A stretch of 64,000 nt of DNA from positions 372,001 to 436,000 of the forward strand of contig NZ_JBAJIJ010000002.1 in the NCBI RefSeq assembly GCF_036867135.1. Reading direction: 5' to 3'. Positions 1-64,000 of this stretch are shown here, piece after piece; position 1 is the stretch's first letter; each line of letters begins with the position of its first letter. Made by a program: the position numbers and the translations under genes. The DNA comes from Aeromicrobium sp. Sec7.5 (GTDB taxonomy: Bacteria > Actinomycetota > Actinomycetes > Propionibacteriales > Nocardioidaceae). The notes beneath the pieces are model-generated. The model was not told where the DNA came from, did no database searches, and was given only the letters and a program-made list of their open reading frames with translations.

Positions 1-633
1 GCCCTCCCACTGCTGCAGGTCGGCGCTGGTGCGGACGTCGACGACGAGCCACCGCTGCTCGAACCCCAGGTCGAGCATGGTCGAGCCGATCGACCGGCGG
101 ACGAGGCTGTTGGCGCCGTCGCAGCCGAGCAGGACCTCGGCGTCGAGGACCTGCTCCTCACCGGAGTCGCTCGCGCGCGCCCGCACGCGCACCCGGCCGT
201 CGCCGATCCGCTCGATCGCGGTTACCTCGCGCCCACCCAGGAGCGTGATCTCCGCCGTCTCGGCCAGCCGCTCGCGCAGCAGGCCCTCGAGGTCCGGCTG
301 GTCGAACATGCTGGCGCGGGTGAACCCCGTGCTGGGCGAGACCCCTTCGCGCGGGAACTCGCCCAGCACCCGGAGCCCGGCGTCGACCAGACGCAGGCCC
401 CCGCCCGGACGCGAGATCGCGGCGAAGCGCTCGGCGACCCCGAGGCGGCCGAGGATGCGCAGCACCTCGTCGTCGAGGTGGACGGCCCGCGGCTGCGGGT
501 AGACGCCTTCCCACCGATCGACCACGGTGCTGGGGATGCCGTGACGCGCGAGCTCGAGCGCCGCACACGCACCGGTGGGCCCTGCGCCGATGATCAGCAC
601 GGGGGTGACGTGCGGGGCCGGGGTCGTGCTCAC
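1..633 (-). CDS. FAD-dependent aromatic monooxygenase (MhpA-like), 3' end beyond the window
   Basis: The first 211 codons of a flavoprotein hydroxylase of the 3-(3-hydroxyphenyl)propionate / phenol type. The N-terminus has the FAD dinucleotide fold GAGPTGACAALELARHG at about residues 17-33, and the second FAD motif reads LLGCDGANSLVRRSIG at about residue 165. Such enzymes use NAD(P)H and O2 to hydroxylate a phenol to a catechol, ahead of ring cleavage. The GTG start overlaps the TGA of the upstream DoxX-like gene (GTGA), so it is the fourth gene of a tight operon with an extradiol dioxygenase and an FAH-type hydrolase. The C-terminal part lies outside the window, so substrate class cannot be set; a steroid or bicyclic phenol is as possible as a simple one. 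Confidence 0.85.
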   Translation of the reverse strand, partial: MSTTPAPHVTPVLIIGAGPTGACAALELARHGIPSTVVDRWEGVYPQPRAVHLDDEVLRILGRLGVAERFAAISRPGGGLRLVDAGLRVLGEFPREGVSPSTGFTRASMFDQPDLEGLLRERLAETAEITLLGGREVTAIERIGDGRVRVRARASDSGEEQVLDAEVLLGCDGANSLVRRSIGSTMLDLGFEQRWLVVDVRTSADLQQWEG

Positions 634-983
634 GCCGTCCGCACCTGGAGCACGACGACCGCGACCACGGCGGCGCCCACGACGATCGCGGGCACCGCTT
701 CGACCAGGCGATCTCCCGCGCGGACGTGGCACACGACGGCACCCACCATCATCGCGAGAAGGCCGAGGGCCGCGGCGATGCCGATCGGTGCCCACGCCAG
801 TCCGGCGGCCAGTCCCCCGACACCCGCCACCTCCAGGCCACCGATGAGTCGGTAGCTCGCGACCGAGAAGCCCAGGTGCGCGGCCCGTGCCCGCATGTCG
901 GGGACGGCCGCGACCTTGGCCGTCCCCGCCGCGGCCAGCACCGCACCGACGACGACCGTGAGGACGATCAGGGCCAGGCTCAC
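630..983 (-). CDS. DoxX-like small membrane protein
   Basis: A 117-residue protein with about four hydrophobic segments (starting LALIVLTVVVGAVLAAAGTA). The pattern is typical of DoxX/MauE-like membrane proteins, including the early AAAGTAK and the middle GGLEVAGVGGLAAGL stretch. Family members are linked to thiol or quinone redox at the membrane, but the biochemical role is mostly unknown. The GTG start overlaps the FAH gene stop (GTGA), and the stop overlaps the monooxygenase start, so it is translationally coupled in the aromatic operon. A role in electron supply or substrate handling is inference. Confidence 0.7.
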   Translation of the reverse strand: MSLALIVLTVVVGAVLAAAGTAKVAAVPDMRARAAHLGFSVASYRLIGGLEVAGVGGLAAGLAWAPIGIAAALGLLAMMVGAVVCHVRAGDRLVEAVPAIVVGAAVVAVVVLQVRTA

Positions 984-1918
984 GCGGTCCACCGCACGCT
1001 CGCGCGCTGGGACCCGAGGTCGATCTCCCCGTCGTCGGTCGCGATCGCGACCTCCACGAGGTCGCCGTCCTGCAGGTAGCGCGGGTTCTTGGCCTGCTTC
1101 TTGAAGAAGATGCGCCACTTGGTCGCCGGTGGCAGGAGCGAGCCGATGATCTCGATCGGCTTGGGCGGCGCGCTGAGGGCGGTGCCGACCGGGGTGCCCG
1201 TGAGGAGCAGGTCGCCGGGCGCGAGCTGCTGGAACCGGGCGAGCGCCCGGAACGCCTCGAGCGGGCCGTAGATGATGTCGGAGGCCAGCTCGTCCTGACG
1301 CAGCTCGCCGTTGACCCAGAGCCGCAGGCGCAGCTCGGCGAACCGGGCGAGCTCGCCCTCCTCCAGGATCAGCAGCACGGGTCCGACCGGCGTGAACGTG
1401 GGGTACGACTTGGACTCGTAGAACTGCGTCTTCGGCAGCTGCTGGTCGCGCGCCGAGACGTCGTTGGTCACGACGAGCGCCGCGACCATCCCCGGGAGAT
1501 CGGACTCCGTGATCTCGGTGCCCACGGCCACCTCGCGCCCGATGACGAGGCCGATCTCGACCTCGTAGTCGAGCAGCGTCACGTGGGCCGGTCGCACGAT
1601 GTCGTCGTGCGGTCCGTTGATCGAGCCGGAGGCCTTGCGGAAGAACGCCAGCGGGACCGCGCCGGGGTCCATGCCGGCGTCCTTGGCGTGGCTCGCGTAG
1701 TTGGCCATCTGGGCCACGACGCGGCACGGCGCCGTGACGGGCGAGACGAGCGCGAGGTCGGCGACCGGCACGGGATCGCCCGCCTCACGCGCCGCGAGCA
1801 CGGCGCCCCGGTCGGCGAGGAGCTCGGCGGTCGTCGTCGCGGCGGTCGCGATGCGGACCGCGCCGTCGGGGCGCTGCAGCCACCAGGCGTCGGCGGTGCG
1901 GAGAACGGGAAGCGTCAT
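980..1918 (-). CDS. Fumarylacetoacetate hydrolase family protein
   Basis: A 312-residue protein of the FAH/2-hydroxymuconate superfamily. The metal-binding core includes DYEVEIGLVIGREV (Glu-x-Glu ligands) near residues 115-130, followed by NDVSARDQQ and a late GDLLLTGTPVG. These proteins hydrolyse C-C bonds, or decarboxylate or hydrate dienoates, after meta ring cleavage. It sits between the extradiol dioxygenase (ATGA overlap at 1915-1918) and the DoxX-like gene (GTGA overlap), so it probably acts on the ring-cleavage product. The exact reaction (hydrolase, hydratase or decarboxylase) cannot be read from the sequence. Confidence 0.85.
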   Translation of the reverse strand: MTLPVLRTADAWWLQRPDGAVRIATAATTTAELLADRGAVLAAREAGDPVPVADLALVSPVTAPCRVVAQMANYASHAKDAGMDPGAVPLAFFRKASGSINGPHDDIVRPAHVTLLDYEVEIGLVIGREVAVGTEITESDLPGMVAALVVTNDVSARDQQLPKTQFYESKSYPTFTPVGPVLLILEEGELARFAELRLRLWVNGELRQDELASDIIYGPLEAFRALARFQQLAPGDLLLTGTPVGTALSAPPKPIEIIGSLLPPATKWRIFFKKQAKNPRYLQDGDLVEVAIATDDGEIDLGSQRASVRWTA

Positions 1919-3060
1919 GAGCGGGCAACTTTCATCAGGCCGAACAGGCGGGTCAGGTCGAACTCGTTGTCGTCGCGCAGGGCGGTGGTCATCGACAGGG
2001 CCTCCCGCAGCGACTCGCGGCCGGGCGCGATGCCGAGGAAGTCGGCGGTGGCGGGCGGACCCCACTGGGCCAGGCCGCTCGCCGTCATCTCGGCCCAGCC
2101 GGGCTCGAGGGACGCGTCGAACAGGTCGCCGTCGCTGAAGTGCTCGACGAGGAAGCCGTCCGGATCGCGCCAGTAGTCGAAGATCTGGCTGCCTTGGATG
2201 TGCCGGCCGATGCCCCAGGAGTGGTGGTACCCGAGGTCCTTCAGGTGCTCGCCGCCCGCCGCGAGGGCGTCGAGGTCGGCCACCTGGTACGCCGAGTGCA
2301 CGTACCGGTTGCGGGGCCCGAGGGTCATGGCGAGCGTGTGGTGGTCGGCCGGGGTGTCCCCGCGGTCGCACCGGATGAAGCTCATCGTGGGGCCGCGGTG
2401 GCGCTGCCCCGGGAAGTAGAGGAAGTCCGAGACGATCAGGCCCAGGTGGTCGAGGTACCAGTTCAGCGACGCCAGGTACTTCGTGGTCTGCAGCACGACG
2501 TGCCCCAGCCGCTCCACGACGGCGGGCTGGCGCGGCGGCCTCTGCGTCGCGTTGGCTCGGTCGTGCGCACCGCCGAAGTTGAACGTGTGGACGGGCTGCG
2601 TCCCCAGAGCCGGGTGCTCGATCGTGTCGGCGACCACCCGGACCAGCGCTCCTGCCGGCTCGCGGACGTCGACACTCAGTCCGCCGAGGTGCTCCGGCAG
2701 CCGCCTGGCCTTGGTGCCGGTGGCCTCGGCGAGCCGGAGCAGGTCGGTCGTGGCGGCGGCACGGAAGGCCGGACCCACGAACCGTGATCCCTCGCCCTTG
2801 CGGATGACGACGCAGGGACTCCCGGCCAACGCGCCACGCAGATTGAGCTCGTGCGCCGAACGGTGCGTCACCTCGAAGCCGAAGGCGCGCGCGAACACCT
2901 CGGCAGCCGCGAGGTCGGGCTTCTCGAACTCCAGCCAGGCGATGTCGTGCACCTTGATGACGGGATCGGGCGACCGGTCGCGGTGCTCGCCGGACCGCGG
3001 GCCCTGCTCGCTGTGCAGGTCGCGGTGGCTGTCGTCGTGCTCATGGGCGATGACACTCAT
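1915..3060 (-). CDS. Extradiol ring-cleavage dioxygenase (VOC superfamily, type I)
   Basis: A 381-residue vicinal-oxygen-chelate protein with two glyoxalase-like domains, after a His/Asp-rich N-terminal tail of about 30 residues. The catalytic C-terminal domain keeps a likely 2-His-1-Glu Fe(II) facial triad: His187 (ERLGHVVL), His240/241 (ADHHTLAM) and Glu306 (GFLVEHF). The enzyme should open a catechol ring by meta cleavage. The start was chosen at MSVIAHEHDD because GGAGGA lies about 8 nt upstream. It is the first gene of the operon, read from a TTGCCG-N17-TAGACT promoter overlapped by a palindromic operator. The His-rich tail is unusual. A steroid-type (HsaC-like) substrate is possible but unproven. 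Confidence 0.88.
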   Translation of the reverse strand: MSVIAHEHDDSHRDLHSEQGPRSGEHRDRSPDPVIKVHDIAWLEFEKPDLAAAEVFARAFGFEVTHRSAHELNLRGALAGSPCVVIRKGEGSRFVGPAFRAAATTDLLRLAEATGTKARRLPEHLGGLSVDVREPAGALVRVVADTIEHPALGTQPVHTFNFGGAHDRANATQRPPRQPAVVERLGHVVLQTTKYLASLNWYLDHLGLIVSDFLYFPGQRHRGPTMSFIRCDRGDTPADHHTLAMTLGPRNRYVHSAYQVADLDALAAGGEHLKDLGYHHSWGIGRHIQGSQIFDYWRDPDGFLVEHFSDGDLFDASLEPGWAEMTASGLAQWGPPATADFLGIAPGRESLREALSMTTALRDDNEFDLTRLFGLMKVARS

Positions 3061-3076
3061 CGAGGATTCCTCCGAA

Positions 3077-3120
3077 ACTGAAGATTTCTTCAGTCTAGGG
3101 TCACGGTCGCCCGTCGGCAA
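3077..3120 (-). promoter_or_regulatory. Promoter and TetR operator of the aromatic operon
   Basis: On the minus strand, TTGCCG (3115-3120) and TAGACT (3092-3097) are spaced by 17 bp. The inverted repeat ACTGAAGA-TT-TCTTCAGT (3077-3094) has perfect 8-bp arms and covers the end of the -10 box and the likely transcription start. It lies between the operon and the divergent tetR gene, the usual place for a TetR operator. Binding by the neighbouring TetR is inference. Confidence 0.7.
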
Positions 3121-3147
3121 GCAGTTCCGGGGGCTAGGATCCGTGGC

Positions 3148-3798
3148 ATGGCCGAAGTCCCGACGAGCACGTCACGCTTCGACCGCCGCCGCGCGCAGAC
3201 CCGGTCCGCCCTCATCGCCGCGGCTCAGGACCTGCTGGTGGAGGGACGCACCGGCGTGCCGATCCAGGAGGTCACCGAGCGCGCCGACGTCGGCATCGGC
3301 ACCTTCTACAACCACTTCGACTCGAAGGACGCCCTGTTCGCCGCGGCGATCGAGTCAGCCCTCGGGCAGTGGGCCGAGTCCCTCGACGCCGTCGACGACG
3401 GCACGACCGATCCGGCCGCTCTCTTCGCGCGCAGCTTCCGGCTCACCGGCCGGCTGCACCGGCTGGAGCCGCAGCTCAGCCGTGTGCTCCTGACCCAAGG
3501 GCACGCGCTCTCGAAGTCGCCCGACGGCATGGGGCCGCGCGCGCGGCGCGACATCCGGGCCGCACAGGAGGCCGGTCGCTTCCGCGAGGTCGACGTCGAC
3601 CGGGCCATGGTCGTCGTGACGGGCGCGATGATCGAGCTGGGTCATCTGCTGCACGACCGGCCGGAGCTCGACGAGGCCTCGACGGTCGACGGTGTCGCGT
3701 CGGACGTCCTGGTCGCTCTCGGCCTCGACCGCACGGAGGCCGAACGCCTGTGCGCGGAGCCCCTGCCCTGGGTCGACCCGACGCCGAAGATCGGTTGA
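3148..3798 (+). CDS. TetR-family regulator of the aromatic operon
   Basis: A 216-residue TetR-type repressor. The N-terminal HTH is clear (QEVTERADVGIGTFYNHFDSK at about residues 33-53), followed by an all-helical ligand domain. It is divergent from the extradiol dioxygenase operon and separated from it by a region holding a near-perfect 18-bp palindrome. It therefore probably represses that operon, and perhaps itself, until an aromatic ligand is present. TAGGAT at 3135-3140 lies 7 nt before the ATG and suggests a leaderless transcript. The ligand is unknown. Confidence 0.85.
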   Translation: MAEVPTSTSRFDRRRAQTRSALIAAAQDLLVEGRTGVPIQEVTERADVGIGTFYNHFDSKDALFAAAIESALGQWAESLDAVDDGTTDPAALFARSFRLTGRLHRLEPQLSRVLLTQGHALSKSPDGMGPRARRDIRAAQEAGRFREVDVDRAMVVVTGAMIELGHLLHDRPELDEASTVDGVASDVLVALGLDRTEAERLCAEPLPWVDPTPKIG

Positions 3799-3808
3799 CG
3801 ATCAACCG
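3792..3808. terminator. Small hairpin between convergent genes
   Basis: CGGTTGA-CGA-TCAACCG: 7-bp arms with a 3-nt loop, the left arm including the tetR stop codon. It lies between the convergent ends at 3798 and 3823. There is no T-run, so terminator function is only plausible. Confidence 0.35.
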
Positions 3809-3822
3809 GCCGTCGCGCCGAT

Positions 3823-4185
3823 TCAGGCCCAGGGCGAGGTGGCCTGCAGCACGGCTTCCTCGAGTGCCTCGGTGCGCAGGTGCGTGATGCGCTGGTAGTC
3901 CGGATCGGCCACCATCTCGGAGAACGCGCTCCGCGAGGGGTAGCGCACGAGGAGCACGGCGTCCCAGCCGCTTCCGGCAGCGGGCACCAGCGACGTGCCG
4001 CACTCACCGGCGTAGACGACGGACCCGCCGACCTTCTGCAGGAACGGCAGGATCTCGCGCGAGTAGGAGGCGTAGGACTCGCGACCGTCCGGACGGAACC
4101 GCAGGAGGTTGAGCATCACGACCTCGCCGCCCTCGTCCTCCGCCAGGTAGCGCTTGAGGTCCTGCCCATTCGGATCGACCGCCAC
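3823..4185 (-). CDS. DUF1330 domain protein
   Basis: A 120-residue protein of the DUF1330 ferredoxin-like (dimeric alpha/beta barrel) family. It shows the usual pattern of VVMLNLLRFRP, a YSREILPFLQKVGGSVVYAGE stretch and a WDAVLLVRYPSR strand. The biochemical function of the family is unknown. The GTG at 4185 is preferred over further-upstream starts because GGGAAAGG lies just before it and the protein then begins at the domain. It is convergent with tetR. Confidence 0.7.
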   Translation of the reverse strand: MAVDPNGQDLKRYLAEDEGGEVVMLNLLRFRPDGRESYASYSREILPFLQKVGGSVVYAGECGTSLVPAAGSGWDAVLLVRYPSRSAFSEMVADPDYQRITHLRTEALEEAVLQATSPWA

Positions 4186-4316
4186 GCCGTCGCCTTTCCC
4201 GCGGAGCCGGTGGTTCCGGCTCGCTGGCACGCAGGCTAGCCGCCGGGCGACCTCCGGCGATGGGAATCCGAGGACCGCCACCACCCGGCGCGTCCCACCG
4301 CACGTACGGTCAGCCC

Positions 4317-5153
4317 ATGACCCCCACCCCGCCGGGCGCGCTGCCCGACCTCCGGATGGTCGTCGCCGACATGGACGGCACCCTGCTCGACGCGGACGGC
4401 CGGGTGCCCGACGCCCTGTGGCCCCTCCTGGAGACGATGCGCGACCGGGAGATCGCCTTCGTCCCCGCGAGCGGACGTCAGTACGCCACGCTCGCCCAGC
4501 TCTTCGAGCGCGCCGCGGACGGCATGCCGTTCATCGCCGAGAACGGGACGTTCGTGGTGCGCGACGGTCGAGAGCTGGCCTCGGTCACGCTCGACCGCGA
4601 GCTCGTCGTCGACGCCGTCACCCTGCTCCGCCACCTGTCCGAGGAGGGCAGCGACCTCGGCGTGGTCGTCTGCGGCAAGCGGTCGGCGTACGTCGAGCGC
4701 ACCGACGAGGCGTTCCTCGCCGAGTCACGCCGGTACTACGCCGCCCTCGAGCACGTGGCCGACCTGCTCGCCGTCGACGACGACGTCGTGAAGCTGGCGA
4801 TCTTCGACTTCGGTGACGCCGAGACCGGCACAGCGCCGTCGCTCGAGCGCTTTCGCCGGACGCACCAGGTCGTGGTCTCCGGACCGCACTGGATCGACGT
4901 CATGGCAGCGGGGGCCAACAAGGGTCGAGCCGTGCAGCAGCTCCAGGAGCGGCTCGGCGTCACCGCCGCCCAGACCGCCGCCTTCGGCGACTACCTGAAC
5001 GACCTCGAGATGCTCGACATGGCCGACCACTCCTTCGCGATGGCGAACGCCCACCCCGAGGTGCTGGCCCGAGCGCGGCACACCGCACCCTCGAACCTCG
5101 ACAACGGTGTCGTCACGACGCTGCGCACGCTCCTCCACGGCGAACCGGCCTAG
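4317..5153 (+). CDS. HAD-superfamily phosphatase, Cof type
   Basis: A 278-residue haloacid-dehalogenase hydrolase of the Cof/YidA class. Motif I is ADMDGTLLDADG with nucleophile Asp18 and acid/base Asp20. Motif IV is FGDYLNDLEML, and the NKGRAVQQLQERLGV block is typical of the C-type cap group. It should dephosphorylate small sugar phosphates or a cofactor intermediate in the cytosol; the substrate is not predictable. TACGGT lies 6 nt before the ATG, which suggests leaderless expression. It stands alone on the plus strand. Confidence 0.88.
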   Translation: MTPTPPGALPDLRMVVADMDGTLLDADGRVPDALWPLLETMRDREIAFVPASGRQYATLAQLFERAADGMPFIAENGTFVVRDGRELASVTLDRELVVDAVTLLRHLSEEGSDLGVVVCGKRSAYVERTDEAFLAESRRYYAALEHVADLLAVDDDVVKLAIFDFGDAETGTAPSLERFRRTHQVVVSGPHWIDVMAAGANKGRAVQQLQERLGVTAAQTAAFGDYLNDLEMLDMADHSFAMANAHPEVLARARHTAPSNLDNGVVTTLRTLLHGEPA

Positions 5154-5168
5154 GTCACGACTCCACCG

Positions 5169-5741
5169 TCATGACGCCACGTCGACGTCGCGACCCCCAC
5201 CGAGGTCGGTGCAGTCGACGCCGGTCGCGCCGCGCGCGGCGAGGTAGGACCGGGCACCGGCATCGCCGGCCAGGTGCCCGAGCAACGGGTCCCAGTGATC
5301 GCGTCCGATCACGACCGGGTGCCCCACACGCCCGTCGAACGTCGCTCGGCGGAGCGTCGCGGTGCCGGGGCGTGCGCCGAGCACGCGGACCACGGCGTCG
5401 GGCGACTGCTCCGGCAGGTCCACCAACGTCACCACGACGACCTCGGCGGAGGTCGTCGTCAACGCCAGGAGCCCGGCGCGCAGCGATGCGGACAGTCCGG
5501 TGCCGTGGTCGCGCACGACGACCGGGTCCACGTCCGCGGGCACGAGGTGGAGCGCACACTCCGCCAGGTCACCGAGTGACACCACGACGGGTCCGCAGCC
5601 GCCTCCGCGCAGCGCCTCGCACGCCACCGTGATCCACGGGGTGCCGTCCCCGGTGCGCGCCAGTGCCTTCGGCATGCCGAACCGCAGTCCCGAGCCGGCG
5701 GCCAGCACGAGGCCGGCCACCGCTTCAGGCACGACCGGCAT
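5169..5741 (-). CDS. MocA-like molybdenum-cofactor nucleotidyltransferase
   Basis: A 190-residue NTP transferase of the MobA/MocA fold. It starts with the nucleotide-binding loop LVLAAGSGLRFGMPKAL (about residues 11-27) and has a central VTLVDLPEQSPD, the metal-binding Asp region. Relatives add CMP or GMP to molybdopterin. The neighbourhood contains xanthine dehydrogenase and xdhC, so a role in making the cytosine dinucleotide cofactor for that enzyme is likely. The start overlaps the end of the upstream ABC permease gene by 17 nt, so it is the last gene of the transporter operon. Confidence 0.75.
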   Translation of the reverse strand: MPVVPEAVAGLVLAAGSGLRFGMPKALARTGDGTPWITVACEALRGGGCGPVVVSLGDLAECALHLVPADVDPVVVRDHGTGLSASLRAGLLALTTTSAEVVVVTLVDLPEQSPDAVVRVLGARPGTATLRRATFDGRVGHPVVIGRDHWDPLLGHLAGDAGARSYLAARGATGVDCTDLGGGRDVDVAS

Positions 5742-6588
5742 CCTTCCCGAACCGGTTCAGCACGTACGACTCCACGACCTGCGCGACCGTGTACAGCACC
5801 AGCGACACGACCGTGATGACGACGACGAGCGCCCACACCTTGGTGTTCTGCGACTGGCCGGCTGCCGAGACGACGCCGTAGCCGATCCCCCGTCCGGTGG
5901 CGAGCCACTCCGCGATCAGCGCCCCGGTGATGGCGCCCGGCACCGAGATCCGGATCGCCGCGAACAGTGACGGCAGGGCGAAGGGGAACGCCACCTTGCG
6001 CAGGGCGTCCCAGTCGCTGCCGCCGTAGACGTGCACGAGGTCGCGCATCTGCTGCGACACGGCTCGCAGCCCGAACACGATCGTCACGAGCGCCGGGAAC
6101 AGCACGACGATGCCGCTGATGACCGCGACCGAGGAGAACCCGCGACCGAAGATCAGGATGATGACCGGGGCCATCGCGATGAGCGGCACCGCGCGCAGGA
6201 TCATCGCCACCGGCATGACGGCGGCCTCGATGCCCTTGCTGAGGACGATCAGCCCGGCCAGCACGATCGCCGCGGCCATGCCGGCGACGAACCCGATGCC
6301 CGAGTCGATCAAGGTGCGACCCAGGAGGTCGAGCACCTCGGTCCGGTTCTCGAGCGCGTCGTCGTCGCCGACGAGGTACGCCCACACGTCGGACGGGCCC
6401 TTCGCGATGAAGTCGTTGTCGACCCAGGCGACCCAGGCGACCCACAGCACCAGGATGATGAGCATGACCGACGCGCCGCTCAACAGCGTCTTGCCGATGC
6501 TCCAGCCGGCGCTCTTGAGCCGTCCGATCGCGACGTGCCGCGCGACGCTCTTGGGATCCTCCACGCGGACGATGCCGAACTCGGTCAT
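5725..6588 (-). CDS. ABC transporter permease (SsuC/TauC type)
   Basis: A 287-residue inner-membrane permease of the BPD_transp_1 family with about six membrane segments. The EAA loop region reads VHVYGGSDWDALRKVAFPFALPS at about residues 195-217. It pairs with the second permease, ending one base after it. The start MTEFGIVRVEDPK follows the neighbour closely; longer N-terminal extensions in this frame are less likely. The transporter belongs to the nitrate/taurine/thiamine-precursor class, but the gene neighbourhood points to a purine, pyrimidine or ureide substrate (inference). Confidence 0.85.
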   Translation of the reverse strand: MTEFGIVRVEDPKSVARHVAIGRLKSAGWSIGKTLLSGASVMLIILVLWVAWVAWVDNDFIAKGPSDVWAYLVGDDDALENRTEVLDLLGRTLIDSGIGFVAGMAAAIVLAGLIVLSKGIEAAVMPVAMILRAVPLIAMAPVIILIFGRGFSSVAVISGIVVLFPALVTIVFGLRAVSQQMRDLVHVYGGSDWDALRKVAFPFALPSLFAAIRISVPGAITGALIAEWLATGRGIGYGVVSAAGQSQNTKVWALVVVITVVSLVLYTVAQVVESYVLNRFGKDAGRA

Positions 6589-6589
6589 G

Positions 6590-7372
6590 TCAGGCCGCCT
6601 TCCCGGTGGCCCACGGGGCGACGAGCCGCCCGAGCAGCCCGAACAGTGCGTAGCCGAGGCCCGCGACGGCGGCGCAAAGGAACATGATGCTCCAGGCTCG
6701 CTCCGCATCGAGGTTCTGCGCGGCGTTGATCAGGGCCGGCGCGACCCCCCGGTCGAGCCCCCCGATGTACTCGCCCAGGATCGCCCCGAGGAACGCCGTC
6801 GGCGCGGCGATCTGCAGCGACGAGACGATCGACGGCAGTGCCGCGACGAGCTGGACCCGCCGCATCTGCTGCCAGCGGCCACCGCCGTAGACGCTGACGA
6901 CGTCGAGACTCGTGGCGTCCGCCGATCGGAAGCCCAGGACGGCACCGACGACCGTCGTGAAGAACACCGAGATCGCGGCGATCACGACCGCGGTCGGGCT
7001 GGGATCACCCGACTCCGGTGGCCCCAGCACGACGTAGAGGACCGGGACGAGCGCAACGAGCGGGAGGCAGTAGCTGATGACCGCCACCTGCATGATGGCC
7101 TTCTCCAGGAACGGCACCAGCAGCACCAGGGACGCGACGACGAGCGCCAGGCCGTTGCCCCACAGGAACCCCGTCGCCGCCTCCTCGATCGTGCCGGTGA
7201 AGTTGGCGCGGTAGAAGTCGAAGCCCGCGTCGCCGAACTCGGCGACGACCCCGCCCGGGGTGGGGATCTCCTTCTCCGACAGCACGGTCGCCGCCGCGAG
7301 CCACCACACCGCGACGAGGCCGAGCAACCCACCGCCACCGATGACGTACGGCCTGGCCCTCTCCGAGTTCAC
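6590..7372 (-). CDS. ABC transporter permease (SsuC/TauC type)
   Basis: A 260-residue membrane permease with about six hydrophobic segments and an EAA-like loop (VSVYGGGRWQQMRRVQLVAALPS). It is the partner of the following permease, forming a heteromeric channel. The GTG at 7372 puts it 10 nt after the ATPase stop. A GTG at 7408 would add 12 residues and overlap the ATPase gene; neither has a strong ribosome binding site. The role is import of the ligand delivered by the lipoprotein at 8217. Confidence 0.8.
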   Translation of the reverse strand: MNSERARPYVIGGGGLLGLVAVWWLAAATVLSEKEIPTPGGVVAEFGDAGFDFYRANFTGTIEEAATGFLWGNGLALVVASLVLLVPFLEKAIMQVAVISYCLPLVALVPVLYVVLGPPESGDPSPTAVVIAAISVFFTTVVGAVLGFRSADATSLDVVSVYGGGRWQQMRRVQLVAALPSIVSSLQIAAPTAFLGAILGEYIGGLDRGVAPALINAAQNLDAERAWSIMFLCAAVAGLGYALFGLLGRLVAPWATGKAA

Positions 7373-7382
7373 GGCAGCCAAC

Positions 7383-8216
7383 TCAGTGCTCGCCCGCCGC
7401 GGCGCCACCGGCGCCGAACAGCAGCTCGGACGCCTCGTCGTGCAGCGCGTGGAACTCCGGCGTGCGCATCATCTCGGGCAGCCGGGGCCGGGGCAGGTCG
7501 ACGTCGATGATCGCCTTGATCCGGCCCGGACGGGGACTCATGACAGCGACCCGGTCGGACAGGAAGATCGCCTCCGCGATGCCGTGCGTGACCATCAACG
7601 TCGTCGCGGGCTTCTCGGTCCAGATCCGCAGCAGCTCGACGTTGAGCCGCTGGCGCGTCATGTCGTCGAGCGCACCGAACGGCTCGTCGAGCAGCAGCAC
7701 CGACGGCTTCACCACGAGCGAGCGCGCGATCGACACCCGCTGCCGCATGCCGCCCGAGAGCTGGGCCGGCTTGGCCTTCTCGAAGCCCTCGAGGCCGACG
7801 AGCCGGATGAGCTCGTCGATCAGCGCGGCGTCGGGCTTGGTGCCCGACACCTCGAACGGCAGACGGATGTTGGCCAGGACGCTGCGCCACGGCAGCAGCG
7901 CGGAGTCCTGGAAGGCGATCCCGAGCTCGTGGTCACGACGCAGCTCGAGCGGGCTCTTCCCCTCGACCAGCGCGGTGCCGCTGGTGGGCTTCTCGAGCCC
8001 GGCGAGGATCCGCAGGATCGTCGACTTGCCGCAGCCGGACGGACCGAGCAGCGACAGGAAGCTGCCCTTGTCGGTGAACAGCGTCGCGTCGTCGAGGGCC
8101 GTGACCTTCGTGCGACCGAGGCTGAACGTCTTGGAGAGGTTCTGGATGCGGACCCCGGTGCCCAGGGAGCCTTCGACTCCCTGGGCACCGGTGCCGGCGA
8201 TGGCGTTCACGGGCAC
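7383..8216 (-). CDS. ABC transporter ATP-binding protein
   Basis: A 277-residue ATPase of the nitrate/sulfonate/taurine class. The Walker A is GPSGCGKST, the Q loop is [11 protein letters not shown], the signature is LSGGMRQR, Walker B is [12 protein letters not shown] and the switch His is in VTHGIAEA. It energises the import complex together with the two permeases and the binding protein. The GTG start directly follows the TAA of the binding-protein gene, so they are co-transcribed. Confidence 0.9.
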
Positions 8217-9269
8217 TTAGTCCTTGAGCTCCGGCTTGTCCTCGTACAGCTCGGTCAGCAACGAGAGGTCGAACAGGTCCGACGCCTCGAGGTCGATGCC
8301 GGCCGCCTCGAGGGTGGCCATGTTCTCGTCGATCAGGTCATCGGTGATCGTGAAGAAGCCGTTGGCCGTGACGTCCTCGGTCAGGATCAGCTCCTCGCAC
8401 TGCGTCGTGGCCTGCTGGATCTCCTTGTCGAGCTCCAGGCCCAGGTCCTTGCCGTACTCGTCGACCGCGAGAGCGGCTCCGCCCTCGATGTCCGCGCAGG
8501 CGTCCTTCCAGCCGAGGATCTCGGCCTCGAGGAAGGCCTTGACCTTCTCCGGCTCGTTCTCGATCATCTCGTCGGTCGTGATGATGCTCTCCGCGACGAA
8601 CGGCAGGCCGTTGTCGGCGAACAGCAGGTTCGTGACGGGCAGGCCCTGCGACTCGACGATGATCGACTCGTTCGTGACGTACGCGAGGAAGCCGTCGACC
8701 TCACCGTTGACCAGTGGGGCGGGGTCGTACTCGACCGGGACCTTCGTGACCTCGGACGGATCGATGTCGTTGGCGGCGAGCAGCGCGTCGAACAGGACCT
8801 CGTTGCCGCCGGCCTGGACGCCGATCTTCTTGCCCTTGAGGTCGTCGACCGTCGCGATGTTGCCGCCGGACTCCAGCGACAGGATGGTGAACGGGTTCTT
8901 CTGGTAGGTCGTGCCGACGATCTTGAGCGGCGCGTCCTCCTCGGCCACGATCTGACCGACCGTGACGGCGTTGGTGAGGCCGAAGTCGGCATTGCCCGAG
9001 AGCACGAGGTTCTCAGTGGCGCCCGGACCCGCGTTCAGGGTGACCGAGCTGAAGCCCGCGTCGGTGTAGTAACCCTTCGAGTCGGCGAAGAACTCGCCGG
9101 CGAACTCCGCGTTCTTGATCCAGGAGAGCTGGACCGTCAGCTCGCCGAAGTCGCCGGAGTCCGCGTCGGACCCCCCGTCGGAGTCCGAGCCGCAGGCCGC
9201 GAGCACGAGCCCGGCGGCGACGAGCACCGTCGCGACGCGAAAGCGTCCCGTGCGAGGTGAGTACTTCAT
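8217..9269 (-). CDS. ABC transporter substrate-binding lipoprotein (NMT1/THI5-like)
   Basis: A 350-residue periplasmic-type binding protein anchored as a lipoprotein. The signal peptide runs to the lipobox LAAC with Cys26, then a Ser/Asp/Gly-rich linker. The mature part matches the NMT1/THI5-like fold: VQLSWIKNAEFAGEFFADSKG, then LKGKKIGVQAGGNEVLFDALL. Family members bind thiamine-pyrimidine precursors, hydantoins, riboflavin or sulfonates. Here it heads the operon beside the purine pathway and shares a promoter motif with it, so a purine breakdown product or pyrimidine is a reasonable ligand, though unproven. GGGAG lies before the ATG. Confidence 0.85.
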   Translation of the reverse strand: MKYSPRTGRFRVATVLVAAGLVLAACGSDSDGGSDADSGDFGELTVQLSWIKNAEFAGEFFADSKGYYTDAGFSSVTLNAGPGATENLVLSGNADFGLTNAVTVGQIVAEEDAPLKIVGTTYQKNPFTILSLESGGNIATVDDLKGKKIGVQAGGNEVLFDALLAANDIDPSEVTKVPVEYDPAPLVNGEVDGFLAYVTNESIIVESQGLPVTNLLFADNGLPFVAESIITTDEMIENEPEKVKAFLEAEILGWKDACADIEGGAALAVDEYGKDLGLELDKEIQQATTQCEELILTEDVTANGFFTITDDLIDENMATLEAAGIDLEASDLFDLSLLTELYEDKPELKD

Positions 9270-9345
9270 GTGGAACTCCCATTCGATGTGGTGCGGCGGC
9301 CACCTTCCGGTGCCGCTCGCGACGAAACCCCCGTTGCGTCATGCG

Positions 9346-9368
9346 AACGTAGGAGCCTCGCGTTTCAC
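9346..9368 (-). promoter_or_regulatory. Promoter box with GTGAAACGCG motif (ABC operon)
   Basis: On the minus strand GTGAAACGCG (9359-9368) is followed after 7 nt by TACGTT (9346-9351), a likely -10 box for the binding-protein operon. The same motif stands at the promoters of xdhC/guaD and of the uricase operon. Its position just upstream of the -10 box suggests an operator. Confidence 0.5.
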
Positions 9369-9465
9369 GGCGCGTACCGTGCCGATGACACGGGGGTTAA
9401 GAAGTCGCGGGTGGGACGGCGGGCGCGACTCACGGGTGACGCACGCCGCGCTCAGCACCCCGCGC

Positions 9466-9951
9466 TCAGTACGCCGTGCGGGCGACGTTCGACAGCCACG
9501 CGTCGAACGGGGCCGGCGCATGGGCCGGGCGGAGCTCCTCGACCTGGGTCGGCCACGTCGCGCGGTCGACGGTGAAGAGCTCGTAGAAGGCTCGGTCGTC
9601 GAAACCGCCGCGTGCCGCGTCGTCGCGGTCCGCCGCGAACACCACCCGATCCAGCCGCGCCCACAGCGAGGCCGAGACGCACAGCGGGCACGGCTCGCAG
9701 GACGTGTAGAGCGTGTGGCCCACGAGCGAGAAGTCGCCCACCTCTCGGCACGCCGCCCTGATGGCCTGGACCTCGGCGTGGGCCGTGGGGTCGAGGTCGC
9801 GGGTCACGCGGTTCTGACCGATCGCGACGACCTCGTCGCCGGCGACGATGACGGCACCGAACGGCCCGCCACCTGCCGCGACGTTCTCGACGGCCAGGTC
9901 GATCGCGCGGTCGAGCCAGATCGCGTCGGCGGTGCTGCGGATCTCGTCCAT
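9466..9951 (-). CDS. guaD: Guanine deaminase-like nucleobase deaminase (CDA fold)
   Basis: A 161-residue zinc deaminase of the cytidine/guanine deaminase fold. The zinc and proton-shuttle motif is TAHAEVQAI (His58, Glu60), and the second half is SCEPCPLC (Cys88, Cys91). The length and the late FYELF block fit bacterial GuaD, which converts guanine to xanthine. It is divergent from xdhC and feeds the xanthine dehydrogenase pathway. GAAGGGA precedes the ATG. Another nucleobase substrate cannot be excluded, but the context supports guanine. Confidence 0.82.
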   Translation of the reverse strand: MDEIRSTADAIWLDRAIDLAVENVAAGGGPFGAVIVAGDEVVAIGQNRVTRDLDPTAHAEVQAIRAACREVGDFSLVGHTLYTSCEPCPLCVSASLWARLDRVVFAADRDDAARGGFDDRAFYELFTVDRATWPTQVEELRPAHAPAPFDAWLSNVARTAY

Positions 9952-9984
9952 GTGTGGTCCCTTCCCGCGCTGATCGTCGCAAGG

Positions 9985-10042
9985 AGGTGTTTCACGGGCG
10001 TTTCACTGAGGCCGACTCGATGAAACACCTGTCTCCTAGCGT
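9985..10042. promoter_or_regulatory. Three-site operator and xdhC -10 box
   Basis: Two direct copies of the GTGAAACRCC motif lie on the minus strand at 9997-10006 and 9986-9995, offset by 11 bp. A third inverted copy, ATGAAACACC, lies on the plus strand at 10020-10029. The outer pair forms a perfect 10-bp inverted repeat (AGGTGTTTCA at 9985-9994, TGAAACACCT at 10021-10030). A -10 box TAGCGT (10037-10042) follows the third copy after 7 nt, the same geometry as at 9346-9368. It lies between the divergent guaD and xdhC genes. Confidence 0.55.
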
Positions 10043-10049
10043 CGGTCAG

Positions 10050-10979
10050 GTGCTCGACCTCGCCTCCGACCTCTGCGCGCTACTCGACCGCGGCCACCGC
10101 GTCGCGGTCGCGACGCTCGTCGCGGTCGACGGCAGCGCGCCGCGGACGGTCGGCGCCGCGATGGCGGTGACCGACGACGGCCACGTGAGCGGCAGCATCA
10201 GCGGAGGGTGCGTCGAGTCCGAGCTCGTCGAGGCGGCGCGGGCCGTCCTGGCCGGGGCTCCGGCCCAGATGCTGCGCTTCGGCGCCGGCGACCTCCTGGA
10301 ACCCGGCCTCACCTGCGGCGGCAGCATCACCGTGCTGGTGGCCGACCTGGCGGCCCTGGGCGATGAAGGACTGCACCAGCTGCGACGGGCCGCGGCTGGG
10401 CTCGACGCCGTCCTGGGGCTGACGGCCGACGGAGGTGCCTGCAGCGACGCGCCGCTCGTCGTCCTGCGGACCGCCCGTCAGCCCGATCTGCTCGTGGTCG
10501 GCGCCGTCGAGTTCGGCGTCGCGCTCTGCCGCCTCGGCGCCGCCGCCGGCTTCCGCGTCACGGTGGTCGATCCGCGAGAGGTCTTCACCACCAAGGAACG
10601 GTTCCCCGACGCGCACGCCGTCGTGGTCGACTGGCCCGGGCGCTGGCTCGCCGATCGGACGTGGTCGACCGACGACGCCGTCTGCGTCCTATCCCACGAC
10701 CCGAAGGTCGACCTCCCCGCCCTCGACCACGCCCTTCGTTCACCGGCCGGGTTCGTCGGGGCGATGGGGTCGCGGCGCACCCACGAGCACCGCATGGCCG
10801 GCCTGCGCGATCGCGGCCTCACGGATGCCGAGCTCGCTCGACTTCGGTCCCCGATCGGGCTCGACCTGGGCGCCTCGAGTCCTGAGCACACCGCGATCTC
10901 GATCCTCGCGGAGGTGCTGTCCGTGCAGCACCACCGCACGGGGCTGCCGCTGTCGACCCTCACCAGCCGCATCCACTGA
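10050..10979 (+). CDS. xdhC: XdhC-family molybdenum cofactor insertion/sulfuration protein
   Basis: A 309-residue XdhC/CoxI protein. The N-terminal domain has VAVATLVAVDGSAPRTVGAAM and GSISGGCVESELVE, with the conserved Cys of the XdhC family. The C-terminal Rossmann part has VDPREVF and GFVGAMGSRRTHEHR. It binds the molybdenum cofactor, protects it and helps insert its sulfurated form into xanthine dehydrogenase. I place the start at GTG 10050: TAGCGT lies 7 nt upstream (leaderless pattern) and the N-terminus then matches the family. An in-frame ATG at 10020 adds 10 residues but would sit inside the inverted repeat. It is divergent from guaD. Confidence 0.85.
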   Translation: MLDLASDLCALLDRGHRVAVATLVAVDGSAPRTVGAAMAVTDDGHVSGSISGGCVESELVEAARAVLAGAPAQMLRFGAGDLLEPGLTCGGSITVLVADLAALGDEGLHQLRRAAAGLDAVLGLTADGGACSDAPLVVLRTARQPDLLVVGAVEFGVALCRLGAAAGFRVTVVDPREVFTTKERFPDAHAVVVDWPGRWLADRTWSTDDAVCVLSHDPKVDLPALDHALRSPAGFVGAMGSRRTHEHRMAGLRDRGLTDAELARLRSPIGLDLGASSPEHTAISILAEVLSVQHHRTGLPLSTLTSRIH

Positions 10980-11031
10980 GGGGTGCAGGTCGGGTGCGGG
11001 ACAAGCGGCATGGAGCGCCACCCCGGGCGGG

Positions 11032-13716
11032 TCACTGCATCAGCCGCCAGACGCGGTCGCGAGACATCGGGAGCTCCCGGGGGCGGATGCCGATCGCGTC
11101 GGTGATCGCATTGGCCACCGCAGGTGCCACGGGGTTGTAGGGCGCCTCGCTCATGCTCTTGGCACCGCGGGGCCCGAGCCCGTCGACCGTGTCGGCGAAC
11201 ATCACCTGGGTCACTGGCACGTCGGCCATCTGGGGCACCCGGTAGCTGCGGAACGTGGTGGTGGTGACCTCACCGTCCTCGGTCAGCAGCATCTCCTCGA
11301 ACAGCGCCGAGCCGAACCCCTGGGCGACACCGCCCTCGATCTGCCCGCGCAGCTGCTCGGGATTGATCACGACACCGGCGTCGGCGGCGTGCACCGACTG
11401 CAGGACCCGCACCTCTCCCGTGGCCGGGTCGACCGCGACCCGGACCCCGTGCACGTTGAACGCGACCGACCGCGGAGACCCGTCGTGGGATCCGTTCGCG
11501 CCGATGCCCGCCGGCGCCAGCCGGTCGAAGCCGACGACCTCGCCGCCGGGCAGCACCACACCGTCGGGTCCCAGGCCGACGCTGCCCGTCGCGAGTCCGG
11601 CAGCCCGCGCCCCCTCCGTCAGCAGTCGGTCGCGCAGGCGCCCGGCAGCGACGTGCACCGCCTTCCCGGCGACGACCGACCCGGTCGATCCGTACGCACC
11701 CGTGTCGTAGCCCGCCGTGGCGGTGTCCGACTGGCGGATCACGACTCGATCGGGCGTCGTGGTCAGCTCGGCCGCCACGATCTGTGCATGCACCGTGGTG
11801 GTGCCGTTGCCGAACTCGGCGGTGCCGACGTCGACCGTGTAGGTGCCCGTGGCGTCGACCTCGACGCGGACCGAGGAGAAGTGACCACGTGGCGGGATCG
11901 TCGCGATCATCGCCAGTGCGGTGCCGACGCCCGACAGCCAGCCGGACGGTGCGGCCTCGCCCTCGCCCGACGACAGGGCTGCGTCGACCAGGTCCAGGCA
12001 CTGGTCGAGCCCGTACGACCCGTAGTCGAGATCGGACTCCTCGATCGCCGCGACCACGAAGTCGTCACCCGGCACGACGACGTTGCGGCGCCGCAGCTCG
12101 AGGGGGTCCAGGTCGAGGGCCCGCGCGAGGTCGTCCATCGCGGACTCGATGCCGAACATGACCTGACCCAGGCCGTAGCCGCGGAACGCGCCCGACGGGA
12201 GGTTGTGGGTGTACACCGCCTCGGCGTCGACCTTCTTGTTGGCGCAGCGGTACACCGCGATCGACTCGTGGCAGCCGTGGAACATGACGCCGGGACCGTG
12301 GTTGCCGTACGCCCCCGTGTCGCTGAGGACGTCGACCACCATGGCCGTCAGCGTGCCGTCGGCCGAGGCGCCGAGCGTCACGGACACCTCCATCGGATGG
12401 CGGCACGGCACGATCGTGAACTGGTCCGATCGAGTCATCTCGTACTGGACCGGGCGGCCGAGGCGCAGCGTCGCGAGGGCGACGAGATCCTCGGTCAGCA
12501 GCTCCTGCTTGCCGCCGAACCCACCTCCGACCCGGCCGACGACGACGCGGACCTTCACCGGATCGAGGTCGAACAGCCGCGCCAGCTCGTCCCTGACCAG
12601 GAACGGCACCTGGGTGCTCGTGCGCACGACCAGGGTGCCGTCGTCCCCGATCCAGGCGCGGGCCCCGTGGGTCTCGAGTGCCGCATGGGTGACCCGGGCC
12701 GTGCGCCACGTCCCGGTCACCGTGGCGTGAGCCGCCGCCAGCGCCTCGGCGGTGTCGCCGTGCTCGTCGTGCAGCTGCGCGACCACGTTGCGTCGCGGTT
12801 CGGAGATCCGGCTCGTGACCGGATCCTTCTCGCCGTGCACGAGCGGTGAGCCGGGCTCGCGTGCGGCCCGAGGGTCGTGCACCGACGGCAGGACGTCGTA
12901 GCCCACGGTGATCGCGGCGCACGCGGCGCGGGCCTGACGGACCGAGTCGGCCACGACGACCGCGACCCGCTGGCCGCGGAAGCGGAGCACGGGGTCCAGG
13001 ATCCGGGTGTCGTCAGGGTCGTCGAGACGGTTCTCGTGGCGCCCCGTCGAGAACAAGACGTCGGGCACGTCGTGGTGGGTCAGCACGAGGTGGACGCCCG
13101 GCATGGCCCGGGCCGCCGACGTGTCGATGTCGGTGATGCGCGCGTGCGCGTGCGGGCTGCCGAGCACCGCGACGTGCAGCAGGCCCGTCGCCGGCTCGTC
13201 GAGGGTGTAGCGCTCGGCACCGGTGACGACCCGCGCCGCCGCGGGGGCGCCGACCGAGCAGCCCCACGCCTGGCCGGCCTCGGGACGATCCACGTTGGCG
13301 ACGCCCGCCATGGCATCGCGGATCGACCGGTAGCCGGTGCAGCGGCACAGATTGCCCTTCATCGCTCGCGGCAGGTCCGCAGACGAGCCGAGGTCCTCGG
13401 CGGCAGCGGTCACGATCATGCCCGCCGTGCAGAAGCCGCACTGGAAGCCCGCCGCCTCGACGAAGCTGCGCTGGACCGGGTGCAGGTCCTCGGTCGAGCC
13501 GAGCCCCGCGACGGTCGTGACGTCGTGACCGACGGCGCGCACCGCCGGGACCAGGCAGGCATGCGTCGCGACACCGTCCAGCATGACCGAGCAGGCGCCG
13601 CAGTCGCCGGCATCGCAGCCCTTCTTGACGTCGGTCGCTCCTTCCTGGCGCAGGAACGTGCGCAGGCACTGGCCCGGGAGTGGCGCGGCGTCGACGCCTC
13701 GACCGTTGACCCTCAT
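11032..13716 (-). CDS. Xanthine dehydrogenase, fused 2Fe-2S and molybdopterin subunits
   Basis: An 894-residue protein joining the small iron-sulfur subunit to the large molybdopterin subunit. Plant-type 2Fe-2S ligands are Cys34, 39, 42 and 54 (KKGCDAGDCGACSVML). The second cluster uses Cys93, 96, 124 and 126 (QCGFC, LCRC). The molybdopterin part begins near residue 155 and has GGGFGGKQELL, GAFRGYGLGQ and a late KSMSEAP that carries the likely catalytic Glu. The FAD domain is absent and is encoded by the next gene upstream, whose TGA overlaps this ATG. It should oxidise hypoxanthine/xanthine to urate. This small-large fusion without the FAD domain is less common than three separate subunits or the full fusion. 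No gene follows in the operon; xdhC converges. Confidence 0.88.
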   Translation of the reverse strand: MRVNGRGVDAAPLPGQCLRTFLRQEGATDVKKGCDAGDCGACSVMLDGVATHACLVPAVRAVGHDVTTVAGLGSTEDLHPVQRSFVEAAGFQCGFCTAGMIVTAAAEDLGSSADLPRAMKGNLCRCTGYRSIRDAMAGVANVDRPEAGQAWGCSVGAPAAARVVTGAERYTLDEPATGLLHVAVLGSPHAHARITDIDTSAARAMPGVHLVLTHHDVPDVLFSTGRHENRLDDPDDTRILDPVLRFRGQRVAVVVADSVRQARAACAAITVGYDVLPSVHDPRAAREPGSPLVHGEKDPVTSRISEPRRNVVAQLHDEHGDTAEALAAAHATVTGTWRTARVTHAALETHGARAWIGDDGTLVVRTSTQVPFLVRDELARLFDLDPVKVRVVVGRVGGGFGGKQELLTEDLVALATLRLGRPVQYEMTRSDQFTIVPCRHPMEVSVTLGASADGTLTAMVVDVLSDTGAYGNHGPGVMFHGCHESIAVYRCANKKVDAEAVYTHNLPSGAFRGYGLGQVMFGIESAMDDLARALDLDPLELRRRNVVVPGDDFVVAAIEESDLDYGSYGLDQCLDLVDAALSSGEGEAAPSGWLSGVGTALAMIATIPPRGHFSSVRVEVDATGTYTVDVGTAEFGNGTTTVHAQIVAAELTTTPDRVVIRQSDTATAGYDTGAYGSTGSVVAGKAVHVAAGRLRDRLLTEGARAAGLATGSVGLGPDGVVLPGGEVVGFDRLAPAGIGANGSHDGSPRSVAFNVHGVRVAVDPATGEVRVLQSVHAADAGVVINPEQLRGQIEGGVAQGFGSALFEEMLLTEDGEVTTTTFRSYRVPQMADVPVTQVMFADTVDGLGPRGAKSMSEAPYNPVAPAVANAITDAIGIRPRELPMSRDRVWRLMQ

Positions 13717-14507
13717 GCGGACAGCTCCTCGCGGATCCCGGCGGCCAGGTGTCGTGTCACGGCCTCGCGCCAGTCGGGCGCACCGTGGGGGTCGTCGTAC
13801 CAGGCAAGGGGGTCCAGGGCCGCGGCGAGCTGGGCCTCGTCGGGAACGGTCGGGAAGCGCAGCACGACGGGCCGCGGCGTCGATGCCGTGATCGACACGA
13901 CGAGCCCGTCGCCGTCACGTCGGCCGATCACGACCGCCGCCGACCTGCCGAGCGACGTCAGGGACGCGCGTCGGAAGGCCGCCCGTGCGCGCAACGCCTC
14001 GCCCCGCACCGCGAACGACCGCACGACCTCGCCCCGTCGCAGGGTCGTGGCCTGCGCCCCCGTGACCAGCTCCTCGACCGGCTCGACCCGCTCACCCCCG
14101 TCCGGGGTCCAGATCAGGGCCACGGCGTCGAGCGCGGTGAGCAGCGAGATCATCGCGCCGGCCGGCAGCGCGAGGCACACGTTGCCGCCGACCGTCGCGG
14201 TGCGCCAGATCTTCGACGACATCAGGAAAGCGTCCGCGCAGCGACCGAACAGGTCCGGCTGCGCGCCGTGCTCGTCGGTCAGCTCGAGCAGCTGCGCGAT
14301 GGTGCAGGTCGACGCGATCGTCACGCCGTCGTCGGTCGACGCCCACGGCTCCCACCCGAGCGTCGTCAGGTCGACCAGGCCCGTCAGGTGGTCCTGGTGC
14401 TCGGAGAACAGCCAGGTCCCGCCCGCCAGGAGCCCCTCGCCCGGTGCCAGGCGGAGGTCGCCGCGGCTGGTGGCCGTCCGCAGCGAGGTCACGGTGTCGA
14501 GGTCCAT
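13713..14507 (-). CDS. Xanthine dehydrogenase FAD-binding subunit
   Basis: A 264-residue FAD-binding PCMH-type subunit (CoxM/XdhB-like). The FAD phosphate loop is LLAGGTW near residues 25-31 and the later conserved TATVGGNVCLALPAG lies near 105-118. It carries electrons from the Fe-S clusters to NAD+ or another acceptor. It overlaps the catalytic gene by ATGA, and follows the RpiR gene by 3 nt, so the three form one transcript. The length fits the family. Confidence 0.87.
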   Translation of the reverse strand: MDLDTVTSLRTATSRGDLRLAPGEGLLAGGTWLFSEHQDHLTGLVDLTTLGWEPWASTDDGVTIASTCTIAQLLELTDEHGAQPDLFGRCADAFLMSSKIWRTATVGGNVCLALPAGAMISLLTALDAVALIWTPDGGERVEPVEELVTGAQATTLRRGEVVRSFAVRGEALRARAAFRRASLTSLGRSAAVVIGRRDGDGLVVSITASTPRPVVLRFPTVPDEAQLAAALDPLAWYDDPHGAPDWREAVTRHLAAGIREELSA

Positions 14508-14510
14508 GGG

Positions 14511-15395
14511 TCAGCGACCCTCGATCTCGGTCAGGTCGCGGTAGCTCGCGTCGATCGCCGTGACCCGCTCCTCGCCCTCGCGACCGGACCGGTCCAGCAC
14601 CCGGTCGGCCAGCACCGCGACGACGCTCATGGCCGCCGCGTAGGAGTCGAACGCCGACGCCGTCGACAGTGGGCACTCCAGCCACACGCACGCTCCGCTC
14701 GCCAGCGAACGCGCCGACGGGTCCGCCAGCAGGATCGTCGGCACGCCCCGGTCGGCCAGCAGCGCCATGATGCCGGCCGTCGTCGCCGGTCGCCGACGGA
14801 AGGCGACCACGACGGCCGCGTCCTGGTCGTCGAGGCCGATCAGCTCGTCGGAGACCGACTGTCCGGGTGCCGGCGCGACCGAGACACCGCCGCGGGCCTG
14901 GCCCAGCTGCTGCCGCAGGTGGAGAGCCACGGGGTAGCTGTTGCGCTGCCCGAGCACCACGACGGTCCGAGCGGTCGCGAGCAGGTCGGCCGCGGCATCG
15001 AGCCCGGCCTCACCGATTCCGGACATCGCCCGCTGCAGGTTCGCAACGTCGTGCTCCAGGTGGGCCGCCAGGCTCGGCGCCCCGTCGAGCGTGACCGGGA
15101 CACCCCGGCCTCGCAGTGACCGCAGGTGCTCCCTGACCTCGCTGAAGTCGTCGTACCCGAGGTGGCGGAACAACCGGCTCATCGTCGCCTTGGAGACGCC
15201 GGCCAGGTCGGCGAGCTCGGCGGCGCGGTACGTCGCGAGGTCGTCGAGGTGCGCCATCAGCACGTCGGCGGCACGCCGCTCCTGCGGCGACAGGTCGCCG
15301 TAGCGGCTGGCGATGCGCTGGTCGATCGGAGCGCCGACGTCGGCCGGCGCCTGATTCGCCTCCGATCGCGTGCTCACCTCGGGGACCGTGCTCAC
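14511..15395 (-). CDS. MurR/RpiR-family transcriptional regulator
   Basis: A 294-residue regulator with an N-terminal RpiR-type HTH (RAAELADLAGVSKATMSRLFRHLGY at about 57-81) and a C-terminal SIS sugar/phosphate-isomerase-like domain (TVVVLGQRNSYPVALHLRQQLG; SVSDELIGLDDQDAAVVVAFRR). Relatives control ureide (allantoin) or sugar-phosphate catabolism through a bound metabolite. It is embedded between the allantoate and xanthine dehydrogenase genes (GTGA overlap with the former), so it is the best candidate for the pathway regulator that reads the GTGAAACGC motif. This link is inference. Confidence 0.83.
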   Translation of the reverse strand: MSTVPEVSTRSEANQAPADVGAPIDQRIASRYGDLSPQERRAADVLMAHLDDLATYRAAELADLAGVSKATMSRLFRHLGYDDFSEVREHLRSLRGRGVPVTLDGAPSLAAHLEHDVANLQRAMSGIGEAGLDAAADLLATARTVVVLGQRNSYPVALHLRQQLGQARGGVSVAPAPGQSVSDELIGLDDQDAAVVVAFRRRPATTAGIMALLADRGVPTILLADPSARSLASGACVWLECPLSTASAFDSYAAAMSVVAVLADRVLDRSGREGEERVTAIDASYRDLTEIEGR

Positions 15396-16636
15396 GCGCG
15401 GCCCCCCGGAGCCGTGGTGAGCGCCAGCTCCAGCACCGCCGTCTCGAGCGCGTCCAGACCCGCGGCGACGTCGACGTCGCGCACGGACTCCGCTGGGTGG
15501 TGGCTGATGCCGTCGTGGCACCGCAGGAACAGCATGCCGATGTCGGTCACGGCACCGATCGCCATGCCGTCGTGGCCGGCCCGGCTCCAGAGGCCGATCG
15601 GATCGGGGTCGCCCGTCGCCCGGATGCCGGCGACGACGGCCTCGGTGAGCCACGGGGCGCACGGCATCGACGGCGCCTCGTGCGTCTGCACCCACGCGAA
15701 GGTGGTGCCTCGCGCCGCACAGATCGTCACGATCTCGTCGTGGATCAGACCCCAGGCCCGGTCCCGGTCGGCATCGGCCTCGGCCCTCAGGTCGAGGCTG
15801 AAGTCGGCGCGGCCCGCGATGACGTTGACCGCGCCGGGCTGCACCTCGACCCGCCCCACCGTGGCGATGACACCCGCAGAACGCCCGATCCGCTCGATCG
15901 CCGTGATGGCGGCAGCCGCCGCCTGCAGCGCGTCCTTGCGACGCTCGTAGGGGGTGCCACCTGCGTGCCGGGCCTCCCCCACGACGGTGAGCTCGAAGCG
16001 TCGCGCCCCGGCGATCGTCGTGACGTGGCCGAGCGAGGCGCCGGCCGCCTCCAGGTAGGGGCCCTGCTCGATGTGCGCCTCGAGGTAGCCGACGAGCTCC
16101 TCCGGTCGCCGGGCGGCATCGGCGACGCGCTCGGGGTCGAGCCCGAAGTCGGTGAACGCCTCACGCAGGGTCGTCCCTCGGGCGTCGGTGAGGTCCCACC
16201 ACGCCGGGTCCCACTGGCCCGAGGCGGCACAGCTGCCGAGCAGGGCCTTGCCGAAGCGGGTGCCCTCCTCGTCGCTGAATCCCACGACCTCGAGCGCGAA
16301 CGGCAGCTCGTGGGTCCGGTGGCGCAGACGCTCGGCGACGGCGATCGCCATCACGACCCCCAGCATCCCGTCGAAGCTGCCCGCGTCCGGCACCGTGTCG
16401 AGGTGGGAGCCCAGCAGCAGCGCGGGCAGACCGGGTTCGCGGCCCTCGACCCGGCCGTACTGGTTGCCGGCGGCGTCGACCCACGTGCGCATGCCGGCCA
16501 GGCGCATCCACTCCTCCGCCGCGGCATTGGCCTGCGCGTGCTCCGGCGACAGGTACACCCGTTCCAGGAAGGCCGGGCTCGCGGTGAACCGGTCGAGCTG
16601 GGCGCACCGTGCCAGGACCTCGGCCGCCGTCGTCAC
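15392..16636 (-). CDS. allC: Allantoate amidohydrolase (M20 family)
   Basis: A 414-residue metal-dependent hydrolase of the allantoate amidohydrolase / N-carbamoyl-L-amino acid hydrolase family. Metal ligands appear in GSHLDTVPDAGSFDGMLGV, the acidic pair in FSDEEGTRFG, and further ligands in EAHIEQGP and near the C-terminus (GMLFLRCHDGISHHP). In this cluster it should convert allantoate to ureidoglycine, CO2 and ammonia. It overlaps pucG by GTGA and the RpiR gene by GTGA. N-carbamoyl-amino-acid or beta-ureidopropionate activity cannot be excluded, but the context decides for allantoate. Confidence 0.85.
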   Translation of the reverse strand: MTTAAEVLARCAQLDRFTASPAFLERVYLSPEHAQANAAAEEWMRLAGMRTWVDAAGNQYGRVEGREPGLPALLLGSHLDTVPDAGSFDGMLGVVMAIAVAERLRHRTHELPFALEVVGFSDEEGTRFGKALLGSCAASGQWDPAWWDLTDARGTTLREAFTDFGLDPERVADAARRPEELVGYLEAHIEQGPYLEAAGASLGHVTTIAGARRFELTVVGEARHAGGTPYERRKDALQAAAAAITAIERIGRSAGVIATVGRVEVQPGAVNVIAGRADFSLDLRAEADADRDRAWGLIHDEIVTICAARGTTFAWVQTHEAPSMPCAPWLTEAVVAGIRATGDPDPIGLWSRAGHDGMAIGAVTDIGMLFLRCHDGISHHPAESVRDVDVAAGLDALETAVLELALTTAPGGRA

Positions 16637-17859
16637 GCCCCCTCCGACGCGTACACCTCGGCGGCCGCCGCGACGCCACCGCCGGCCGTGATGGGGGTGC
16701 CGCCGGCGCGCAGCACCTGCTCGAGCGCCGCCAGCGTGACCATCACCGCGTCCCTCCGGGCGTTGTGGCCCATCGTCCCGATCCGCCAGACCTTGCCGTG
16801 GAGCGGCCCGAACGACGTGCCGATCTCGATCCCGTAGTCGGTCAGCATCGCCCCGCGTGCCGCGTCCCCGTCGATCCCGTCCGGGATGTGCACGGCCACC
16901 ACGTTGTTCATCTTGTGGGCGAGGTCGCCGAACACCTGCAGGCCGAGACCGCCGACCCCGGCGAGCATCGCGGCACCGTGGAGCCGGTGTCGGTCGACCG
17001 CTGCCGCCATTCCCTCGGCCACGAGGAGCCGGGCGCACTCGCGGGCGCCGTAGAGCATCGACGTCGCCTCGGTGTGGTGGTTGAGCCGGCGCTCGCCCCA
17101 GTAGTCCATGACCATCGCGAGATCGAAGTAGTTCGACGCGATCCGGACGCCACGGTCGACGTCCTCGTCGGTCGCGATGCCGGCCTCGACGTGACGCCGG
17201 GCCTCGATGACCGCGACCGCACGGTCCGACAGGGTGATCGGCGCACTGCCCGACGGCCCACCGAGGCACTTCTGCAGGCCCGCCGTCACGACGTCGAGCC
17301 CCCACTCGTCCGTCCGGAGATCGTTGCCACCGATCGAGGCCGTCGCGTCGCAGTAGAGCAGGGCATCGTGTCGAGCACAGATCTCACCGAGGTCGGCGAG
17401 CGGCTGGCACATCGTCGTCGCGGTGTCGCCCTGCACGATCGCCACCACCTTCGGTCGGACCCGGCGGACGGCATCCTCGACCTGCTCGGGCGCGAACACC
17501 TCGCCCCAGGGCACCTCGATCGTGTGCACCTCGGCGGCGCAGCGCTCGGCGATCTCGGTCAGGAGGTGGCCGAACCGGCCGAACACCGGGACCAGCACCC
17601 GGTCGCCCGGTTCCAGGAGCGAGACGAGGGCGGCCTCGATGCCGGCGCGCGAGGTCCCGTCGACCAGGAACGTCTGCTGGTTGGCCGTCGCGAAGACCTC
17701 GCGGTAGAGCGCCATCGCCTCGCTCATGTAGGTCGTCATGGCGGGGTCGTACTGACCGATCAAGGACGCCGACATCGCGCGGAGGACCCGCGGATCGGCG
17801 TCGACGGGGCCCGGGCCCATCAGCAGCCGAGGCGGGGGGTTGACCTGATCAAACGCCAT
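16633..17859 (-). CDS. pucG: (S)-ureidoglycine--glyoxylate aminotransferase
   Basis: A 408-residue class V aminotransferase of the alanine-glyoxylate / PucG type. It starts with the usual RLLMGPGPVDADPRVLRAMS, and the PLP lysine is in TAGLQKCLGGPSG. The partner residues NNVVAVHIPDG and KVWRIGTMGHNA are conserved in the family. PucG transfers the amino group from ureidoglycine to glyoxylate, giving oxalurate and glycine. Its place directly before the allantoate amidohydrolase gene supports this rather than serine-glyoxylate exchange. It starts 24 nt after allantoinase. Confidence 0.87.
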   Translation of the reverse strand: MAFDQVNPPPRLLMGPGPVDADPRVLRAMSASLIGQYDPAMTTYMSEAMALYREVFATANQQTFLVDGTSRAGIEAALVSLLEPGDRVLVPVFGRFGHLLTEIAERCAAEVHTIEVPWGEVFAPEQVEDAVRRVRPKVVAIVQGDTATTMCQPLADLGEICARHDALLYCDATASIGGNDLRTDEWGLDVVTAGLQKCLGGPSGSAPITLSDRAVAVIEARRHVEAGIATDEDVDRGVRIASNYFDLAMVMDYWGERRLNHHTEATSMLYGARECARLLVAEGMAAAVDRHRLHGAAMLAGVGGLGLQVFGDLAHKMNNVVAVHIPDGIDGDAARGAMLTDYGIEIGTSFGPLHGKVWRIGTMGHNARRDAVMVTLAALEQVLRAGGTPITAGGGVAAAAEVYASEGA

Positions 17860-17883
17860 GACTCGTCTCCCGCATCCGCTCGC

Positions 17884-19215
17884 TCATGCCCTCACCAGCT
17901 CCCGCCCGTACGTGTGGTCGACCCGGTCGACGTCGATGGCATTGCCCCGCACGACCGATCGCGTGACGCGACCGCCGTAGCGGATGCCGTCGTACGCCGA
18001 GATCGGGTTGCGGTGCGCCAACCGGGTCGCCTCGATCCGGAACTCGGCACCGGAGTCGTACACCGCGAGATCGGCATCGGCGCCGATCTCGATCCGACCC
18101 TTGCGCTCGAGCCCGACCAGGTCGGCGGTGTTGCGCGACATCCAGCGGCTCAGGCTCTCCAGACCGACCGCCCGCCGACGCGCCTCCTGCGCGAGCACGC
18201 TGAAGCCGACCTGCAGCCCCGAGACGCCACCCCACGCCTGCTGCAGGTCGCCTCCACCGCGCTGCTTCTCCTCGACCGTGGCGGGCGAGTGGTCACTGAC
18301 GATGCAGTCGATGATCCCGTCCCGCAGCGCCTGCCAGAGCGCCTCACGGTTGCCGCTGTCGCGGATCGGCGGACAGCACTTGAACTGCGGCGCCGCGTCG
18401 GGAATCGTCTCGGCGGCGAAGCTGAGGTAGTGCGGGCACGTCTCCACCGTGACCCGGAGGCCCTCCGCCCTGGCGTCGGCGATCAGGTCGAGGGCCCGAG
18501 CACTCGACAGGTGCAGGATGTGGACCCGCGCCCCGGTCTCGCGGGCACCGTCGAGCACCTGCTGGATCGCCGCGGTCTCGGCCGTGTCAGGTCGCGACAG
18601 CACGAAGTCGCGGTAGGACCGGCTGGGCTGCGCGGGAGCCTCGGCCAGCACGGCGGCATCCTCGGCGTGCACGATCATCAACCCGTCGAAGCGGGCGATC
18701 TCCCGGAGCGCCGCGATGAACTGTCCTGGGTCGAGGGGTGGGAACTCGTCGACGCCGCTGTCGGCGAGGAAGCACTTGAAGCCGAACACGCCGGCGTCCC
18801 AGAGCGGCTCGAGGTCGCCGACGTTGCCCGGCACCGCTCCGCCCCAGTAGCCGACGTCGACCATGAGCTGTCCGGCGGCGGCCTCTCGCTTGAGCCGCAG
18901 GTGCTCGACCGTCGTGGTCGGCGGGATGCTGTTGAGCGGCATGTCGAGCAAGGTCGTCGCGCCACCGAGCGCCGCCGCCTCCGTGGCGGAGGAGAATCCT
19001 TCCCACGTCGTGCGCCCCGGCTCGTTGATGTGGACGTGGGTGTCGACGATGCCCGGGACGACGTAGGCCGAGTCGGGGACCCGGAGCACTACGCCGTCGG
19101 GCGCGTCCTCGTACGCCCCGATCTCGCCGATCGTGCCGCGGACGAGGTGCAGGGTCGCCGGCACGAAGGTGCCGCCGACCAGGACGCGCTGGGCCTGGAC
19201 CGCGTCGAGCCGCAT
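17884..19215 (-). CDS. allB: Allantoinase
   Basis: A 443-residue cyclic amidohydrolase of the allantoinase/dihydropyrimidinase family. The metal-binding HxH is DTHVHINEPGRTTWEGF, the carbamylated lysine is in FGFKCFL, and later ligands are in MIVHAEDA, VETCPHYL and CIVSDHSP. It opens allantoin to allantoate. The start ATG overlaps the uricase stop by one base (TGATG), so translation is coupled. The WEGF signature favours allantoinase over hydantoinase or dihydroorotase. Confidence 0.9.
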   Translation of the reverse strand: MRLDAVQAQRVLVGGTFVPATLHLVRGTIGEIGAYEDAPDGVVLRVPDSAYVVPGIVDTHVHINEPGRTTWEGFSSATEAAALGGATTLLDMPLNSIPPTTTVEHLRLKREAAAGQLMVDVGYWGGAVPGNVGDLEPLWDAGVFGFKCFLADSGVDEFPPLDPGQFIAALREIARFDGLMIVHAEDAAVLAEAPAQPSRSYRDFVLSRPDTAETAAIQQVLDGARETGARVHILHLSSARALDLIADARAEGLRVTVETCPHYLSFAAETIPDAAPQFKCCPPIRDSGNREALWQALRDGIIDCIVSDHSPATVEEKQRGGGDLQQAWGGVSGLQVGFSVLAQEARRRAVGLESLSRWMSRNTADLVGLERKGRIEIGADADLAVYDSGAEFRIEATRLAHRNPISAYDGIRYGGRVTRSVVRGNAIDVDRVDHTYGRELVRA

Positions 19216-20114
19216 CAGCAGAACCCGGCGACGGTGGCCCACGCGGCCGGCGCCGGCGGCGCGCCCTCGCGCTGGACCGTGGCCTGGATCAGGCCGTACG
19301 GACGGTCCGCGGCGAAGAACACCTCGCCGGGGTTGTCGAGTCCGAACGGCTCGAGGTCGACCAGGAAGTGGTGCTTGTTGGGGCAGGAGAGGACGACCTC
19401 GCCGATGTCGTCGAAGGCCTCCAGCACGGCGGCGCCCATCGCGTAGATCGTCTGCTGCAGGGCGAGCGAGTGGACCGAGGCGAACGTCTCGAGCATGAGG
19501 TCGCGGACCTCGAGGTATCGCGCGTCGTAGTCGACGGTCGACGAGGTGTAGCGCCACCACGCCGTGACCGACGTCGCGAGGATGCGGTCGTCGGTCTCGG
19601 CCAGGGTCGTGTACCGGTCCCGCGGGAAGCCGCCGAACTCCGAGCCGGTCGACTTCAGCACGGTGCAGTCGGTGAAACCCGACACGACGTGGGTCTCGTC
19701 GCCGTCGAGCTGGACGACGGTCCGGCGCACCTCGCCGCCGGCCCTGGCGAAGGCGTGGTCGTGCGGGGAGCCAGCCACCGCGATGCGGTCCCAGGGGTGC
19801 TGCTCGGCCTCCCACCGGCCACCCGTGACCCACGGGAAGTCGTCGGTGAAGTGCCGTCCGAGACGGATCAGGAACTCCTCGGGTGCCCCGATGCCGTCGC
19901 GGGCGTACGCGTAGATCGTGTTCTTCTGGGTGTCGGTCGCGACGACCTGGCTGTTGTCCCCGTCGGTGTGGCACGCGGCGAAGTCCCCCCGCAGCTGCGA
20001 CGTGACCGTGAGGTCGGTGATGCGGTGGACCGGGGTCTCCCGGTCGATCCGGACGAGCCGGCACTCGGCCTTGCCGTACTGGTTCGCCCCGAGGACGATG
20101 TCGCCGTCGGCCAT
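19215..20114 (-). CDS. pucL: Urate oxidase
   Basis: A 299-residue cofactor-free urate oxidase. Conserved blocks are NQYGKAECRLVRI near the start, VVATDTQKNTIYAYARDG (active-site Thr and Lys region), GFTDCTVLKSTGSEFGGF and LPNKHHF-like CPNKHHFLVDL near the C-terminus. It converts urate to 5-hydroxyisourate with O2. It follows HIU hydrolase by 1 nt and overlaps allantoinase. It is the plain single-enzyme form; in some bacteria PucL is fused to OHCU decarboxylase, which here is separate. Confidence 0.94.
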   Translation of the reverse strand: MADGDIVLGANQYGKAECRLVRIDRETPVHRITDLTVTSQLRGDFAACHTDGDNSQVVATDTQKNTIYAYARDGIGAPEEFLIRLGRHFTDDFPWVTGGRWEAEQHPWDRIAVAGSPHDHAFARAGGEVRRTVVQLDGDETHVVSGFTDCTVLKSTGSEFGGFPRDRYTTLAETDDRILATSVTAWWRYTSSTVDYDARYLEVRDLMLETFASVHSLALQQTIYAMGAAVLEAFDDIGEVVLSCPNKHHFLVDLEPFGLDNPGEVFFAADRPYGLIQATVQREGAPPAPAAWATVAGFC

Positions 20115-20115
20115 G

Positions 20116-20433
20116 TCAGCTCCCTCGGTAGGTCGTGTACGCGAAGGGGCTCAGCAGCAGGGCGAGGTGCACGTGCTCGGAGCCCTCGGTCAGCTCGGCC
20201 GTCACCTCGACGACCGGGAAGAACGTCTCCCGTCCAGCTGCGGCGAACCACGGTCCCGTCGCGAACCGCACCCGGAGGACGCCTGCACCCGGTGCCGAGC
20301 CCCACGCGACACGGCCGTCGGGGTCGGTCACGGCGCTCTCAAGGACGACGTCGCCCTCGAGCAGGTCGACGGCCAGTCCGCTGGCGGGAGCGCCCCGGGC
20401 GGCGTCGAGGACGTGGGTGGACAGGCTCGGCAT
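20116..20433 (-). CDS. uraH: 5-hydroxyisourate hydrolase
   Basis: A 105-residue transthyretin-like protein. It begins SLSTHVLDAARGAPASGL (catalytic His near the N-terminus) and ends with the diagnostic YRGS tetrapeptide. It hydrolyses 5-hydroxyisourate to OHCU. Its ATG overlaps the uraD stop, and the uricase gene follows directly, so the three consecutive steps are encoded together. Confidence 0.95.
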   Translation of the reverse strand: MPSLSTHVLDAARGAPASGLAVDLLEGDVVLESAVTDPDGRVAWGSAPGAGVLRVRFATGPWFAAAGRETFFPVVEVTAELTEGSEHVHLALLLSPFAYTTYRGS

Positions 20434-20927
20434 CAGGCGAACGTCCCCTCGAGTCGAAGCAGCGCGATCTGGCGGAGCTCGTCGGCGGCGACCTCGATCT
20501 CGGTGGCGTCGTCGTGGTCGAGCCGCGCGGTGAGGTTCTCGAGGATCTCCGGCGCTGTTCGACCCCTCGCCCGGACCAGGAAGACCCGGCCGAACCGGTG
20601 CTCGTACGCGGCGTTGCCCGCGGCGAGCGCGAGGTCGACGTCGTCGGCGCGGTCACCGATCGATGCCTGCTCGGCCCGCGACAGGTCCTGCTCGGCGCCG
20701 GTCCCGGCCACCTGCTCCCCGATGCGGGGATGGTGCACGAGCGCACGGTCGACGTCGCTGGCGGTCCAGGTCCGGGCCTCGGCGTCGGCCAGGGCGAGCA
20801 GGGTCTCGAGGTCCGGATAGGGCCGTCCCTCGACGATGGCGCCGACCCAGCCCGGGACGTCCGCCCACGGCCGCACGACGCCCGCGGCCGCCTCGGCCGA
20901 CAGGGTGTTGAACGCGCTCAGCTCCAC
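20433..20927 (-). CDS. uraD: OHCU decarboxylase
   Basis: A 164-residue 2-oxo-4-hydroxy-4-carboxy-5-ureidoimidazoline decarboxylase. It has the signature HHPRIGEQ with the catalytic His, and the later YEHRFGRVFLVRARGRT motif. It makes (S)-allantoin from OHCU. It is the first gene of the uricase operon. The GTG start is preceded by TAGCGT (20936-20941), 8 nt away, suggesting a very short or absent leader. Confidence 0.93.
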   Translation of the reverse strand: MELSAFNTLSAEAAAGVVRPWADVPGWVGAIVEGRPYPDLETLLALADAEARTWTASDVDRALVHHPRIGEQVAGTGAEQDLSRAEQASIGDRADDVDLALAAGNAAYEHRFGRVFLVRARGRTAPEILENLTARLDHDDATEIEVAADELRQIALLRLEGTFA

Positions 20928-20935
20928 GTCGCGAA

Positions 20936-20979
20936 ACGCTAGGCCCCGGATGTTGCCGACGCTGGCACGCGCGTTTCAC
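20936..20979 (-). promoter_or_regulatory. Promoter region of the uricase operon with GTGAAACGCG motif
   Basis: On the minus strand GTGAAACGCG (20970-20979) lies 28 nt upstream of a TAGCGT -10 box (20936-20941). The 10-mer is identical to that at 9359-9368. A CTTAACGCC stretch just before it also resembles the CTTAACCCC upstream of the ABC operon. Spacing differs from the other two promoters, so the regulator may act differently here. Confidence 0.5.
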
Positions 20980-21046
20980 TGGCGTTAAGAGTGGATCCCC
21001 ACCCGTTGGGTGCGTCGATACCGCTCGTCCGGCGGGCCGCTGCGTC

Positions 21047-22552
21047 TCAGTCAGCGAGGGCGTGCGCCAGGTCGATCAGCGCACGGTCGCTCCCGGCCGG
21101 GCCGACGAGGGACAGCCCGGCCGGCAGCCGATCCCCGGTCTCGACCGGGACCGAGACGACCGGCAGTCCACCGATCCCGGCGATGCACGTCAGCAGCATC
21201 GTCGCGCGCCGGACCTCGTCCAGACCCGCGGTGGCGAGCGCCGAGGGGGCGACGGAGGAGGCCGACGGCAGGAGCAGGACCCGCCCCGCGAGTCGGTCGC
21301 GGATCTGGTCGCGGACCTCGTCGACCACCGCCCGGGCGGCCGCGAGCGCTGACGGCGTCACGGTCGCGGCGACCTCGAAGCGGGAACGGATGTCGGGTCC
21401 GAGCCCGTCGAGCCTTCCTTCGAGCCACGCTCCGTGGCTCGCCCACGCCTCCCCCGCCTGCACGACCCGGAAGGCCTCCAGCCAGGTCGGCAGGTCCGAC
21501 ACGGGCCAGTCGAGGTCGACGGCGCCGGCCGTGCGGGGCTCGACCGCGTCCCGGACGTCCGGGGTGGCGAGCTCCCACAGCCCACTCGCGGTGACGAGGT
21601 CGCCCGGCACCGCCGTGTCCTCCGGCAGCAGCACCGCGCCGACACCCGCGAGCAGGTCAGGCCCGCGCGTCAGCCAGCCGACGGTGTCGAAGCTCGGCGC
21701 CAGCGGCAGCAGGCCGGCGGCCGACACGGCGCCGTGGGTGGGCCGGATCCCCCACAGCCCTTGATAGGCCGCGGGAACCCGGATCGAGCCCCCGGTGTCG
21801 GTGCCGAGGCCGATCGTCGCGTGCCCGAGCGACACCGCGGAGGCCGGGCCCGACGTCGAACCGCCGCTGATCCGGTGCGGCGCCCGCGGGTTGGGCGGTG
21901 TGCCGTAGTGCGGGTTGGTGCCGGCCAGGCTGTAGGCGAGCTCGTCGGTGCGAGCCAGCCCGCGCAGCGATGCGCCAGCGCCCAGCAGCGCGTCGACGGC
22001 CGCCGCGTTCTCGTTCTCGACGGGTGCGGACTCGAGCCACGTCGGGTTGCCGGCGCCGATGCGTTGACCGGCGACGGCGAACAGGTCCTTGACCGCCACG
22101 GTCTCGCCGCCGAGCGGACCGGTGCCGGTCGGCGGGACGAGCGGGTCGCCGACGACTCGCCACACGCGTCGGTCGAGGGCGGGAGCCGAGCCGGCGACGT
22201 GCGCCGCCGTCACGGCCCAGGCGGTGCCGTCGTGCCGCCACAGCTGGGTCTGCTGGCCGCGTCCGCCGGTGGCGAGCTCCGTGACCGCGACGACCAGGGC
22301 GTGCCGATCGTCGATCTCCTGCACGTGCGTCGCGACGATGCGGCGAGCGGGAGCGCCGCCCCGGGACCCGCGGAAGGCACTGATCGCGTCATGACCCACG
22401 AGGAGACCGCCGGCATCGCCCCGCAGGGTCGTCGCGTACGCCGCGAACAACCGGTCGAGCGCCTCGAGGTCGTTCGCCATCAGCGCCCGCTCGTACTCCC
22501 AGAACGCTGCGGTCAGGCCGCTCCGCAGCGACACCCGCGCGACCTCGCTCAT
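21047..22552 (-). CDS. AtzH-like domain fused to amidase-signature enzyme
   Basis: A 501-residue two-domain protein. Residues 1-125 form an AtzH-like (DUF3225, NTF2-fold) domain with FWEYERALMANDLEALDRLF and an RHDGTAWAVTAAHVAG end. Residues 130-500 form an amidase-signature domain with the catalytic Lys155 (VAVKDLFAV), the cis-Ser region GGSTSG (Ser232) and nucleophile Ser256 (DTGGSIRVPA). In cyanuric-acid catabolism AtzH helps the amidase AtzE act on carboxybiuret, so ureido-type substrates are natural for this fusion. It overlaps the formamidase gene by ATGA. In this context it could hydrolyse oxalurate, oxamate or a similar ureide (inference). Confidence 0.82.
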   Translation of the reverse strand: MSEVARVSLRSGLTAAFWEYERALMANDLEALDRLFAAYATTLRGDAGGLLVGHDAISAFRGSRGGAPARRIVATHVQEIDDRHALVVAVTELATGGRGQQTQLWRHDGTAWAVTAAHVAGSAPALDRRVWRVVGDPLVPPTGTGPLGGETVAVKDLFAVAGQRIGAGNPTWLESAPVENENAAAVDALLGAGASLRGLARTDELAYSLAGTNPHYGTPPNPRAPHRISGGSTSGPASAVSLGHATIGLGTDTGGSIRVPAAYQGLWGIRPTHGAVSAAGLLPLAPSFDTVGWLTRGPDLLAGVGAVLLPEDTAVPGDLVTASGLWELATPDVRDAVEPRTAGAVDLDWPVSDLPTWLEAFRVVQAGEAWASHGAWLEGRLDGLGPDIRSRFEVAATVTPSALAAARAVVDEVRDQIRDRLAGRVLLLPSASSVAPSALATAGLDEVRRATMLLTCIAGIGGLPVVSVPVETGDRLPAGLSLVGPAGSDRALIDLAHALAD

Positions 22553-23619
22553 GCGAAGTCGCTCTTGCGGATCGTCGCGTGCACGCCCTTGACGACATCG
22601 ACGACCTGGCTGATGCGGAAGTCCGTCGCCGCCGAGAGGTAGGCGTAGGCATGTCGGGGGTCCATGCCGAATCGCGCCTGCAGCAGGGCGATGGCCGCCC
22701 GCACGCAGTGCTGCACCGCGACGTCGAGATCGAGGTCGAGGCCGGTCGGCACGAGGTACTCGGCCGTCTCGGCCACGGGCCCGACGAGCTCCCCGAACGC
22801 TGCCAGCGCGTCCTCGCGGGCGATGACCTCGAACCCCACCCGGACGCGCAGCGACGCCTCCATCGCGGTCAGGGCCACCTCACCGTCACCCTGCGCGAAG
22901 TGCGGGTCGCCGACGTAGGCGAGCGCACCCGCCACCTGGACAGGGAGGTACAGGGTCGAGCCCGAGGTCAGGAGGTTGATGTCGAGATTCCCGCCGAACG
23001 GGCCCGGAGGAACCGAGTGCGGGCGCTCCGAACCCGCGACGGCGACCCCCATCGTGCCCAGGAAGGGGTGCAGGTCGAAGGCCACCGTGCGCTCGGATCC
23101 GGGTGCGACCGGAAGCACCCCGACGGCGCGACCGTCGCGCTCACCGACGGAGCAGAACACGCTGAACACCTCGCCGTCCTGGGGGAACTCCCCGGGGAGC
23201 GCACCCTTGCCGTGCCGGTTCGACACGACGCCGTAGGGCACCCGCGGCACCGTCTCGAGGACGTGCATCGCGATCAGGTCCCCGACCTCGGCACCCGCGA
23301 CCTCGATCGGACCGGTCACGACGTGCGGGCCGTCGACGCCCCACGTCCGCGGGTGGTCGGACGCCGCCAGCGCGACGGCATCCTCGAGGACCTCGCCGTC
23401 GCCCACGCCGTGCGACCCGAAGAACGCGAGCGGGTCGCGACCCTGGTCCTCCAGGATCCCCTCGTGGCTGATCGTGTCGATCACGACCTGGCTGCCGCTC
23501 TCGACCGACAGCACCGGAGCGTCCGCTTCGCACGGCAGGCGCCCCCAGCGCACGTGCTCGGGGGTCGAGGCCAGGTAGGTCGCACCGACGGGGACCGCCG
23601 TGCCGGGCTGGAGGATCAT
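22549..23619 (-). CDS. Acetamidase/formamidase family protein
   Basis: A 356-residue FmdA_AmdA-family hydrolase. Typical blocks are TGPIEVAGAEVGDLIAMHVLE, HPFLGTMGVA and GGNLDINLLTSGSTLYLPV, followed by the VGDPHFAQGDGEVALTAME stretch. These enzymes release ammonia from formamide, acetamide or related small amides. It is coupled to the AtzH-amidase gene and read from its own promoter: TACGCT (23626-23631) lies 6 nt before the ATG, a leaderless pattern. Its place after the purine genes suggests a final amide-hydrolysis step. Confidence 0.85.
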   Translation of the reverse strand: MILQPGTAVPVGATYLASTPEHVRWGRLPCEADAPVLSVESGSQVVIDTISHEGILEDQGRDPLAFFGSHGVGDGEVLEDAVALAASDHPRTWGVDGPHVVTGPIEVAGAEVGDLIAMHVLETVPRVPYGVVSNRHGKGALPGEFPQDGEVFSVFCSVGERDGRAVGVLPVAPGSERTVAFDLHPFLGTMGVAVAGSERPHSVPPGPFGGNLDINLLTSGSTLYLPVQVAGALAYVGDPHFAQGDGEVALTAMEASLRVRVGFEVIAREDALAAFGELVGPVAETAEYLVPTGLDLDLDVAVQHCVRAAIALLQARFGMDPRHAYAYLSAATDFRISQVVDVVKGVHATIRKSDFA

Positions 23620-23691
23620 CGCGTCAGCGTAGGACTCCCATGTCACAGTCCCGTGACGTGAACGGCACACGCGGACTCCACCATCGACGGT

Positions 23692-24381
23692 GTGATCACC
23701 CGCCTCAGGGCCGTCCCGGCCGAACGCCTTCACCTCGCCCTGATGCTGGCCCTGACCTTCTCGACGGGCGTGGTCGACGCCGTCGGGTACCTCGGACTGG
23801 ACCGGGTCTTCACCGGCAACATGACCGGCAACATCGTGATCCTGGGCATGGGCCTGACGGGGGCGGACGACCTGCCGGTCCTCGGTCCCGCGCTCGCACT
23901 GGTCGGATTCATGGTCGGGGCCGCGACGGGCGGGCGCGTGCTGCGCCGTGCCCCGTCGGGGTGGTCCGGACGGACCACGACCCTCGTCGCCCTGGTCGGC
24001 ACCGTCATGGCGGCCGGTGGCACGCTGCTGCTGGTGCTCCCGTCGGACCCCGACCCAGCGACGACCGTCGTGATCACGACGGTGCTCGGCGCGGCGATGG
24101 GGATCCAGGCCGCCACCGCGCGACGCATCGCGGTCAAGGACGTCACGACGGTCGTCGTCACCTCCACCGTCACCGCGCTCGCGGCCGACTCCAAGCTCGG
24201 GTCCGGACAGGGCGGCGGAAGCGCGCGCCGGGCGACCGCCGTCGGGCTGATCCTGCTCGGTGCCCTGGTCGGCGCCGCCGCGCTCGAGCTACAGCTCGGC
24301 GCCGGGTTGTGGGTCGCGGCAGCGATCACCCTGGCGGTCGCACTCACGGGCCACCTGCACGCGCTCCGCCGGAGCGGATGA
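23692..24381 (+). CDS. YoaK/DUF1275 family membrane protein
   Basis: A 229-residue membrane protein with about six hydrophobic segments. The diagnostic early block is FSTGVVDAVGYLGLDRVFTGNMTGN, and a middle repeat-like region reads GAAMGIQAATARRIAVKDV. DUF1275 proteins have no assigned transport substrate. It is divergent from the formamidase gene and convergent with the STAS gene (5 nt between ends). The GTG start is weakly supported. Confidence 0.75.
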   Translation: MITRLRAVPAERLHLALMLALTFSTGVVDAVGYLGLDRVFTGNMTGNIVILGMGLTGADDLPVLGPALALVGFMVGAATGGRVLRRAPSGWSGRTTTLVALVGTVMAAGGTLLLVLPSDPDPATTVVITTVLGAAMGIQAATARRIAVKDVTTVVVTSTVTALAADSKLGSGQGGGSARRATAVGLILLGALVGAAALELQLGAGLWVAAAITLAVALTGHLHALRRSG

Positions 24382-24386
24382 GTGGT

Positions 24387-24734
24387 TCAGGCCGGCTGCG
24401 AGGAGCCGGGATCGTCCGGGGGGTCCGACTGGAAGATCTCGGTCAGGCCAGCCAGCTTGAGCGCCGCCTGGACGCGTCGCGAGGGCTCCACCACGACCGA
24501 CAGCCCCAGGGCGTCGGCATGGCGCCGGATCGCCACGAGGGCGCTGATGCCCGACGAGTCCACGAAGCCCACGCCCGTCATGTCGATGACGGGTGACTTC
24601 GGGTGCGCCGCGATCTCGTCACAGGCGTAGTCCCGGAACGTCTCGGCGGTCAGGAGGTCGATGTCACCGGCCACCTTGACGGTCGTGTGGCGGTCGCTCA
24701 CCTCGACCTCGAGCACCAGATCAGGCTGCTCCAT
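24387..24734 (-). CDS. STAS-domain anti-sigma factor antagonist
   Basis: A 115-residue single STAS domain. The phosphorylation loop is FVDSSGISALV with the likely regulatory Ser61. In partner switching such a protein, when dephosphorylated, binds an RsbW/SpoIIAB-type kinase and frees a sigma factor. It lies about 750 bp from the phytochrome-SpoIIE gene and could be a second target of that phosphatase (inference). No anti-sigma kinase or sigma gene is in the window. Confidence 0.82.
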   Translation of the reverse strand: MEQPDLVLEVEVSDRHTTVKVAGDIDLLTAETFRDYACDEIAAHPKSPVIDMTGVGFVDSSGISALVAIRRHADALGLSVVVEPSRRVQAALKLAGLTEIFQSDPPDDPGSSQPA

Positions 24735-24883
24735 GAAATCCTCACGATCGGCTCGACGTCGCCCGGGCGACACGGTCGGACCGGGCAGGCGAGGACATCC
24801 CGAGGGCCCGGTGCTGGAGCCAGCGTGGAAGACCCACCGCGCCCAACCCTAGGGGAGTCGGGCGCGGCAGGCCAAGCCTCGGG

Positions 24884-25348
24884 TCAGGAGGCCACCGCTG
24901 CGGCGAGCCGGTTGAGCGACTCCTCGAGGCCCTCCTGCGGCACGAGCGGGAACGAGAGCTTCTGGAGCAGCTCCTGGTCCTCGACCTTGCTCCAGTCGTA
25001 CGTGAGTCGGACCTCGGTGGCGTCCGGGCCCTGGTTCTCGAGCTCCCAGACCCACTCCCAGCCGGGCGGCTCCGCGCCGGCGGGGGCGGTCTTCCACGCC
25101 AGCAGGTGGTTCTTGTCGTAGCCGGTCACGTGGTTGTCGGTCTGGTACTCGCCGCCCATGTGCTCGCCGGCCATGTTCATCGTGAACACCTGCCCGGTCG
25201 CGGTGATGCGGTCGGACACGGCGTCGCCGCGGACGAATCCGGAGCCGTCCAGCTCGGCGTGCCGCTCGGGGTTGGACAACACGTCGAAGACGGCGTCGGC
25301 CGGTGCGTCGATCGTGCGGGTCACGGTCACATGCGTGGAATCGGTCAT
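24884..25348 (-). CDS. SRPBCC-family protein
   Basis: A 154-residue START/Bet v1-like protein. It begins VTVTRTIDAPADAVFDVLSNPERHAELDGSG, the usual polyketide-cyclase/AHSA1-type start, and continues with strands such as WVWELENQGPDATEVRLTYDW. It probably binds a hydrophobic ligand; the role is unknown. It is divergent from the phytochrome gene and resembles the protein at 50054 in its N-terminal pattern. Confidence 0.75.
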   Translation of the reverse strand: MTDSTHVTVTRTIDAPADAVFDVLSNPERHAELDGSGFVRGDAVSDRITATGQVFTMNMAGEHMGGEYQTDNHVTGYDKNHLLAWKTAPAGAEPPGWEWVWELENQGPDATEVRLTYDWSKVEDQELLQKLSFPLVPQEGLEESLNRLAAAVAS

Positions 25349-25490
25349 GCCTCCACCGTGCGTCGCCCGGGCAGTGCCCGCAACCGGGACGCTCCGGAGC
25401 AGCACGCTGCGCGACCGGCGTGCGTCGCACCCCCTAGGATTCGGGCCACCGGTTGAGCATCCAGGCGGGCCACCTCCTCGAAGGGTTCCT

Positions 25491-27776
25491 GTGACGCTCC
25501 CCCTGTCGGACCACACGCCCGCCTACGAGGCCGCGAGCCTGTCCACGTGCGACCGCGAGCCGATCCACGTCCCCGGAGCGATCCAGCCGCACGGGCTCCT
25601 GCTGGCCATCGACGTCGAGGAGCGCGTCCAGATCGTCTCGGCCAACACCGTCGACATGCTGGATCGCCCGGTCACGGACGTGCGCGGCCAGTTGCTCCAC
25701 GACGTGATCGGTCGCGAGGCGGCGGCGGCAGTGCGCCAGGCCCTCGCCGACGAGCACCTCTTCGTGGCGCAGCGGGTCCGCGTGCCCGGGTCCGGCCTGC
25801 TCGGCCGCTCGGCCGTCGACCTGGTCGTGCACCACTCCGGCGACCGCGTCGTGGTGGAGCTCGAGCCGGTCGGGGGTGCCGGCCAGGTCGTGTCCTACCG
25901 CACGGCCCGCACCGCCGTCGGCCGACTGGCGCAGACCCGCTCGCTGAGCGAGCTCTGCGACCAGCTCGCGACCGAGATCCGGTCGCTCACCGGGTTCGAC
26001 CGCGTCATGGTCTACCGGTTCGACGCGCAGTGGAACGGCGAGGTCGTGGCCGAGGACAAGCGTCCCGACCTCAACTCGTTCCGCGGCCTGCACTACCCCG
26101 CCACCGACATCCCCGCCCAGGCGCGCCGCCTCTACACCGTCAACTGGACCCGCCTGATCGCCGACATCGGCTACGCGCCCGTCCCGCTCGATCCTGTGCT
26201 GGACGCGACGACCGGCGAACCCCTGGACCTGTCGCACTCGACCCTGCGCAGCGTCTCGCCGATCCACGTCGAGTACCTCAGCAACATGGGCGTCACGGCG
26301 TCGATGTCGGTCTCGATGATCAGCGACGGTGAGCTGTGGGGACTCGTGGCCTGCCACCACTACTCCGGGCCGCACCACGTCTCGTTCGACGTGCGCAGCG
26401 CCGCGGAGTTCCTGGGCCAGACCGGCTCGCAGATGATCGACGACCGCCAGCGCGCCGACCGACGACTCGACCAGCTCCATGCCACGACCGAGCTGGCAGC
26501 CCTCGTGGCGCGGATCGGCGCGAACCTGGGACCCGTGCACGATGCGCTGATCGCCGACCCGACCACGCTGGACCTCGTGGGCGCGACCGGGGCGGCGATC
26601 TGGGTCGACGGCCGGCTGCGGACCGCCGGGCGCGTGCCCGAGGACGCCGCGCTGCACCGGATCGCGGGCCTGCTCCGGTCCGACACGGGCTCGGCGGTGT
26701 CGTCGAACCACCTCGCCGAGCTCGACCCCGACCTCGCCGCTCACTCCGCCACCGCCGCCGGTGCGCTCGTCATCAGCAACAGCGCCGACCGCTGGATGAT
26801 GTGGATCCGCCCGGCGCAGGTCCACGTCGTCGACTGGGGCGGCGACCCGCGTAACAAGGAGCTCGCCGCGGCCGAGGGGCCGGACGTCCGCCTGAGTCCG
26901 CGCAAGTCGTTCGAGCGCTGGCGCGAGGTCGTGCGCGACCGCAGCGACCCGTGGCTCCCCTGGCACCTCGAGGTCGCCGACCAGCTCCGCAGCACGGTCT
27001 CCCACGAGCTCGTGCGCCGCTCACGCGAGCACGTGGCCGTCGCGGAGTCGCTGCAGCGCTCGCTGGTGCCGACCGAGACCCCCGAGCTCGCGGACTTCGA
27101 CCTGCTCGCCCGCTACCGCCCCGCCGCCGACATCCAGCTGGGCGGCGACTGGTGGGACGTGTTCGCGCTCCCGGACGGACGCGTCGCCGTCACCGTCGGC
27201 GACGTCGCGGGGCACGGCGTGACGGCGGCCGCGGCGATGGCGCAGGTCCGCACGTCGCTGCGCGCGTACGCGGTCGACGGGCACTCCCCCGCCGAGATCC
27301 TCGACCGTCTCGACCGCTTCGTGGCCCGGATGCTCGGCGGCCAGACGGCCACCGTGATCATGGCGGTCATCGACACCACCACCGGCGAGGTGGAGCTGGC
27401 CAACGCGGGGCACCCGCCGCCGCTCGTCGTGCGGGCCGACGGCACCACGACCCAGCCGGCCACCGGTCGCCCGCTCCTCGGTGCAGGCACCGGATCCGCC
27501 CGCACTGACTGGGTGCAGCTCGCCCCCGGCGAGATGATGCTCCTGTACACCGACGGCCTCGTCGAACGACGTGGCGTGCTCCTGGACGAGTCGTTCGACC
27601 AGCTCCGCGCCGGGGTCGCCGACATCCCCACCGACGGTCCGCTCGAGGACTGGATCGAGGGACTCCTGGCCGCCGTTCCCGGCACGATGGACGACGACCT
27701 CACCGTCGTCGCCCTGCGTCGCTCGGGGCCCACGAGGCGCGATTCCGACCCGTCCACCACAATGGACCCACCATGA
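25491..27776 (+). CDS. Bacteriophytochrome with SpoIIE-type phosphatase output
   Basis: A 761-residue light sensor. It has a PAS domain (about 20-125), a GAF domain (about 145-320), a PHY domain (about 325-500) and a PP2C/SpoIIE phosphatase (about 530-745). The biliverdin-attachment Cys20 sits in the classic context STCDREPIHVPGAIQPHG. The chromophore pocket has YPATDIPAQARRLY (Asp206), His259 (SPIHVEYL) and His289/290 (ACHHYSG). The PHY tongue keeps PRKSF (470-474). Phosphatase metal ligands are in GGDWWD (Asp553), VGDVAGHG (Asp571), YTDGLVE (Asp688) and the DDDLTVV end. It should bind biliverdin and couple red/far-red light to dephosphorylation of a STAS protein. It overlaps the STAS gene by ATGA. 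No heme oxygenase gene is visible here. The GTG start follows AAGGG. Confidence 0.92.
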   Translation: MTLPLSDHTPAYEAASLSTCDREPIHVPGAIQPHGLLLAIDVEERVQIVSANTVDMLDRPVTDVRGQLLHDVIGREAAAAVRQALADEHLFVAQRVRVPGSGLLGRSAVDLVVHHSGDRVVVELEPVGGAGQVVSYRTARTAVGRLAQTRSLSELCDQLATEIRSLTGFDRVMVYRFDAQWNGEVVAEDKRPDLNSFRGLHYPATDIPAQARRLYTVNWTRLIADIGYAPVPLDPVLDATTGEPLDLSHSTLRSVSPIHVEYLSNMGVTASMSVSMISDGELWGLVACHHYSGPHHVSFDVRSAAEFLGQTGSQMIDDRQRADRRLDQLHATTELAALVARIGANLGPVHDALIADPTTLDLVGATGAAIWVDGRLRTAGRVPEDAALHRIAGLLRSDTGSAVSSNHLAELDPDLAAHSATAAGALVISNSADRWMMWIRPAQVHVVDWGGDPRNKELAAAEGPDVRLSPRKSFERWREVVRDRSDPWLPWHLEVADQLRSTVSHELVRRSREHVAVAESLQRSLVPTETPELADFDLLARYRPAADIQLGGDWWDVFALPDGRVAVTVGDVAGHGVTAAAAMAQVRTSLRAYAVDGHSPAEILDRLDRFVARMLGGQTATVIMAVIDTTTGEVELANAGHPPPLVVRADGTTTQPATGRPLLGAGTGSARTDWVQLAPGEMMLLYTDGLVERRGVLLDESFDQLRAGVADIPTDGPLEDWIEGLLAAVPGTMDDDLTVVALRRSGPTRRDSDPSTTMDPP

Positions 27777-28144
27777 GTGATCAGCCCACCGATGCCCGGT
27801 CCGACGTCCCCCTGTCCGTCACCCGCGAGGAGCGCGACGGTCACGTCCTCTTCACGCTCGACGGCGACATCGACATCGAGACCGCCCGCCACCTGCGCGC
27901 CGAGCTCATCGCCGGCCTGCCGTCCGGTGACGAGCGGGTCGTGGTCGACCTGACCAAGGTCGACTTCATGGACTCGTCCGGCCTGGGCGCCCTCGTCGGC
28001 GCCTGGAAGATCGTCCGCGAGAACGGGGCGTTCCGGGTCGCGGGCGCCAACTCGGTCGTGCACCGGGTGCTCACGATCACCGGCATGGAGAACGTGTTCG
28101 AGATCCATCCCGACCTCGCGTCGGCCCTGCCCGCCCAGGGCTGA
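27773..28144 (+). CDS. STAS-domain anti-sigma factor antagonist, partner of the phytochrome phosphatase
   Basis: A 123-residue RsbV/SpoIIAA-like protein. The loop FMDSSGLGALVGAW carries the likely phospho-acceptor Ser69, aligned with Ser58 of SpoIIAA. Its ATG overlaps the phosphatase stop, so the two are made together, and it is the natural substrate of that phosphatase. Light would then decide whether it is free to bind its anti-sigma kinase, which is encoded elsewhere. The short acidic N-terminal tail is not conserved. Confidence 0.88.
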   Translation: MSDQPTDARSDVPLSVTREERDGHVLFTLDGDIDIETARHLRAELIAGLPSGDERVVVDLTKVDFMDSSGLGALVGAWKIVRENGAFRVAGANSVVHRVLTITGMENVFEIHPDLASALPAQG

Positions 28145-28195
28145 CGCCCCGCCTGGCCCCACCGTCCCGCCTCGCTGCGCCGCCCCGCTGCGCCG

Positions 28196-28381
28196 TCAGC
28201 GTCGGTGGTCGCGGATCTGGTAGACGCGGGCCTTCGACAGGCCCGCCCGCTCCGCGATCGACGCGACCGGGACACCGTCGGCGATCGCGCGCCGCGCCGC
28301 GTCGTCACGTCGACGCGTGGCCTCGGCAACGACCTCCTCGGCCTGTCGCAGGGCGTCGACCGCCGCTCCCAGCTCGTCCAT
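28196..28381 (-). CDS. Small helix-turn-helix protein
   Basis: A 61-residue protein. The first half is a charged helix (DALRQAEEVVAEATRRRDDAARRA) and the second a clear HTH (VPVASIAERAGLSKARVYQIRD). GGAGGAGGG lies just before the ATG. Similar small proteins are widespread in actinobacteria without an assigned function; it may bind DNA as a dimer through the coiled helix. It is convergent with the STAS gene. Confidence 0.65.
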   Translation of the reverse strand: MDELGAAVDALRQAEEVVAEATRRRDDAARRAIADGVPVASIAERAGLSKARVYQIRDHRR

Positions 28382-28577
28382 GAACCCTCCTCCGATGTGG
28401 CCTGCCGGGCCCGGACGCGAGTGCGCCGCCCCGTGGTGCGCGGCGAGTGTCGCGCGCCGCCCACCATGGGGTAGTGTTACCGGTGTTGTAAGCGTTGATG
28501 TGCCAGTGTTGCTTGACCGGCCCCACTCAGGTGGAGTCTTTGATTCTTCTCTCGGTTGATGCGCGTCGCGACTCCGT

Positions 28578-28598
28578 CGCACGTAATCAGTACGTGCG
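28578..28598 (+). promoter_or_regulatory. Hairpin in the cold-shock gene leader
   Basis: CGCACGTA (28578-28585) and TACGTGCG (28591-28598) form a perfect 8-bp stem with a 5-nt ATCAG loop. It ends 9 nt before the AAGGAG ribosome binding site of the cold-shock gene, so it could affect leader stability or initiation. Confidence 0.5.
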
Positions 28599-28618
28599 CA
28601 CCACCGAAGGAGAACAAT

Positions 28619-28822
28619 ATGGCTACCGGAACCGTCAAGTGGTTCAACGCTGAAAAGGGCTACGGCTTCATCGCCCCCGACGGCGGCGGCGAGGACCTCT
28701 TCGCCCACTTCAACCAGATCCAGGGCTCGGGCTACCGCTCGCTCGACGAGAACCAGAAGGTCGAGTTCGACGTCGAGCAGGGCCAGAAGGGTCTGCAGGC
28801 CGCGAACATCCGCGCCCTCTGA
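28619..28822 (+). CDS. cspA: Cold-shock protein
   Basis: A 67-residue cold-shock domain protein with both RNA-binding motifs: KGYGFIA (RNP1) and DLFAHF (an RNP2 variant). It starts [17 protein letters not shown], as usual for actinobacterial CspA. It binds single-stranded RNA and DNA and melts RNA structure in the cold or during growth. AAGGAG precedes the ATG, with a leader of over 100 nt likely, holding a hairpin. A strong terminator follows. Codon choice is highly biased, consistent with high expression. Confidence 0.95.
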
Positions 28823-28839
28823 TCTGATCTGAGCGCGTA

Positions 28840-28880
28840 GCAAGCGCCCCGTCCCCTCACGCAGGGGGCGGGGCGTTTGC
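28840..28880 (+). terminator. Terminator after cspA
   Basis: Arms of 17 nt (28840-28856 and 28864-28880) pair throughout, with two G-U pairs. The stem is extremely GC-rich with a 7-nt loop, and the right arm ends GTTTGC. It stops the cspA transcript ahead of the GluQ gene. Confidence 0.75.
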
Positions 28881-28914
28881 ACGTCCAGGGGCAGGCGCGC
28901 GGCAGACTGGGGCG

Positions 28915-29793
28915 ATGCCCGCCGGTCGCTACGCCCCCTCCCCCTCGGGCGACCTCCACGTGGGCAACCTGCGCACCGCGGTGCTCGCCTGGCTCCTCGC
29001 CCGATCCACGGACCGCGACTTCCTGCTGCGGGTCGACGACCTCGACCGCGTGAGACCCGGTGCCGCCGAGCGTCAGCTCGCGGACCTCGAGGCCCTCGGC
29101 CTCGACTGGGACGGCCCGGTGCTGTGGCAGTCCACCCGCTCCGGCGCGCACCAGGACGCCGTGCGGTCGTTGATCGACGCCGGCCGGACGTTCGAGTGCT
29201 TCTGCACGCGCCGCGAGATCGCGGAGGCTCCGACCGCGCCCCACCACCCGCCGGGGTCCTACCCCGGCACGTGCCGGGACCTCTCACCCGCGGAGCGCGA
29301 CGAGCGCCGCCGCGACCGTCCCGCGGCGATCCGCCTGCGGTCCGAGGTGGACGAGTGGACCGTGCACGACCTGCTGCACGGCGCGTTCACGGGCCCCGTG
29401 GACGACCTCGTCCTGCAGCGCGGCGACGGCGTCGTCGCCTACAACCTCACGGTCGTGCTGGACGACGCGCACCAAGGAGTCGACCAGGTCGTCCGTGGAG
29501 ACGACCTGCTGCCGTCGACGCCGCGGCAGGCCCACCTCGCCACCCTCCTCGACCTCGCGGTCCCGGAGTACGCCCACGTCCCGCTGGCCCTGAACGCCGG
29601 TGGCGCACGTCTGGCGAAGCGCGACGGAGCGGTGACGCTCGCTGAGCTCACCGACCGAGGAGTCGACGTGCTCGCGCTCATCGGTGGGTCCCTGGGGTTC
29701 ACCGGCGCGGGACCGCGCGAGTGGCTCGCCGATTTCGACCCCGCCCGACTGCCACGCGACCCCTGGATCGTGACCCCGCCGGCCCCCGACTGA
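28915..29793 (+). CDS. gluQ: Glutamyl-Q tRNA(Asp) synthetase
   Basis: A 292-residue truncated glutamyl-tRNA synthetase paralogue. It has the class I HIGH variant SGDLHVGN, the KMSKS variant LAKRDGA, and zinc ligands FECFC followed by YPGTC. It lacks the anticodon-binding domain of full GluRS. GluQ attaches glutamate to queuosine at position 34 of tRNA-Asp. A tRNA-Asp with a GTC anticodon, hence G34, lies about 5 kb away at 34794. CAGACT lies 6 nt before the ATG, a possible leaderless promoter. Confidence 0.9.
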   Translation: MPAGRYAPSPSGDLHVGNLRTAVLAWLLARSTDRDFLLRVDDLDRVRPGAAERQLADLEALGLDWDGPVLWQSTRSGAHQDAVRSLIDAGRTFECFCTRREIAEAPTAPHHPPGSYPGTCRDLSPAERDERRRDRPAAIRLRSEVDEWTVHDLLHGAFTGPVDDLVLQRGDGVVAYNLTVVLDDAHQGVDQVVRGDDLLPSTPRQAHLATLLDLAVPEYAHVPLALNAGGARLAKRDGAVTLAELTDRGVDVLALIGGSLGFTGAGPREWLADFDPARLPRDPWIVTPPAPD

Positions 29794-29804
29794 GCCCCAC
29801 CCCC

Positions 29805-30105
29805 GGTGGTTGAGGTGCGAGGAGCGCCAGCGACGAGCCTCGAAACCTCGGTCAGGTCGAAGGCTGAGTTACCCCTTTCGAGGCTCGTTCCTCGCACCTC
29901 AAGGGGCGGGGCTCCGCCCACGCTCCCGGTGGTTGAGGTGCGAGGAGCGCCAGCGACGAGCCTCGAAACCTCGGTCAGGTCGAAGGCTGAGGTACCCCTT
30001 TCGAGGCTCGTTCCTCGCACCTCAAGGGGCGGGGCTCCGCCCACGCTCCCGGTGGTTGAGGTGTGAGTGCCGCCTGCGGCGCGAGCCTCGAAACCTCGGT
30101 CAGGC
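29805..30105. repeat. Tandem palindromic repeat, two full units of 123 bp and a part
   Basis: Units begin GGTGGTTGAGG at 29805, 29928 and 30051, so the period is 123 bp; the first two units differ at one base. Within a unit, GAGGTGCGAGGA near the start and TCCTCGCACCTC near the end, and ACGAGCCTCGAAA and TTTCGAGGCTCGT between them, are inverted copies, so the unit can fold into a long hairpin. No protein gene occupies 29794-30126; the short ORFs here are produced by the repeat. Confidence 0.9.
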
Positions 30106-30126
30106 GACAGGCAGCCTCGCCGTCAA

Positions 30127-30933
30127 TCAGCCGTGCGCTGCCAGGTGGTCCTCGAGGATCTGCGTCACCACGTCGGGGCGCTCGATCGTGCTCGAGTGGC
30201 CCGCGCCCGGGATGATCACGAGTCGCGACCCGGGAATCGCGTCGGCGATGGTCTCCGCCTTGGCCACCGGGGTGGCCGCGTCGTGCTCACCGGTGGCCAC
30301 GACGGTCGGCGCCGTGATGCGGCCGAGCTCCGGCAGGATCGCCTCCCGGTCGGTCACCCCGCGAATCGCACGCTTCATGCCGCCACGTCGCACCCGACCT
30401 AGCTGGCTCATCCACTCCTCGATCTGGGCACGCTCGGCCGGGGCGTCACCGTAGCCCGGGGCGAACATGATGGGTTCGACCTTGCCGGCCACCGGCTTCA
30501 TCCCGACCAGCCGGTAGACGGTCGCCAGGAGCTTGTACTGCGCGATCTTCTCGGGGTCCTCGGGCCCGGCACTCGTGTCGAGGAGCGTCAGCGTGCGGAC
30601 CCGCTCCGGGTGTCGCGCTGCCAGCCGCATGCCGACGAAGCCGCCCATCGAGAGACCCACGTAGTGCACCGGGCCGAGGTCCAGGGCCTCGAGCACGCCC
30701 ACGAGGTCGTCGGTGAGCGTGTCCATGTCGTAGCCCCCAGACCGCGCCGGCGGCGACTGGCCCTGACCCCGCCAGTCGATCGTCACGCAGCGGTACCGGT
30801 CGCGCAGCGCCTCGACCTGGGCCGCGAACATCCACCCGCTGAACAGCAGGCCATGGCCGAGGACCACGGGCGGTCCGTCGCCCCCGGTGTCGGTGACGTG
30901 GACCTGCGTGCCGTTGACGTCGAGAAGAGGCAT
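30127..30933 (-). CDS. Alpha/beta hydrolase
   Basis: A 268-residue alpha/beta-hydrolase. The oxyanion-hole region is VVLGHGLLFSGWMF, the nucleophile elbow is GLSMGG (Ser in YVGLSMGGFVG), the acid is likely in ATGEHDAATP and the His is in PGAGHSST. Such enzymes cleave esters, lactones or C-C bonds; the substrate cannot be named. It is divergent from the TetR-MmpL pair and shares their control region. Confidence 0.85.
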   Translation of the reverse strand: MPLLDVNGTQVHVTDTGGDGPPVVLGHGLLFSGWMFAAQVEALRDRYRCVTIDWRGQGQSPPARSGGYDMDTLTDDLVGVLEALDLGPVHYVGLSMGGFVGMRLAARHPERVRTLTLLDTSAGPEDPEKIAQYKLLATVYRLVGMKPVAGKVEPIMFAPGYGDAPAERAQIEEWMSQLGRVRRGGMKRAIRGVTDREAILPELGRITAPTVVATGEHDAATPVAKAETIADAIPGSRLVIIPGAGHSSTIERPDVVTQILEDHLAAHG

Positions 30934-30984
30934 GGGGTGCAGCCTTGCGCCCGGCCTGGCCGATGTCCAGAGCACCGCGGGGTC

Positions 30985-31014
30985 TTGACAGCGTTTGTGA
31001 GTCATCACTAACTT
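30985..31014 (+). promoter_or_regulatory. TTGACA promoter with embedded TetR operator
   Basis: TTGACA (30985-30990) and TAACTT (31009-31014) are spaced by 18 bp, and the ATG at 31021 follows after 6 nt, so the transcript should be leaderless. Between and over the -10 box lies the palindrome GTTTGTGA-GTCA-TCACTAAC (30993-31012), 7 of 8 positions matched per arm. Confidence 0.7.
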
Positions 31015-31020
31015 ACGATC

Positions 31021-31554
31021 ATGTCACCCCGCATGAGTGCCGACGACCGCCGCGAGGCGATCCTGCAGGCGGCGATCCTCGAGTACGGACGCACGGGCAT
31101 GCACGCCACGTCCACCGAGGTCATCGCCGAGCGCGCCGGCATAAGTCAGCCGTACCTCTTCCGCCTGTTCGGCACCAAGGCCGACCTCATCGCCGCCGCG
31201 ATCGAGCACCACACCGACGGCCTGCGCGCGGTCTTCCGGGACGCTGCGGCGAACCGGCCCGAGGGCATGTCGCCCCTCGCGGCGATGGGCGTGGCCTACC
31301 TCAGCCTGCTCCAGGACGACCCGAACGACCTGCGCTGCCAGCTCCACACGTGGGCCGCCGCCTCGGACCCGGCCATCAAGGACGTCGCCCAGCGCACGTA
31401 CCGGGCGGTGTGGGACGAGGTCGCCGACGTCAGCGGCGCATCGCCCGACGAGGTCCGCCGGTTCATGTCCTACGGGATGTTGCTGACGGTCCTCGGGGCG
31501 CTGGACCTGCCCGACCTCTTCGGCGACCCCCTCCAGATCCTCGAGGAGCTCTGA
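31021..31554 (+). CDS. TetR-family regulator of the MmpL exporter
   Basis: A 177-residue TetR protein with HTH TSTEVIAERAGISQPYLFRLFGTK (about 31-54). It overlaps the MmpL gene by TGATG, and its own promoter carries a palindromic operator, so it probably represses itself and the exporter and responds to a toxic lipid or drug. The ATG sits at the likely transcription start. Confidence 0.87.
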   Translation: MSPRMSADDRREAILQAAILEYGRTGMHATSTEVIAERAGISQPYLFRLFGTKADLIAAAIEHHTDGLRAVFRDAAANRPEGMSPLAAMGVAYLSLLQDDPNDLRCQLHTWAAASDPAIKDVAQRTYRAVWDEVADVSGASPDEVRRFMSYGMLLTVLGALDLPDLFGDPLQILEEL

Positions 31555-33662
31555 TGATCGACGCCCTGTCCCGCCTCACCACCTCCCGCCCGTGGCGGGT
31601 CCTCGCCGTGACCGGCGTGTTCGTCGCGGTCGCCGTCGTGCTGGGCGGGCCCGTGACCGGCCTGCTCAACGCCGACACCGACTCCTTCTCCGACACGAGC
31701 TCGGACAGCTCGCTCGCCCTCGACCGGGTCGCCGAGGCCAGCGGCCTGGACGCGTCCCCCTCGGTCGTCGCCCTCGTCGACACCGGCGACACCGAGGCCC
31801 AGGAGGCGCTGCTCGAGATCCTGGACCGCGACGACGCCGTGGGGCAGGTCGCGGGTGGGCCCGACGCCGGGCCGCCGTTCGTCTCCGACGACGGCGAGCG
31901 CACGTTCTACGCCGTGACCTACGCGGCCGAGGCCGACAGCGACCTCGCCACCGAGCACCTCCGCGACGAGCTGGCCCGCATCGACGGGGTCCTCGTGGGT
32001 GGGTCCGCCGTGGCCTTCCAGCAGGTCAACGACCAGGTCGAGAACGACCTGGTCCGGGCCGAGCTCATCGCGTTCCCGCTGCTCTTCGTGGCGGCGCTGC
32101 TGGTGTTCCGGTCGGCCGTCGCCGCGCTGCTGCCGCTGCTGGTCGGCGGACTGACGATCATCTCCTCGATGCTCGTCCTGCGCGGGGTCAACGAGGGCCT
32201 CGAGATGTCGGTGTTCGCGCTCAACCTCATCACCGGGCTCGGCCTGGGCCTGGCGATCGACTACTCGCTGTTCATGGTCTCGCGGTTCCGCGAGGAGCTC
32301 GTGCGCGTCGGGCCAGGGGCGGAGGCGGTGCGCCGCACCGTGGCGACGGCCGGTCGCACCGTGCTGTACTCCGCCGTCACGATCGCCGGGGCCGGCGTCT
32401 CGCTGCTCGTGTTCCCGCTGCGCTTCCTCTACTCGATGGGCGTTGGCGTCATCCTCGTGTCGCTCATGGCGGCGGCCGTCAGCCTCGTCGTGCTGCCGGC
32501 GATCTTCGCCGTGCTGCAGCTGCGCGTCAACGCGCTGGCCCCCGCCCGCTGGAAGCGCGCGAGCGAGGCCGAGGCCGACCCCGACCACCGGGGGTTCTGG
32601 TACCGGCTCTCGCAGTTCGTCATGCGCTACCGGGTCGCGACCGCGGTCGTGGCCACGACCGTGCTGCTGGGCATCGGCGCCCCCTTCCTCAACGTGAGCT
32701 TCACGGGGGTCGACTCCAGCGTGCTCCCCGAGAGCGCGTCCGCACGGGTCGCCGACGACATCCTCCGCACCGAGTTCACCGACGCGGACTCCTCACCGGT
32801 CCTCGTCGCCCTGGCGGCGGACGAGTCGGCCGGTGCCGAGGTCGAGGCCTGGGCGCGTCAGCTCGACGGCCTGGACGGCCTGGACGGCGTGGAGACCGTG
32901 GCGCCTGCCCGCTACCTGGGCGACGACCTGTGGCAGCTCGACGTCCTCACGACCGGCGCGCCGCTCGACCAGGCCACCAAGGCGCTCGTCTCCGACATCC
33001 GCGCGCTCGAGTCACCCGGCAAGGTCCTGGTGGGCGGCACGGCGGCCGACCACGTCGACCAGCTCGCCACGATCGCCGACCGGATCCCGCTGGCGCTCCT
33101 GATCCTCGGGGCCCTGACGTTCGTGACGCTGTTCCTCATGACCGGCTCGGTCGTGCTGCCCGTCAAGGCGCTGCTCATGAACCTGCTGACGGTCAGCGCG
33201 ACGTTCGGGCTGCTCGTGATGATCTTCCAGTGGGGCCACCTCGAGGGACTGCTCGGCTTCACGAGCGTCGGCGCCCTGAACTCGACCCAGCCCGTGCTGA
33301 TCTTCGCGCTGGTCTTCGGGCTCTCGACCGACTACGCGGTCTTCCTCCTGACCCGCATCAAGGAGGCGAGGGACGCGGGCGCCTCCGACCGGGAGGCGGT
33401 GGCGCTCGGCCTGCAGCGGACCGGCCGCATCGTGACGGCGGCCGCCGTGCTGTTCGCGATCGCGCTCGGCGCGTTCGCCACGAGCGAGGTCGTGTTCATC
33501 AAGCAGCTCGGCGTCGGCGTCGCGGCCGCCGTGCTGATCGACGCCACGATCGTCCGGGCCTTCCTCGTGCCGTCGCTCATGGCGATGCTCGGCCGGCGCA
33601 ACTGGTGGGCTCCCCGTCCCCTGCGCAGGCTGCACGACAGGATCGGCCTCTCCGAGGGCTGA
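31554..33662 (+). CDS. MMPL-family RND transporter
   Basis: A 702-residue membrane protein with the MmpL layout. One segment near residue 15-35 precedes an extracellular domain, followed by a bundle of segments containing GLGLAIDYSLFMVSRFREE. The second half repeats this with VFGLSTDYAVFLLTRIKEA. The Asp-Tyr pairs in these segments carry protons. Actinobacterial MmpL proteins export lipids, siderophores or drugs. It is coupled to the upstream TetR gene; its cargo is unknown. A second, different MMPL protein is at 44274. Confidence 0.9.
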   Translation: MIDALSRLTTSRPWRVLAVTGVFVAVAVVLGGPVTGLLNADTDSFSDTSSDSSLALDRVAEASGLDASPSVVALVDTGDTEAQEALLEILDRDDAVGQVAGGPDAGPPFVSDDGERTFYAVTYAAEADSDLATEHLRDELARIDGVLVGGSAVAFQQVNDQVENDLVRAELIAFPLLFVAALLVFRSAVAALLPLLVGGLTIISSMLVLRGVNEGLEMSVFALNLITGLGLGLAIDYSLFMVSRFREELVRVGPGAEAVRRTVATAGRTVLYSAVTIAGAGVSLLVFPLRFLYSMGVGVILVSLMAAAVSLVVLPAIFAVLQLRVNALAPARWKRASEAEADPDHRGFWYRLSQFVMRYRVATAVVATTVLLGIGAPFLNVSFTGVDSSVLPESASARVADDILRTEFTDADSSPVLVALAADESAGAEVEAWARQLDGLDGLDGVETVAPARYLGDDLWQLDVLTTGAPLDQATKALVSDIRALESPGKVLVGGTAADHVDQLATIADRIPLALLILGALTFVTLFLMTGSVVLPVKALLMNLLTVSATFGLLVMIFQWGHLEGLLGFTSVGALNSTQPVLIFALVFGLSTDYAVFLLTRIKEARDAGASDREAVALGLQRTGRIVTAAAVLFAIALGAFATSEVVFIKQLGVGVAAAVLIDATIVRAFLVPSLMAMLGRRNWWAPRPLRRLHDRIGLSEG

Positions 33663-33665
33663 GGC

Positions 33666-33681
33666 CGGGCACTGGCCCGGG
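33666..33681 (+). terminator. Short hairpin after the MmpL gene
   Basis: CCGGGC-ACTG-GCCCGG, 6-bp arms, directly after the stop codon and before the convergent rhodanese end. There is no T-run. Confidence 0.35.
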
Positions 33682-33696
33682 CGACCGGGTGGGCGT

Positions 33697-34113
33697 TCAC
33701 GCCCCGACGACCCCCTCGACGGGGGTGCCGCCGGCCACGATCGGCAGGCCGGCGGCGCGCCACGCCCGGATGCCGCCGTCGAGGTCGCCGGCGCGCAGCC
33801 CGAGCGACACCAGCGTGGCCGCGGCGAGCGAGGACGAGTAGCCCTCCGTGCAGTACACGATCCAGCTCTGGTCGCGGGCCGCCTGCGGCAGCGCCGCTCC
33901 CGAGTCGGGGTGCAGCCGCCACTCGAGGTGGTTGCGCTCGACCACGAGCGCGCCGGGGATCTCACCGTCCTCGACGCGTTGCCACGCAGGACGGATGTCG
34001 ACCAGGAGCGCGCCCTCGGCGACGCGGCGGGCCGCGTCGGCCGGCGCGTGACGGTCGATCGACCGGCGTGCCTGCGCGAGCAGGGCGTCGACCGAGTCGA
34101 ACGACCCCGTCAC
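33697..34113 (-). CDS. Rhodanese-like sulfurtransferase
   Basis: A 138-residue single rhodanese domain with the catalytic Cys in WIVYCTEGYSSSLAA and an N-terminal GALLVDIRPAWQR substrate-side strand. It moves persulfide sulfur. It is coupled to cysteine dioxygenase by a GTGA overlap, so the pair probably handles cysteine sulfur and sulfite or persulfide. The GTG start fits the family N-terminus better than the longer frame. Confidence 0.85.
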   Translation of the reverse strand: MTGSFDSVDALLAQARRSIDRHAPADAARRVAEGALLVDIRPAWQRVEDGEIPGALVVERNHLEWRLHPDSGAALPQAARDQSWIVYCTEGYSSSLAAATLVSLGLRAGDLDGGIRAWRAAGLPIVAGGTPVEGVVGA

Positions 34114-34631
34114 GAGGCCCGCCGCTCGGTGAGCGACGCCGGGGCCGGCGCCTCCGGATCGTCGGTCCAGGCCTCGGCGAGCTTGACCAGCTGCCCGCCC
34201 TCCGCCTCGTAGTAGCTCATCGACTCCAGGGGCGGCGAGTAGGCGTGGACGCTGACGGCGACGGTCGTGGCGACGTTGCGGACGTCGTGCACGTAGTGCT
34301 CGCCGAAGACCACGGTGTCGCCCACGGCGCGGACGGTGTCGCGCAGCTCGTGGGCACCCGGCGTCCAGACGGTCTCGGTCAGCTCGCCCTCGACGACGGT
34401 GTAGGCGCCGGAGGAGCCGCCGTGGTCGTGCAGCTGCGTGCCCTGGTCGGTGGTCCAGCTGATCAGCCAGACGTCGACCTGGTCGTCGCGGCGCAGACGC
34501 ACGTGCCAGCGATCCTCGGCGTCGGCGTGCACCGCGTGACACCCGCGCCGAACCTCCTCGGCGACCTCCTGGGTGAGGTCGACCAGCTCGGCGAGACTCA
34601 GAGCGGGCACGGTGACGCGGCGGACGGACAT
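34110..34631 (-). CDS. Cysteine dioxygenase family protein
   Basis: A 173-residue cupin of the cysteine dioxygenase type. Likely Fe ligands are His68 and His70 (QLHDHGGSSG) and His115 (YVHDVRN). It should oxidise cysteine or a related thiol to the sulfinate with O2. It overlaps the rhodanese gene, a pairing also seen elsewhere. The crosslink Cys of the animal enzyme is not evident, as is usual in bacteria. A 3-mercaptopropionate-type substrate is possible. Confidence 0.83.
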   Translation of the reverse strand: MSVRRVTVPALSLAELVDLTQEVAEEVRRGCHAVHADAEDRWHVRLRRDDQVDVWLISWTTDQGTQLHDHGGSSGAYTVVEGELTETVWTPGAHELRDTVRAVGDTVVFGEHYVHDVRNVATTVAVSVHAYSPPLESMSYYEAEGGQLVKLAEAWTDDPEAPAPASLTERRAS

Positions 34632-34736
34632 GGGTCCATCGAAGCCCTCCTGGCCGCCCCGTGGCGCCGATCCCGCAGTGTGGGACGCGGGCCTGACGCC
34701 GACCCGATGGGGTACCGCGTTCACGAGGGGGTCGTT

Positions 34737-34766
34737 TTGATCCGCGCCGACCCCATGGGATAAGGT
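34737..34766 (+). promoter_or_regulatory. Promoter of tRNA-Asp
   Basis: TTGATC (34737-34742) and TAAGGT (34761-34766), spaced by 18 bp, lie about 27 nt before the mature 5' end of tRNA-Asp. The region 34632-34793 holds no gene besides this. Confidence 0.55.
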
Positions 34767-34793
34767 TGCGTCCGCGGTTCGCCGCACGTATGA

Positions 34794-34870
34794 GGCCCCG
34801 TGGCGCAGTTGGTTAGCGCGCCGCCCTGTCACGGCGGAGGTCGCGGGTTCGAGTCCCGTCGGGGTCGCCA
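34794..34870 (+). tRNA. tRNA-Asp (GTC)
   Basis: A 77-nt tRNA. The acceptor arms GGCCCCG and CGGGGTC pair, with one G-U. The anticodon arm is CCGCC-CT-GTC-AC-GGCGG with the anticodon at 34828-34830. The T loop is TTCGAGT and the 3' CCA is encoded. G34 makes it a target for queuosine and for GluQ (28915). Its last 22 bases and the first bases after it occur again at 35035-35060. Confidence 0.97.
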
Positions 34871-34871
34871 G

Positions 34872-34917
34872 AAAAGCAGCGAGGTCCACGCCGTGAGGCA
34901 TGGACCTCGCTGCTTTT
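34872..34917 (+). terminator. Hairpin terminator after tRNA-Asp
   Basis: Perfect 17-bp arms (34872-34888 and 34901-34917), with a 12-nt interior that can pair further (GCC/GGC). The left arm starts AAAAGCAGC and the right arm ends GCTGCTTTT, so it works as an intrinsic terminator. Confidence 0.85.
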
Positions 34918-34950
34918 GTGGCGTCCGACGGACGAGTACCCGCGAAGCGG

Positions 34951-35100
34951 TGGGGGTACCTCCCAGCCCCGAGCGCCAACCCCGGGCTCCGGTCGGATCC
35001 CCTCGGGTTGCACCCGAGCGAGGGGCGAGGGGGATCGAGTCCCGTCGGGGTCGCCAGAAAGCAGCAGGGTCCATGCCGTCAGGCATGGACCCTGCTGCTT
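34951..35100 (+). repeat. Echo of the tRNA-Asp 3' end with a second hairpin
   Basis: TGGGGGTACCTCCCAGCC (34951-34968) begins a spacer element that leads to an exact 26-bp copy (35035-35060) of the tRNA-Asp end and its first downstream bases (34849-34874). A second hairpin follows (arms 35059-35077 and 35082-35100, 19 bp, GTCA loop). The hairpin resembles the first one but has compensatory changes in the stem. The same arrangement follows tRNA-Phe. No gene is present between 34918 and 35127. Confidence 0.8.
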
Positions 35101-35127
35101 GTCAGGGGTCTCTGACAGGCTTCTCGC

Positions 35128-36414
35128 ATGGGTGATCCGGACCGCAGGACGACGTACGCCGCCGAGGACATGGTCACCGCGTGGCTCGATGCCACCTCGT
35201 TCGAGACCGGCGAGGTCCAGGTCACGGTGCGGCGCGACGGCCGCAACCAGCGGGCCACGTTCACACCCGAGGTCGAGCCCCGCTTCAGCCGGCCGTCCGA
35301 GGTCACTGCCTTCGTCGACAAGGTGCTCGACCGGCTGCAGGACCTGTCGCGCCAGCACGGATCCGGCTACCGCGGTCGGGAGAAGAAGCCGGTGCGGGTC
35401 GTGGCCCACTCGGGCTGGAAGAAGGCGAGCTACAGCGAGGGGTTCATCTTCCTCCCGGCCCGCGAGCGGGGCGGTTCGTGGGCGTTGCGAGGACTGGTCG
35501 TGCTCCACGAGCTGGCCCATCACCTCAACACCGGGGTCGAGGGCGCCATCATCGACGTCCACGGTGAGGGGTTCCGGTCCACCTTCGTCCGGCTCCTGGA
35601 GGACATCGGCTGGATCCAGATCGCCGCCATGTTGCGCGAGGCCTACGCGCAGACCGGCCTCGATCGCCGCCGAGGCGCCGACGACGGGATGCTCGAGAAG
35701 GTCGGCAAGCTGCTCCGTCACGCCGAGGGAGCCTCCACCGAGGCCGAGCGCGAGGCCTTCTTCTCAAAGGCACAGGAGCTGGCCTCGGTCCACTCGATCG
35801 AGCTCGCCGTCGCCAGGGCCGCCCATGAGCAGGGCGAGAACGCCCACACCCCCACGTTCGAGAGTGTCCGGCTCGGCCATCGTGGGCAGCCGTCGAACGT
35901 CCGTCTGATCCAGCTCATGCTGGCCGTGGCTCGCGCCAACGACCTGCGGTGCAGCATCCGACAGGACAACACCGGGGTCACGCTCTACGGCTTCGCGGGC
36001 GACATCGACGTCACGCAGATGCTCTACGTCTCGCTCGCGGTGCAGATGGTCGCCGACGCCGACGCGTACATTCGCTCCGGCGCCCACCGCCCGGTGCACG
36101 GTCGCACGGCTCGGGCCGCGTTCTACGAGGGCTGGACCAACCGCATCGGCCAGCGCCTCCACGAGGCCAGGCGGGCCGCACGGGCCGCGTCCGGGGTCGA
36201 CCGCGAGCCGGCCACCGCTCCCGGGTCGAAGGCCCTAGCACTGGCCGCCAAGGACCTCGAGGTCGACGACTACTACGACACGATGAGGCGCCAGCACGGT
36301 GTCCGCGGCACCTGGAAGGGCAGCAGCGCGGTCAACGACGCGCGGTCGACGTCTCGCGGGCGGGCGGCGGCCGACCGCGCCCGGCTTGGTGACGAGAAGG
36401 CGATCTCCGCGTGA
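35128..36414 (+). CDS. Putative metallopeptidase-like protein with DUF2786 domain
   Basis: A 428-residue protein. Residues 1-170 look like a zinc-metallopeptidase domain (TIGR04338-like) with VVLHELAHHLN, a HExxH-type motif, and a distant HGEGFRSTF. Residues about 180-225 match DUF2786 (MLEKVGKLLRHAEGASTEAEREAFFSKAQELA), and the C-terminal part is the domain usually joined to it (RLIQLMLAVARANDLRC). The C-terminus is positively charged and disordered. Function is unknown; phage and plasmid relatives are common. CAGGCT stands 6 nt before the ATG. It sits between two tRNA-echo loci, a typical place for transferred genes. Confidence 0.75.
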   Translation: MGDPDRRTTYAAEDMVTAWLDATSFETGEVQVTVRRDGRNQRATFTPEVEPRFSRPSEVTAFVDKVLDRLQDLSRQHGSGYRGREKKPVRVVAHSGWKKASYSEGFIFLPARERGGSWALRGLVVLHELAHHLNTGVEGAIIDVHGEGFRSTFVRLLEDIGWIQIAAMLREAYAQTGLDRRRGADDGMLEKVGKLLRHAEGASTEAEREAFFSKAQELASVHSIELAVARAAHEQGENAHTPTFESVRLGHRGQPSNVRLIQLMLAVARANDLRCSIRQDNTGVTLYGFAGDIDVTQMLYVSLAVQMVADADAYIRSGAHRPVHGRTARAAFYEGWTNRIGQRLHEARRAARAASGVDREPATAPGSKALALAAKDLEVDDYYDTMRRQHGVRGTWKGSSAVNDARSTSRGRAAADRARLGDEKAISA

Positions 36415-36497
36415 GCCCGGGCCGGCGCCCGTGAGGCCTCGGTCTCACCGCATGGGCGTCGGGAAGACGGCGGCCCAACCCGGCGTTGGACGTGCAC

Positions 36498-37109
36498 ATG
36501 AGCACTTCCGCGACCACTGATGCCTTCGTCCTCGACGACACGACGCTCGACCTGTTGTTCCGGGAGGCGCGAACCGCCAACACCTGGACCGACGAGCCGG
36601 TCTCGGTCGACCAGGTTCGCGAGGTCTTCGAGCTGGTCAAGCTCGGCCCGACGGCCATGAACAACCAGCCGATGCGCCTCCTGCTGGTCGAGAAGGGCCC
36701 CGGTCGTGACCGGCTGGTCGCCCACATGTCCGGCAGCAACAGCGCCAAGACCGCCGCCGCCCCGCTCGTCGCGGTCGTCGCGGCCGACACCGACTTCCAC
36801 GAGCGGCTCCCCGAGCACTTCCCGCACGCTCCTGACGCCATCACCTGGTTCGGCGACGACGCCGGGCGTGAGCGCACCGCGGTCTACAACGCCGCACTGC
36901 AGACGGCGTACTTCATCATCGGCCTGCGGGCGGCCGGGCTCGGCACGGGGCCCCAGGCCGGCTTCGACAAGGCCGGTGTCGACGCGGAGTTCTTCGAGGG
37001 CACGGCCTGGAAGTCGCAGGTCGTCATCAACATCGGCCACCCCGGTGAGGACGCCTGGTTCGACCGGCTCCCCCGGATCTCGGCGGACGACGCGATCCGC
37101 GTCGTCTGA
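36498..37109 (+). CDS. Nitroreductase-family protein (malonic semialdehyde reductase, RutE-like)
   Basis: A 203-residue flavin reductase. The block LFREARTANTWTDEPV and the following LGPTAMNNQPMR are typical of the RutE/HadB subgroup of FMN nitroreductases, as is the later LRAAGLGTGPQAGFD. RutE reduces malonic semialdehyde to 3-hydroxypropionate in pyrimidine breakdown. No other rut gene is near, so the role here may be general aldehyde or quinone reduction. The ATG at 36498 was chosen over one 12 nt upstream on family length. Confidence 0.82.
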   Translation: MSTSATTDAFVLDDTTLDLLFREARTANTWTDEPVSVDQVREVFELVKLGPTAMNNQPMRLLLVEKGPGRDRLVAHMSGSNSAKTAAAPLVAVVAADTDFHERLPEHFPHAPDAITWFGDDAGRERTAVYNAALQTAYFIIGLRAAGLGTGPQAGFDKAGVDAEFFEGTAWKSQVVINIGHPGEDAWFDRLPRISADDAIRVV

Positions 37110-37179
37110 GGGCTGCACCGATTCGGACTGCGCCGAGACCATCGAGTAGAGTGGCGGTCGCTCGTCGCGAGACGGGCAC

Positions 37180-37253
37180 GGCCAGGTAGCTCAGTTGGTA
37201 CGAGCGACCGCCTGAAAAGCGGTAGGTCGCCGGTTCGACCCCGGCCCTGGCCA
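37180..37253 (+). tRNA. tRNA-Phe (GAA)
   Basis: A 74-nt tRNA. The acceptor GGCCAGG pairs with CCTGGCC; the discriminator is A. The anticodon arm is ACCGC-CT-GAA-AA-GCGGT, anticodon 37214-37216. The CCA is not encoded, unlike tRNA-Asp in this window. A TAGAGT -10 box (37147-37152) lies upstream. The last 19 bases and the next one recur at 37380-37399. Confidence 0.97.
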
Positions 37254-37302
37254 CTTCATGAGAAAAGCCCCCGCGCTCTTTGCGGGGGCTTTTCTCATGA
37301 AG
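37254..37302 (+). terminator. Hairpin terminator after tRNA-Phe
   Basis: A perfect 21-bp stem (37254-37274, 37282-37302) with loop GCTCTTT, starting one base after the discriminator base. The stem has a GC core and an A/T-rich base (GAAAA / TTTTC). It is probably a terminator and possibly a 3'-processing signal. Confidence 0.85.
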
Positions 37303-37307
37303 CGACC

Positions 37308-37497
37308 AGGGTTGGCACGAGAAACGGCGAGTCGCCTGGGGGTCCCTCCCAGCCGCGAGGAACGAGCGGCGAGGGGGAGTCGACCCCGGCCCTGGCCACA
37401 GACGAAAGCGACCCCGCATTCTTTGCGGGGTCGCTTTCGTCTGTGATGAGGGTTGGCACGAGAACCGGCGGGTCGCCTGGGGGTCCCTCCCAGCCGC
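37308..37497 (+). repeat. Echo of the tRNA-Phe 3' end, second hairpin, and 49-bp direct repeat
   Basis: A 49-bp direct repeat (37308-37356 and 37449-37497, two mismatches) contains TGGGGGTCCCTCCCAGCC, the same core as at tRNA-Asp. Between the copies lies a 20-bp exact copy (37380-37399) of the tRNA-Phe end (37235-37254) and a second perfect 21-bp hairpin (37397-37417, 37425-37445, loop ATTCTTT). Apart from these elements and the repeat at 37508, no gene is visible in 37254-37634. Confidence 0.85.
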
Positions 37498-37507
37498 AGC
37501 GTCCACC

Positions 37508-37560
37508 CGCTGGTTGAGGTGCGAGTGCGCTCTGGCGCGCGAGCCTCGAAACCACCCCGC
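37508..37560 (+). repeat. Partial copy of the GGTTGAGG palindromic repeat
   Basis: It contains TGGTTGAGGTGCGAG, a short variable loop, and CGAGCCTCGAAACC, the left half of the 122-bp unit seen at 29805. Confidence 0.7.
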
Positions 37561-37634
37561 GGCCGATCACCCGACTCGCGCCGCCCGGGCCGTCCCGAGA
37601 GGATGGAGCCACCGACCTCGACGACCGGAGCCCC

Positions 37635-37943
37635 ATGACCGACCCGACCGACGTGCCTGCCGCGAACCAGACCTACGGGGTCGAGCTCGAGGCCCCCGAC
37701 CGCCAGCGGCGACTGCTGTCGATGCTGGCGTGGCCGATCCGTGTCATCGGCGCCGGGCTCGGTGTCGTCGACCAACCCTCGTTCGGGGACGTCGTCGTGC
37801 GGCGGGTCGACGACGGCAGCGAGGTGCTCCGCCTGCCCGTCACGGGGACCGAGGAGACCGCGATGGGTCTCGACGAGATCCAGCACCAGCTCGACGGCCT
37901 GACCGCCTCGGAGTTCCAGGCCCGCTGGGGCCTCGAGCGCTGA
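37635..37943 (+). CDS. Hypothetical protein
   Basis: A 102-residue protein not recognised. It has a soluble, slightly acidic sequence with MLAWPIRVIGAGLGVVDQ in the middle and a C-terminal ETAMGLDEIQHQLDGLTASEFQARWGL that looks like a helical hairpin. A GAGGAT box lies upstream. A strong hairpin follows its stop. Codon use is like the neighbours, which supports it as a real gene. Confidence 0.6.
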   Translation: MTDPTDVPAANQTYGVELEAPDRQRRLLSMLAWPIRVIGAGLGVVDQPSFGDVVVRRVDDGSEVLRLPVTGTEETAMGLDEIQHQLDGLTASEFQARWGLER

Positions 37944-37948
37944 TCCGG

Positions 37949-38030
37949 GGGCGGTGAGTGTTCCACCGCCTCAGCCGCGGGGCGGTGGAACACTCACCGC
38001 CCGGGGTCCAAGGTGGAACACTCACCGCCC
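37949..38030. terminator. Hairpin between convergent genes, with a third copy of one arm
   Basis: Perfect 22-bp arms (37949-37970 and 37981-38002) around a 10-nt loop; the arm core is GGTGGAACACTCACCGCC. A third copy of the core is at 38012-38030. It separates convergent genes ending at 37943 and 38043, so it probably ends both transcripts. Confidence 0.7.
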
Positions 38031-38042
38031 CTGAGGGGGGGG

Positions 38043-38933
38043 TCAGCGGCGCGGCAGCACCAGGTCGTCCTCGGCGGCCTCGTCCTTCGGGGTCCAGCCC
38101 GGCGGCCCGAAGACGTAGCCCATCTTGTGCCGCCAGCGCCGCGTGCTGCGCACGTCGCGGGCGATGTCGACGTAGTCGCCGTACTGCAGCTTGAGCAGGT
38201 TGTACGTCTCGACCTTCTTCGTCAGGCCGTACGTCGGGCGCTGACGTTCCCGGGTGAAGGTGCCGAACAGCCGGTCCCAGACGATCAGGATCCCGCCGTA
38301 GTTCTTGTCGAGGTACTCCGGGTCCGAGCCGTGGTGCACGCGGTGGTGCGACGGCGTGTTGAACACGTACTCGACGGGGCGCGGGAGCCGGTCGACCAGC
38401 TCGGTGTGCACGTAGAACTGGAAGATCAGGTTGATGCCGAACGCGACGTAGAGCGTCCAGGGCGCGAACCCGAGCAGCGGCAGCGGCAGCCAGAAGAAGA
38501 ACTCGAACCACGGGTTCCACTTCTGCCGCAGCGCGGTGCCGAAGTTCATGAACTCGCTGGAGTGGTGGGCCTGGTGGCCGGCCCAGGCGATCCGCACGCG
38601 ATGGCTGAAGCGGTGGTGGAAGTAGTAGCCGAGGTCCACACCGAGGATGACCAGGACCCAGTACCACCACGTGTCGGTGGGGAGCTCCCACAGCGCCAGG
38701 TAGGCGAAGACCGCCGTGAACGCGAAGAACGTCACGACCTTGAACAGCGTCAGGAACACGACCGAGACCACGCCCATCGAGATCGAGGCGCGCGCGTCCT
38801 TCATGGCGTAGCCGGTCGCGTTGTCGTCGTGGTCGAGCCACTTCAGCGCGGCGAGCTCGATGAGGATCGTCAGCAGGAAGAACGGTGCGGCGTACGTGAC
38901 CGGGTTCTTCAGCGGATCGAGCAGGTCGTTCAT
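38043..38933 (-). CDS. Sterol desaturase / fatty acid hydroxylase family protein
   Basis: A 296-residue integral membrane di-iron enzyme. The His clusters are YYFHHRFSHR, GHQAHHSS and TPSHHRVHHG, with about four membrane segments between and before them. These enzymes hydroxylate or desaturate lipids such as carotenoids, sterols or fatty acids. GGGAGA precedes the ATG. It is divergent from the TetR-SDR pair, which may control it. Substrate unknown. Confidence 0.88.
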   Translation of the reverse strand: MNDLLDPLKNPVTYAAPFFLLTILIELAALKWLDHDDNATGYAMKDARASISMGVVSVVFLTLFKVVTFFAFTAVFAYLALWELPTDTWWYWVLVILGVDLGYYFHHRFSHRVRIAWAGHQAHHSSEFMNFGTALRQKWNPWFEFFFWLPLPLLGFAPWTLYVAFGINLIFQFYVHTELVDRLPRPVEYVFNTPSHHRVHHGSDPEYLDKNYGGILIVWDRLFGTFTRERQRPTYGLTKKVETYNLLKLQYGDYVDIARDVRSTRRWRHKMGYVFGPPGWTPKDEAAEDDLVLPRR

Positions 38934-38972
38934 CGAGGTCTCCCACGAGCGATGTCGGTGATATGACTTTCG

Positions 38973-39008
38973 GGTAAGTTACCACACGGTCAGGGCCACG
39001 ACTAGGAT
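38973..39008 (+). promoter_or_regulatory. Divergent control region with GGTAAGTTACC palindrome
   Basis: GGTAAGTTACC (38973-38983) has 5-bp arms around one central base and overlaps TTACCA (38979-38984), a -35-like box; TAGGAT (39003-39008) follows after 18 bp and the GTG start after 6 nt more. It lies between the desaturase and tetR genes. Confidence 0.5.
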
Positions 39009-39014
39009 GACGTC

Positions 39015-39638
39015 GTGGCCCGTCCCAACGCCGGCACCAAGGGTGTCCCCCGCGCCGAGCGCGAGCAGCAGATCCTCGCGGTCGCCTCGATGGCCTTCGG
39101 GGCCGACGGCTTCGCCGCCACGAACATCTCCGAGGTCGCCCGTGACGCCGGCATCTCGAAGCCGCTGGTCTACAACTACTTCGGCTCCAAGGAGGGCCTG
39201 TACGCCGCGTGCCTCCACCAGGCCGGCGCCCTGGTCGGCGACGAGATCGAGCGCATCGCCCGAGGCGACGCGGTCGGCATCGAGCGCGGCATCCGCACCC
39301 TCGACGGCATGTTCGCCCTGCTCGAGGACCAGCGCCACCTCTGGCGCCTCCTCCACGACCGCACGGCCCCCGCCACTGGAGCGATCGCGGCGATCGTGAA
39401 CCAGCACACCCACCGCATCGACCGGCTGGCCCAGGAGGGAGTGACCGAGCTGCTCGCCCTGGCCGGCGACTCCGACGAGCGCGACATCTCGGTCATGACC
39501 GCGGCCTGGCTCGGCATCGTCGACTCCCTGATGGACTGGTGGGTGGCCCACCCCGACGAGTCAGCGGCGCAGATGGTCGAGCGTGTCACCCGCCTCTTCA
39601 CGGCACTGCTCAGCGACGTCACGGTGAGCGCCTCGTGA
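39015..39638 (+). CDS. TetR-family regulator
   Basis: A 207-residue TetR protein, HTH ATNISEVARDAGISKPLVYNYFGSK (about 35-59). It overlaps the SDR gene by GTGA and is divergent from the lipid desaturase/hydroxylase gene, so it probably controls lipid modification. The GTG start lies 6 nt after TAGGAT, a leaderless arrangement. Confidence 0.86.
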   Translation: MARPNAGTKGVPRAEREQQILAVASMAFGADGFAATNISEVARDAGISKPLVYNYFGSKEGLYAACLHQAGALVGDEIERIARGDAVGIERGIRTLDGMFALLEDQRHLWRLLHDRTAPATGAIAAIVNQHTHRIDRLAQEGVTELLALAGDSDERDISVMTAAWLGIVDSLMDWWVAHPDESAAQMVERVTRLFTALLSDVTVSAS

Positions 39639-40432
39639 CCCGCGTCGTCGTCATCACCGGGTCCTCCAGCGGCATCGGGGCGGAGGCCGCGGTGCAGCTC
39701 GGCCGACGCGGCTGGACCGTGTGCCTGCTCGCCCGACGGGCCGACGAGCTCGACGTCGTCGCCGCCCGGGTGCGCGCAGCCGGCGGCACCGCCAGCGTCC
39801 ATGCCGTCGACCTCACCGACGAGACCGCGACGCAGGCGGTCGTCGACCAGGTGCTCGCCGAGCACGGCCACGTCGACGTGCTCGTCAACAACGCCGGCCG
39901 GTCGATCCGTCGCTCGATCAGCGACTCGCTCGACCGCCTGCACGACCACGAGCGCGTCATGGCCATCAACTACCTCGCCGCGGTCCGGCTCACGCACGCG
40001 TTCCTGCCCGCCATGCTCGAGCGCGGTCAGGGGCACGTCGTCTTCAGCTCGACCCTCTCCACGCAGGTGCCCGTCCCGCTCTTCTCGGCCTACCTCGCCA
40101 GCAAGAGTGCGCTCGAGTCGTACGCACGGTCGCTGCTCGCCGAGCTCGGCCACCGGGGCATCACCACCACGGTCGTCTACTTCCCGATGGTCCGCACCGA
40201 GATGTCGGGCGCCACCTCGATCTACGCCGCGATGCCCATGATGACCTCGGCGAAGGCGGGTGCGTGGCTCGTCAAGGCCACCGAGGACCGACCGTCGCGC
40301 GTCACGAGCCTCGGTGGCGCGATCGGCCAGGCCGGCATGTCGGTGCTGCCGGGCGTGCTCACGAAGGCGATCGCCCCGCAGGTCCGCCGCATGGACAAAC
40401 GGCTCCAGCGCAAGGTGCGGAAGCAGGAATGA
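39635..40432 (+). CDS. Short-chain dehydrogenase/reductase
   Basis: A 265-residue classical SDR. The cofactor motif is TGSSSGIG, followed by VNNAGRS, the catalytic Ser in FSSTLS, and YLASK as the YxxxK. The R at ARR after strand 2 suggests NADP(H). The C-terminal tail is basic (RRMDKRLQRKVRKQE). It may reduce or oxidise a lipid keto group, as it is coupled to the TetR gene next to a fatty-acid hydroxylase. Confidence 0.88.
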   Translation: MTRVVVITGSSSGIGAEAAVQLGRRGWTVCLLARRADELDVVAARVRAAGGTASVHAVDLTDETATQAVVDQVLAEHGHVDVLVNNAGRSIRRSISDSLDRLHDHERVMAINYLAAVRLTHAFLPAMLERGQGHVVFSSTLSTQVPVPLFSAYLASKSALESYARSLLAELGHRGITTTVVYFPMVRTEMSGATSIYAAMPMMTSAKAGAWLVKATEDRPSRVTSLGGAIGQAGMSVLPGVLTKAIAPQVRRMDKRLQRKVRKQE

Positions 40433-40555
40433 CCCGGCCCCTGGCGGGTCCACCGGCCGAGCGGAGCGGGGCAAGCGTCCGGGCGTAGCCCGGCAGTGGT
40501 GAGGAACGAACCACCGTCGAGGCGAGGGACGAGCCTCGCGCACTAGGCTCCGGCC
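40433..40555. other. Gene-free stretch with a hairpin
   Basis: CCGGGC-GTA-GCCCGG (40479-40493) is a small stem that may end the SDR transcript. The rest contains GAGGAACGA and GACGAGCCTCG fragments like the 122-bp repeat family, degenerate. TAGGCT (40544-40549) near the end is a -10 box for the cyclase gene. Confidence 0.45.
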
Positions 40556-41851
40556 ATGCACAACGCCCAGCTGCCGCCCTGGCTCCTGACGCTGGACGAC
40601 GTGCTCACGCGGCCGCGGATCGTGCGCGCCGCGCTCGTCATGGGCCTCTTCAGCGTCGCGCAGGCCGGCGCCTCGGTGCTCTGCTTCTTCCTCGTGGGCC
40701 GCTCCGAGCAGGTCCGCATGGACTTCTTCGGCCCGGTCGTCGTGACCGGTCTGGCAGGCGTCGTCGCCAGTGCGGCCATGCTGACCTGGCTGGCGCCCCG
40801 CGACCCCGAGGGCGAGACCTGGCTCGCGAGGTCGGTGCTCGGCGCGACGGCCCTGATGTACAGCCTCTTCGGTGTGGCGATCGCCTACATCTTCGGGTTC
40901 TGGGCCTCGCCCTTCCTGCTGTTCCCCGCCGTCACGGGACTGCTGACCGGCATCCTCTTCGGCCGGAGCTACGGCATCCTGTCCGTCGCCGGCGCCGTCG
41001 CGGCGACCGGCGTGCTCGAGGCCCTGCGCTTCCTCGGCGTCATCGCGTACGCACCGGCCCTGATCGGCGACTCGGTGCAGGACTCCGGCTCGGTGTCGCG
41101 CCTGCTCGGCACCGGCGGGCCCCTGCTCGTCTTCGTCGTGGTCGCGATGGTGCTCGCGTTCGGCATGCTCGCGATGGTCGACCGGCAGCGCGAGGCCCTC
41201 GACCGCAGCCACGAGGTCATCCGCCGCTACGTGCCGGCTCAGGTGGCCGCCGCGGTCCTCGAGCACGGTGACACCGCCACCCGGCTCGAACGACGCAAGA
41301 TCACGGTGTTCTTCTCCGACATCGTCGGCTTCACCGAGACCACCGAACGCATGGAGCCCGAGGACCTGGCCCTGGTCCTCGGCGAGTACTTCTCCGAGAT
41401 GGCGGCCATCGCGGGCCGCTACGACGGCACGATCGACGAGCTCGTCGGCGATGCCGTGCTGATCTTCTTCGGCGCCCCCACTGCCACGAACGATCGCGAC
41501 CACGCGCTGCGATCAGTGCGGATGGCGGTCGAGATGCAGGAGGCGGTGGTCGGCCTCAACGCGCGGTGGGAGCAGGCCGGCATCGACGTCGAGTTCCGCA
41601 TCCGCATGGGCATCAACACCGGCGTCGTGGCGGTCGGCAACGTCGGCTCCGGCGCCCGCCAGAAGTACGCCGCGATCGGCCGCGCCGTGAACCTGGCCGC
41701 CCGGATCCAGACCGAGTGCCCGCCCGGCCGCGTGCTCATGACGCGGGCCACCTGGCTGCTGGTGCGCGACGAGGTCAGGTGCGAGGAGCACGGTGAGGTC
41801 GAGCTGAAGGGCATCGGCCGCACGACCCCCCTGTACGCGATCACGTCGTGA
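40556..41851 (+). CDS. Membrane class III adenylate/guanylate cyclase
   Basis: A 431-residue protein with about six N-terminal membrane segments (about 25-220) and a C-terminal class III cyclase domain (about 245-425). Metal-binding Asp residues are in VFFSDIVGFTETTERM and DELVGDAVLIFFGAP; the late region has YAAIGRAVNLAARIQTEC, with the transition-state Asn/Arg pair. It should make cAMP from ATP in response to a membrane signal. TAGGCT lies 6 nt before the ATG, so it is probably leaderless. Confidence 0.9.
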   Translation: MHNAQLPPWLLTLDDVLTRPRIVRAALVMGLFSVAQAGASVLCFFLVGRSEQVRMDFFGPVVVTGLAGVVASAAMLTWLAPRDPEGETWLARSVLGATALMYSLFGVAIAYIFGFWASPFLLFPAVTGLLTGILFGRSYGILSVAGAVAATGVLEALRFLGVIAYAPALIGDSVQDSGSVSRLLGTGGPLLVFVVVAMVLAFGMLAMVDRQREALDRSHEVIRRYVPAQVAAAVLEHGDTATRLERRKITVFFSDIVGFTETTERMEPEDLALVLGEYFSEMAAIAGRYDGTIDELVGDAVLIFFGAPTATNDRDHALRSVRMAVEMQEAVVGLNARWEQAGIDVEFRIRMGINTGVVAVGNVGSGARQKYAAIGRAVNLAARIQTECPPGRVLMTRATWLLVRDEVRCEEHGEVELKGIGRTTPLYAITS

Positions 41852-41929
41852 GGCCGGCCCGCCGTCACCGAGCGCGGCGGCCCTCGGCGCGCGAGGATCA
41901 AGCATGACGACTTCCCCGCAGGCGCCCCG

Positions 41930-42424
41930 ATGAGCGAGTCCAGGACCCGCCGCTCGAGGTCCGCCCACGCCGCTCGGCGCATCGCCGCCACGATCCTCGG
42001 CTGGCTCCTGGTGCTGGCCGGCATCGCGGCCCTGGTCCTCCCCGGGCCCGGGCTGCTCCTGCTCGCTGCCGGTCTGGCGGTGTTGTCCCAGCAGTACGAG
42101 TGGGCCGAGCGTCGTCTGGAGCCGGTCAAGGTCGTGGCGTTCAAGACCGCGGCAGACGGCGTGCAGACCTGGCCGCGGATCCTGGCGAGCGTCTCCGGCG
42201 CCCTCGTCCTGGGCGCCCTCGGCGTGGTGTGGGGTCTGCGACCGGACGCACCCGAGGCCTGGCCGCTCGCCGACCGCTACTGGCTGATCGGCGGCTGGGG
42301 CACCGGAGCGACCTTGATCCTCTCGGCCCTCATCGCGCTGGCCATCATCGTGTACAGCTTCCGACGCTTCCGCGGGGTGGAGGACCCGGAGTCCGCCGCG
42401 GAGCAGTCGGTCCGCAAGGACTGA
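41930..42424 (+). CDS. PGPGW/TIGR02611-family membrane protein
   Basis: A 164-residue protein with about three or four hydrophobic segments. The diagnostic block is [33 protein letters not shown], near residues 30-70. The family is common in actinobacteria with no assigned function. It lies between the cyclase and the dehydrogenase on the same strand, with 120 nt before the latter. Confidence 0.75.
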
Positions 42425-42545
42425 GCGAGCCCTCCCCAGGAGGCCACGCCGGCGGTACAGTCGACGCGGAGCCGCACCACCCCGCGGCACTCCGACGAGG
42501 ACGCCCACCACCGCGCCCTCGCGACCCACGAGAAAGAGCATCACC

Positions 42546-43628
42546 ATGAGCGACTCGTCCACCGTCTTCGCCCACCCGCACGAGCAGGTCGTCTTCTGCC
42601 ACGACCCCGCCAGCGGACTCAAGGCGATCATCGGCCTCTACTCCACGGCCCTCGGCCCAGGCCTCGGCGGCACCCGGTTCTACCCGTACGCCTCGGAGGC
42701 CGACGCCCTCACGGACGTGCTCGCCCTGAGCCAGGGCATGGCGTACAAGAACGCGCTGGCCGGTCTCGACCTCGGCGGCGGCAAGGCCGTCATCATCGGC
42801 GATCCGCAGGTCGACAAGTCCGAGGCGCTCCTGCGCGCGTACGGCCGGTTCGTCGAGTCGATCAACGGCCGGTACTTCACGGCGTGCGACGTCGGCACGT
42901 TCAGCCCCGACATGGACGTCATCGCCCGCGAGACCTCGTACGTCACGGGCCGCACGGTCGAGCACGGCGGCGCCGGCGACTCCTCCGTGCTCACGGCCTT
43001 CGGCGTGTACCAGGGCATGCGGGCCAGTGCCGAGCACGTCTGGGGCAGCACCTCGCTCGCCGGTCGCACGGTCGGCATCGCCGGCGTCGGCAAGGTCGGC
43101 CGGCACCTCGTGCGTCACCTGGTCGAGGAGGACGCCCGGGTCGTCGTCACCGACGTGAGCGCCAGCGCGCTCGAGGCCATCACCGCGGCGCACCCGAGCG
43201 TGCGGGTCGTGGACTCGACCGACGCCCTCGTGGCGGAGCAGCTCGACGTCTTCGCGCCGTGCGCGCTCGGCCACGCCTTGACCGACACGGTCGTGAGCGC
43301 GCTCTCGGCCCGGGTCGTGTGCGGCGGCGCCAACAACCAGCTCGCGCACGACGGAACGGCCAAGCTCCTGACCGAGAAGGGCATCACGTACGCGCCCGAC
43401 TACTGCGTCAACGCCGGCGGCGTGATCCAGGTGGCCGACGAGCTCGACCCGAACGGGTTCAGCTTCGACCGGGCCAAGGCTCGGGCGACCGGCATCTTCG
43501 ACACGACGCTCGCGGTGCTCGGACGGGCCGCCAGCGAGCAGATCACGTCGGCCGAGGCCGCCGACCGGCAGGCCGAGCAGCGCATGCGCGACGTCGGCCG
43601 CCTCCGCGGCATCCACCTCCCCGGCTGA
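42546..43628 (+). CDS. vdh: Valine/leucine dehydrogenase (Glu/Leu/Phe/Val dehydrogenase family)
   Basis: A 360-residue amino acid dehydrogenase. The catalytic lysine is in [10 protein letters not shown], the substrate loop in [14 protein letters not shown], and the NAD motif is [16 protein letters not shown]. The length and the [14 protein letters not shown] start fit actinobacterial valine dehydrogenase. It deaminates branched-chain amino acids to keto acids with NAD+, supplying acyl-CoA precursors. GAAAGAG precedes the ATG. Confidence 0.9.
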
Positions 43629-43634
43629 CGCATC

Positions 43635-43763
43635 CGGTGGTTGCGGGCGGAGCCCCGCCCCTTGAGGTGCGAGGAACGAGCCTCGAAAGGGGTACCTCAG
43701 CCCCGCACGTGACCGAGGTTTCGAGGCTCGCGCCGCAGGCGGCACTCACACCTCAACCACCGG
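43635..43763. repeat. Single palindromic repeat, reverse orientation
   Basis: The unit seen at 29805 in the opposite orientation. It runs from GGTGGTTGCGGG to CCTCAACCACC. The end overlaps the MarR gene: the complement of GGTTGAGG supplies its TGA stop. No other gene lies in 43629-43752. Confidence 0.85.
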
Positions 43764-44268
43764 TGGCGGGCGGGGTCTCTCCGGGTTGGGCGTGGGTGAT
43801 GACCTTCGTGGCGGCGGCGAGGAAGCGGCTGATCGTGGCGACCTCGGCGTCGTCGAAGTCGTCCAGGAGCTCGACCATCGAGGCTGCCATCGGACCGAAC
43901 ATCGCCCGCGCCTCGGTGCCCGCGTGCTCGGTCATCGTCAGGCTGATGCGGCGGCGGTCGTCCTGGTCGTGGTGACGCTCGACGTGGCCGGCACGCACGA
44001 GGCGGTCGACGAGGGTCGTGGTGGCGGAGGGACTCAGCACGAGCACCTGCGCCAGCTCCCCCGGCGTCAGCGCTGCCGCACCGGAGGCTCGAGCGGCCAC
44101 GAGCGCCTGGAGCGCCTGCAAGTCCGAGCGGTGCAGGCCCCGCGAGGCCGCCGCCCGGTCCGAGAAGTGCAGGGTCGCCGTGGTCAGCCGCTGCAGCCGC
44201 TGGACGAGCTCCAGACGGTCGCTCGTGGAGGGCCGCCCCCCGATGTGCGTCGTCACGATCGTCAGCAT
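43753..44268 (-). CDS. MarR-family regulator
   Basis: A 171-residue winged-helix protein with LTPGELAQVLVLSPSATTTLVDRLVRAGHVERHHDQDDRRRISLTMTEHG-type pattern, recognition helix near residues 80-92. It is divergent from an MMPL exporter gene with only 5 bp between the start codons, so it almost surely controls it. The ATG at 44268 is the longest natural start; a GTG at 44256, preceded 7 nt earlier by TATGCT, is an alternative leaderless start. The last residues and stop codon lie in the repeat. Confidence 0.86.
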   Translation of the reverse strand: MLTIVTTHIGGRPSTSDRLELVQRLQRLTTATLHFSDRAAASRGLHRSDLQALQALVAARASGAAALTPGELAQVLVLSPSATTTLVDRLVRAGHVERHHDQDDRRRISLTMTEHAGTEARAMFGPMAASMVELLDDFDDAEVATISRFLAAATKVITHAQPGETPPATGG

Positions 44269-44273
44269 ATCGT

Positions 44274-46331
44274 GTGATCGTGGAATCTTTCGATCATCGA
44301 ACCTTCTTCCTCGCGCGTCTCGTCGGCCCGGGCCGATCCATCGCGGTCCTGCTCGCCGGACTGCTGCTGGGAGCCGCCGTGCTGGTCCTGGCACCGGCCC
44401 CGACCGAGGGCAGCGACGCCGGGTCGAACCTGCCCGACGACGCCGAGTCGTCGATCGCGCAGGAGCGGCTCGCCACCCTGCCCGAGGGCGACGACGCGCC
44501 GGCCATCGTCGTGTTCTCGCGCGACGGTGGACTCGATGCCGCCGATCTCGCAGCCGCGGGCGAGCGCGTGCAGGCCCTCAGCCAGGAGCTGGACGTCGAG
44601 GCCGTCGGGCCGATCCCTTCCGACGACGGTTCCGTCGCCCTCGCGCAGGTGCCGGTGTCCGGCGACCTGTCGAACGAGGAGAACGGCGACCTGGTCGCCG
44701 AGATCCGGTCGATCGCGAAGGACGACCTGCCCGACGGCCTCACGACCCAGGTCACGGGAGGACCGGCCGTCCAGGCCGATCTCGGTGAGGTCTTCTCCGG
44801 TGCCGACACCCGCCTGCTGCTCGTCACCGCCTCGGTCGTGGCCCTGCTCCTCATCATCACGTACCGCAGCCCGTGGTTGTGGATCGTGCCGCTCGCGGTG
44901 ATCGGCCTGGGCGACCGGGTGGCGGCCAAGGTCGTCGACACCGTCTCGGCCTGGAGCGGGCTCGCGGTCGACGGCTCGATCACGGGCATCACGTCGGTGC
45001 TCGTCTTCGGCGCGGGCACGAACTACGCCCTGCTGCTGATCGCCCGGTACCGCGAGGAGCTCCGGCGGCACGAGAGCCGCCACGAGGCGATGCGGCAGGC
45101 CGTCGGTGCCGCCGCGCCGGCCATCCTGTCGAGCTCCGGCACCGTGATCCTCGGCCTGCTCACGCTGCTCGTCGCGGACTCCCCCTTCGTGAGCCGGATC
45201 GGGCTGGCGGGCGCCGCCGGACTCGCGGTCGCCGTCTTCTTCGCCCTCGTGGTGCTGCCGGCCGCCATGTCGCTGCCCGGTCGATGGTTGTTCTGGCCCT
45301 TCGTCCCCCGGGTGGGCGACGAGGACCGCGCGCACCGAGGCGTGTGGGGTCGGGTCGGAGCCGCCGTGACGGCACGTCCCGCGGTCGTGACCGTCGCCGG
45401 ACTCGCGGTGCTCGGCGCGATGGCGCTCGGCGCGCTCGGCATCAAGACCGGGCTGGCGCAGGACGAGCAGTTCCTCGACACCCCGGAGTCGATCAGCGCC
45501 CAGTCGACGCTCTCATCGGCGTTCGCGGGCGGCATCTCCTCGCCCACCGTGGTGGCGACGGTCGCGGACTCGGTCGGCGACGTCGCGGCCGCGGCAGCCG
45601 AGGTCGACGGCGTCCAGTCCGCCGAGTCCGCAGGCGGGGACGACACCACCGGCGAGGTCAGGGTCGTGCTCGAGGCCGACCCCGGAAGCGGTGCAGCACT
45701 GGCGACGATCGATCGACTCCGCGACGCCGTGCACGAGGTCGACCCCGACGCTGCCGTCGGCGGGCCCGATGCCGAAGCGGTCGACGAGGCGGACACCGCC
45801 GCCTCGGACCGGACCAAGATCGTGCCGCTCGTGCTGGCCGTGGTCCTCGTGATGCTGCTCGTGCTGCTGAGGTCCGCCGTGGCCGCGGTGCTGCTGGGTG
45901 CCACGACCGTGCTCTCGTACCTCTCGGCCCTGGGGGTCGGGTGGCTCTTCTTCGACCACGTCCTGGGGTGGCCGGCGATGGACGTCAGCACGCCCCTGCT
46001 CGCCTTCATCTTCCTCGTGGCCCTGGGCGTCGACTACAACATCTTCCTCACGGCCCGGGCTCGCGAGGAGATGGCGGCCACGGGCGACGCGACGCAGTCG
46101 GTCGTCACCGCGCTCGCCGTCACCGGTGGTGTCATCACGAGCGCCGGCGTCCTGCTCGCCGCGGTGTTCACGGTGCTGGGTGTGCTGCCGCTGGTGCTCC
46201 TGGCGCAGCTCGGCGTGCTCGTCGGGTTCGGCGTGCTGCTCGACACCGTCGTGGTCCGTGGCCTCGTGACGCCGGCCATGGTCGCCTGGATCGGCCGCCG
46301 CTTCTGGTGGCCCAGCCGCCTGGGGCGGTGA
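44274..46331 (+). CDS. MMPL-family RND transporter
   Basis: A 685-residue exporter of the MmpL/RND layout: two halves, each with an extracellular domain and a membrane bundle. The transport motifs are VFGAGTNYALLLIARYREE in the first half (Thr-Asn-Tyr in place of the usual Asp-Tyr) and VALGVDYNIFLTARAREE in the second (Asp kept). The loss of the first Asp is notable. It is divergent from marR. Cargo unknown; a drug or lipid is likely. The GTG start gives MIVESFDH; a second GTG 6 nt later is possible. Confidence 0.88.
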   Translation: MIVESFDHRTFFLARLVGPGRSIAVLLAGLLLGAAVLVLAPAPTEGSDAGSNLPDDAESSIAQERLATLPEGDDAPAIVVFSRDGGLDAADLAAAGERVQALSQELDVEAVGPIPSDDGSVALAQVPVSGDLSNEENGDLVAEIRSIAKDDLPDGLTTQVTGGPAVQADLGEVFSGADTRLLLVTASVVALLLIITYRSPWLWIVPLAVIGLGDRVAAKVVDTVSAWSGLAVDGSITGITSVLVFGAGTNYALLLIARYREELRRHESRHEAMRQAVGAAAPAILSSSGTVILGLLTLLVADSPFVSRIGLAGAAGLAVAVFFALVVLPAAMSLPGRWLFWPFVPRVGDEDRAHRGVWGRVGAAVTARPAVVTVAGLAVLGAMALGALGIKTGLAQDEQFLDTPESISAQSTLSSAFAGGISSPTVVATVADSVGDVAAAAAEVDGVQSAESAGGDDTTGEVRVVLEADPGSGAALATIDRLRDAVHEVDPDAAVGGPDAEAVDEADTAASDRTKIVPLVLAVVLVMLLVLLRSAVAAVLLGATTVLSYLSALGVGWLFFDHVLGWPAMDVSTPLLAFIFLVALGVDYNIFLTARAREEMAATGDATQSVVTALAVTGGVITSAGVLLAAVFTVLGVLPLVLLAQLGVLVGFGVLLDTVVVRGLVTPAMVAWIGRRFWWPSRLGR

Positions 46332-46358
46332 GCTTGCCGTCACCGCTGCACGCCGGAT

Positions 46359-46379
46359 GACGGCGGATTCACCGCCGTC
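46359..46379. terminator. Bidirectional hairpin terminator
   Basis: GACGGCGG-ATTCA-CCGCCGTC: 8-bp perfect arms between the convergent MMPL (ending 46331) and DUF3073 (ending 46398) genes. Confidence 0.6.
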
Positions 46380-46397
46380 GGCGCAGACCCCGAAGGA

Positions 46398-46595
46398 TCA
46401 GCTGGCGTCGCGGTCCTTGAACAGCTGCTCAACGAGCTCAGGCTTCTCCGCGAGCTCGGCGTACTGATCAGGGATCGGTTCGCCGTCCTCGCCGTGAAGC
46501 TCTCGCTGGAGGTCGCTGAAGTCCGGATCGAAGGTCCGGTACTTGAGATTGCGTGCAACCTTGGTCTGCTTGGCTTTCGCACGGCCGCGCCCCAT
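46398..46595 (-). CDS. DUF3073 protein
   Basis: A 65-residue protein starting MGRGRAKAKQTKVARNLKY, the diagnostic start of the actinobacterial DUF3073 family, followed by an acidic C-terminal half. The function is unknown; it is often linked to purine genes on actinobacterial chromosomes, as here with purM next door. An in-frame upstream start adds six residues, but GAGGGGG precedes this ATG. Confidence 0.87.
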   Translation of the reverse strand: MGRGRAKAKQTKVARNLKYRTFDPDFSDLQRELHGEDGEPIPDQYAELAEKPELVEQLFKDRDAS

Positions 46596-46667
46596 GGGTC
46601 GACCCCCTCGCACAGTGATGATGAGTATGTCGTGCCGTCAGCCTACAGAATCATCGGTCGAGATGCG

Positions 46668-47747
46668 TCACGGGGTCGAGGTGTGTTCCCCCACCATCGT
46701 GACCGAGCCCCCGGCGCCGTGGACGCCGGCGTCCGCCACCTCGCCCGCGACCCAGGCCTCGACGCCGTGCTCGGCGAGCAGCCGCACCGCCGCGTCAGCC
46801 GATTCGGGCTCCACGAGCGCGATCATGCCGACTCCTACGTTCAGCGCCTGCTCGAGCGCGGGGCGCTCCACCCGCCCGAGCTCGGCGACGAGACCGAACA
46901 TCGGGTCCGGCGTCCAGGTGGCGCGGTCGACGCGGACCGACACCGACTCCGGGACGACGCGCTCGAGGTTGGCCGCGAGCCCGCCACCGGTGATGTGCGA
47001 CATCGCGTGGACGCCGCCGGCGCGCGCGAGCGCGAGGCACGGCAGCGTGTAGAGCTTGGTGGGGACGAGCAGGGCCTCGCCGAGCGTCGTGCCGAGCTCG
47101 GGCACGTGGCGGTCGAGCGACCAGCCCGCGCCCTCGCGGTTGCCTCCGCCGAAGAACACGTGGCGCACGAGTGAGTAGCCGTTGGAGTGCAGGCCCGACG
47201 ACGCCATCGCGATCACGACGTCACCGGGACGGACGAGCTCACGGCCCAGGAGATCGTCGGCCTCGACGACTCCGGTGGTGGAGCCGGCGATGTCGTACTC
47301 GTCGGGGCTCAGCAGGCCGGGGTGCTCGGCCGTCTCGCCACCCAGCAGGGCAGTGCCGGACTCTGCGCACGCCTGCGCGATGCCCTTGACGATCTCGGCG
47401 ATGCGCTCGGGCACGACCTTGCCGCACGCGATGTAGTCGGTCATGAACAACGGCTCGGCGCCGCACACCACTAGGTCGTCGACGAGCATGCCGACGAGGT
47501 CGAAGCCGATCGTGTCGTGCTTGTCCATGCGCTGGGCGATCTGGACCTTGGTGCCGACGCCGTCGGCGGAGGTGGCCAGCAGCGGCCGGCGGTAGTCCTT
47601 CAGGGCTGAGGCGTCGAACAGGCCGGCGAAGCCGCCGATGCCGCCCACGACCTCGGGGCGGCGGGCCTTGTCGACCCAGGTCTTCATGAGCTCGACGGCG
47701 CGATCGCCCTCGGCGACGGAGACGCCGGCGGCCGCGTAGTCGGTCAC
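46668..47747 (-). CDS. purM: Phosphoribosylformylglycinamidine cyclo-ligase (AIR synthetase)
   Basis: A 359-residue AIR synthetase. Blocks typical of PurM include LLATSADGVGTKVQIAQ, GFDLVGMLVDDLVVCGAEPLFMTDYIA, ALLGGETAEHPG and HITGGGLAANLERV. It closes the imidazole ring in step five of purine synthesis. It overlaps purF by GTGA, the usual order in actinobacteria. Confidence 0.96.
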   Translation of the reverse strand: MTDYAAAGVSVAEGDRAVELMKTWVDKARRPEVVGGIGGFAGLFDASALKDYRRPLLATSADGVGTKVQIAQRMDKHDTIGFDLVGMLVDDLVVCGAEPLFMTDYIACGKVVPERIAEIVKGIAQACAESGTALLGGETAEHPGLLSPDEYDIAGSTTGVVEADDLLGRELVRPGDVVIAMASSGLHSNGYSLVRHVFFGGGNREGAGWSLDRHVPELGTTLGEALLVPTKLYTLPCLALARAGGVHAMSHITGGGLAANLERVVPESVSVRVDRATWTPDPMFGLVAELGRVERPALEQALNVGVGMIALVEPESADAAVRLLAEHGVEAWVAGEVADAGVHGAGGSVTMVGEHTSTP

Positions 47748-49231
47748 TGGATCACCTTCAGGGTCGTGGTGTCGGCGGGCAGCTCCAGGAGGTGCTTGCC
47801 GATCAGGTCGTCCTCGGGGAGAGCGACGGGGTAGATGCCGTCGAAGCACGCCCGGCAGAGGTTGTCCTTCGGCACGTTCGTGGCCTCGACGAGGTCGTCG
47901 AGCTCGACGTACGACAGCGAGTCGGCGCCGATCGAGCGGCGGATCTCGTCGACGCTGATGCCGTTGGCGATGAGCTCGGCCCGCGAGGCGAAGTCGATGC
48001 CGTAGAAGCACGGCCACTTGACCGGTGGGCTCGAGATGCGCACGTGGACCTCGGCCGCACCGAACTCGCGGAGCATGCGCACGAGCGCCCGCTGGGTGTT
48101 GCCGCGGACGATCGAGTCGTCGACGACGACGAGGCGCTTGCCGGCCACGACGTCGCGCAGCGGGTTGAGCTTGAGCCGGATGCCGAGCTGGCGGATGGTC
48201 TGCGACGGCTGGATGAACGTGCGGCCCACGTAGGAGTTCTTGACCAGGCCGTGGCCGAACGGGATGCCCGACTCGGCGGCGTAGCCGATCGCGGCGGGCG
48301 TGCCCGACTCCGGCACGGGGATGACGAGGTCGGCCTCGACCGGTGCGGTGTTCGCCAGCTTGCGACCGATGCGCTCGCGGACGCTGAACACGCGCTGGTC
48401 GTTGATCGTGGTGTCGGGGCGCGCGAGGTAGACGTACTCGAAGATGCAGCCCTTGGGGGCCGGCTCGGCGAAGCGCTCGCTGCGCAGGCCGTTCTCGTCG
48501 ACCGCGATGAACTCGCCCGGCTCGATCTCCCGGATGTAGGAGGCGCCCACGATGTCGAGGGCCGCGGTCTCGCTGGCCACGACCCAGCCGCGCTCGAGGC
48601 GGCCGAGGACGAGGGGACGGATGCCCTGCGGGTCGCGGGCGGCGTAGAGCGTGTGCTCGTCCATGAACACGAGCGAGAAGGCGCCGCGCACCTTCGGCAG
48701 GACCTCGAGCGCGGCCTCCTCGACGGAGCGATCGCGGTAGGACGCGAGCAGGCTCGCCATCGCGGCGGTGTCGCTCGTGGCGGTCTCGTGCGGACGGCTC
48801 TCGCCCGCCGTGCGCTGGTCGAGCAGCTCGACGAGCTCGGCGGTGTTGGTGAGGTTGCCGTTGTGGCCCAGGGCCACCGAGCCGGACGCCGTGGGACGGA
48901 ACGTCGGCTGCGCGTTCTGCCACACGCTGGAGCCGGTCGTGGAGTAGCGGGCGTGACCGATCGCGATCTCGCCCTTGAGCGAGTCGAGCGTGGACTCGTC
49001 GAAGACCTGGCTCACGAGGCCCATGTCCTTGTAGACGAGGATCTGGCGGCCGTTGCTGACCGCGATGCCCGCCGACTCCTGGCCGCGGTGCTGCAACGCG
49101 TACAGGCCGAAGTAGGTCAGCTTCGCGACCTCTTCGCCCGGCGCCCAGACGCCGAAGACGCCACAGGCGTCCTGAGGACCCCGATCCGAGGGATCGATGT
49201 CGTGGGTGAGAAGACCATCGCCGCGCGCCAC
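47744..49231 (-). CDS. purF: Amidophosphoribosyltransferase
   Basis: A 495-residue glutamine PRPP amidotransferase. The nucleophile Cys23 follows a propeptide (DACGVFGVW), so the N-terminus is cleaved. The PRPP loop is RLVVVDDSIVRGNTQ. C-terminal cysteines, in PPVKWPCFYGIDF and NLCRACFDG, fit the 4Fe-4S type of Bacillus and actinobacteria. It starts purine synthesis. TACACT (49238-49243, minus strand) lies 6 nt before the GTG, so the mRNA is probably leaderless; GTG starts VARGDG as in relatives. Confidence 0.96.
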   Translation of the reverse strand: MARGDGLLTHDIDPSDRGPQDACGVFGVWAPGEEVAKLTYFGLYALQHRGQESAGIAVSNGRQILVYKDMGLVSQVFDESTLDSLKGEIAIGHARYSTTGSSVWQNAQPTFRPTASGSVALGHNGNLTNTAELVELLDQRTAGESRPHETATSDTAAMASLLASYRDRSVEEAALEVLPKVRGAFSLVFMDEHTLYAARDPQGIRPLVLGRLERGWVVASETAALDIVGASYIREIEPGEFIAVDENGLRSERFAEPAPKGCIFEYVYLARPDTTINDQRVFSVRERIGRKLANTAPVEADLVIPVPESGTPAAIGYAAESGIPFGHGLVKNSYVGRTFIQPSQTIRQLGIRLKLNPLRDVVAGKRLVVVDDSIVRGNTQRALVRMLREFGAAEVHVRISSPPVKWPCFYGIDFASRAELIANGISVDEIRRSIGADSLSYVELDDLVEATNVPKDNLCRACFDGIYPVALPEDDLIGKHLLELPADTTTLKVIQ

Positions 49232-49320
49232 GGCACCAGTGTAGGGCCGCGACCGGAGCCGGCCTACCGCCCACCGAGCCACGGCGTGCGCGACGGCCGC
49301 CGGTGGCTAGCCTCGGACGC

Positions 49321-50004
49321 ATGGCGATGGCCTTCTGGTTCGGGGTGGCGACCGCGGTACCGCTCGTGATCGGCGCAGCGGTCGGCCTGCGGTGGCAGCT
49401 GCCGATACCCGTGCTCGCGGTGCTGATGGCGTTCGGTGCCGGCACGCTCACCGCGGCCGCGTCCGAGGAGCTCTTCGGTCCGGCGTTCCGGTCGGAGGGC
49501 GTCCTGCTGGCGGGCGGGGCGCTGCTGCTCGGCGCAGGCGTCTACGTCGGTGCGAGCCACCTGCTCGACACCCGGCTGGGCGCCGCGGCTGCCGGGCCGG
49601 CCCTGCTGCTCGGCGCGGTCCTCGACGGCATCCCGGAGAACATCGCGCTCGGCGTGGGCCTCGTGCAGGGTGGCAGCGTCGTGCTGCTCGTGGCGATCAG
49701 TGTGGGCAACGTGCCCGAGGCGGTCAGCAGCGGCGCCCTGCTCGGCCGGTCGAGCTTCGGCCACGCGCGTGCCCTCGGACTCTGGGCGTTCACGGGCCTG
49801 GTGCTCGTGGCCTGCACCGTCGGCGCCTATGCGGCCTCCGACGCCATGAGCGACACCTCGATCGCCCTCGTGCAGGCCTTCGCCGGCGGCGCCACGATCG
49901 CGGTGCTGGCCGACACGCTGTTCCCGGAGGCCTACCGCGAGGGCGGCTGGTGGGTCGGCCTGGCGACCGCGTGCGGCTTCCTGACGGCCTTCGCGCTCGG
50001 CTGA
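49321..50004 (+). CDS. ZIP-family metal transporter
   Basis: A 227-residue membrane protein with about seven or eight segments. The key ZIP motif is AVLDGIPENIALGVGL, with the metal-binding Asp, Asn and Glu, followed by ISVGNVPEAVSSG. It probably imports zinc or another divalent cation. TAGCCT lies 7 nt before the ATG. It is divergent from purF. It has no regulator next to it. Confidence 0.85.
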   Translation: MAMAFWFGVATAVPLVIGAAVGLRWQLPIPVLAVLMAFGAGTLTAAASEELFGPAFRSEGVLLAGGALLLGAGVYVGASHLLDTRLGAAAAGPALLLGAVLDGIPENIALGVGLVQGGSVVLLVAISVGNVPEAVSSGALLGRSSFGHARALGLWAFTGLVLVACTVGAYAASDAMSDTSIALVQAFAGGATIAVLADTLFPEAYREGGWWVGLATACGFLTAFALG

Positions 50005-50053
50005 GCCGACCGTTCGGCCTGCAGAACCGCGCTCGTCTGGTGGGATGGGGGGC

Positions 50054-50503
50054 ATGAGCAGCGATCAGGTCCACGTGGAGCGCGTCATCGAGGCCCCCGC
50101 CTCCGCCATCTTCGCCGTTGTCGCCGATGCCTCACGGCACCAGGAGATCGACGGCTCCGGCACGGTCAAGGGCGTCAAGCAGCCCGGCGAGCCGCTCCAC
50201 CTCGGCTCGGAGTTCGGGATGTCGATGAAGATGGGCCTGCCCTACTCGACCAAGAACGTCGTGGTCGAGTACGAGCAGGACCGGCTCATCGCCTGGAAGA
50301 CGACCGGCCTCGGCGGGCTGATCGGCGGGCGCATCTGGCGCTACGAGCTCGAGCCCGCCGGTGACGGCACCCTCGTCCGTGAGACGTGGGACGTCAGCCA
50401 GGACAAGCAGAAGGTCTTCCTGAAGAAGGGCTCGATGCCCGACAACACCGGGAAGGCGATGACCAAGACGCTCAAGCGGCTCGCCGAGCTGCTCGAGCGC
50501 TGA
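50054..50503 (+). CDS. SRPBCC-family protein
   Basis: A 149-residue START-like protein: VHVERVIEAPASAIFAVVADASRHQEIDGSG, then a sheet with IWRYELEPAGDGTLVRETWDVS. Probably binds a lipid or aromatic ligand. It is followed 8 nt later by a DUF1772 gene, likely one transcript. The second ATG (50054) was preferred to 50045 on family length. It resembles the product of 24884. Confidence 0.78.
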   Translation: MSSDQVHVERVIEAPASAIFAVVADASRHQEIDGSGTVKGVKQPGEPLHLGSEFGMSMKMGLPYSTKNVVVEYEQDRLIAWKTTGLGGLIGGRIWRYELEPAGDGTLVRETWDVSQDKQKVFLKKGSMPDNTGKAMTKTLKRLAELLER

Positions 50504-50511
50504 GCCTGGCC

Positions 50512-50964
50512 GTGACCGAGCTGCTGCTCGGGGCGACCGCCCTGACCACGGGGCTGGTCGCCGGCCTGTTCGCAGGCTTCGCCTACGCCGTGATGCCCGG
50601 GTTGCGCCGCGCCGACGACGCCACGGTCGTGCAGACGATGCGCGAGGTCAACCGGGCGATCCTCAACCCGGTGTTCGCGGTGCTGTTCGCGGGCTCGCTG
50701 CTGCTCGGCATCGCCGCCACCGTCACGGCTCGCGACTCCGGTGGCGCCGGGTGGGCGCTCGCCGGCCTGGTCACGTACGTCGCCACGCTGGCCATCACGA
50801 TCGGACGCAACGTGCCGATGAACGAGGCGCTGGAGCGCGGCACGGGCGAGGCGTCCGACCTGCGGGCCCGCTTCGAGCGCCCGTGGACCCGGTGGAACCT
50901 GGCCCGCACCGCGACGAACGTCGTCTCGACGGCCTGCTGGATCACGGCGCTCGCCACGGCCTGA
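50512..50964 (+). CDS. DUF1772 (anthrone oxygenase-like) membrane protein
   Basis: A 150-residue protein with four hydrophobic segments; ALTTGLVAGLFAGFAYAVMPGLRRADD near the start and a C-terminal FERPWTRWNLARTATNV are typical of DUF1772. A few fungal relatives oxidise anthrones; in bacteria the role is unproven. It follows the SRPBCC gene by 8 nt. Confidence 0.78.
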   Translation: MTELLLGATALTTGLVAGLFAGFAYAVMPGLRRADDATVVQTMREVNRAILNPVFAVLFAGSLLLGIAATVTARDSGGAGWALAGLVTYVATLAITIGRNVPMNEALERGTGEASDLRARFERPWTRWNLARTATNVVSTACWITALATA

Positions 50965-51053
50965 AGGACCCTTGGTGCCGGGCACCCTGGCGGCTGTGCC
51001 ACGGGGCCACCTAGGCTCATGTGATCGCCGTCACACGCCTGTCAGGAGCGCCC

Positions 51054-52616
<1,563 letters not shown>

Positions 52617-52622
52617 CCGGGA

Positions 52623-53050
52623 CGGGCGAAGCGCCGCCCCTTGAGGTGCGAGTGAGGAACGAGGAGCCTCGAAAGGGGTACCGACACCACCACCTGACCA
52701 AGGTTTCGAGGCTCGTCGCTGGCGCTCCTCACACCTCAACCACCGGGAGTGCGGGCGGAGCCCCGCCCCTTGAGGTGCGAGGAACGAGCCTCGAAAGGGG
52801 TACCGACACCACCACCTGACCAAGGTTTCGAGGCTCGTCGCTGGCGCTCCTCACACCTCAACCACCGGGAGTGCGGGCGAAGCCCCGCCCCTTGAGGTGC
52901 GAGGAACGAGCCCCGAAAGGGGTACCGACACCACCACCTGACCAAGGTTTCGAGGCTCGTCGCTGGCGCTCCTCACACCTCAACCACCGGGAGTGCGGGC
53001 GGAGCCCCGCCCCTTGAGGTGCGAGGAACGAGCCTCGAAAGGGGTACCGC
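52623..53050 (-). repeat. Tandem palindromic repeat, three units of about 122 bp and a part
   Basis: Units in reverse orientation relative to 29805, with the CACCGGGAG junction at 52741, 52863 and 52985 (period 122 bp). The first unit carries a small insertion (AGTGAGGAACG) in the left arm. The fourth is cut off at GGGGTACCGC. There is no gene in 52617-53061; short frames here are repeat-derived. Confidence 0.9.
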
Positions 53051-53061
53051 AACCCGAGGGC

Positions 53062-53421
53062 TCAGGTGAGGGGGAGGTGGGGGGTGAGGTCGGAGCGCTC
53101 ACCGCTGGCCTTCACCCGGTACGCAGCCCGGGCCTCGGCCCAGGTGGTCGTGCCCCTCGCCAGGGCGATCCAGGTGGGGGCGTCGGTCTCCACCACCGCA
53201 GGCGGGGTGCCGCGAGTGTGCTTGGCGCCCTCGACCACCTGGACCGCCGCGAATGGCGGCACCCGGACCTCGACGCTGTGGCCGGGCGAGCGCGACTCCA
53301 GCACCGCCATGAAGTGGCGCGTCGCGGCGGCGAGGTCGGCACGCTCGGCGCCGCCGGCGTCGAGCCGGGCGAGGACCGCGGCGAGCTCGGCGGGGGGCAA
53401 CGGTGTGAGTCGACGGGCCAC
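53062..53421 (-). CDS. Sterol-carrier family protein
   Basis: A 119-residue small soluble protein matching the actinobacterial sterol-carrier-like proteins usually found near purF: HSVEVRVPPFAAVQVVEGAKHTRGTPPAVVETD, then PTWIALARGTTTWAEARAAYRVKASGERSDL. It may bind lipids, but the function is not established. It ends beside the repeat array and is divergent from the MpaB-like gene. Confidence 0.75.
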   Translation of the reverse strand: MARRLTPLPPAELAAVLARLDAGGAERADLAAATRHFMAVLESRSPGHSVEVRVPPFAAVQVVEGAKHTRGTPPAVVETDAPTWIALARGTTTWAEARAAYRVKASGERSDLTPHLPLT

Positions 53422-53487
53422 CGGCTCAGGCTAGTCGCCCTGAGCCGTCGAGCGGCGCGACGAGGGCCCCCGAGGCACACTGGCGGC

Positions 53488-54339
53488 ATGGACCCCCGCG
53501 CGAAGCTCGGCGAGCTGATCTTCGCCCGCGTCGCGGGCGACGACGGCCCGGCGCACCGCGACCGCATCCACTTCGCCGACGGGCCGCGTCGGTTCGGTCC
53601 CGACTCGGCGATCGTGCAGGTGCACGGTGACGCCTCGATGTTCATCGGCGGCATCCGGGCGCTGCTGCTGCAGTCGCTGCACCCCCTCGCGATGGCCGCG
53701 GTCGACCAGCACTCGGGCTTCCGGGGTGACCCGTGGGGCCGCCTGCAGCGCACGAGCCACTTCCTCGCCACCACGACGTTCGGCACCGAGGCCGATGCCG
53801 ACCGCATGGTCCGCGCGGTTCGTGCGGTCCACGACACCATCACCGGCACGGCGCCCGACGGTCGGCCGTACCGGGCGTCCGACCCGCACCTGCTGCGCTG
53901 GGTGCACGTCGCCGAGGTCGACAGCTTCCTGCGTGCGCACAACCGATACGGAGCGAAGCCCCTCGACGCCGCAGGACGCGACCAGTACCTGGCCGAGGCG
54001 GCCGTCGTCGCCCGGCAGCTCGGCGCCGAGGACGTCCCCGCATCGGTCGCCGAGCTCGAGCAGGCGCTGGCCGGCTACCGGTCGGAGCTGCGGAGCACAC
54101 CGGCAGCCCGTCGGACCGCGCGCTTCCTCCTGGTCAACCCACCGGTCCCGCTGCCGCTGCGCGCGCCCTACGCACTGCTCGCCGGCGCCGCCGTGGGGCT
54201 GCTGCCCCGATGGGCCCGGCTGCCGCTGCGCCTGCCCTGGCTCCCCGTCTCGGAGTCGACCGCGATCCGCCTCGGCGGCGAGACCGCGGTCCGCACGATC
54301 CGCTGGGCCATGACGCCTCCGGCGTCGAGCGTCAGCTGA
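53488..54339 (+). CDS. Oxygenase MpaB family protein (DUF2236)
   Basis: A 283-residue all-helical protein. Typical blocks are GGIRALLLQSLHPLAMAAVDQHSGFRGDPWGRLQRTSHFL and the RWVHVAEVDSFLRAHNRYG stretch. It belongs to the heme-type family named after fungal MpaB and the rubber oxygenase LcpK30, which cleave C=C bonds in isoprenoid chains. Substrate here unknown. CACACT lies 6 nt before the ATG. The end overlaps the convergent hydrolase by 8 nt. Confidence 0.82.
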   Translation: MDPRAKLGELIFARVAGDDGPAHRDRIHFADGPRRFGPDSAIVQVHGDASMFIGGIRALLLQSLHPLAMAAVDQHSGFRGDPWGRLQRTSHFLATTTFGTEADADRMVRAVRAVHDTITGTAPDGRPYRASDPHLLRWVHVAEVDSFLRAHNRYGAKPLDAAGRDQYLAEAAVVARQLGAEDVPASVAELEQALAGYRSELRSTPAARRTARFLLVNPPVPLPLRAPYALLAGAAVGLLPRWARLPLRLPWLPVSESTAIRLGGETAVRTIRWAMTPPASSVS

Positions 54340-55216
54340 CCGGGACGACGCGCTCGAGGAACTCGAGGTAGTCGGCGACGGCCGCCTCGAACGGTTCGCC
54401 GAGGTAGATCTCGAAGTGACCCACATCGTGGTGACGCACCTCGATCGCCGACGACCGCGCGAGCTGGCGGGTCGCCGTGCGTGACGGCGCCACGGTGTCG
54501 CGGTCGCAGACCGCTGCCAGCACTGGCGTGCGGATGCCCTTCACCTTGCGGCCGGGCCCGTAGAGCATGACCTCGACCGCGGCGCGGCCCGCCATCCGGT
54601 TCTCGAAGTCCGGGGCGTCGGCCGTGAGCACCCGCATGGCCGGCTCGGCATCGGGCGCGGTCATCATCGCGGTCCCCCCAGCGGGGGCTGAACCGGCGAT
54701 GTAGACCGGATCACGGCGGAACAGGCGCGCGACGAGATCCCGGAGTGCCGTCCAGGTCACCTTGAGCGAGGTCAGCGTGGGCACCACCCGCAGCGAGGCG
54801 ATGCCGTCGGTGAACGGGCACTGGGCGATCGCGGCGGCGAGGTCGGACCGGTGCGCCAGCGTCAGGGCGTGGCCGCCGCCGAAGCTCGTGCCCCACACCA
54901 CGACGCGATCCGGATCGACGCCGGGCAGCGTGCGGGCGAACGCGATCGCGGCGTCCCAGTCCTCCAGCTGGCGCTTGACCGAGAGCACCTGGCGCGGCTC
55001 GCCCCCGCTTCCGCCGAAGCTGCGGTAGTCGAACGCCAGCGCCGCGTAGCCGGCCTCGACGAACCGGCTCGCGAAGGCGTCGAGACCGGCCGACTTCACG
55101 TAGCCGAGCCCGTGACCGAGCACGACGACCGGAACCGGCCCGGCGGGGTCGTCCGGTGCGTAGGCCCAGGCCTCCACGGTGGTTCCCTGCACGTCGAAGG
55201 TCACGGTGGTGCGCAT
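54332..55216 (-). CDS. Alpha/beta hydrolase (dienelactone/CocE-like)
   Basis: A 294-residue alpha/beta-hydrolase: VVVLGHGLGYVKSAGLDAF, the nucleophile elbow GTSFGGGHA, the acid in AAVCDRDTVAPS and the His near DVGHFEIYLGEPFE. The CPFTDGIASLR cap segment is typical of the group of hydrolases often called YafA/FrsA-like. The substrate is unknown. It is convergent with the MpaB-like gene and lies 17 nt after cobU on the same strand. Confidence 0.85.
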   Translation of the reverse strand: MRTTVTFDVQGTTVEAWAYAPDDPAGPVPVVVLGHGLGYVKSAGLDAFASRFVEAGYAALAFDYRSFGGSGGEPRQVLSVKRQLEDWDAAIAFARTLPGVDPDRVVVWGTSFGGGHALTLAHRSDLAAAIAQCPFTDGIASLRVVPTLTSLKVTWTALRDLVARLFRRDPVYIAGSAPAGGTAMMTAPDAEPAMRVLTADAPDFENRMAGRAAVEVMLYGPGRKVKGIRTPVLAAVCDRDTVAPSRTATRQLARSSAIEVRHHDVGHFEIYLGEPFEAAVADYLEFLERVVPVS

Positions 55217-55232
55217 GGCGGGGTCCGATCGG

Positions 55233-55763
55233 TCAGAGGGTCAGGACTCGGCCGGCGACGACGAGGAGCACCTGGTCGCACTCGGCCGCGACGGCTTGGT
55301 TGGCGCGCCCGAGCATGTCACGGAACAGCCGACCCGACCGGTGTTCGGGCACCACGCCCATGCCGACCTCGTTCGTGACCACGACGATCGGCTGCTCGCT
55401 CTCGGCCACGGCGCGCGCGACCGCGGCGATGCGCTCGCGCAGCACGGGCTCCCAGTCGTCCTGCAGGGCGTCCCACGCGTCGAGCTCGTCGAGCTGGGCG
55501 GTGATCCAGGTGCCCAGGCAGTCGACGATCACCGCGCCCTCGGCGGCGGCGATGGCGTCCGGCAGCTCGACCGACTCCACCGTGGCCCAGTGCGCCGGTC
55601 GGCGCGACCGGTGCGAGGCGACGCGCGCCGCCCAGTCGGGGTCGTCCTCGACCTCGGGCGCGGGGCCCGGAGCCACGTAGGTGACGACCGGCTCGCCGAC
55701 CACCAACGACTCCGCGTGGAAGGACTTGCCCGAGCGAGCTCCTCCGGTCACGAGCACCTTCAT
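55233..55763 (-). CDS. cobU: Adenosylcobinamide kinase / cobinamide-phosphate guanylyltransferase
   Basis: A 176-residue bifunctional CobU/CobP: P-loop VTGGARSGKSFHAE, followed by VTYVAP, the His region HRSRRPAHWATVE and VVTNEVGMGVVPEHRSGRLFRD. It phosphorylates adenosylcobinamide and adds GMP to make the activated intermediate for cobalamin assembly. It is alone among B12 genes in this window. No cobalamin riboswitch was found upstream. Confidence 0.93.
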   Translation of the reverse strand: MKVLVTGGARSGKSFHAESLVVGEPVVTYVAPGPAPEVEDDPDWAARVASHRSRRPAHWATVESVELPDAIAAAEGAVIVDCLGTWITAQLDELDAWDALQDDWEPVLRERIAAVARAVAESEQPIVVVTNEVGMGVVPEHRSGRLFRDMLGRANQAVAAECDQVLLVVAGRVLTL

Positions 55764-55904
55764 GCGCCACCTCCGTCGGTCGGCCCCGTCAGTCACCTCA
55801 GGGTAGGCCACCGAGATCCCCGGCATCAGTGCCGAGTTGCGGCCCCGGACCGCGGTGCCAGAGTGTCGGGAACGGCCGCACCACGTTGGACGAGGAGCAC
55901 GCTC

Positions 55905-57302
55905 ATGACCGATGCCCCGACGTCGTCCGGTCGAGGACCGGCACCCACCGAGGAGCTGCAGCGGGCCATCGGCGGGCCGCTCCTGTTCTTCTACGTGCTC
56001 GGCGACGTGCTCGGGTCCGGCATCTACGCCCTCATCGGCGTCATGGCGTTCACGGTGGGAGGCGCGTTCTGGCTGTCGTTCGTCATCGGCGTCTCCGTCG
56101 CCCTCCTGACCGGGTTCGCCTACGCCGAGCTGATCACGAAGTACCCCCAGGCCGCCGGCGCCGCTCTCTACACGCACAAGGCGTTCAAGAGCCCGCCCGT
56201 GACGTTCCTCGTGACGTTCTGCCTGCTCGCCGCCACGATCGCCGCGGCGGGCACGCTCGCCCGGGTCTTCGGCGGCACCTACTTCGAGTCGGTCACCGAG
56301 GGCACGATCCTCGAGGGCATGTCCACGACTGCCGTGGCCATCGTCTTCATCATCGTCCTGTCGCTGCTGAACTTCCGCGGCATCAGCGAGTCGGTGTGGG
56401 CCAACGCCATCATGACGGCCGTCGAGACGGTCGGGCTCGCGATCGTCCTGCTCGTCGGCATCCTGGTGGTCGTCAGCGGCGACGCGGACTTCAGCCAGCC
56501 GTTCGACCTCAATGACGGCAACCCGGCGCTCGTGGTGCTGAGCGGCGTGGCCCTGGCGTTCTTCGCGATGACCGGGTTCGAGAACGCGGCGAACATCGCC
56601 GAGGAGGTCCGTGAGCCGAGCAAGGTCTTCCCGAAGGCACTGCTGGGCGGCATGGCCACGGCCGGCGTCCTCTACATGGTCATCGCGTTCATCGCCTCGA
56701 TGGTCGCCCCGATCGAGGACCTCGCGGCCGACAGCGGCGAGGGCGGCAGCCTCCTGACCGTCGTCCAGGCCGGGCCGCTCGCGGTCCCCGACGAGGTCTT
56801 CGCCGTCATTGCGCTGGTCGCCGTCACCAACACCGCGCTCGTCTCCCTCGTCGCCCAGTCGCGGATCATGTACGGCATGGCGAAGCAGGGCATCGTGCCC
56901 CGGATCTTCGCCCGCACCCACGCCACCCGGCGCACGCCGTGGGTCGCGATCATCTTCACCGCGAGCCTGGTGTGCCTGCTGCTCGCCACGGCCGACGTCG
57001 ATCGTCTCGCCACCGTGACGGTGCTGTTCCTGATCGTCGTCTACGGCGTGGTCTGCCTCGCCGCACTCGTCCTGCGTCGTGGTTCCGGCGTCGACCACGA
57101 GAACTACAGCGCCCCGACCTTCCTGCTGTACCTCGGCGTGGTCGCGAACGTCGCGATCCTGATCTACACCGCGATCGACGACCCTGGCTCTCTGGTCTGG
57201 TGCGGTGGCATTCTGGCCTTGGGTGTCGTCCTGTACTTCATCAACCGGCTCGCCATGTCGGGCGACCCGCAGTCCATCGATCCGGCCGAGCTCACCGGCT
57301 GA
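55905..57302 (+). CDS. APC-family amino acid permease
   Basis: A 465-residue transporter with twelve hydrophobic segments. GDVLGSGIYALIGVMAFTVGG near residue 35 is the APC segment-1 motif, with the broken helix GSGIYA. FAMTGFENAANIAEEVREP is the segment-6 region. Imports an amino acid by proton symport; the substrate is not clear. GAGGAG precedes the ATG. It is followed after 29 nt by a universal stress protein gene, which may be co-transcribed. Confidence 0.88.
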   Translation: MTDAPTSSGRGPAPTEELQRAIGGPLLFFYVLGDVLGSGIYALIGVMAFTVGGAFWLSFVIGVSVALLTGFAYAELITKYPQAAGAALYTHKAFKSPPVTFLVTFCLLAATIAAAGTLARVFGGTYFESVTEGTILEGMSTTAVAIVFIIVLSLLNFRGISESVWANAIMTAVETVGLAIVLLVGILVVVSGDADFSQPFDLNDGNPALVVLSGVALAFFAMTGFENAANIAEEVREPSKVFPKALLGGMATAGVLYMVIAFIASMVAPIEDLAADSGEGGSLLTVVQAGPLAVPDEVFAVIALVAVTNTALVSLVAQSRIMYGMAKQGIVPRIFARTHATRRTPWVAIIFTASLVCLLLATADVDRLATVTVLFLIVVYGVVCLAALVLRRGSGVDHENYSAPTFLLYLGVVANVAILIYTAIDDPGSLVWCGGILALGVVLYFINRLAMSGDPQSIDPAELTG

Positions 57303-57331
57303 CCTGAGCTCACACACCACTAGGGGTTGCC

Positions 57332-57784
57332 ATGCACGTCCTCGTTGCCACCGACGGATCTCGCCAGTCCCACGACGCGGCGAAGTTCCTGCGCAAGACC
57401 GTCGCCGCGAAGACCGTCACGAAGGTCTCGGTCGTCGCCGTCGTGAGCCCCCTGGCGGCCGTCCCGTTCGCGACCGACGACGACTCCAGCATCGACGAGA
57501 TGTCGTTCCGCGCGTCGGCCGAGAAGGCCGTGCTGAGCGTCGCCGCGGAGCTCACCGACTGGGGTCCGCCCGTCTCGACCCACGTCTACGGCGGGTCGCC
57601 GGCGAACGAGATCCTCAAGGCCGCCACACGGTTCGGCTCCGGCCTCATCGTGCTCGCGAGCAGCAGCACCCGCACCCAGGCCGTGCTGATGGGCTCGGTC
57701 GCGAACAAGGTGCTCAACCAGGCCACCGCGCCCGTGCTCGTCCACCGCCCCGCCGCCCGCAAGAAGCCTGCCAAGAAGAAGTAG
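57332..57784 (+). CDS. Universal stress protein family
   Basis: A 150-residue UspA-like protein: MHVLVATDGSRQSHDAAKFL start and a GSVANKVLNQATAPVLVHRP end. The usual G-x2-G-x9-G(S/T) nucleotide motif is incomplete: the first Gly pair is replaced by SSSTRTQ, so ATP binding is doubtful. The last residues are a lysine-rich tail (RKKPAKKK). AGGGG precedes the ATG. It is linked to the permease gene. Confidence 0.85.
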   Translation: MHVLVATDGSRQSHDAAKFLRKTVAAKTVTKVSVVAVVSPLAAVPFATDDDSSIDEMSFRASAEKAVLSVAAELTDWGPPVSTHVYGGSPANEILKAATRFGSGLIVLASSSTRTQAVLMGSVANKVLNQATAPVLVHRPAARKKPAKKK

Positions 57785-57828
57785 GCGATCGGGACCTGCG
57801 GGAGCGCTCGCGGGCCTAGCATCGCGGC

Positions 57829-58587
57829 ATGCGCGTCCACCATCTCGTCGCGGGGCGCATGGCGCCGCCGCTGGGCCCCCCGATCATCTGCCACGTCCTG
57901 CTCGTGGAGCACCCGGACGGCCTGGTGCTGGTCGACAGCGGGCTCGGTCGCGCCGACCTGGCGGACCCGAAGCGGCTCGGACCGGCCCGTCACCTGCTGC
58001 GGCCGAAGGCGGGCGTGACGGCCATCGACGCCGTCGAGGCCGCCGGGTTCGACCCGGCCGACGTCGCCCACGTCGTGCTGACGCATCTCGACTTCGACCA
58101 CGTCGGCGGTGCGCTCGACTTCCCGCAGGCCACCTGGCACACCACCGCGGCCGAGTGGGCGGCAGCGACCTCCGACATCAAGGCGATCGAGAAGTCGCGC
58201 TACCGCTCCGCCCACCTCGGCGGATCCCCGGTCGTCCAGAGCCACGCCGGCGAGGGCGACCCGTGGCGGCACGGACTGTCGGCGATCCAGGTGCTCGACG
58301 GCATCACCCTCGTGCCGATGATCGGCCACACGCGTGGGCATGCGGCGGTCACGGTCGAGGGTGAGTCGGGGCTGGTCGTGCACGCCGGGGACGCGGTGTT
58401 CGACGCCAGCCACTACGACCCCTCGCTCGCGAAGGTCGGCATCCTCCGCGCGTTCGAGAAGACCGTCGTGCGCCTCCCGAAGCGGCTCAAGATCAACCAT
58501 GCCGCGCTGGCCGCGCTGCACGCCGACCCCGACGTGACGGTCGTCAACGCCCACGACGAGCGGGCGTTTCCCACCACCGGTGGTTGA
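57829..58587 (+). CDS. MBL-fold metallo-hydrolase
   Basis: A 252-residue metallo-beta-lactamase-fold protein. The metal motif is TLHLDFDHVGG-like (LTHLDFDHVGG), and further ligands are in GHTRGHAAV and HAGDAVFD. It looks like the lactonase/AHL-type subgroup. TAGCAT lies 6 nt before the ATG. The last residues (PTTGG) and the stop TGA come from the palindromic repeat that begins at 58580. Confidence 0.85.
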   Translation: MRVHHLVAGRMAPPLGPPIICHVLLVEHPDGLVLVDSGLGRADLADPKRLGPARHLLRPKAGVTAIDAVEAAGFDPADVAHVVLTHLDFDHVGGALDFPQATWHTTAAEWAAATSDIKAIEKSRYRSAHLGGSPVVQSHAGEGDPWRHGLSAIQVLDGITLVPMIGHTRGHAAVTVEGESGLVVHAGDAVFDASHYDPSLAKVGILRAFEKTVVRLPKRLKINHAALAALHADPDVTVVNAHDERAFPTTGG

Positions 58588-58640
58588 GGTGCGAGGAGCC
58601 CTGGCGACGAGCCTCGAAGCCTGGGTCGGTTGAGGCACCC
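58578..58640 (+). repeat. Partial palindromic repeat
   Basis: ACCGGTGGTTGAGGTGCGAG followed by GACGAGCCTCGAAGCC, a left half-unit of the 122-bp family with changes (GAAGCC for GAAACC). It overlaps the end of the MBL gene, and TGA of GGTTGAGG is the stop codon. Confidence 0.75.
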
Positions 58641-58686
58641 CGTCCGAGACCCGCACCCCGCCGTCGCGTCGTGCGAGAGTGGTCGC

Positions 58687-59151
58687 GTGAGCCATGAGCC
58701 GTCCCTGAACGACCGGGCGACCGGCTGGGTCTTCCTCGCCTTCGGCGTGATGCTGCCGGTCGCGACGGCCGCGCGCTGGGCCACGACGGGCGAACCGCTG
58801 TGGGCGGAGTCGAGCCGACTGGTCGTCAACCTCGCGGCGCCGACCTTGATGCTCGTGATGACCGCACTCTTCCTCGCGTTCGGTGCCGTGATGCTGGAGT
58901 GGACCACCTCGGCCACGGCCGTGTCGGCGACCCTGGCCCTGACCACGGCCTTCATCGGACTCCTCGGGGCCATGTGCCTCGTGGCTCCCGACGAGATGGT
59001 GGGACAGGGCCGAGGCGCGCCACGGACGGAGACGGCGGCGGTCATCACCGGCATCGTCCTGCTGGCCGCGGTCGGCGCGATCGGTGCCCTGACGGCGAGA
59101 TCCGCGATCAGGCGGAGGTCACGGGATCGTCAGGAGTCGACTGCCGACTAG
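58687..59151 (+). CDS. Hypothetical membrane protein
   Basis: A 154-residue protein with about four hydrophobic segments (GWVFLAFGVMLPVATAA; VVNLAAPTLMLVMTALFLAFGAVML; ALTTAFIGLLGAM; AAVITGIVLLAAVGAIGAL). No family recognised. GAGAGT lies 6 nt before the GTG, consistent with a leaderless start. The basic C-terminus is likely cytosolic. It is convergent with the tetR gene (8 nt apart). Confidence 0.6.
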   Translation: MSHEPSLNDRATGWVFLAFGVMLPVATAARWATTGEPLWAESSRLVVNLAAPTLMLVMTALFLAFGAVMLEWTTSATAVSATLALTTAFIGLLGAMCLVAPDEMVGQGRGAPRTETAAVITGIVLLAAVGAIGALTARSAIRRRSRDRQESTAD

Positions 59152-59159
59152 GTCCGACG

Positions 59160-59876
59160 TCAGAGTCCGGCCTGCAGCCGGAGCCCGGCCAGCAAGAGGT
59201 CAAGCCCCGCCCGGAACTGGACAGCGTCGTCGTGCCCGGAGAACTCCTCGACGATGTGCGTCACGAAGGGGAACTCATCGGCGTCGAGCGCTCGCCATTG
59301 GTCGGCAAACCGCTCGAGATACTCCGCACGACCGACCTTGCCTTCGAGCACCTCGCGCGGCGGCTCCTGACCGAGGTCGGCCGCCGTGCCCACGACGAAG
59401 CCGATGACCGCCGACACAGCGTGGAACTGCTGCAGGGGCGTCAGGCCCTCGAGCCGCAGCACCTCTCGTCCGAGTCGGTCGTACATCTTCAGACCAGAAG
59501 GCTGCAGAGCCGTGTTGCGCATGAAGTAGGCGCCGAGCCACGGCCGGTCGACAACCGCGTCGAACAACGTCAGCGCAACACTGCGGAGATCGTCGATCGG
59601 TTCGTCGGTGGCGGGCAGGCGCGCGACGTCGGCGAGCACGCGCTCGAGCACGTGGTCGGTGGCGCGGTCGAGCAGCTCGTCCTTGCTCGAGACGTACCAG
59701 TAGATGCTGGCGACCCCGCCGCCGAGACGCTCGGCCAGGGCCCGGAAGGTGAGCGCCGGCTCGCCGGCCTCGTCGAGCAGCGCGACCGCCTCGGTCAGCA
59801 CCGCGTTCATCGAGTGCGTGACGCGCGGACGACCACTTCGCCGGCGCGCGGCGGGTCGCTCCCTGGGTGGTGCCAT
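59160..59876 (-). CDS. TetR-family regulator of the MFS exporter
   Basis: A 238-residue TetR protein of the TetR/TetR_C type: HTH TFRALAERLGGGVASIYWYVSSKDELLD (about 46-73), an N-terminal basic extension RPAARRRSGRPRVTH, and a long ligand-binding C-terminal domain. It is divergent from an MFS exporter gene, and the intergenic region carries three copies of one box. The ATG 59876 (MAPPRERP) was preferred; a start nine bases upstream is possible. Confidence 0.87.
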   Translation of the reverse strand: MAPPRERPAARRRSGRPRVTHSMNAVLTEAVALLDEAGEPALTFRALAERLGGGVASIYWYVSSKDELLDRATDHVLERVLADVARLPATDEPIDDLRSVALTLFDAVVDRPWLGAYFMRNTALQPSGLKMYDRLGREVLRLEGLTPLQQFHAVSAVIGFVVGTAADLGQEPPREVLEGKVGRAEYLERFADQWRALDADEFPFVTHIVEEFSGHDDAVQFRAGLDLLLAGLRLQAGL

Positions 59877-59897
59877 GACGCACATCCCACCACACCT

Positions 59898-59961
59898 TGC
59901 GCAACATCGAACAACGTTCTATGTTATCGAACGACGTTCGAAACTCGAACGTTGTTCGATA
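59898..59961 (+). promoter_or_regulatory. MFS promoter with three TetR boxes
   Basis: ATCGAACRACGTTC occurs at 59906-59919 and 59926-59939 on the plus strand and at 59947-59960 on the minus strand. The second and third form an inverted repeat of 17-bp arms (59925-59941, 59945-59961) with one mismatch. Each box is itself palindromic (GAAC-RAC-GTTC). TTGCGC (59898-59903) and TATGTT (59920-59925), spacing 16, are a likely promoter lying under the boxes. Confidence 0.75.
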
Positions 59962-59985
59962 ACTTCCGAGAGGAGGCGGGTCGCG

Positions 59986-61440
59986 ATGACCACCACCACG
60001 ACTCCCACCCCCAGCCGCACCTACCCGTCGCTACGTGCGGCGTGGATCCCGCTCGCCGCTCTGTGCCTGGCGTTCTTCGTCGAGATGGTCGACAACACGC
60101 TGCTGACGATCGCGCTGCCCACGATCGGTCGCGACCTCGGCGGGGAGACCACGACCCTGCAGTGGATCACCGGGGCCTACTCGCTGACCTTCGGCGGGCT
60201 GCTCCTCACCGCCGGCGCGACCGCCGACCGACTCGGCCGGCGACGCGTGCTGCTCGTCGGACTCGCAGCGTTCGGCGTGCTGAGCCTGTTCGTCGTGCTC
60301 GTGTCGACCGCGGGCGAGCTCATCGCCCTGCGCGCCGCCCTGGGCATCTGCGCCGCAGCCATGGCACCCATCACGAACTCGCTCGTGTTTCGGCTCTTCG
60401 AGGACCAGGCACTGCGCATGCGCGCCATGACGCTGATGATCACCGTTGGACTGTCGGGCTTCGTGCTCGGACCGCTGCTCGGCGGCACCGCACTCGCCCA
60501 CGTCAGCTGGGAGTGGCTGCTCGTCGTCAACGCGCCGATCGCGCTCATCGCCGGCATCGGTGTCTGGAAGGGCGTCGCACCCGACCGCCGGGAGGACCTG
60601 ACCGACGACCGGCTCGACCTGCCCGGTGCCGTGCTGAGCATCGCCGCGATCGGCCTGGCCTGCTACACCCTCACGACCGCCGTGGAGCACGGGTGGCTCG
60701 CCGCGACGACGCTCCTGACGGTCGTCGGGGCCGCCGTCGCCCTGGGCGCCTTCATGTGGCACGAGCGCCGGACGCCGTCGCCCATGCTCGACCTCGGACT
60801 GTTCCGCAACGGGACGGTCCGCGGTGCTGCGATCGCCCAGGTCGGCACCTCGATCGCGATGGCCGGGGTCATGTTCGGGCTGATCCTGCACTTCCAGTAC
60901 GCCTACGGCTGGAGCCCGGTCCGCGCCGGACTGGCCAACCTGCCGCTCATCGTCACGATGATCCTGGCCTCGCCGCTGTCGGAGTCGCTGGCCAAACGGT
61001 TCGGCCACCGCATCGCCTGCCTGGTCGGCGTCGGCTTCCTCACCACGTCGCTCGTCGGCATGGCCTGGGGCGTCGAGCACGGCTACCTCGCGATCGCCGT
61101 CTCGCTGGTCGTCATGACGATCGGGCTGCGCACCGTCATGACGATCTGCGCCGTCGCCCTGGTCGAGGCCATGCCGGCCAACCGGACGTCCATGGGCACG
61201 GCGCTCAACGACACCGCGCAGGAGGTCGGCACGAGCGTCGGCACGGCCGTCGTCGGCACGCTCATCGCGCTGCTCGTGACGACCCGCCTACCGTCCGGTG
61301 CGTGGACCAGCGACCTGGTCGATTCGTTCTTCCACGGCGAGCGCGTGATGTTCGGCGCGCTGGCCGTCGTGGTCGGGCTCGTCGCGGGCTGGGGCGCCCT
61401 GACCCTGACCGACTCCCGCACCGTCGAGGAGCACCCCTGA
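59986..61440 (+). CDS. MFS multidrug exporter (DHA2-type)
   Basis: A 484-residue exporter with 14 predicted segments of the DHA2/EmrB-QacA group. Motifs include FVEMVDNTLLTIALPTIGRDLG (motif D-type start) and GATADRLGRRRVLLVG (motif A). GFVLGPLLGG resembles motif C of antiporters. It probably expels a cationic drug. It is divergent from its TetR regulator and starts after AGGAGG. Confidence 0.9.
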   Translation: MTTTTTPTPSRTYPSLRAAWIPLAALCLAFFVEMVDNTLLTIALPTIGRDLGGETTTLQWITGAYSLTFGGLLLTAGATADRLGRRRVLLVGLAAFGVLSLFVVLVSTAGELIALRAALGICAAAMAPITNSLVFRLFEDQALRMRAMTLMITVGLSGFVLGPLLGGTALAHVSWEWLLVVNAPIALIAGIGVWKGVAPDRREDLTDDRLDLPGAVLSIAAIGLACYTLTTAVEHGWLAATTLLTVVGAAVALGAFMWHERRTPSPMLDLGLFRNGTVRGAAIAQVGTSIAMAGVMFGLILHFQYAYGWSPVRAGLANLPLIVTMILASPLSESLAKRFGHRIACLVGVGFLTTSLVGMAWGVEHGYLAIAVSLVVMTIGLRTVMTICAVALVEAMPANRTSMGTALNDTAQEVGTSVGTAVVGTLIALLVTTRLPSGAWTSDLVDSFFHGERVMFGALAVVVGLVAGWGALTLTDSRTVEEHP

Positions 61441-61482
61441 CCCCGACCGCCCAGATGTGGTCACCTCTCGGGGGTTCAGGGG
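61434..61482. terminator. Loose inverted repeat joining two convergent stops
   Basis: CCCCTGACCCC (61434-61444) and GGGGTTCAGGGG (61471-61482) pair with one bulge, linking the stop codons of the MFS gene and the RraA gene. The 26-nt loop is long, so terminator function is uncertain. Confidence 0.35.
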
Positions 61483-61946
61483 CGGGTGACGAGGATTCCG
61501 GTGGCATCGGCGTAGAGGTGGTCGCCCACCTCGACGCGCACGCCGCCGACCGTGACGGGGACATCGACCTCGCCACGACCCTGGCGGTCGGACCGGCGCG
61601 GGACCGAGCCGAGCGCACGCACCCCGAACGGGAGGGTGCGAAGGATCTCGACGTCACGGACGGCGCCCTCGATCACGACACCGACCCAGCCCTCGGCCAC
61701 CGCACCCTCGGCGATCATGTCGCCGAGCAGCGCGACCGAGAGCGACCCGCCGCCGTCGACCACCAGGACCGCGCCGTCCCCCGGCGTGGCCAGCAGCTCC
61801 TTGACGCGCGAGTTGTCCCCGAGGCACCGAACCGTGCGCACCGGGCCGTCGAACACCTCGCGTCCGCCGAAGTCGCGGAAGCCGGCCGCGAGGACCCGCG
61901 CCGCCTCGCCCAGCTCGTCGCACAGGTCAGGGGTCGTGAAGGTCAT
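61476..61946 (-). CDS. RraA-family protein (HMG/OAA aldolase-like)
   Basis: A 156-residue RraA/4-hydroxy-4-methyl-2-oxoglutarate aldolase-family protein: [61 protein letters not shown], then [16 protein letters not shown]. It is either a C4-acid aldolase with a divalent metal or an inhibitor of RNase E. TAGCGT (61954-61959, minus) lies 7 nt before the ATG. No aromatic operon is next to it, so the RNase role is possible. Confidence 0.85.
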
Positions 61947-62006
61947 GACCCGGACGCTATCGGGCACCCCGCAGTGCGGGTCCCGGCGACACCGTAGGTT
62001 CAGGTC

Positions 62007-62849
62007 ATGACCACCCGGGAATTCTGGCGGAGCATCGAGGCCATCCACGACGTCGTGTACTTCGCACCGGAGGCGATCGAGCGTTACGAGCAGCTGGGCC
62101 TGCGGGGCTTCTGGATGGGCTACTGCGCCTCGCGCGGAGGCGCTCTCGGGGCGGTCGGCCCGGAGGTCGCCACCGCCCTGTTCCACGGCTTCGCGCCCGG
62201 CCGGGTCGGGCGGGCCCTGCCCGACGCGTGGGACCGCACCACCCCCGACGCCGTGCTGACGGCCCGCCTCGACGGCGCCCGCGAGGCGCTGGAGCGTGGC
62301 TTCGTCGACCTGCCCGCGGACGTCGACGTCGCCCGCACGGCCGACGCCCTCCACCAGCTCGCCGGGATGCTCGACCTCGCCGGCCGGCCGCTCGCCGCGG
62401 CCCACCGCAGCGTGCCGGCACCGACCGATCCGCTCGGGAAGCTCTGGCACGCGGCCACCGTGCTGCGCGAGTACCGGGGTGACTCGCACGTCGCGGTCCT
62501 CACCGCGGCCGGGCTGGGCGGTGCCGAGTCGAACGCGCTGGCTGCCGCCGTCGGGCTCGTGACCCACGACCAATACCGCTCTCGCGGCTGGACCGAGGAG
62601 CAGTGGGCCGCGGCCTTCGACCGTCTGCAGCAGTTCGGCTGGGTCGACGGCACCGAGGCGACGGAGACGGGCCGCGCGGCGCGGGAGCGTCTCGAGGACG
62701 CGACCGACCGTTCGTGCGGAGCCGGGCTCGACCAGGAGGGCACGGCCCGTGCGTACGCCCTCGTCCCCGCGCTGGTGCCGATGGCCCGCTCGATCGAGTC
62801 CACCGGCGTGATCTTCTACCCCAACCCGACGGGCGTCCCGCAGCCGTAG
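62007..62849 (+). CDS. SCO6745-family protein
   Basis: A 280-residue protein of the SCO6745 (SalK-like) group. The start [45 protein letters not shown] is diagnostic; the C-terminal part has a winged-helix-like [19 protein letters not shown]. Function unknown. TAGGTT (61995-62000) lies 6 nt before the ATG. It is divergent from rraA. Confidence 0.83.
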
Positions 62850-62874
62850 GTCCTCTCCGCTGCTCCGAGTGAGG

Positions 62875-63558
62875 TCAGCCGAGGATCGTCACGAAGACGG
62901 CGTCGGTCGCGGAGGTGCCGAGGTTGACGCCGTCGCCGTCGCCGACCCGCACCTCGATCGCGCCCGAGTACGGCTCGCCCTCACCGACCATGAGCTGGGC
63001 GCCGGGCAGGACGCCCGCGAACTCCAGGTGCTGCAGCAGCCCGGGGTCGCGGTCGGAGATGCGCTCGACGCGGACCGCCGACCCGGCGTCCACCCCCGTG
63101 AGTCGCACCGCGTCGGGCATCGTGATGACGCCGGCAGCGTCGGGGATCGGGTCGCCGTGCGGGTCGCGCGTGGGCCGACCGAGCACCTCGTCGATGCGGT
63201 CGACCATGAAGTCGGACACCGCGTGCTCGAGGTGCTCGGCCTCGTCGTCGACCTGGTCCCACGAGTAGTCGAGCACCTTGACCAGGAACGTCTCGATCAA
63301 GCGGTGCCGGCGCACCATCGCGAGCGCCATCGTGCGGCCAGCCGGCGTCAGCTCGACGGTGCCGTAGCGGTCGTGCTCGACGAGTCCCTGCTCGGTCAGC
63401 TTGGCGAGGGCCCCGGAGACGGTGGACGTGCGGAGCTCGACCCGTGCGGCGATACGGCTCGCGGTGACGGGGTCGGTGGTCCACTCCTGCAGGCTCCAGA
63501 TGGCCTTGAGGTAGTTCTGCACGCTGGGGGTGAGGTCCCCGACCGACGTGACCGACAT
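62875..63558 (-). CDS. Metal-dependent regulator of the DtxR/MntR family
   Basis: A 227-residue DtxR-family protein. The winged HTH is [35 protein letters not shown] (about 32-66), the dimerisation/metal domain includes [19 protein letters not shown], and the C-terminal SH3-like domain is [26 protein letters not shown]. The full-length three-domain type fits IdeR/MntR of actinobacteria. It senses Fe(II) or Mn(II) and represses uptake genes. No ORF for a metal transporter is adjacent. Confidence 0.87.
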
Positions 63559-63591
63559 GGTGCGGAGTCTAGGACAGCAGCGGGGTGGGGT

Positions 63592-63723
63592 TCAGCCGAA
63601 GAGGGCGGCCACGCCGGGGATCGCACAGAACACCGCGACGAAGGCGGCGGTGCGGGCGAGACCGCGCTGCAGCTGCTGACGCGGCTCCTGCGCCACGTAG
63701 AGCCTCATCGACAGGTCCACCAT
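63592..63723 (-). CDS. 43-residue hydrophobic small protein
   Basis: A small ORF with a good ATG, reading MVDLSMRLYVAQEPRQQLQ and then a hydrophobic segment (TAAFVAVFCAIPGVAALFG). It has a charged N-terminal half and one possible membrane helix. It is in the 250-bp gap between the MntR gene and the GNAT gene, on the same strand. Not recognised; codon use is like the neighbours. Confidence 0.45.
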   Translation of the reverse strand: MVDLSMRLYVAQEPRQQLQRGLARTAAFVAVFCAIPGVAALFG

Positions 63724-63808
63724 GGGATGGACGGTACACCCATCTCGCGATGGCTGCCAGACCCGATCAGGGAAGTTCGGTGCACCGAACTCCCCCGATC
63801 GGCTGGGT

Positions 63809-64000
63809 TCAGCGCAGCGACGCGGCGTCGAGGAGCAGGACCTGCGCGGTCTTGTGACCGAGGTCGACGATCGGTCCGCGCACCGCGCCGAAGCGCTCGG
63901 CGAGGTCGATCGCGGCGGTGTTGTCCACGTCGGGGTCGAGCACGAGCCGCCGGATCGAGCGGTCGGCCAGCACGTGCCGGGCTCCCGCCGCGACCAGGCT
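63809..64000 (-). CDS. GNAT acetyltransferase, C-terminal part
   Basis: The last 63 codons of a GNAT protein, the start lying outside the window. RLVLDPDVDNTAAIDLAERFGAVRGPIVDLGHKTAQVLLLD is the typical end of the GNAT proteins joined to siderophore synthesis (IucB/RimJ-like). The neighbouring DtxR-type regulator would fit iron control. Substrate unknown. Confidence 0.75.
   Translation of the reverse strand, partial: SLVAAGARHVLADRSIRRLVLDPDVDNTAAIDLAERFGAVRGPIVDLGHKTAQVLLLDAASLR

Follow-up and report, generated by a model that had tools for sequence, protein, structure and literature searches.

A repeat unit bounded by tRNA-tail copies behind tRNA-Asp of Aeromicrobium and its likeness to the rtT units of Escherichia coli

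Downstream of an intact tRNA-Asp gene in the window, the whole 64,000-nucleotide stretch analysed here from the 3.42-Mb genome of Aeromicrobium sp. Sec7.5 (G000), lies a unit in the order tail, terminator, inverted tail, core, tail, hairpin. On the best explanation of the evidence, the feature probably belongs to the rtT kind of tRNA-tail repeat units. The unit works like the E. coli rtT/tyrT repeat, yet it falls outside the Rfam RtT model and is no integrated island of the classical type. Among close relatives, units bordered by tail copies vary in presence or order, and the tRNA is whole wherever it was compared.

Anatomy of the tRNA-Asp unit

The tRNA-Asp gene (GTC) occupies positions 34794-34870 of the + strand. 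A sequence-only reading of the window had proposed that its end recurs downstream, and this holds exactly over 26 bp: the segment 34849-34874, consisting of the tail from the T-loop to CCA plus GAAA, is identical to an echo at 35035-35060 (+), which begins in the T-loop. Extended to 34845-34874 and 35031-35060, the two copies share 29 of 30 bases. The last 45 bases of each of the 46 tRNAs that ARAGORN finds in G000 stretches around tRNA genes were compared with their own downstream 1.5 kb. The longest exact match spans 7-10 nt in 33 of the 46 and 22 nt at tRNA-Asp; non-cognate tails reach 13 nt or more in 33 of 1980 comparisons, likely owing to clustered tRNA genes. This comparison rules out simple chance as the source of the tRNA-Asp echo.

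Each tail copy is followed by a strong hairpin, as had been noted, and both fold far better than shuffled sequence: hairpin 1 (34872-34917, +) at -38.9 kcal/mol (z -8.8) and hairpin 2 (35057-35103, +) at -42.6 kcal/mol (z -9.3). Their proposed kinship stands, with a GCAGC start and a GGTCCA motif in both. The paired changes in the stems are likewise real (16 shared pairs unchanged, two changed on both sides and none on one side); the selection that had been read from them is unproven, because template switching can likewise keep palindromes matched. In its long GC-rich stem followed by a short T run, hairpin 1 resembles an intrinsic terminator and passes the terminator scan, and a terminator-like site on the reverse strand overlaps it. 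It differs from such a terminator in that, together with the tRNA tail, it forms part of a larger palindrome. Behind hairpin 2 stands GTCAGG in place of a proper T run; this hairpin fails the scan, so that the suggested tandem terminator fits the first hairpin and not the second.

Between the hairpins, the spacer core of the sequence-only reading, TGGGGGTACCTCCCAGCC (34951-34968), is present, yet it is merely the start of a longer palindromic core, TGGGGGTACCTCCC ... GAGGGGGA, which occupies 34951-35034 (+) and ends exactly at the echo; related shorter cores are known in the genus. Overlooked in that reading were this abutment of core and echo and an inverted copy of the tRNA tail. The inverted copy, TGGCGTCCGACGGACGAGTACCCGCGA (34919-34945, - strand), lies between hairpin 1 and the TGGGGGTACC core, corresponds to the T-arm and the 3' acceptor strand, and carries altered T-loop bases. 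Its match to the tRNA-Asp tail reaches p 0.001 against mononucleotide shuffles and p 0.005 and 0.002 against block shuffles, and the cognate tRNA scores best of 43 tRNA genes. As single-stranded DNA, positions 34840-35110 are predicted to form a giant hairpin (z -12.5) with hairpin 1 at its tip, in which the T-arm and acceptor strand of tRNA-Asp pair with the inverted copy.

The 164 bp from 34871 to 35034 contain no gene. A Pfam search of five neighbouring proteins returns no integrase or recombinase; four belong to non-mobile families (cysteine dioxygenase, DUF2786/DUF7168, nitroreductase and fatty acid hydroxylase), and the fifth has no match. In a single contig scan, the DUF2786 gene has relatives at 90% identity in an Actinomycetes MAG and at 82% in Aeromicrobium sp. 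Leaf350. Apart from two tRNAs, nothing in the window reaches an Rfam gathering score.

Variation among relatives and the tRNA-Phe locus

The second of these tRNAs, tRNA-Phe (GAA; 37180-37254, +), stands 2.4 kb beyond tRNA-Asp and is followed by a like plan with an additional truncated core. Its hairpin 1 (37255-37301, +) precedes a possible decayed inverted tail (37302-37330, -), which is not significant in G000 (p 0.18 with mononucleotide and 0.49 with block shuffles). A core (37337-37379, +), a 20-bp tail echo (37380-37399, +) and hairpin 2 (37400-37442, +) follow, and the truncated second core, TGGGGGTCCCTCCCAGCCGC, lies at 37477-37496 (+). Among five Aeromicrobium loci compared with Rfam, two sub-threshold matches of mir-9457 to the tRNA-Phe hairpin are taken as chance. 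Separately, the intergenic region 29800-30100 of the window holds repeated copies of a GGTGGTTGAGGTGCGAG...CTCGAAACC element, and a related piece lies near 37511-37555, beyond the tRNA-Phe unit (both by eye).

The tRNA-Asp and tRNA-Phe loci of the genus were taken from genomes giving good matches, and an echo was counted where the last 17 tail bases recurred with at most three mismatches, or 13 bases recurred exactly, within 300 nt; one Phe locus with less than 140 nt downstream was dropped. By this measure an echo follows tRNA-Asp at 3 of 48 loci (G000, G032 and G040) and tRNA-Phe at 16 of 47. The sequence-only reading had asked for such a comparison, and the structure is present in some relatives and missing from others rather than uniform. 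Relatives lacking the Asp echo still have terminator hairpins behind tRNA-Asp, as judged by eye, and the tRNA itself contains no core.

At tRNA-Phe, the gained or lost piece can be delimited. With a 145-bp unit omitted, the G000 locus aligns through to that of the sister species G032 at 80% over the whole alignment and much more closely over the first ~180 bases. The distal G000 hairpin is best matched by the only hairpin of G032, and the proximal one by G042 and G006; therefore the tRNA-proximal Phe unit is the extra one, gained in G000 or lost in G032. The echo and second hairpin at this locus are the displaced old tail and terminator. Of the earlier idea of an element that rebuilds the tRNA end on insertion, one part thus stands: the tRNA is whole, and an added unit separates it from its former tail and terminator. 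Insertion of the integrase type is unsupported, as the unit holds no gene and an inverted tail copy would not arise from ordinary integration. At tRNA-Asp, hairpin 2 of G000 is 93% identical to the first hairpin of G032, its best match among the genus units compared, and other pairs reach 74-83%; hairpin 1 of G000 has no clear counterpart there, and with only one of the two hairpins matched a full swap is unsupported. Order varies as well. Over 600 bases beside tRNA-Asp, G028 and G043 agree at 99.2% of positions; they carry two tRNA-Phe units in opposite order, every terminator keeping its own spacer. Both assemblies are fragmented, and an assembly error is an unlikely cause.

Across the eight loci with matchable hairpin pairs, 9 stem changes are two-sided, 3 are one-sided and 132 pairs are unchanged. 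The first and second tRNA-Phe hairpins of G011, G016 and G021 are nearly or fully identical (98-100%). This similarity, together with the high stability of all four hairpins at the Asp and Phe loci of the window, would suit a simple tandem duplication of tail and terminator, kept since two terminators curb read-through better than one. Such a purely terminating role is nevertheless improbable: the second tRNA-Asp hairpin has no T run, plain duplication brings neither an inverted tail nor a core, and there is no echo at 45 of the 48 Asp and 31 of the 47 Phe loci.

The inverted tail recurs beyond G000 and scores higher at tRNA-Asp of G032 than in G000 itself. It was scored at 20 Asp and Phe loci of the genus, namely the echo loci and a few chosen without an echo, with core-less loci unscored and G037 left out. 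At 11 of the 20 it reaches p<=0.01 against mononucleotide shuffles; the other nine, tRNA-Phe of G000 among them, lie above that threshold. At all three echo-bearing Asp loci the cognate tRNA ranks first of 43-44, in G040 tied with the tRNA-Asp of the window. When blocks are shuffled across a wider span, p<=0.01 is reached at 2 of 3 Asp loci with an echo and at 0 of 45 without (Fisher p 0.003); for Phe the figures are 5 of 16 and 3 of 31 (Fisher p 0.075), a weak association of echo and inverted tail. Among nine loci of other tRNAs, four are significant: Val in two genomes and His at p 0.001, and Ser marginally at p 0.01. Two Ala loci, Pro, Leu and a third Val are not (p 0.19-0.53). Wherever the inverted tail is significant, the arms fit the local tRNA. 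By eye, 12 of the 15 inverted tails at p<=0.01 have an altered T-loop dinucleotide (TC or TT expected), which is GA in 8 of the 12; TC is kept in Phe of G002, Phe of G021 and Ser. A wider spread of the Asp-type pattern was sought in 198 genomes of the phylum and rejected: 30 matches in 28 genomes compare with 44 for the reversed control, and none of the 12 loci fetched has a tRNA beside it.

Cores, other tRNA genes and the E. coli units

Thirteen of the 46 G000 tRNAs have an exact cognate tail match of at least 13 nt downstream. In six (Asp, Phe, Ser-TGA, Pro-TGG, Ala-GGC and Ala-CGC) the echo starts in the T-loop, and in four (Thr-CGT, Thr-TGT, Arg-TCT and Arg-CCT) it starts just 3' of the anticodon; of the other three matches, two lie on the flanks of an IS481-like element beside tRNA-Pro genes and one is simply the following tRNA-Glu. 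At tRNA-Val, a strong inverted tail and a core are accompanied by an echo of only 10 nt. In the four anticodon-start repeats the likeness extends left across the anticodon arm, with A37 changed to C in all four (by eye). These repeats are similar to integrase att cores, lack a core like that of the tail units, and may be a separate phenomenon. The longest series follows tRNA-Thr(CGT) (L010:1501-2340; G000 C1:595335 ff.), where six tandem 126-bp units each close with the last 39 tRNA bases; those of Thr-TGT, Arg-TCT and Arg-CCT are shorter. The IS481-like element lies directly behind tRNA-Pro CGG (L009) and GGG (L022), with TGT...ACA ends (by eye) and 15-bp copies of the tRNA end on its flanks, and the L022 copy matches LZ_Tnp_IS481, rve and rve_3.

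The core pattern GGGGGNNCCYCC...YGGGGGA has 132 matches in the 49 genus genomes, 37 of which have at least one, compared with 13 for the reversed pattern. A core joined to the start of a tRNA tail is found in at least 7 of 391 genomes of the order, all seven among the 31 genus genomes and none among the 360 outside; this count is a lower bound, as the long cores of the window escape the patterns. Some core copies lie away from tRNAs, beside or inside other inverted repeats. One 32-bp palindrome, GGGGCACCTCCCTGCACGAAGTGCTTGGGGGA, which looks like a tiny mobile palindrome, is present in one of the two IS481-like copies of G000 and missing at the same point of the other (L009 and L022, by eye). 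These three observations, the pattern excess, the copies in other inverted repeats and the palindrome in one IS481-like copy, favour a core that is itself an independent mobile palindrome entering hairpins, those of tRNA tails included, with the echo as a side effect of insertion. This is compatible with the repeat-unit explanation, and we consider it unlikely. Among 21 core loci, direct flank repeats of at least 20 nt occur at three, two of them beside a tRNA and one with a tRNA-like tail, and those of the others are at most 15 nt; the E. coli core, moreover, differs. One further array, L133 (G028 C107), consists of two units with a 116-bp period and a tRNA-like end tail, TCCCGGCAGCTCCAC; no tRNA lies within the stretch fetched.

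The Aeromicrobium units and those of E. coli tyrTV and proK have the same anatomy. RtT is annotated as a small RNA released from a tRNA transcript, and to our knowledge the E. coli tyrT repeats have so far been treated as a peculiarity of one locus. Like the window unit, the RtT (RF00391) units of tyrT-tyrV lie downstream of a tRNA, are closed by a copy of the cognate tail (19 nt of tRNA-Tyr in K-12), occur in tandem and contain an inverted tail with an altered T-loop, which pairs with the tRNA tail in the computed RNA fold. Four of six segments contain this inverted tail at p 0.001, and each of the four has GA in place of TC in the T-loop. The core sequence, in contrast, differs from that of Aeromicrobium, and the tyr units lack the strong hairpin that stands right behind the tRNA at proK and the window loci (by eye). 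The Rfam RtT model scores 133-138 bits on four E. coli tyr units and finds no match in the window at its gathering score, nor any at E<=0.05 in the Aeromicrobium loci L033, L015, L006, L019 and L110. A core motif common to the Ala, Ser, Pro and Leu units of G000 and to E. coli, which looked good by eye, was rejected: 15 alignments give uncorrected p values from 0.017 to 0.75, and in G000 the motif is barely commoner than its control (26 compared with 19). Common descent of the Aeromicrobium and E. coli units is unsupported, because their cores align unconvincingly.

A search with the tyr unit finds matches in 4695 of 5426 E. coli genomes. Of two matches inspected, one lies behind tRNA-Tyr and the other behind tRNA-Pro, in the same arrangement as K-12 proK, where a 19-nt tRNA-Pro echo, a terminator present twice and a core like that of tyrV are found. 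The cognate inverted tail at proK reaches p 0.005, a just moderately better fit, because non-cognate tails reach 0.027 and 0.047. The proK locus of ESY001 lacks exactly one 168-bp unit, and removing this unit from the occupied allele reproduces the empty one (0 mismatches in 300). Loss is the most likely origin of the empty allele, because its remaining copy has a truncated core. In 2661 of the 5426 genomes, coverage of the query with the proK unit is 80% or more; with such coverage standing in for presence, the site is polymorphic in E. coli. A divergent allele carries a different terminator before nearly the same inverted tail. RefSeq records L188 and L192 annotate proK units, far from tyrT, as 'RtT sRNA, processed from tyrT transcript', which is misleading there because the unit bears tRNA-Pro tails.

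Origin of the units

On the repeat-unit explanation, one unit runs from the T-loop through the tRNA 3' end, the terminator hairpin, the inverted altered tail and the palindromic core up to the next tail. Recombination or replication slippage between the direct repeats could gain, lose and reorder such units. At birth, a nascent strand may fold back at the terminator palindrome and copy the tail in reverse, then turn at the palindromic core and copy tail and terminator forward. This hairpin-templated copying is proposed because fold-back copying would leave a tail-inverse-tail series with palindromes at both turns, and the same mechanism might maintain the fit between the arms and the local tRNA. 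A tandem inversion duplication has the order direct-inverse-direct with palindromes at both turns. The tRNA-Asp locus shares its direct, inverse and direct copies, the inverse copy being non-significant at tRNA-Phe of G000, and differs in that the unit is much smaller, the core is not in the original, and at many loci the inverse copy shows changes at the same T-loop positions. The T-loop change recurs across several tRNAs and two phyla, an outcome not predicted by plain copying, and the core is foreign to the tRNA, with similar palindromes elsewhere in the genomes, which counts against pure copying. Both leave room for a mobile core or a recombinase.

Integrated islands and AICEs of the Islander type are among the nearest known systems. 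According to PMC4383910, the subsites at which integrases enter tRNAs are the anticodon loop, the T loop and the T/acceptor junction, and by that account the Asp and Phe fragments of the window, which start in the T-loop, begin at an island subsite. A whole tRNA and a displaced 3' fragment starting in the T-loop are common to both systems. The window unit, however, spans less than 200 bp, has no integrase gene inside it and contains, besides the inverted tail, a terminator that resembles the displaced one. These features could be reconciled by a miniature site-specific element that encodes no enzyme of its own: a circle of terminator, inverted tail and core would integrate at the tRNA T-loop by a tyrosine recombinase of host or phage, restoring the tRNA tail as genomic islands and integron cassettes do. 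The exact echoes of G000 begin in the T-loop or just 3' of the anticodon, and both loops are among the subsites named in that paper. The swap between G028 and G043 would follow if a unit were excised at its core and re-entered at the tRNA tail. The tRNA-Phe of G046 (L116, C2:588180 ff.) holds a real island, an AICE-like element of ~18 kb that encodes a tyrosine integrase and a pSAM2-type RepSA and reaches to a distal fragment of tRNA-Phe that begins at the anticodon loop. We nonetheless regard the miniature element as a minority possibility, given that neither the unit nor the set of five neighbouring proteins searched includes a recombinase, that the significant arms match the local tRNA and the inverted copy is left unexplained, and that the anticodon-arm repeats have no such core and are maybe a different thing.

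In the repeat-unit explanation, hairpin 1 would end transcription of the tRNA, and in RNA that reads through it the inverted tail could pair with the tRNA tail. Computed folds of read-through RNA at five loci pair the tRNA tail with the spacer over 14-19 pairs in the presence of the echo, and in the printed folds the 5' acceptor strand pairs with the echo and the cloverleaf is lost; these are equilibrium folds of long RNAs and are silent on folding order in the cell. A shielding of the tRNA from the inverted tail by the echo was considered and rejected: tail and spacer pair at the five loci with the echo (14-19 pairs) and without it (11-19 pairs).

More speculatively, tRNA-tail cassettes of terminator, antisense altered tail and palindromic core, present in at least two phyla, might move as circles between tail copies. 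The tRNA 3' end would then be a landing site for exchangeable terminators, and antisense tail and echo would give read-through RNA a second tRNA-like fold. The papers reached by literature searches contain no description of such a class, and none of those listed deals with the rtT/tyrT repeats; searches for partial tRNA repeats and, judged by title and abstract start, for core sequences as text returned nothing relevant.

In conclusion, the same anatomy stands behind the Asp, Val and His tRNAs of an actinobacterial genus, less clearly behind Phe in G000, and behind E. coli proK, where presence of the unit varies within the species. The origin of the unit thereby becomes testable, as do the use of tRNA tails as recombination sites for tiny non-coding cassettes and the role of the altered antisense tail.
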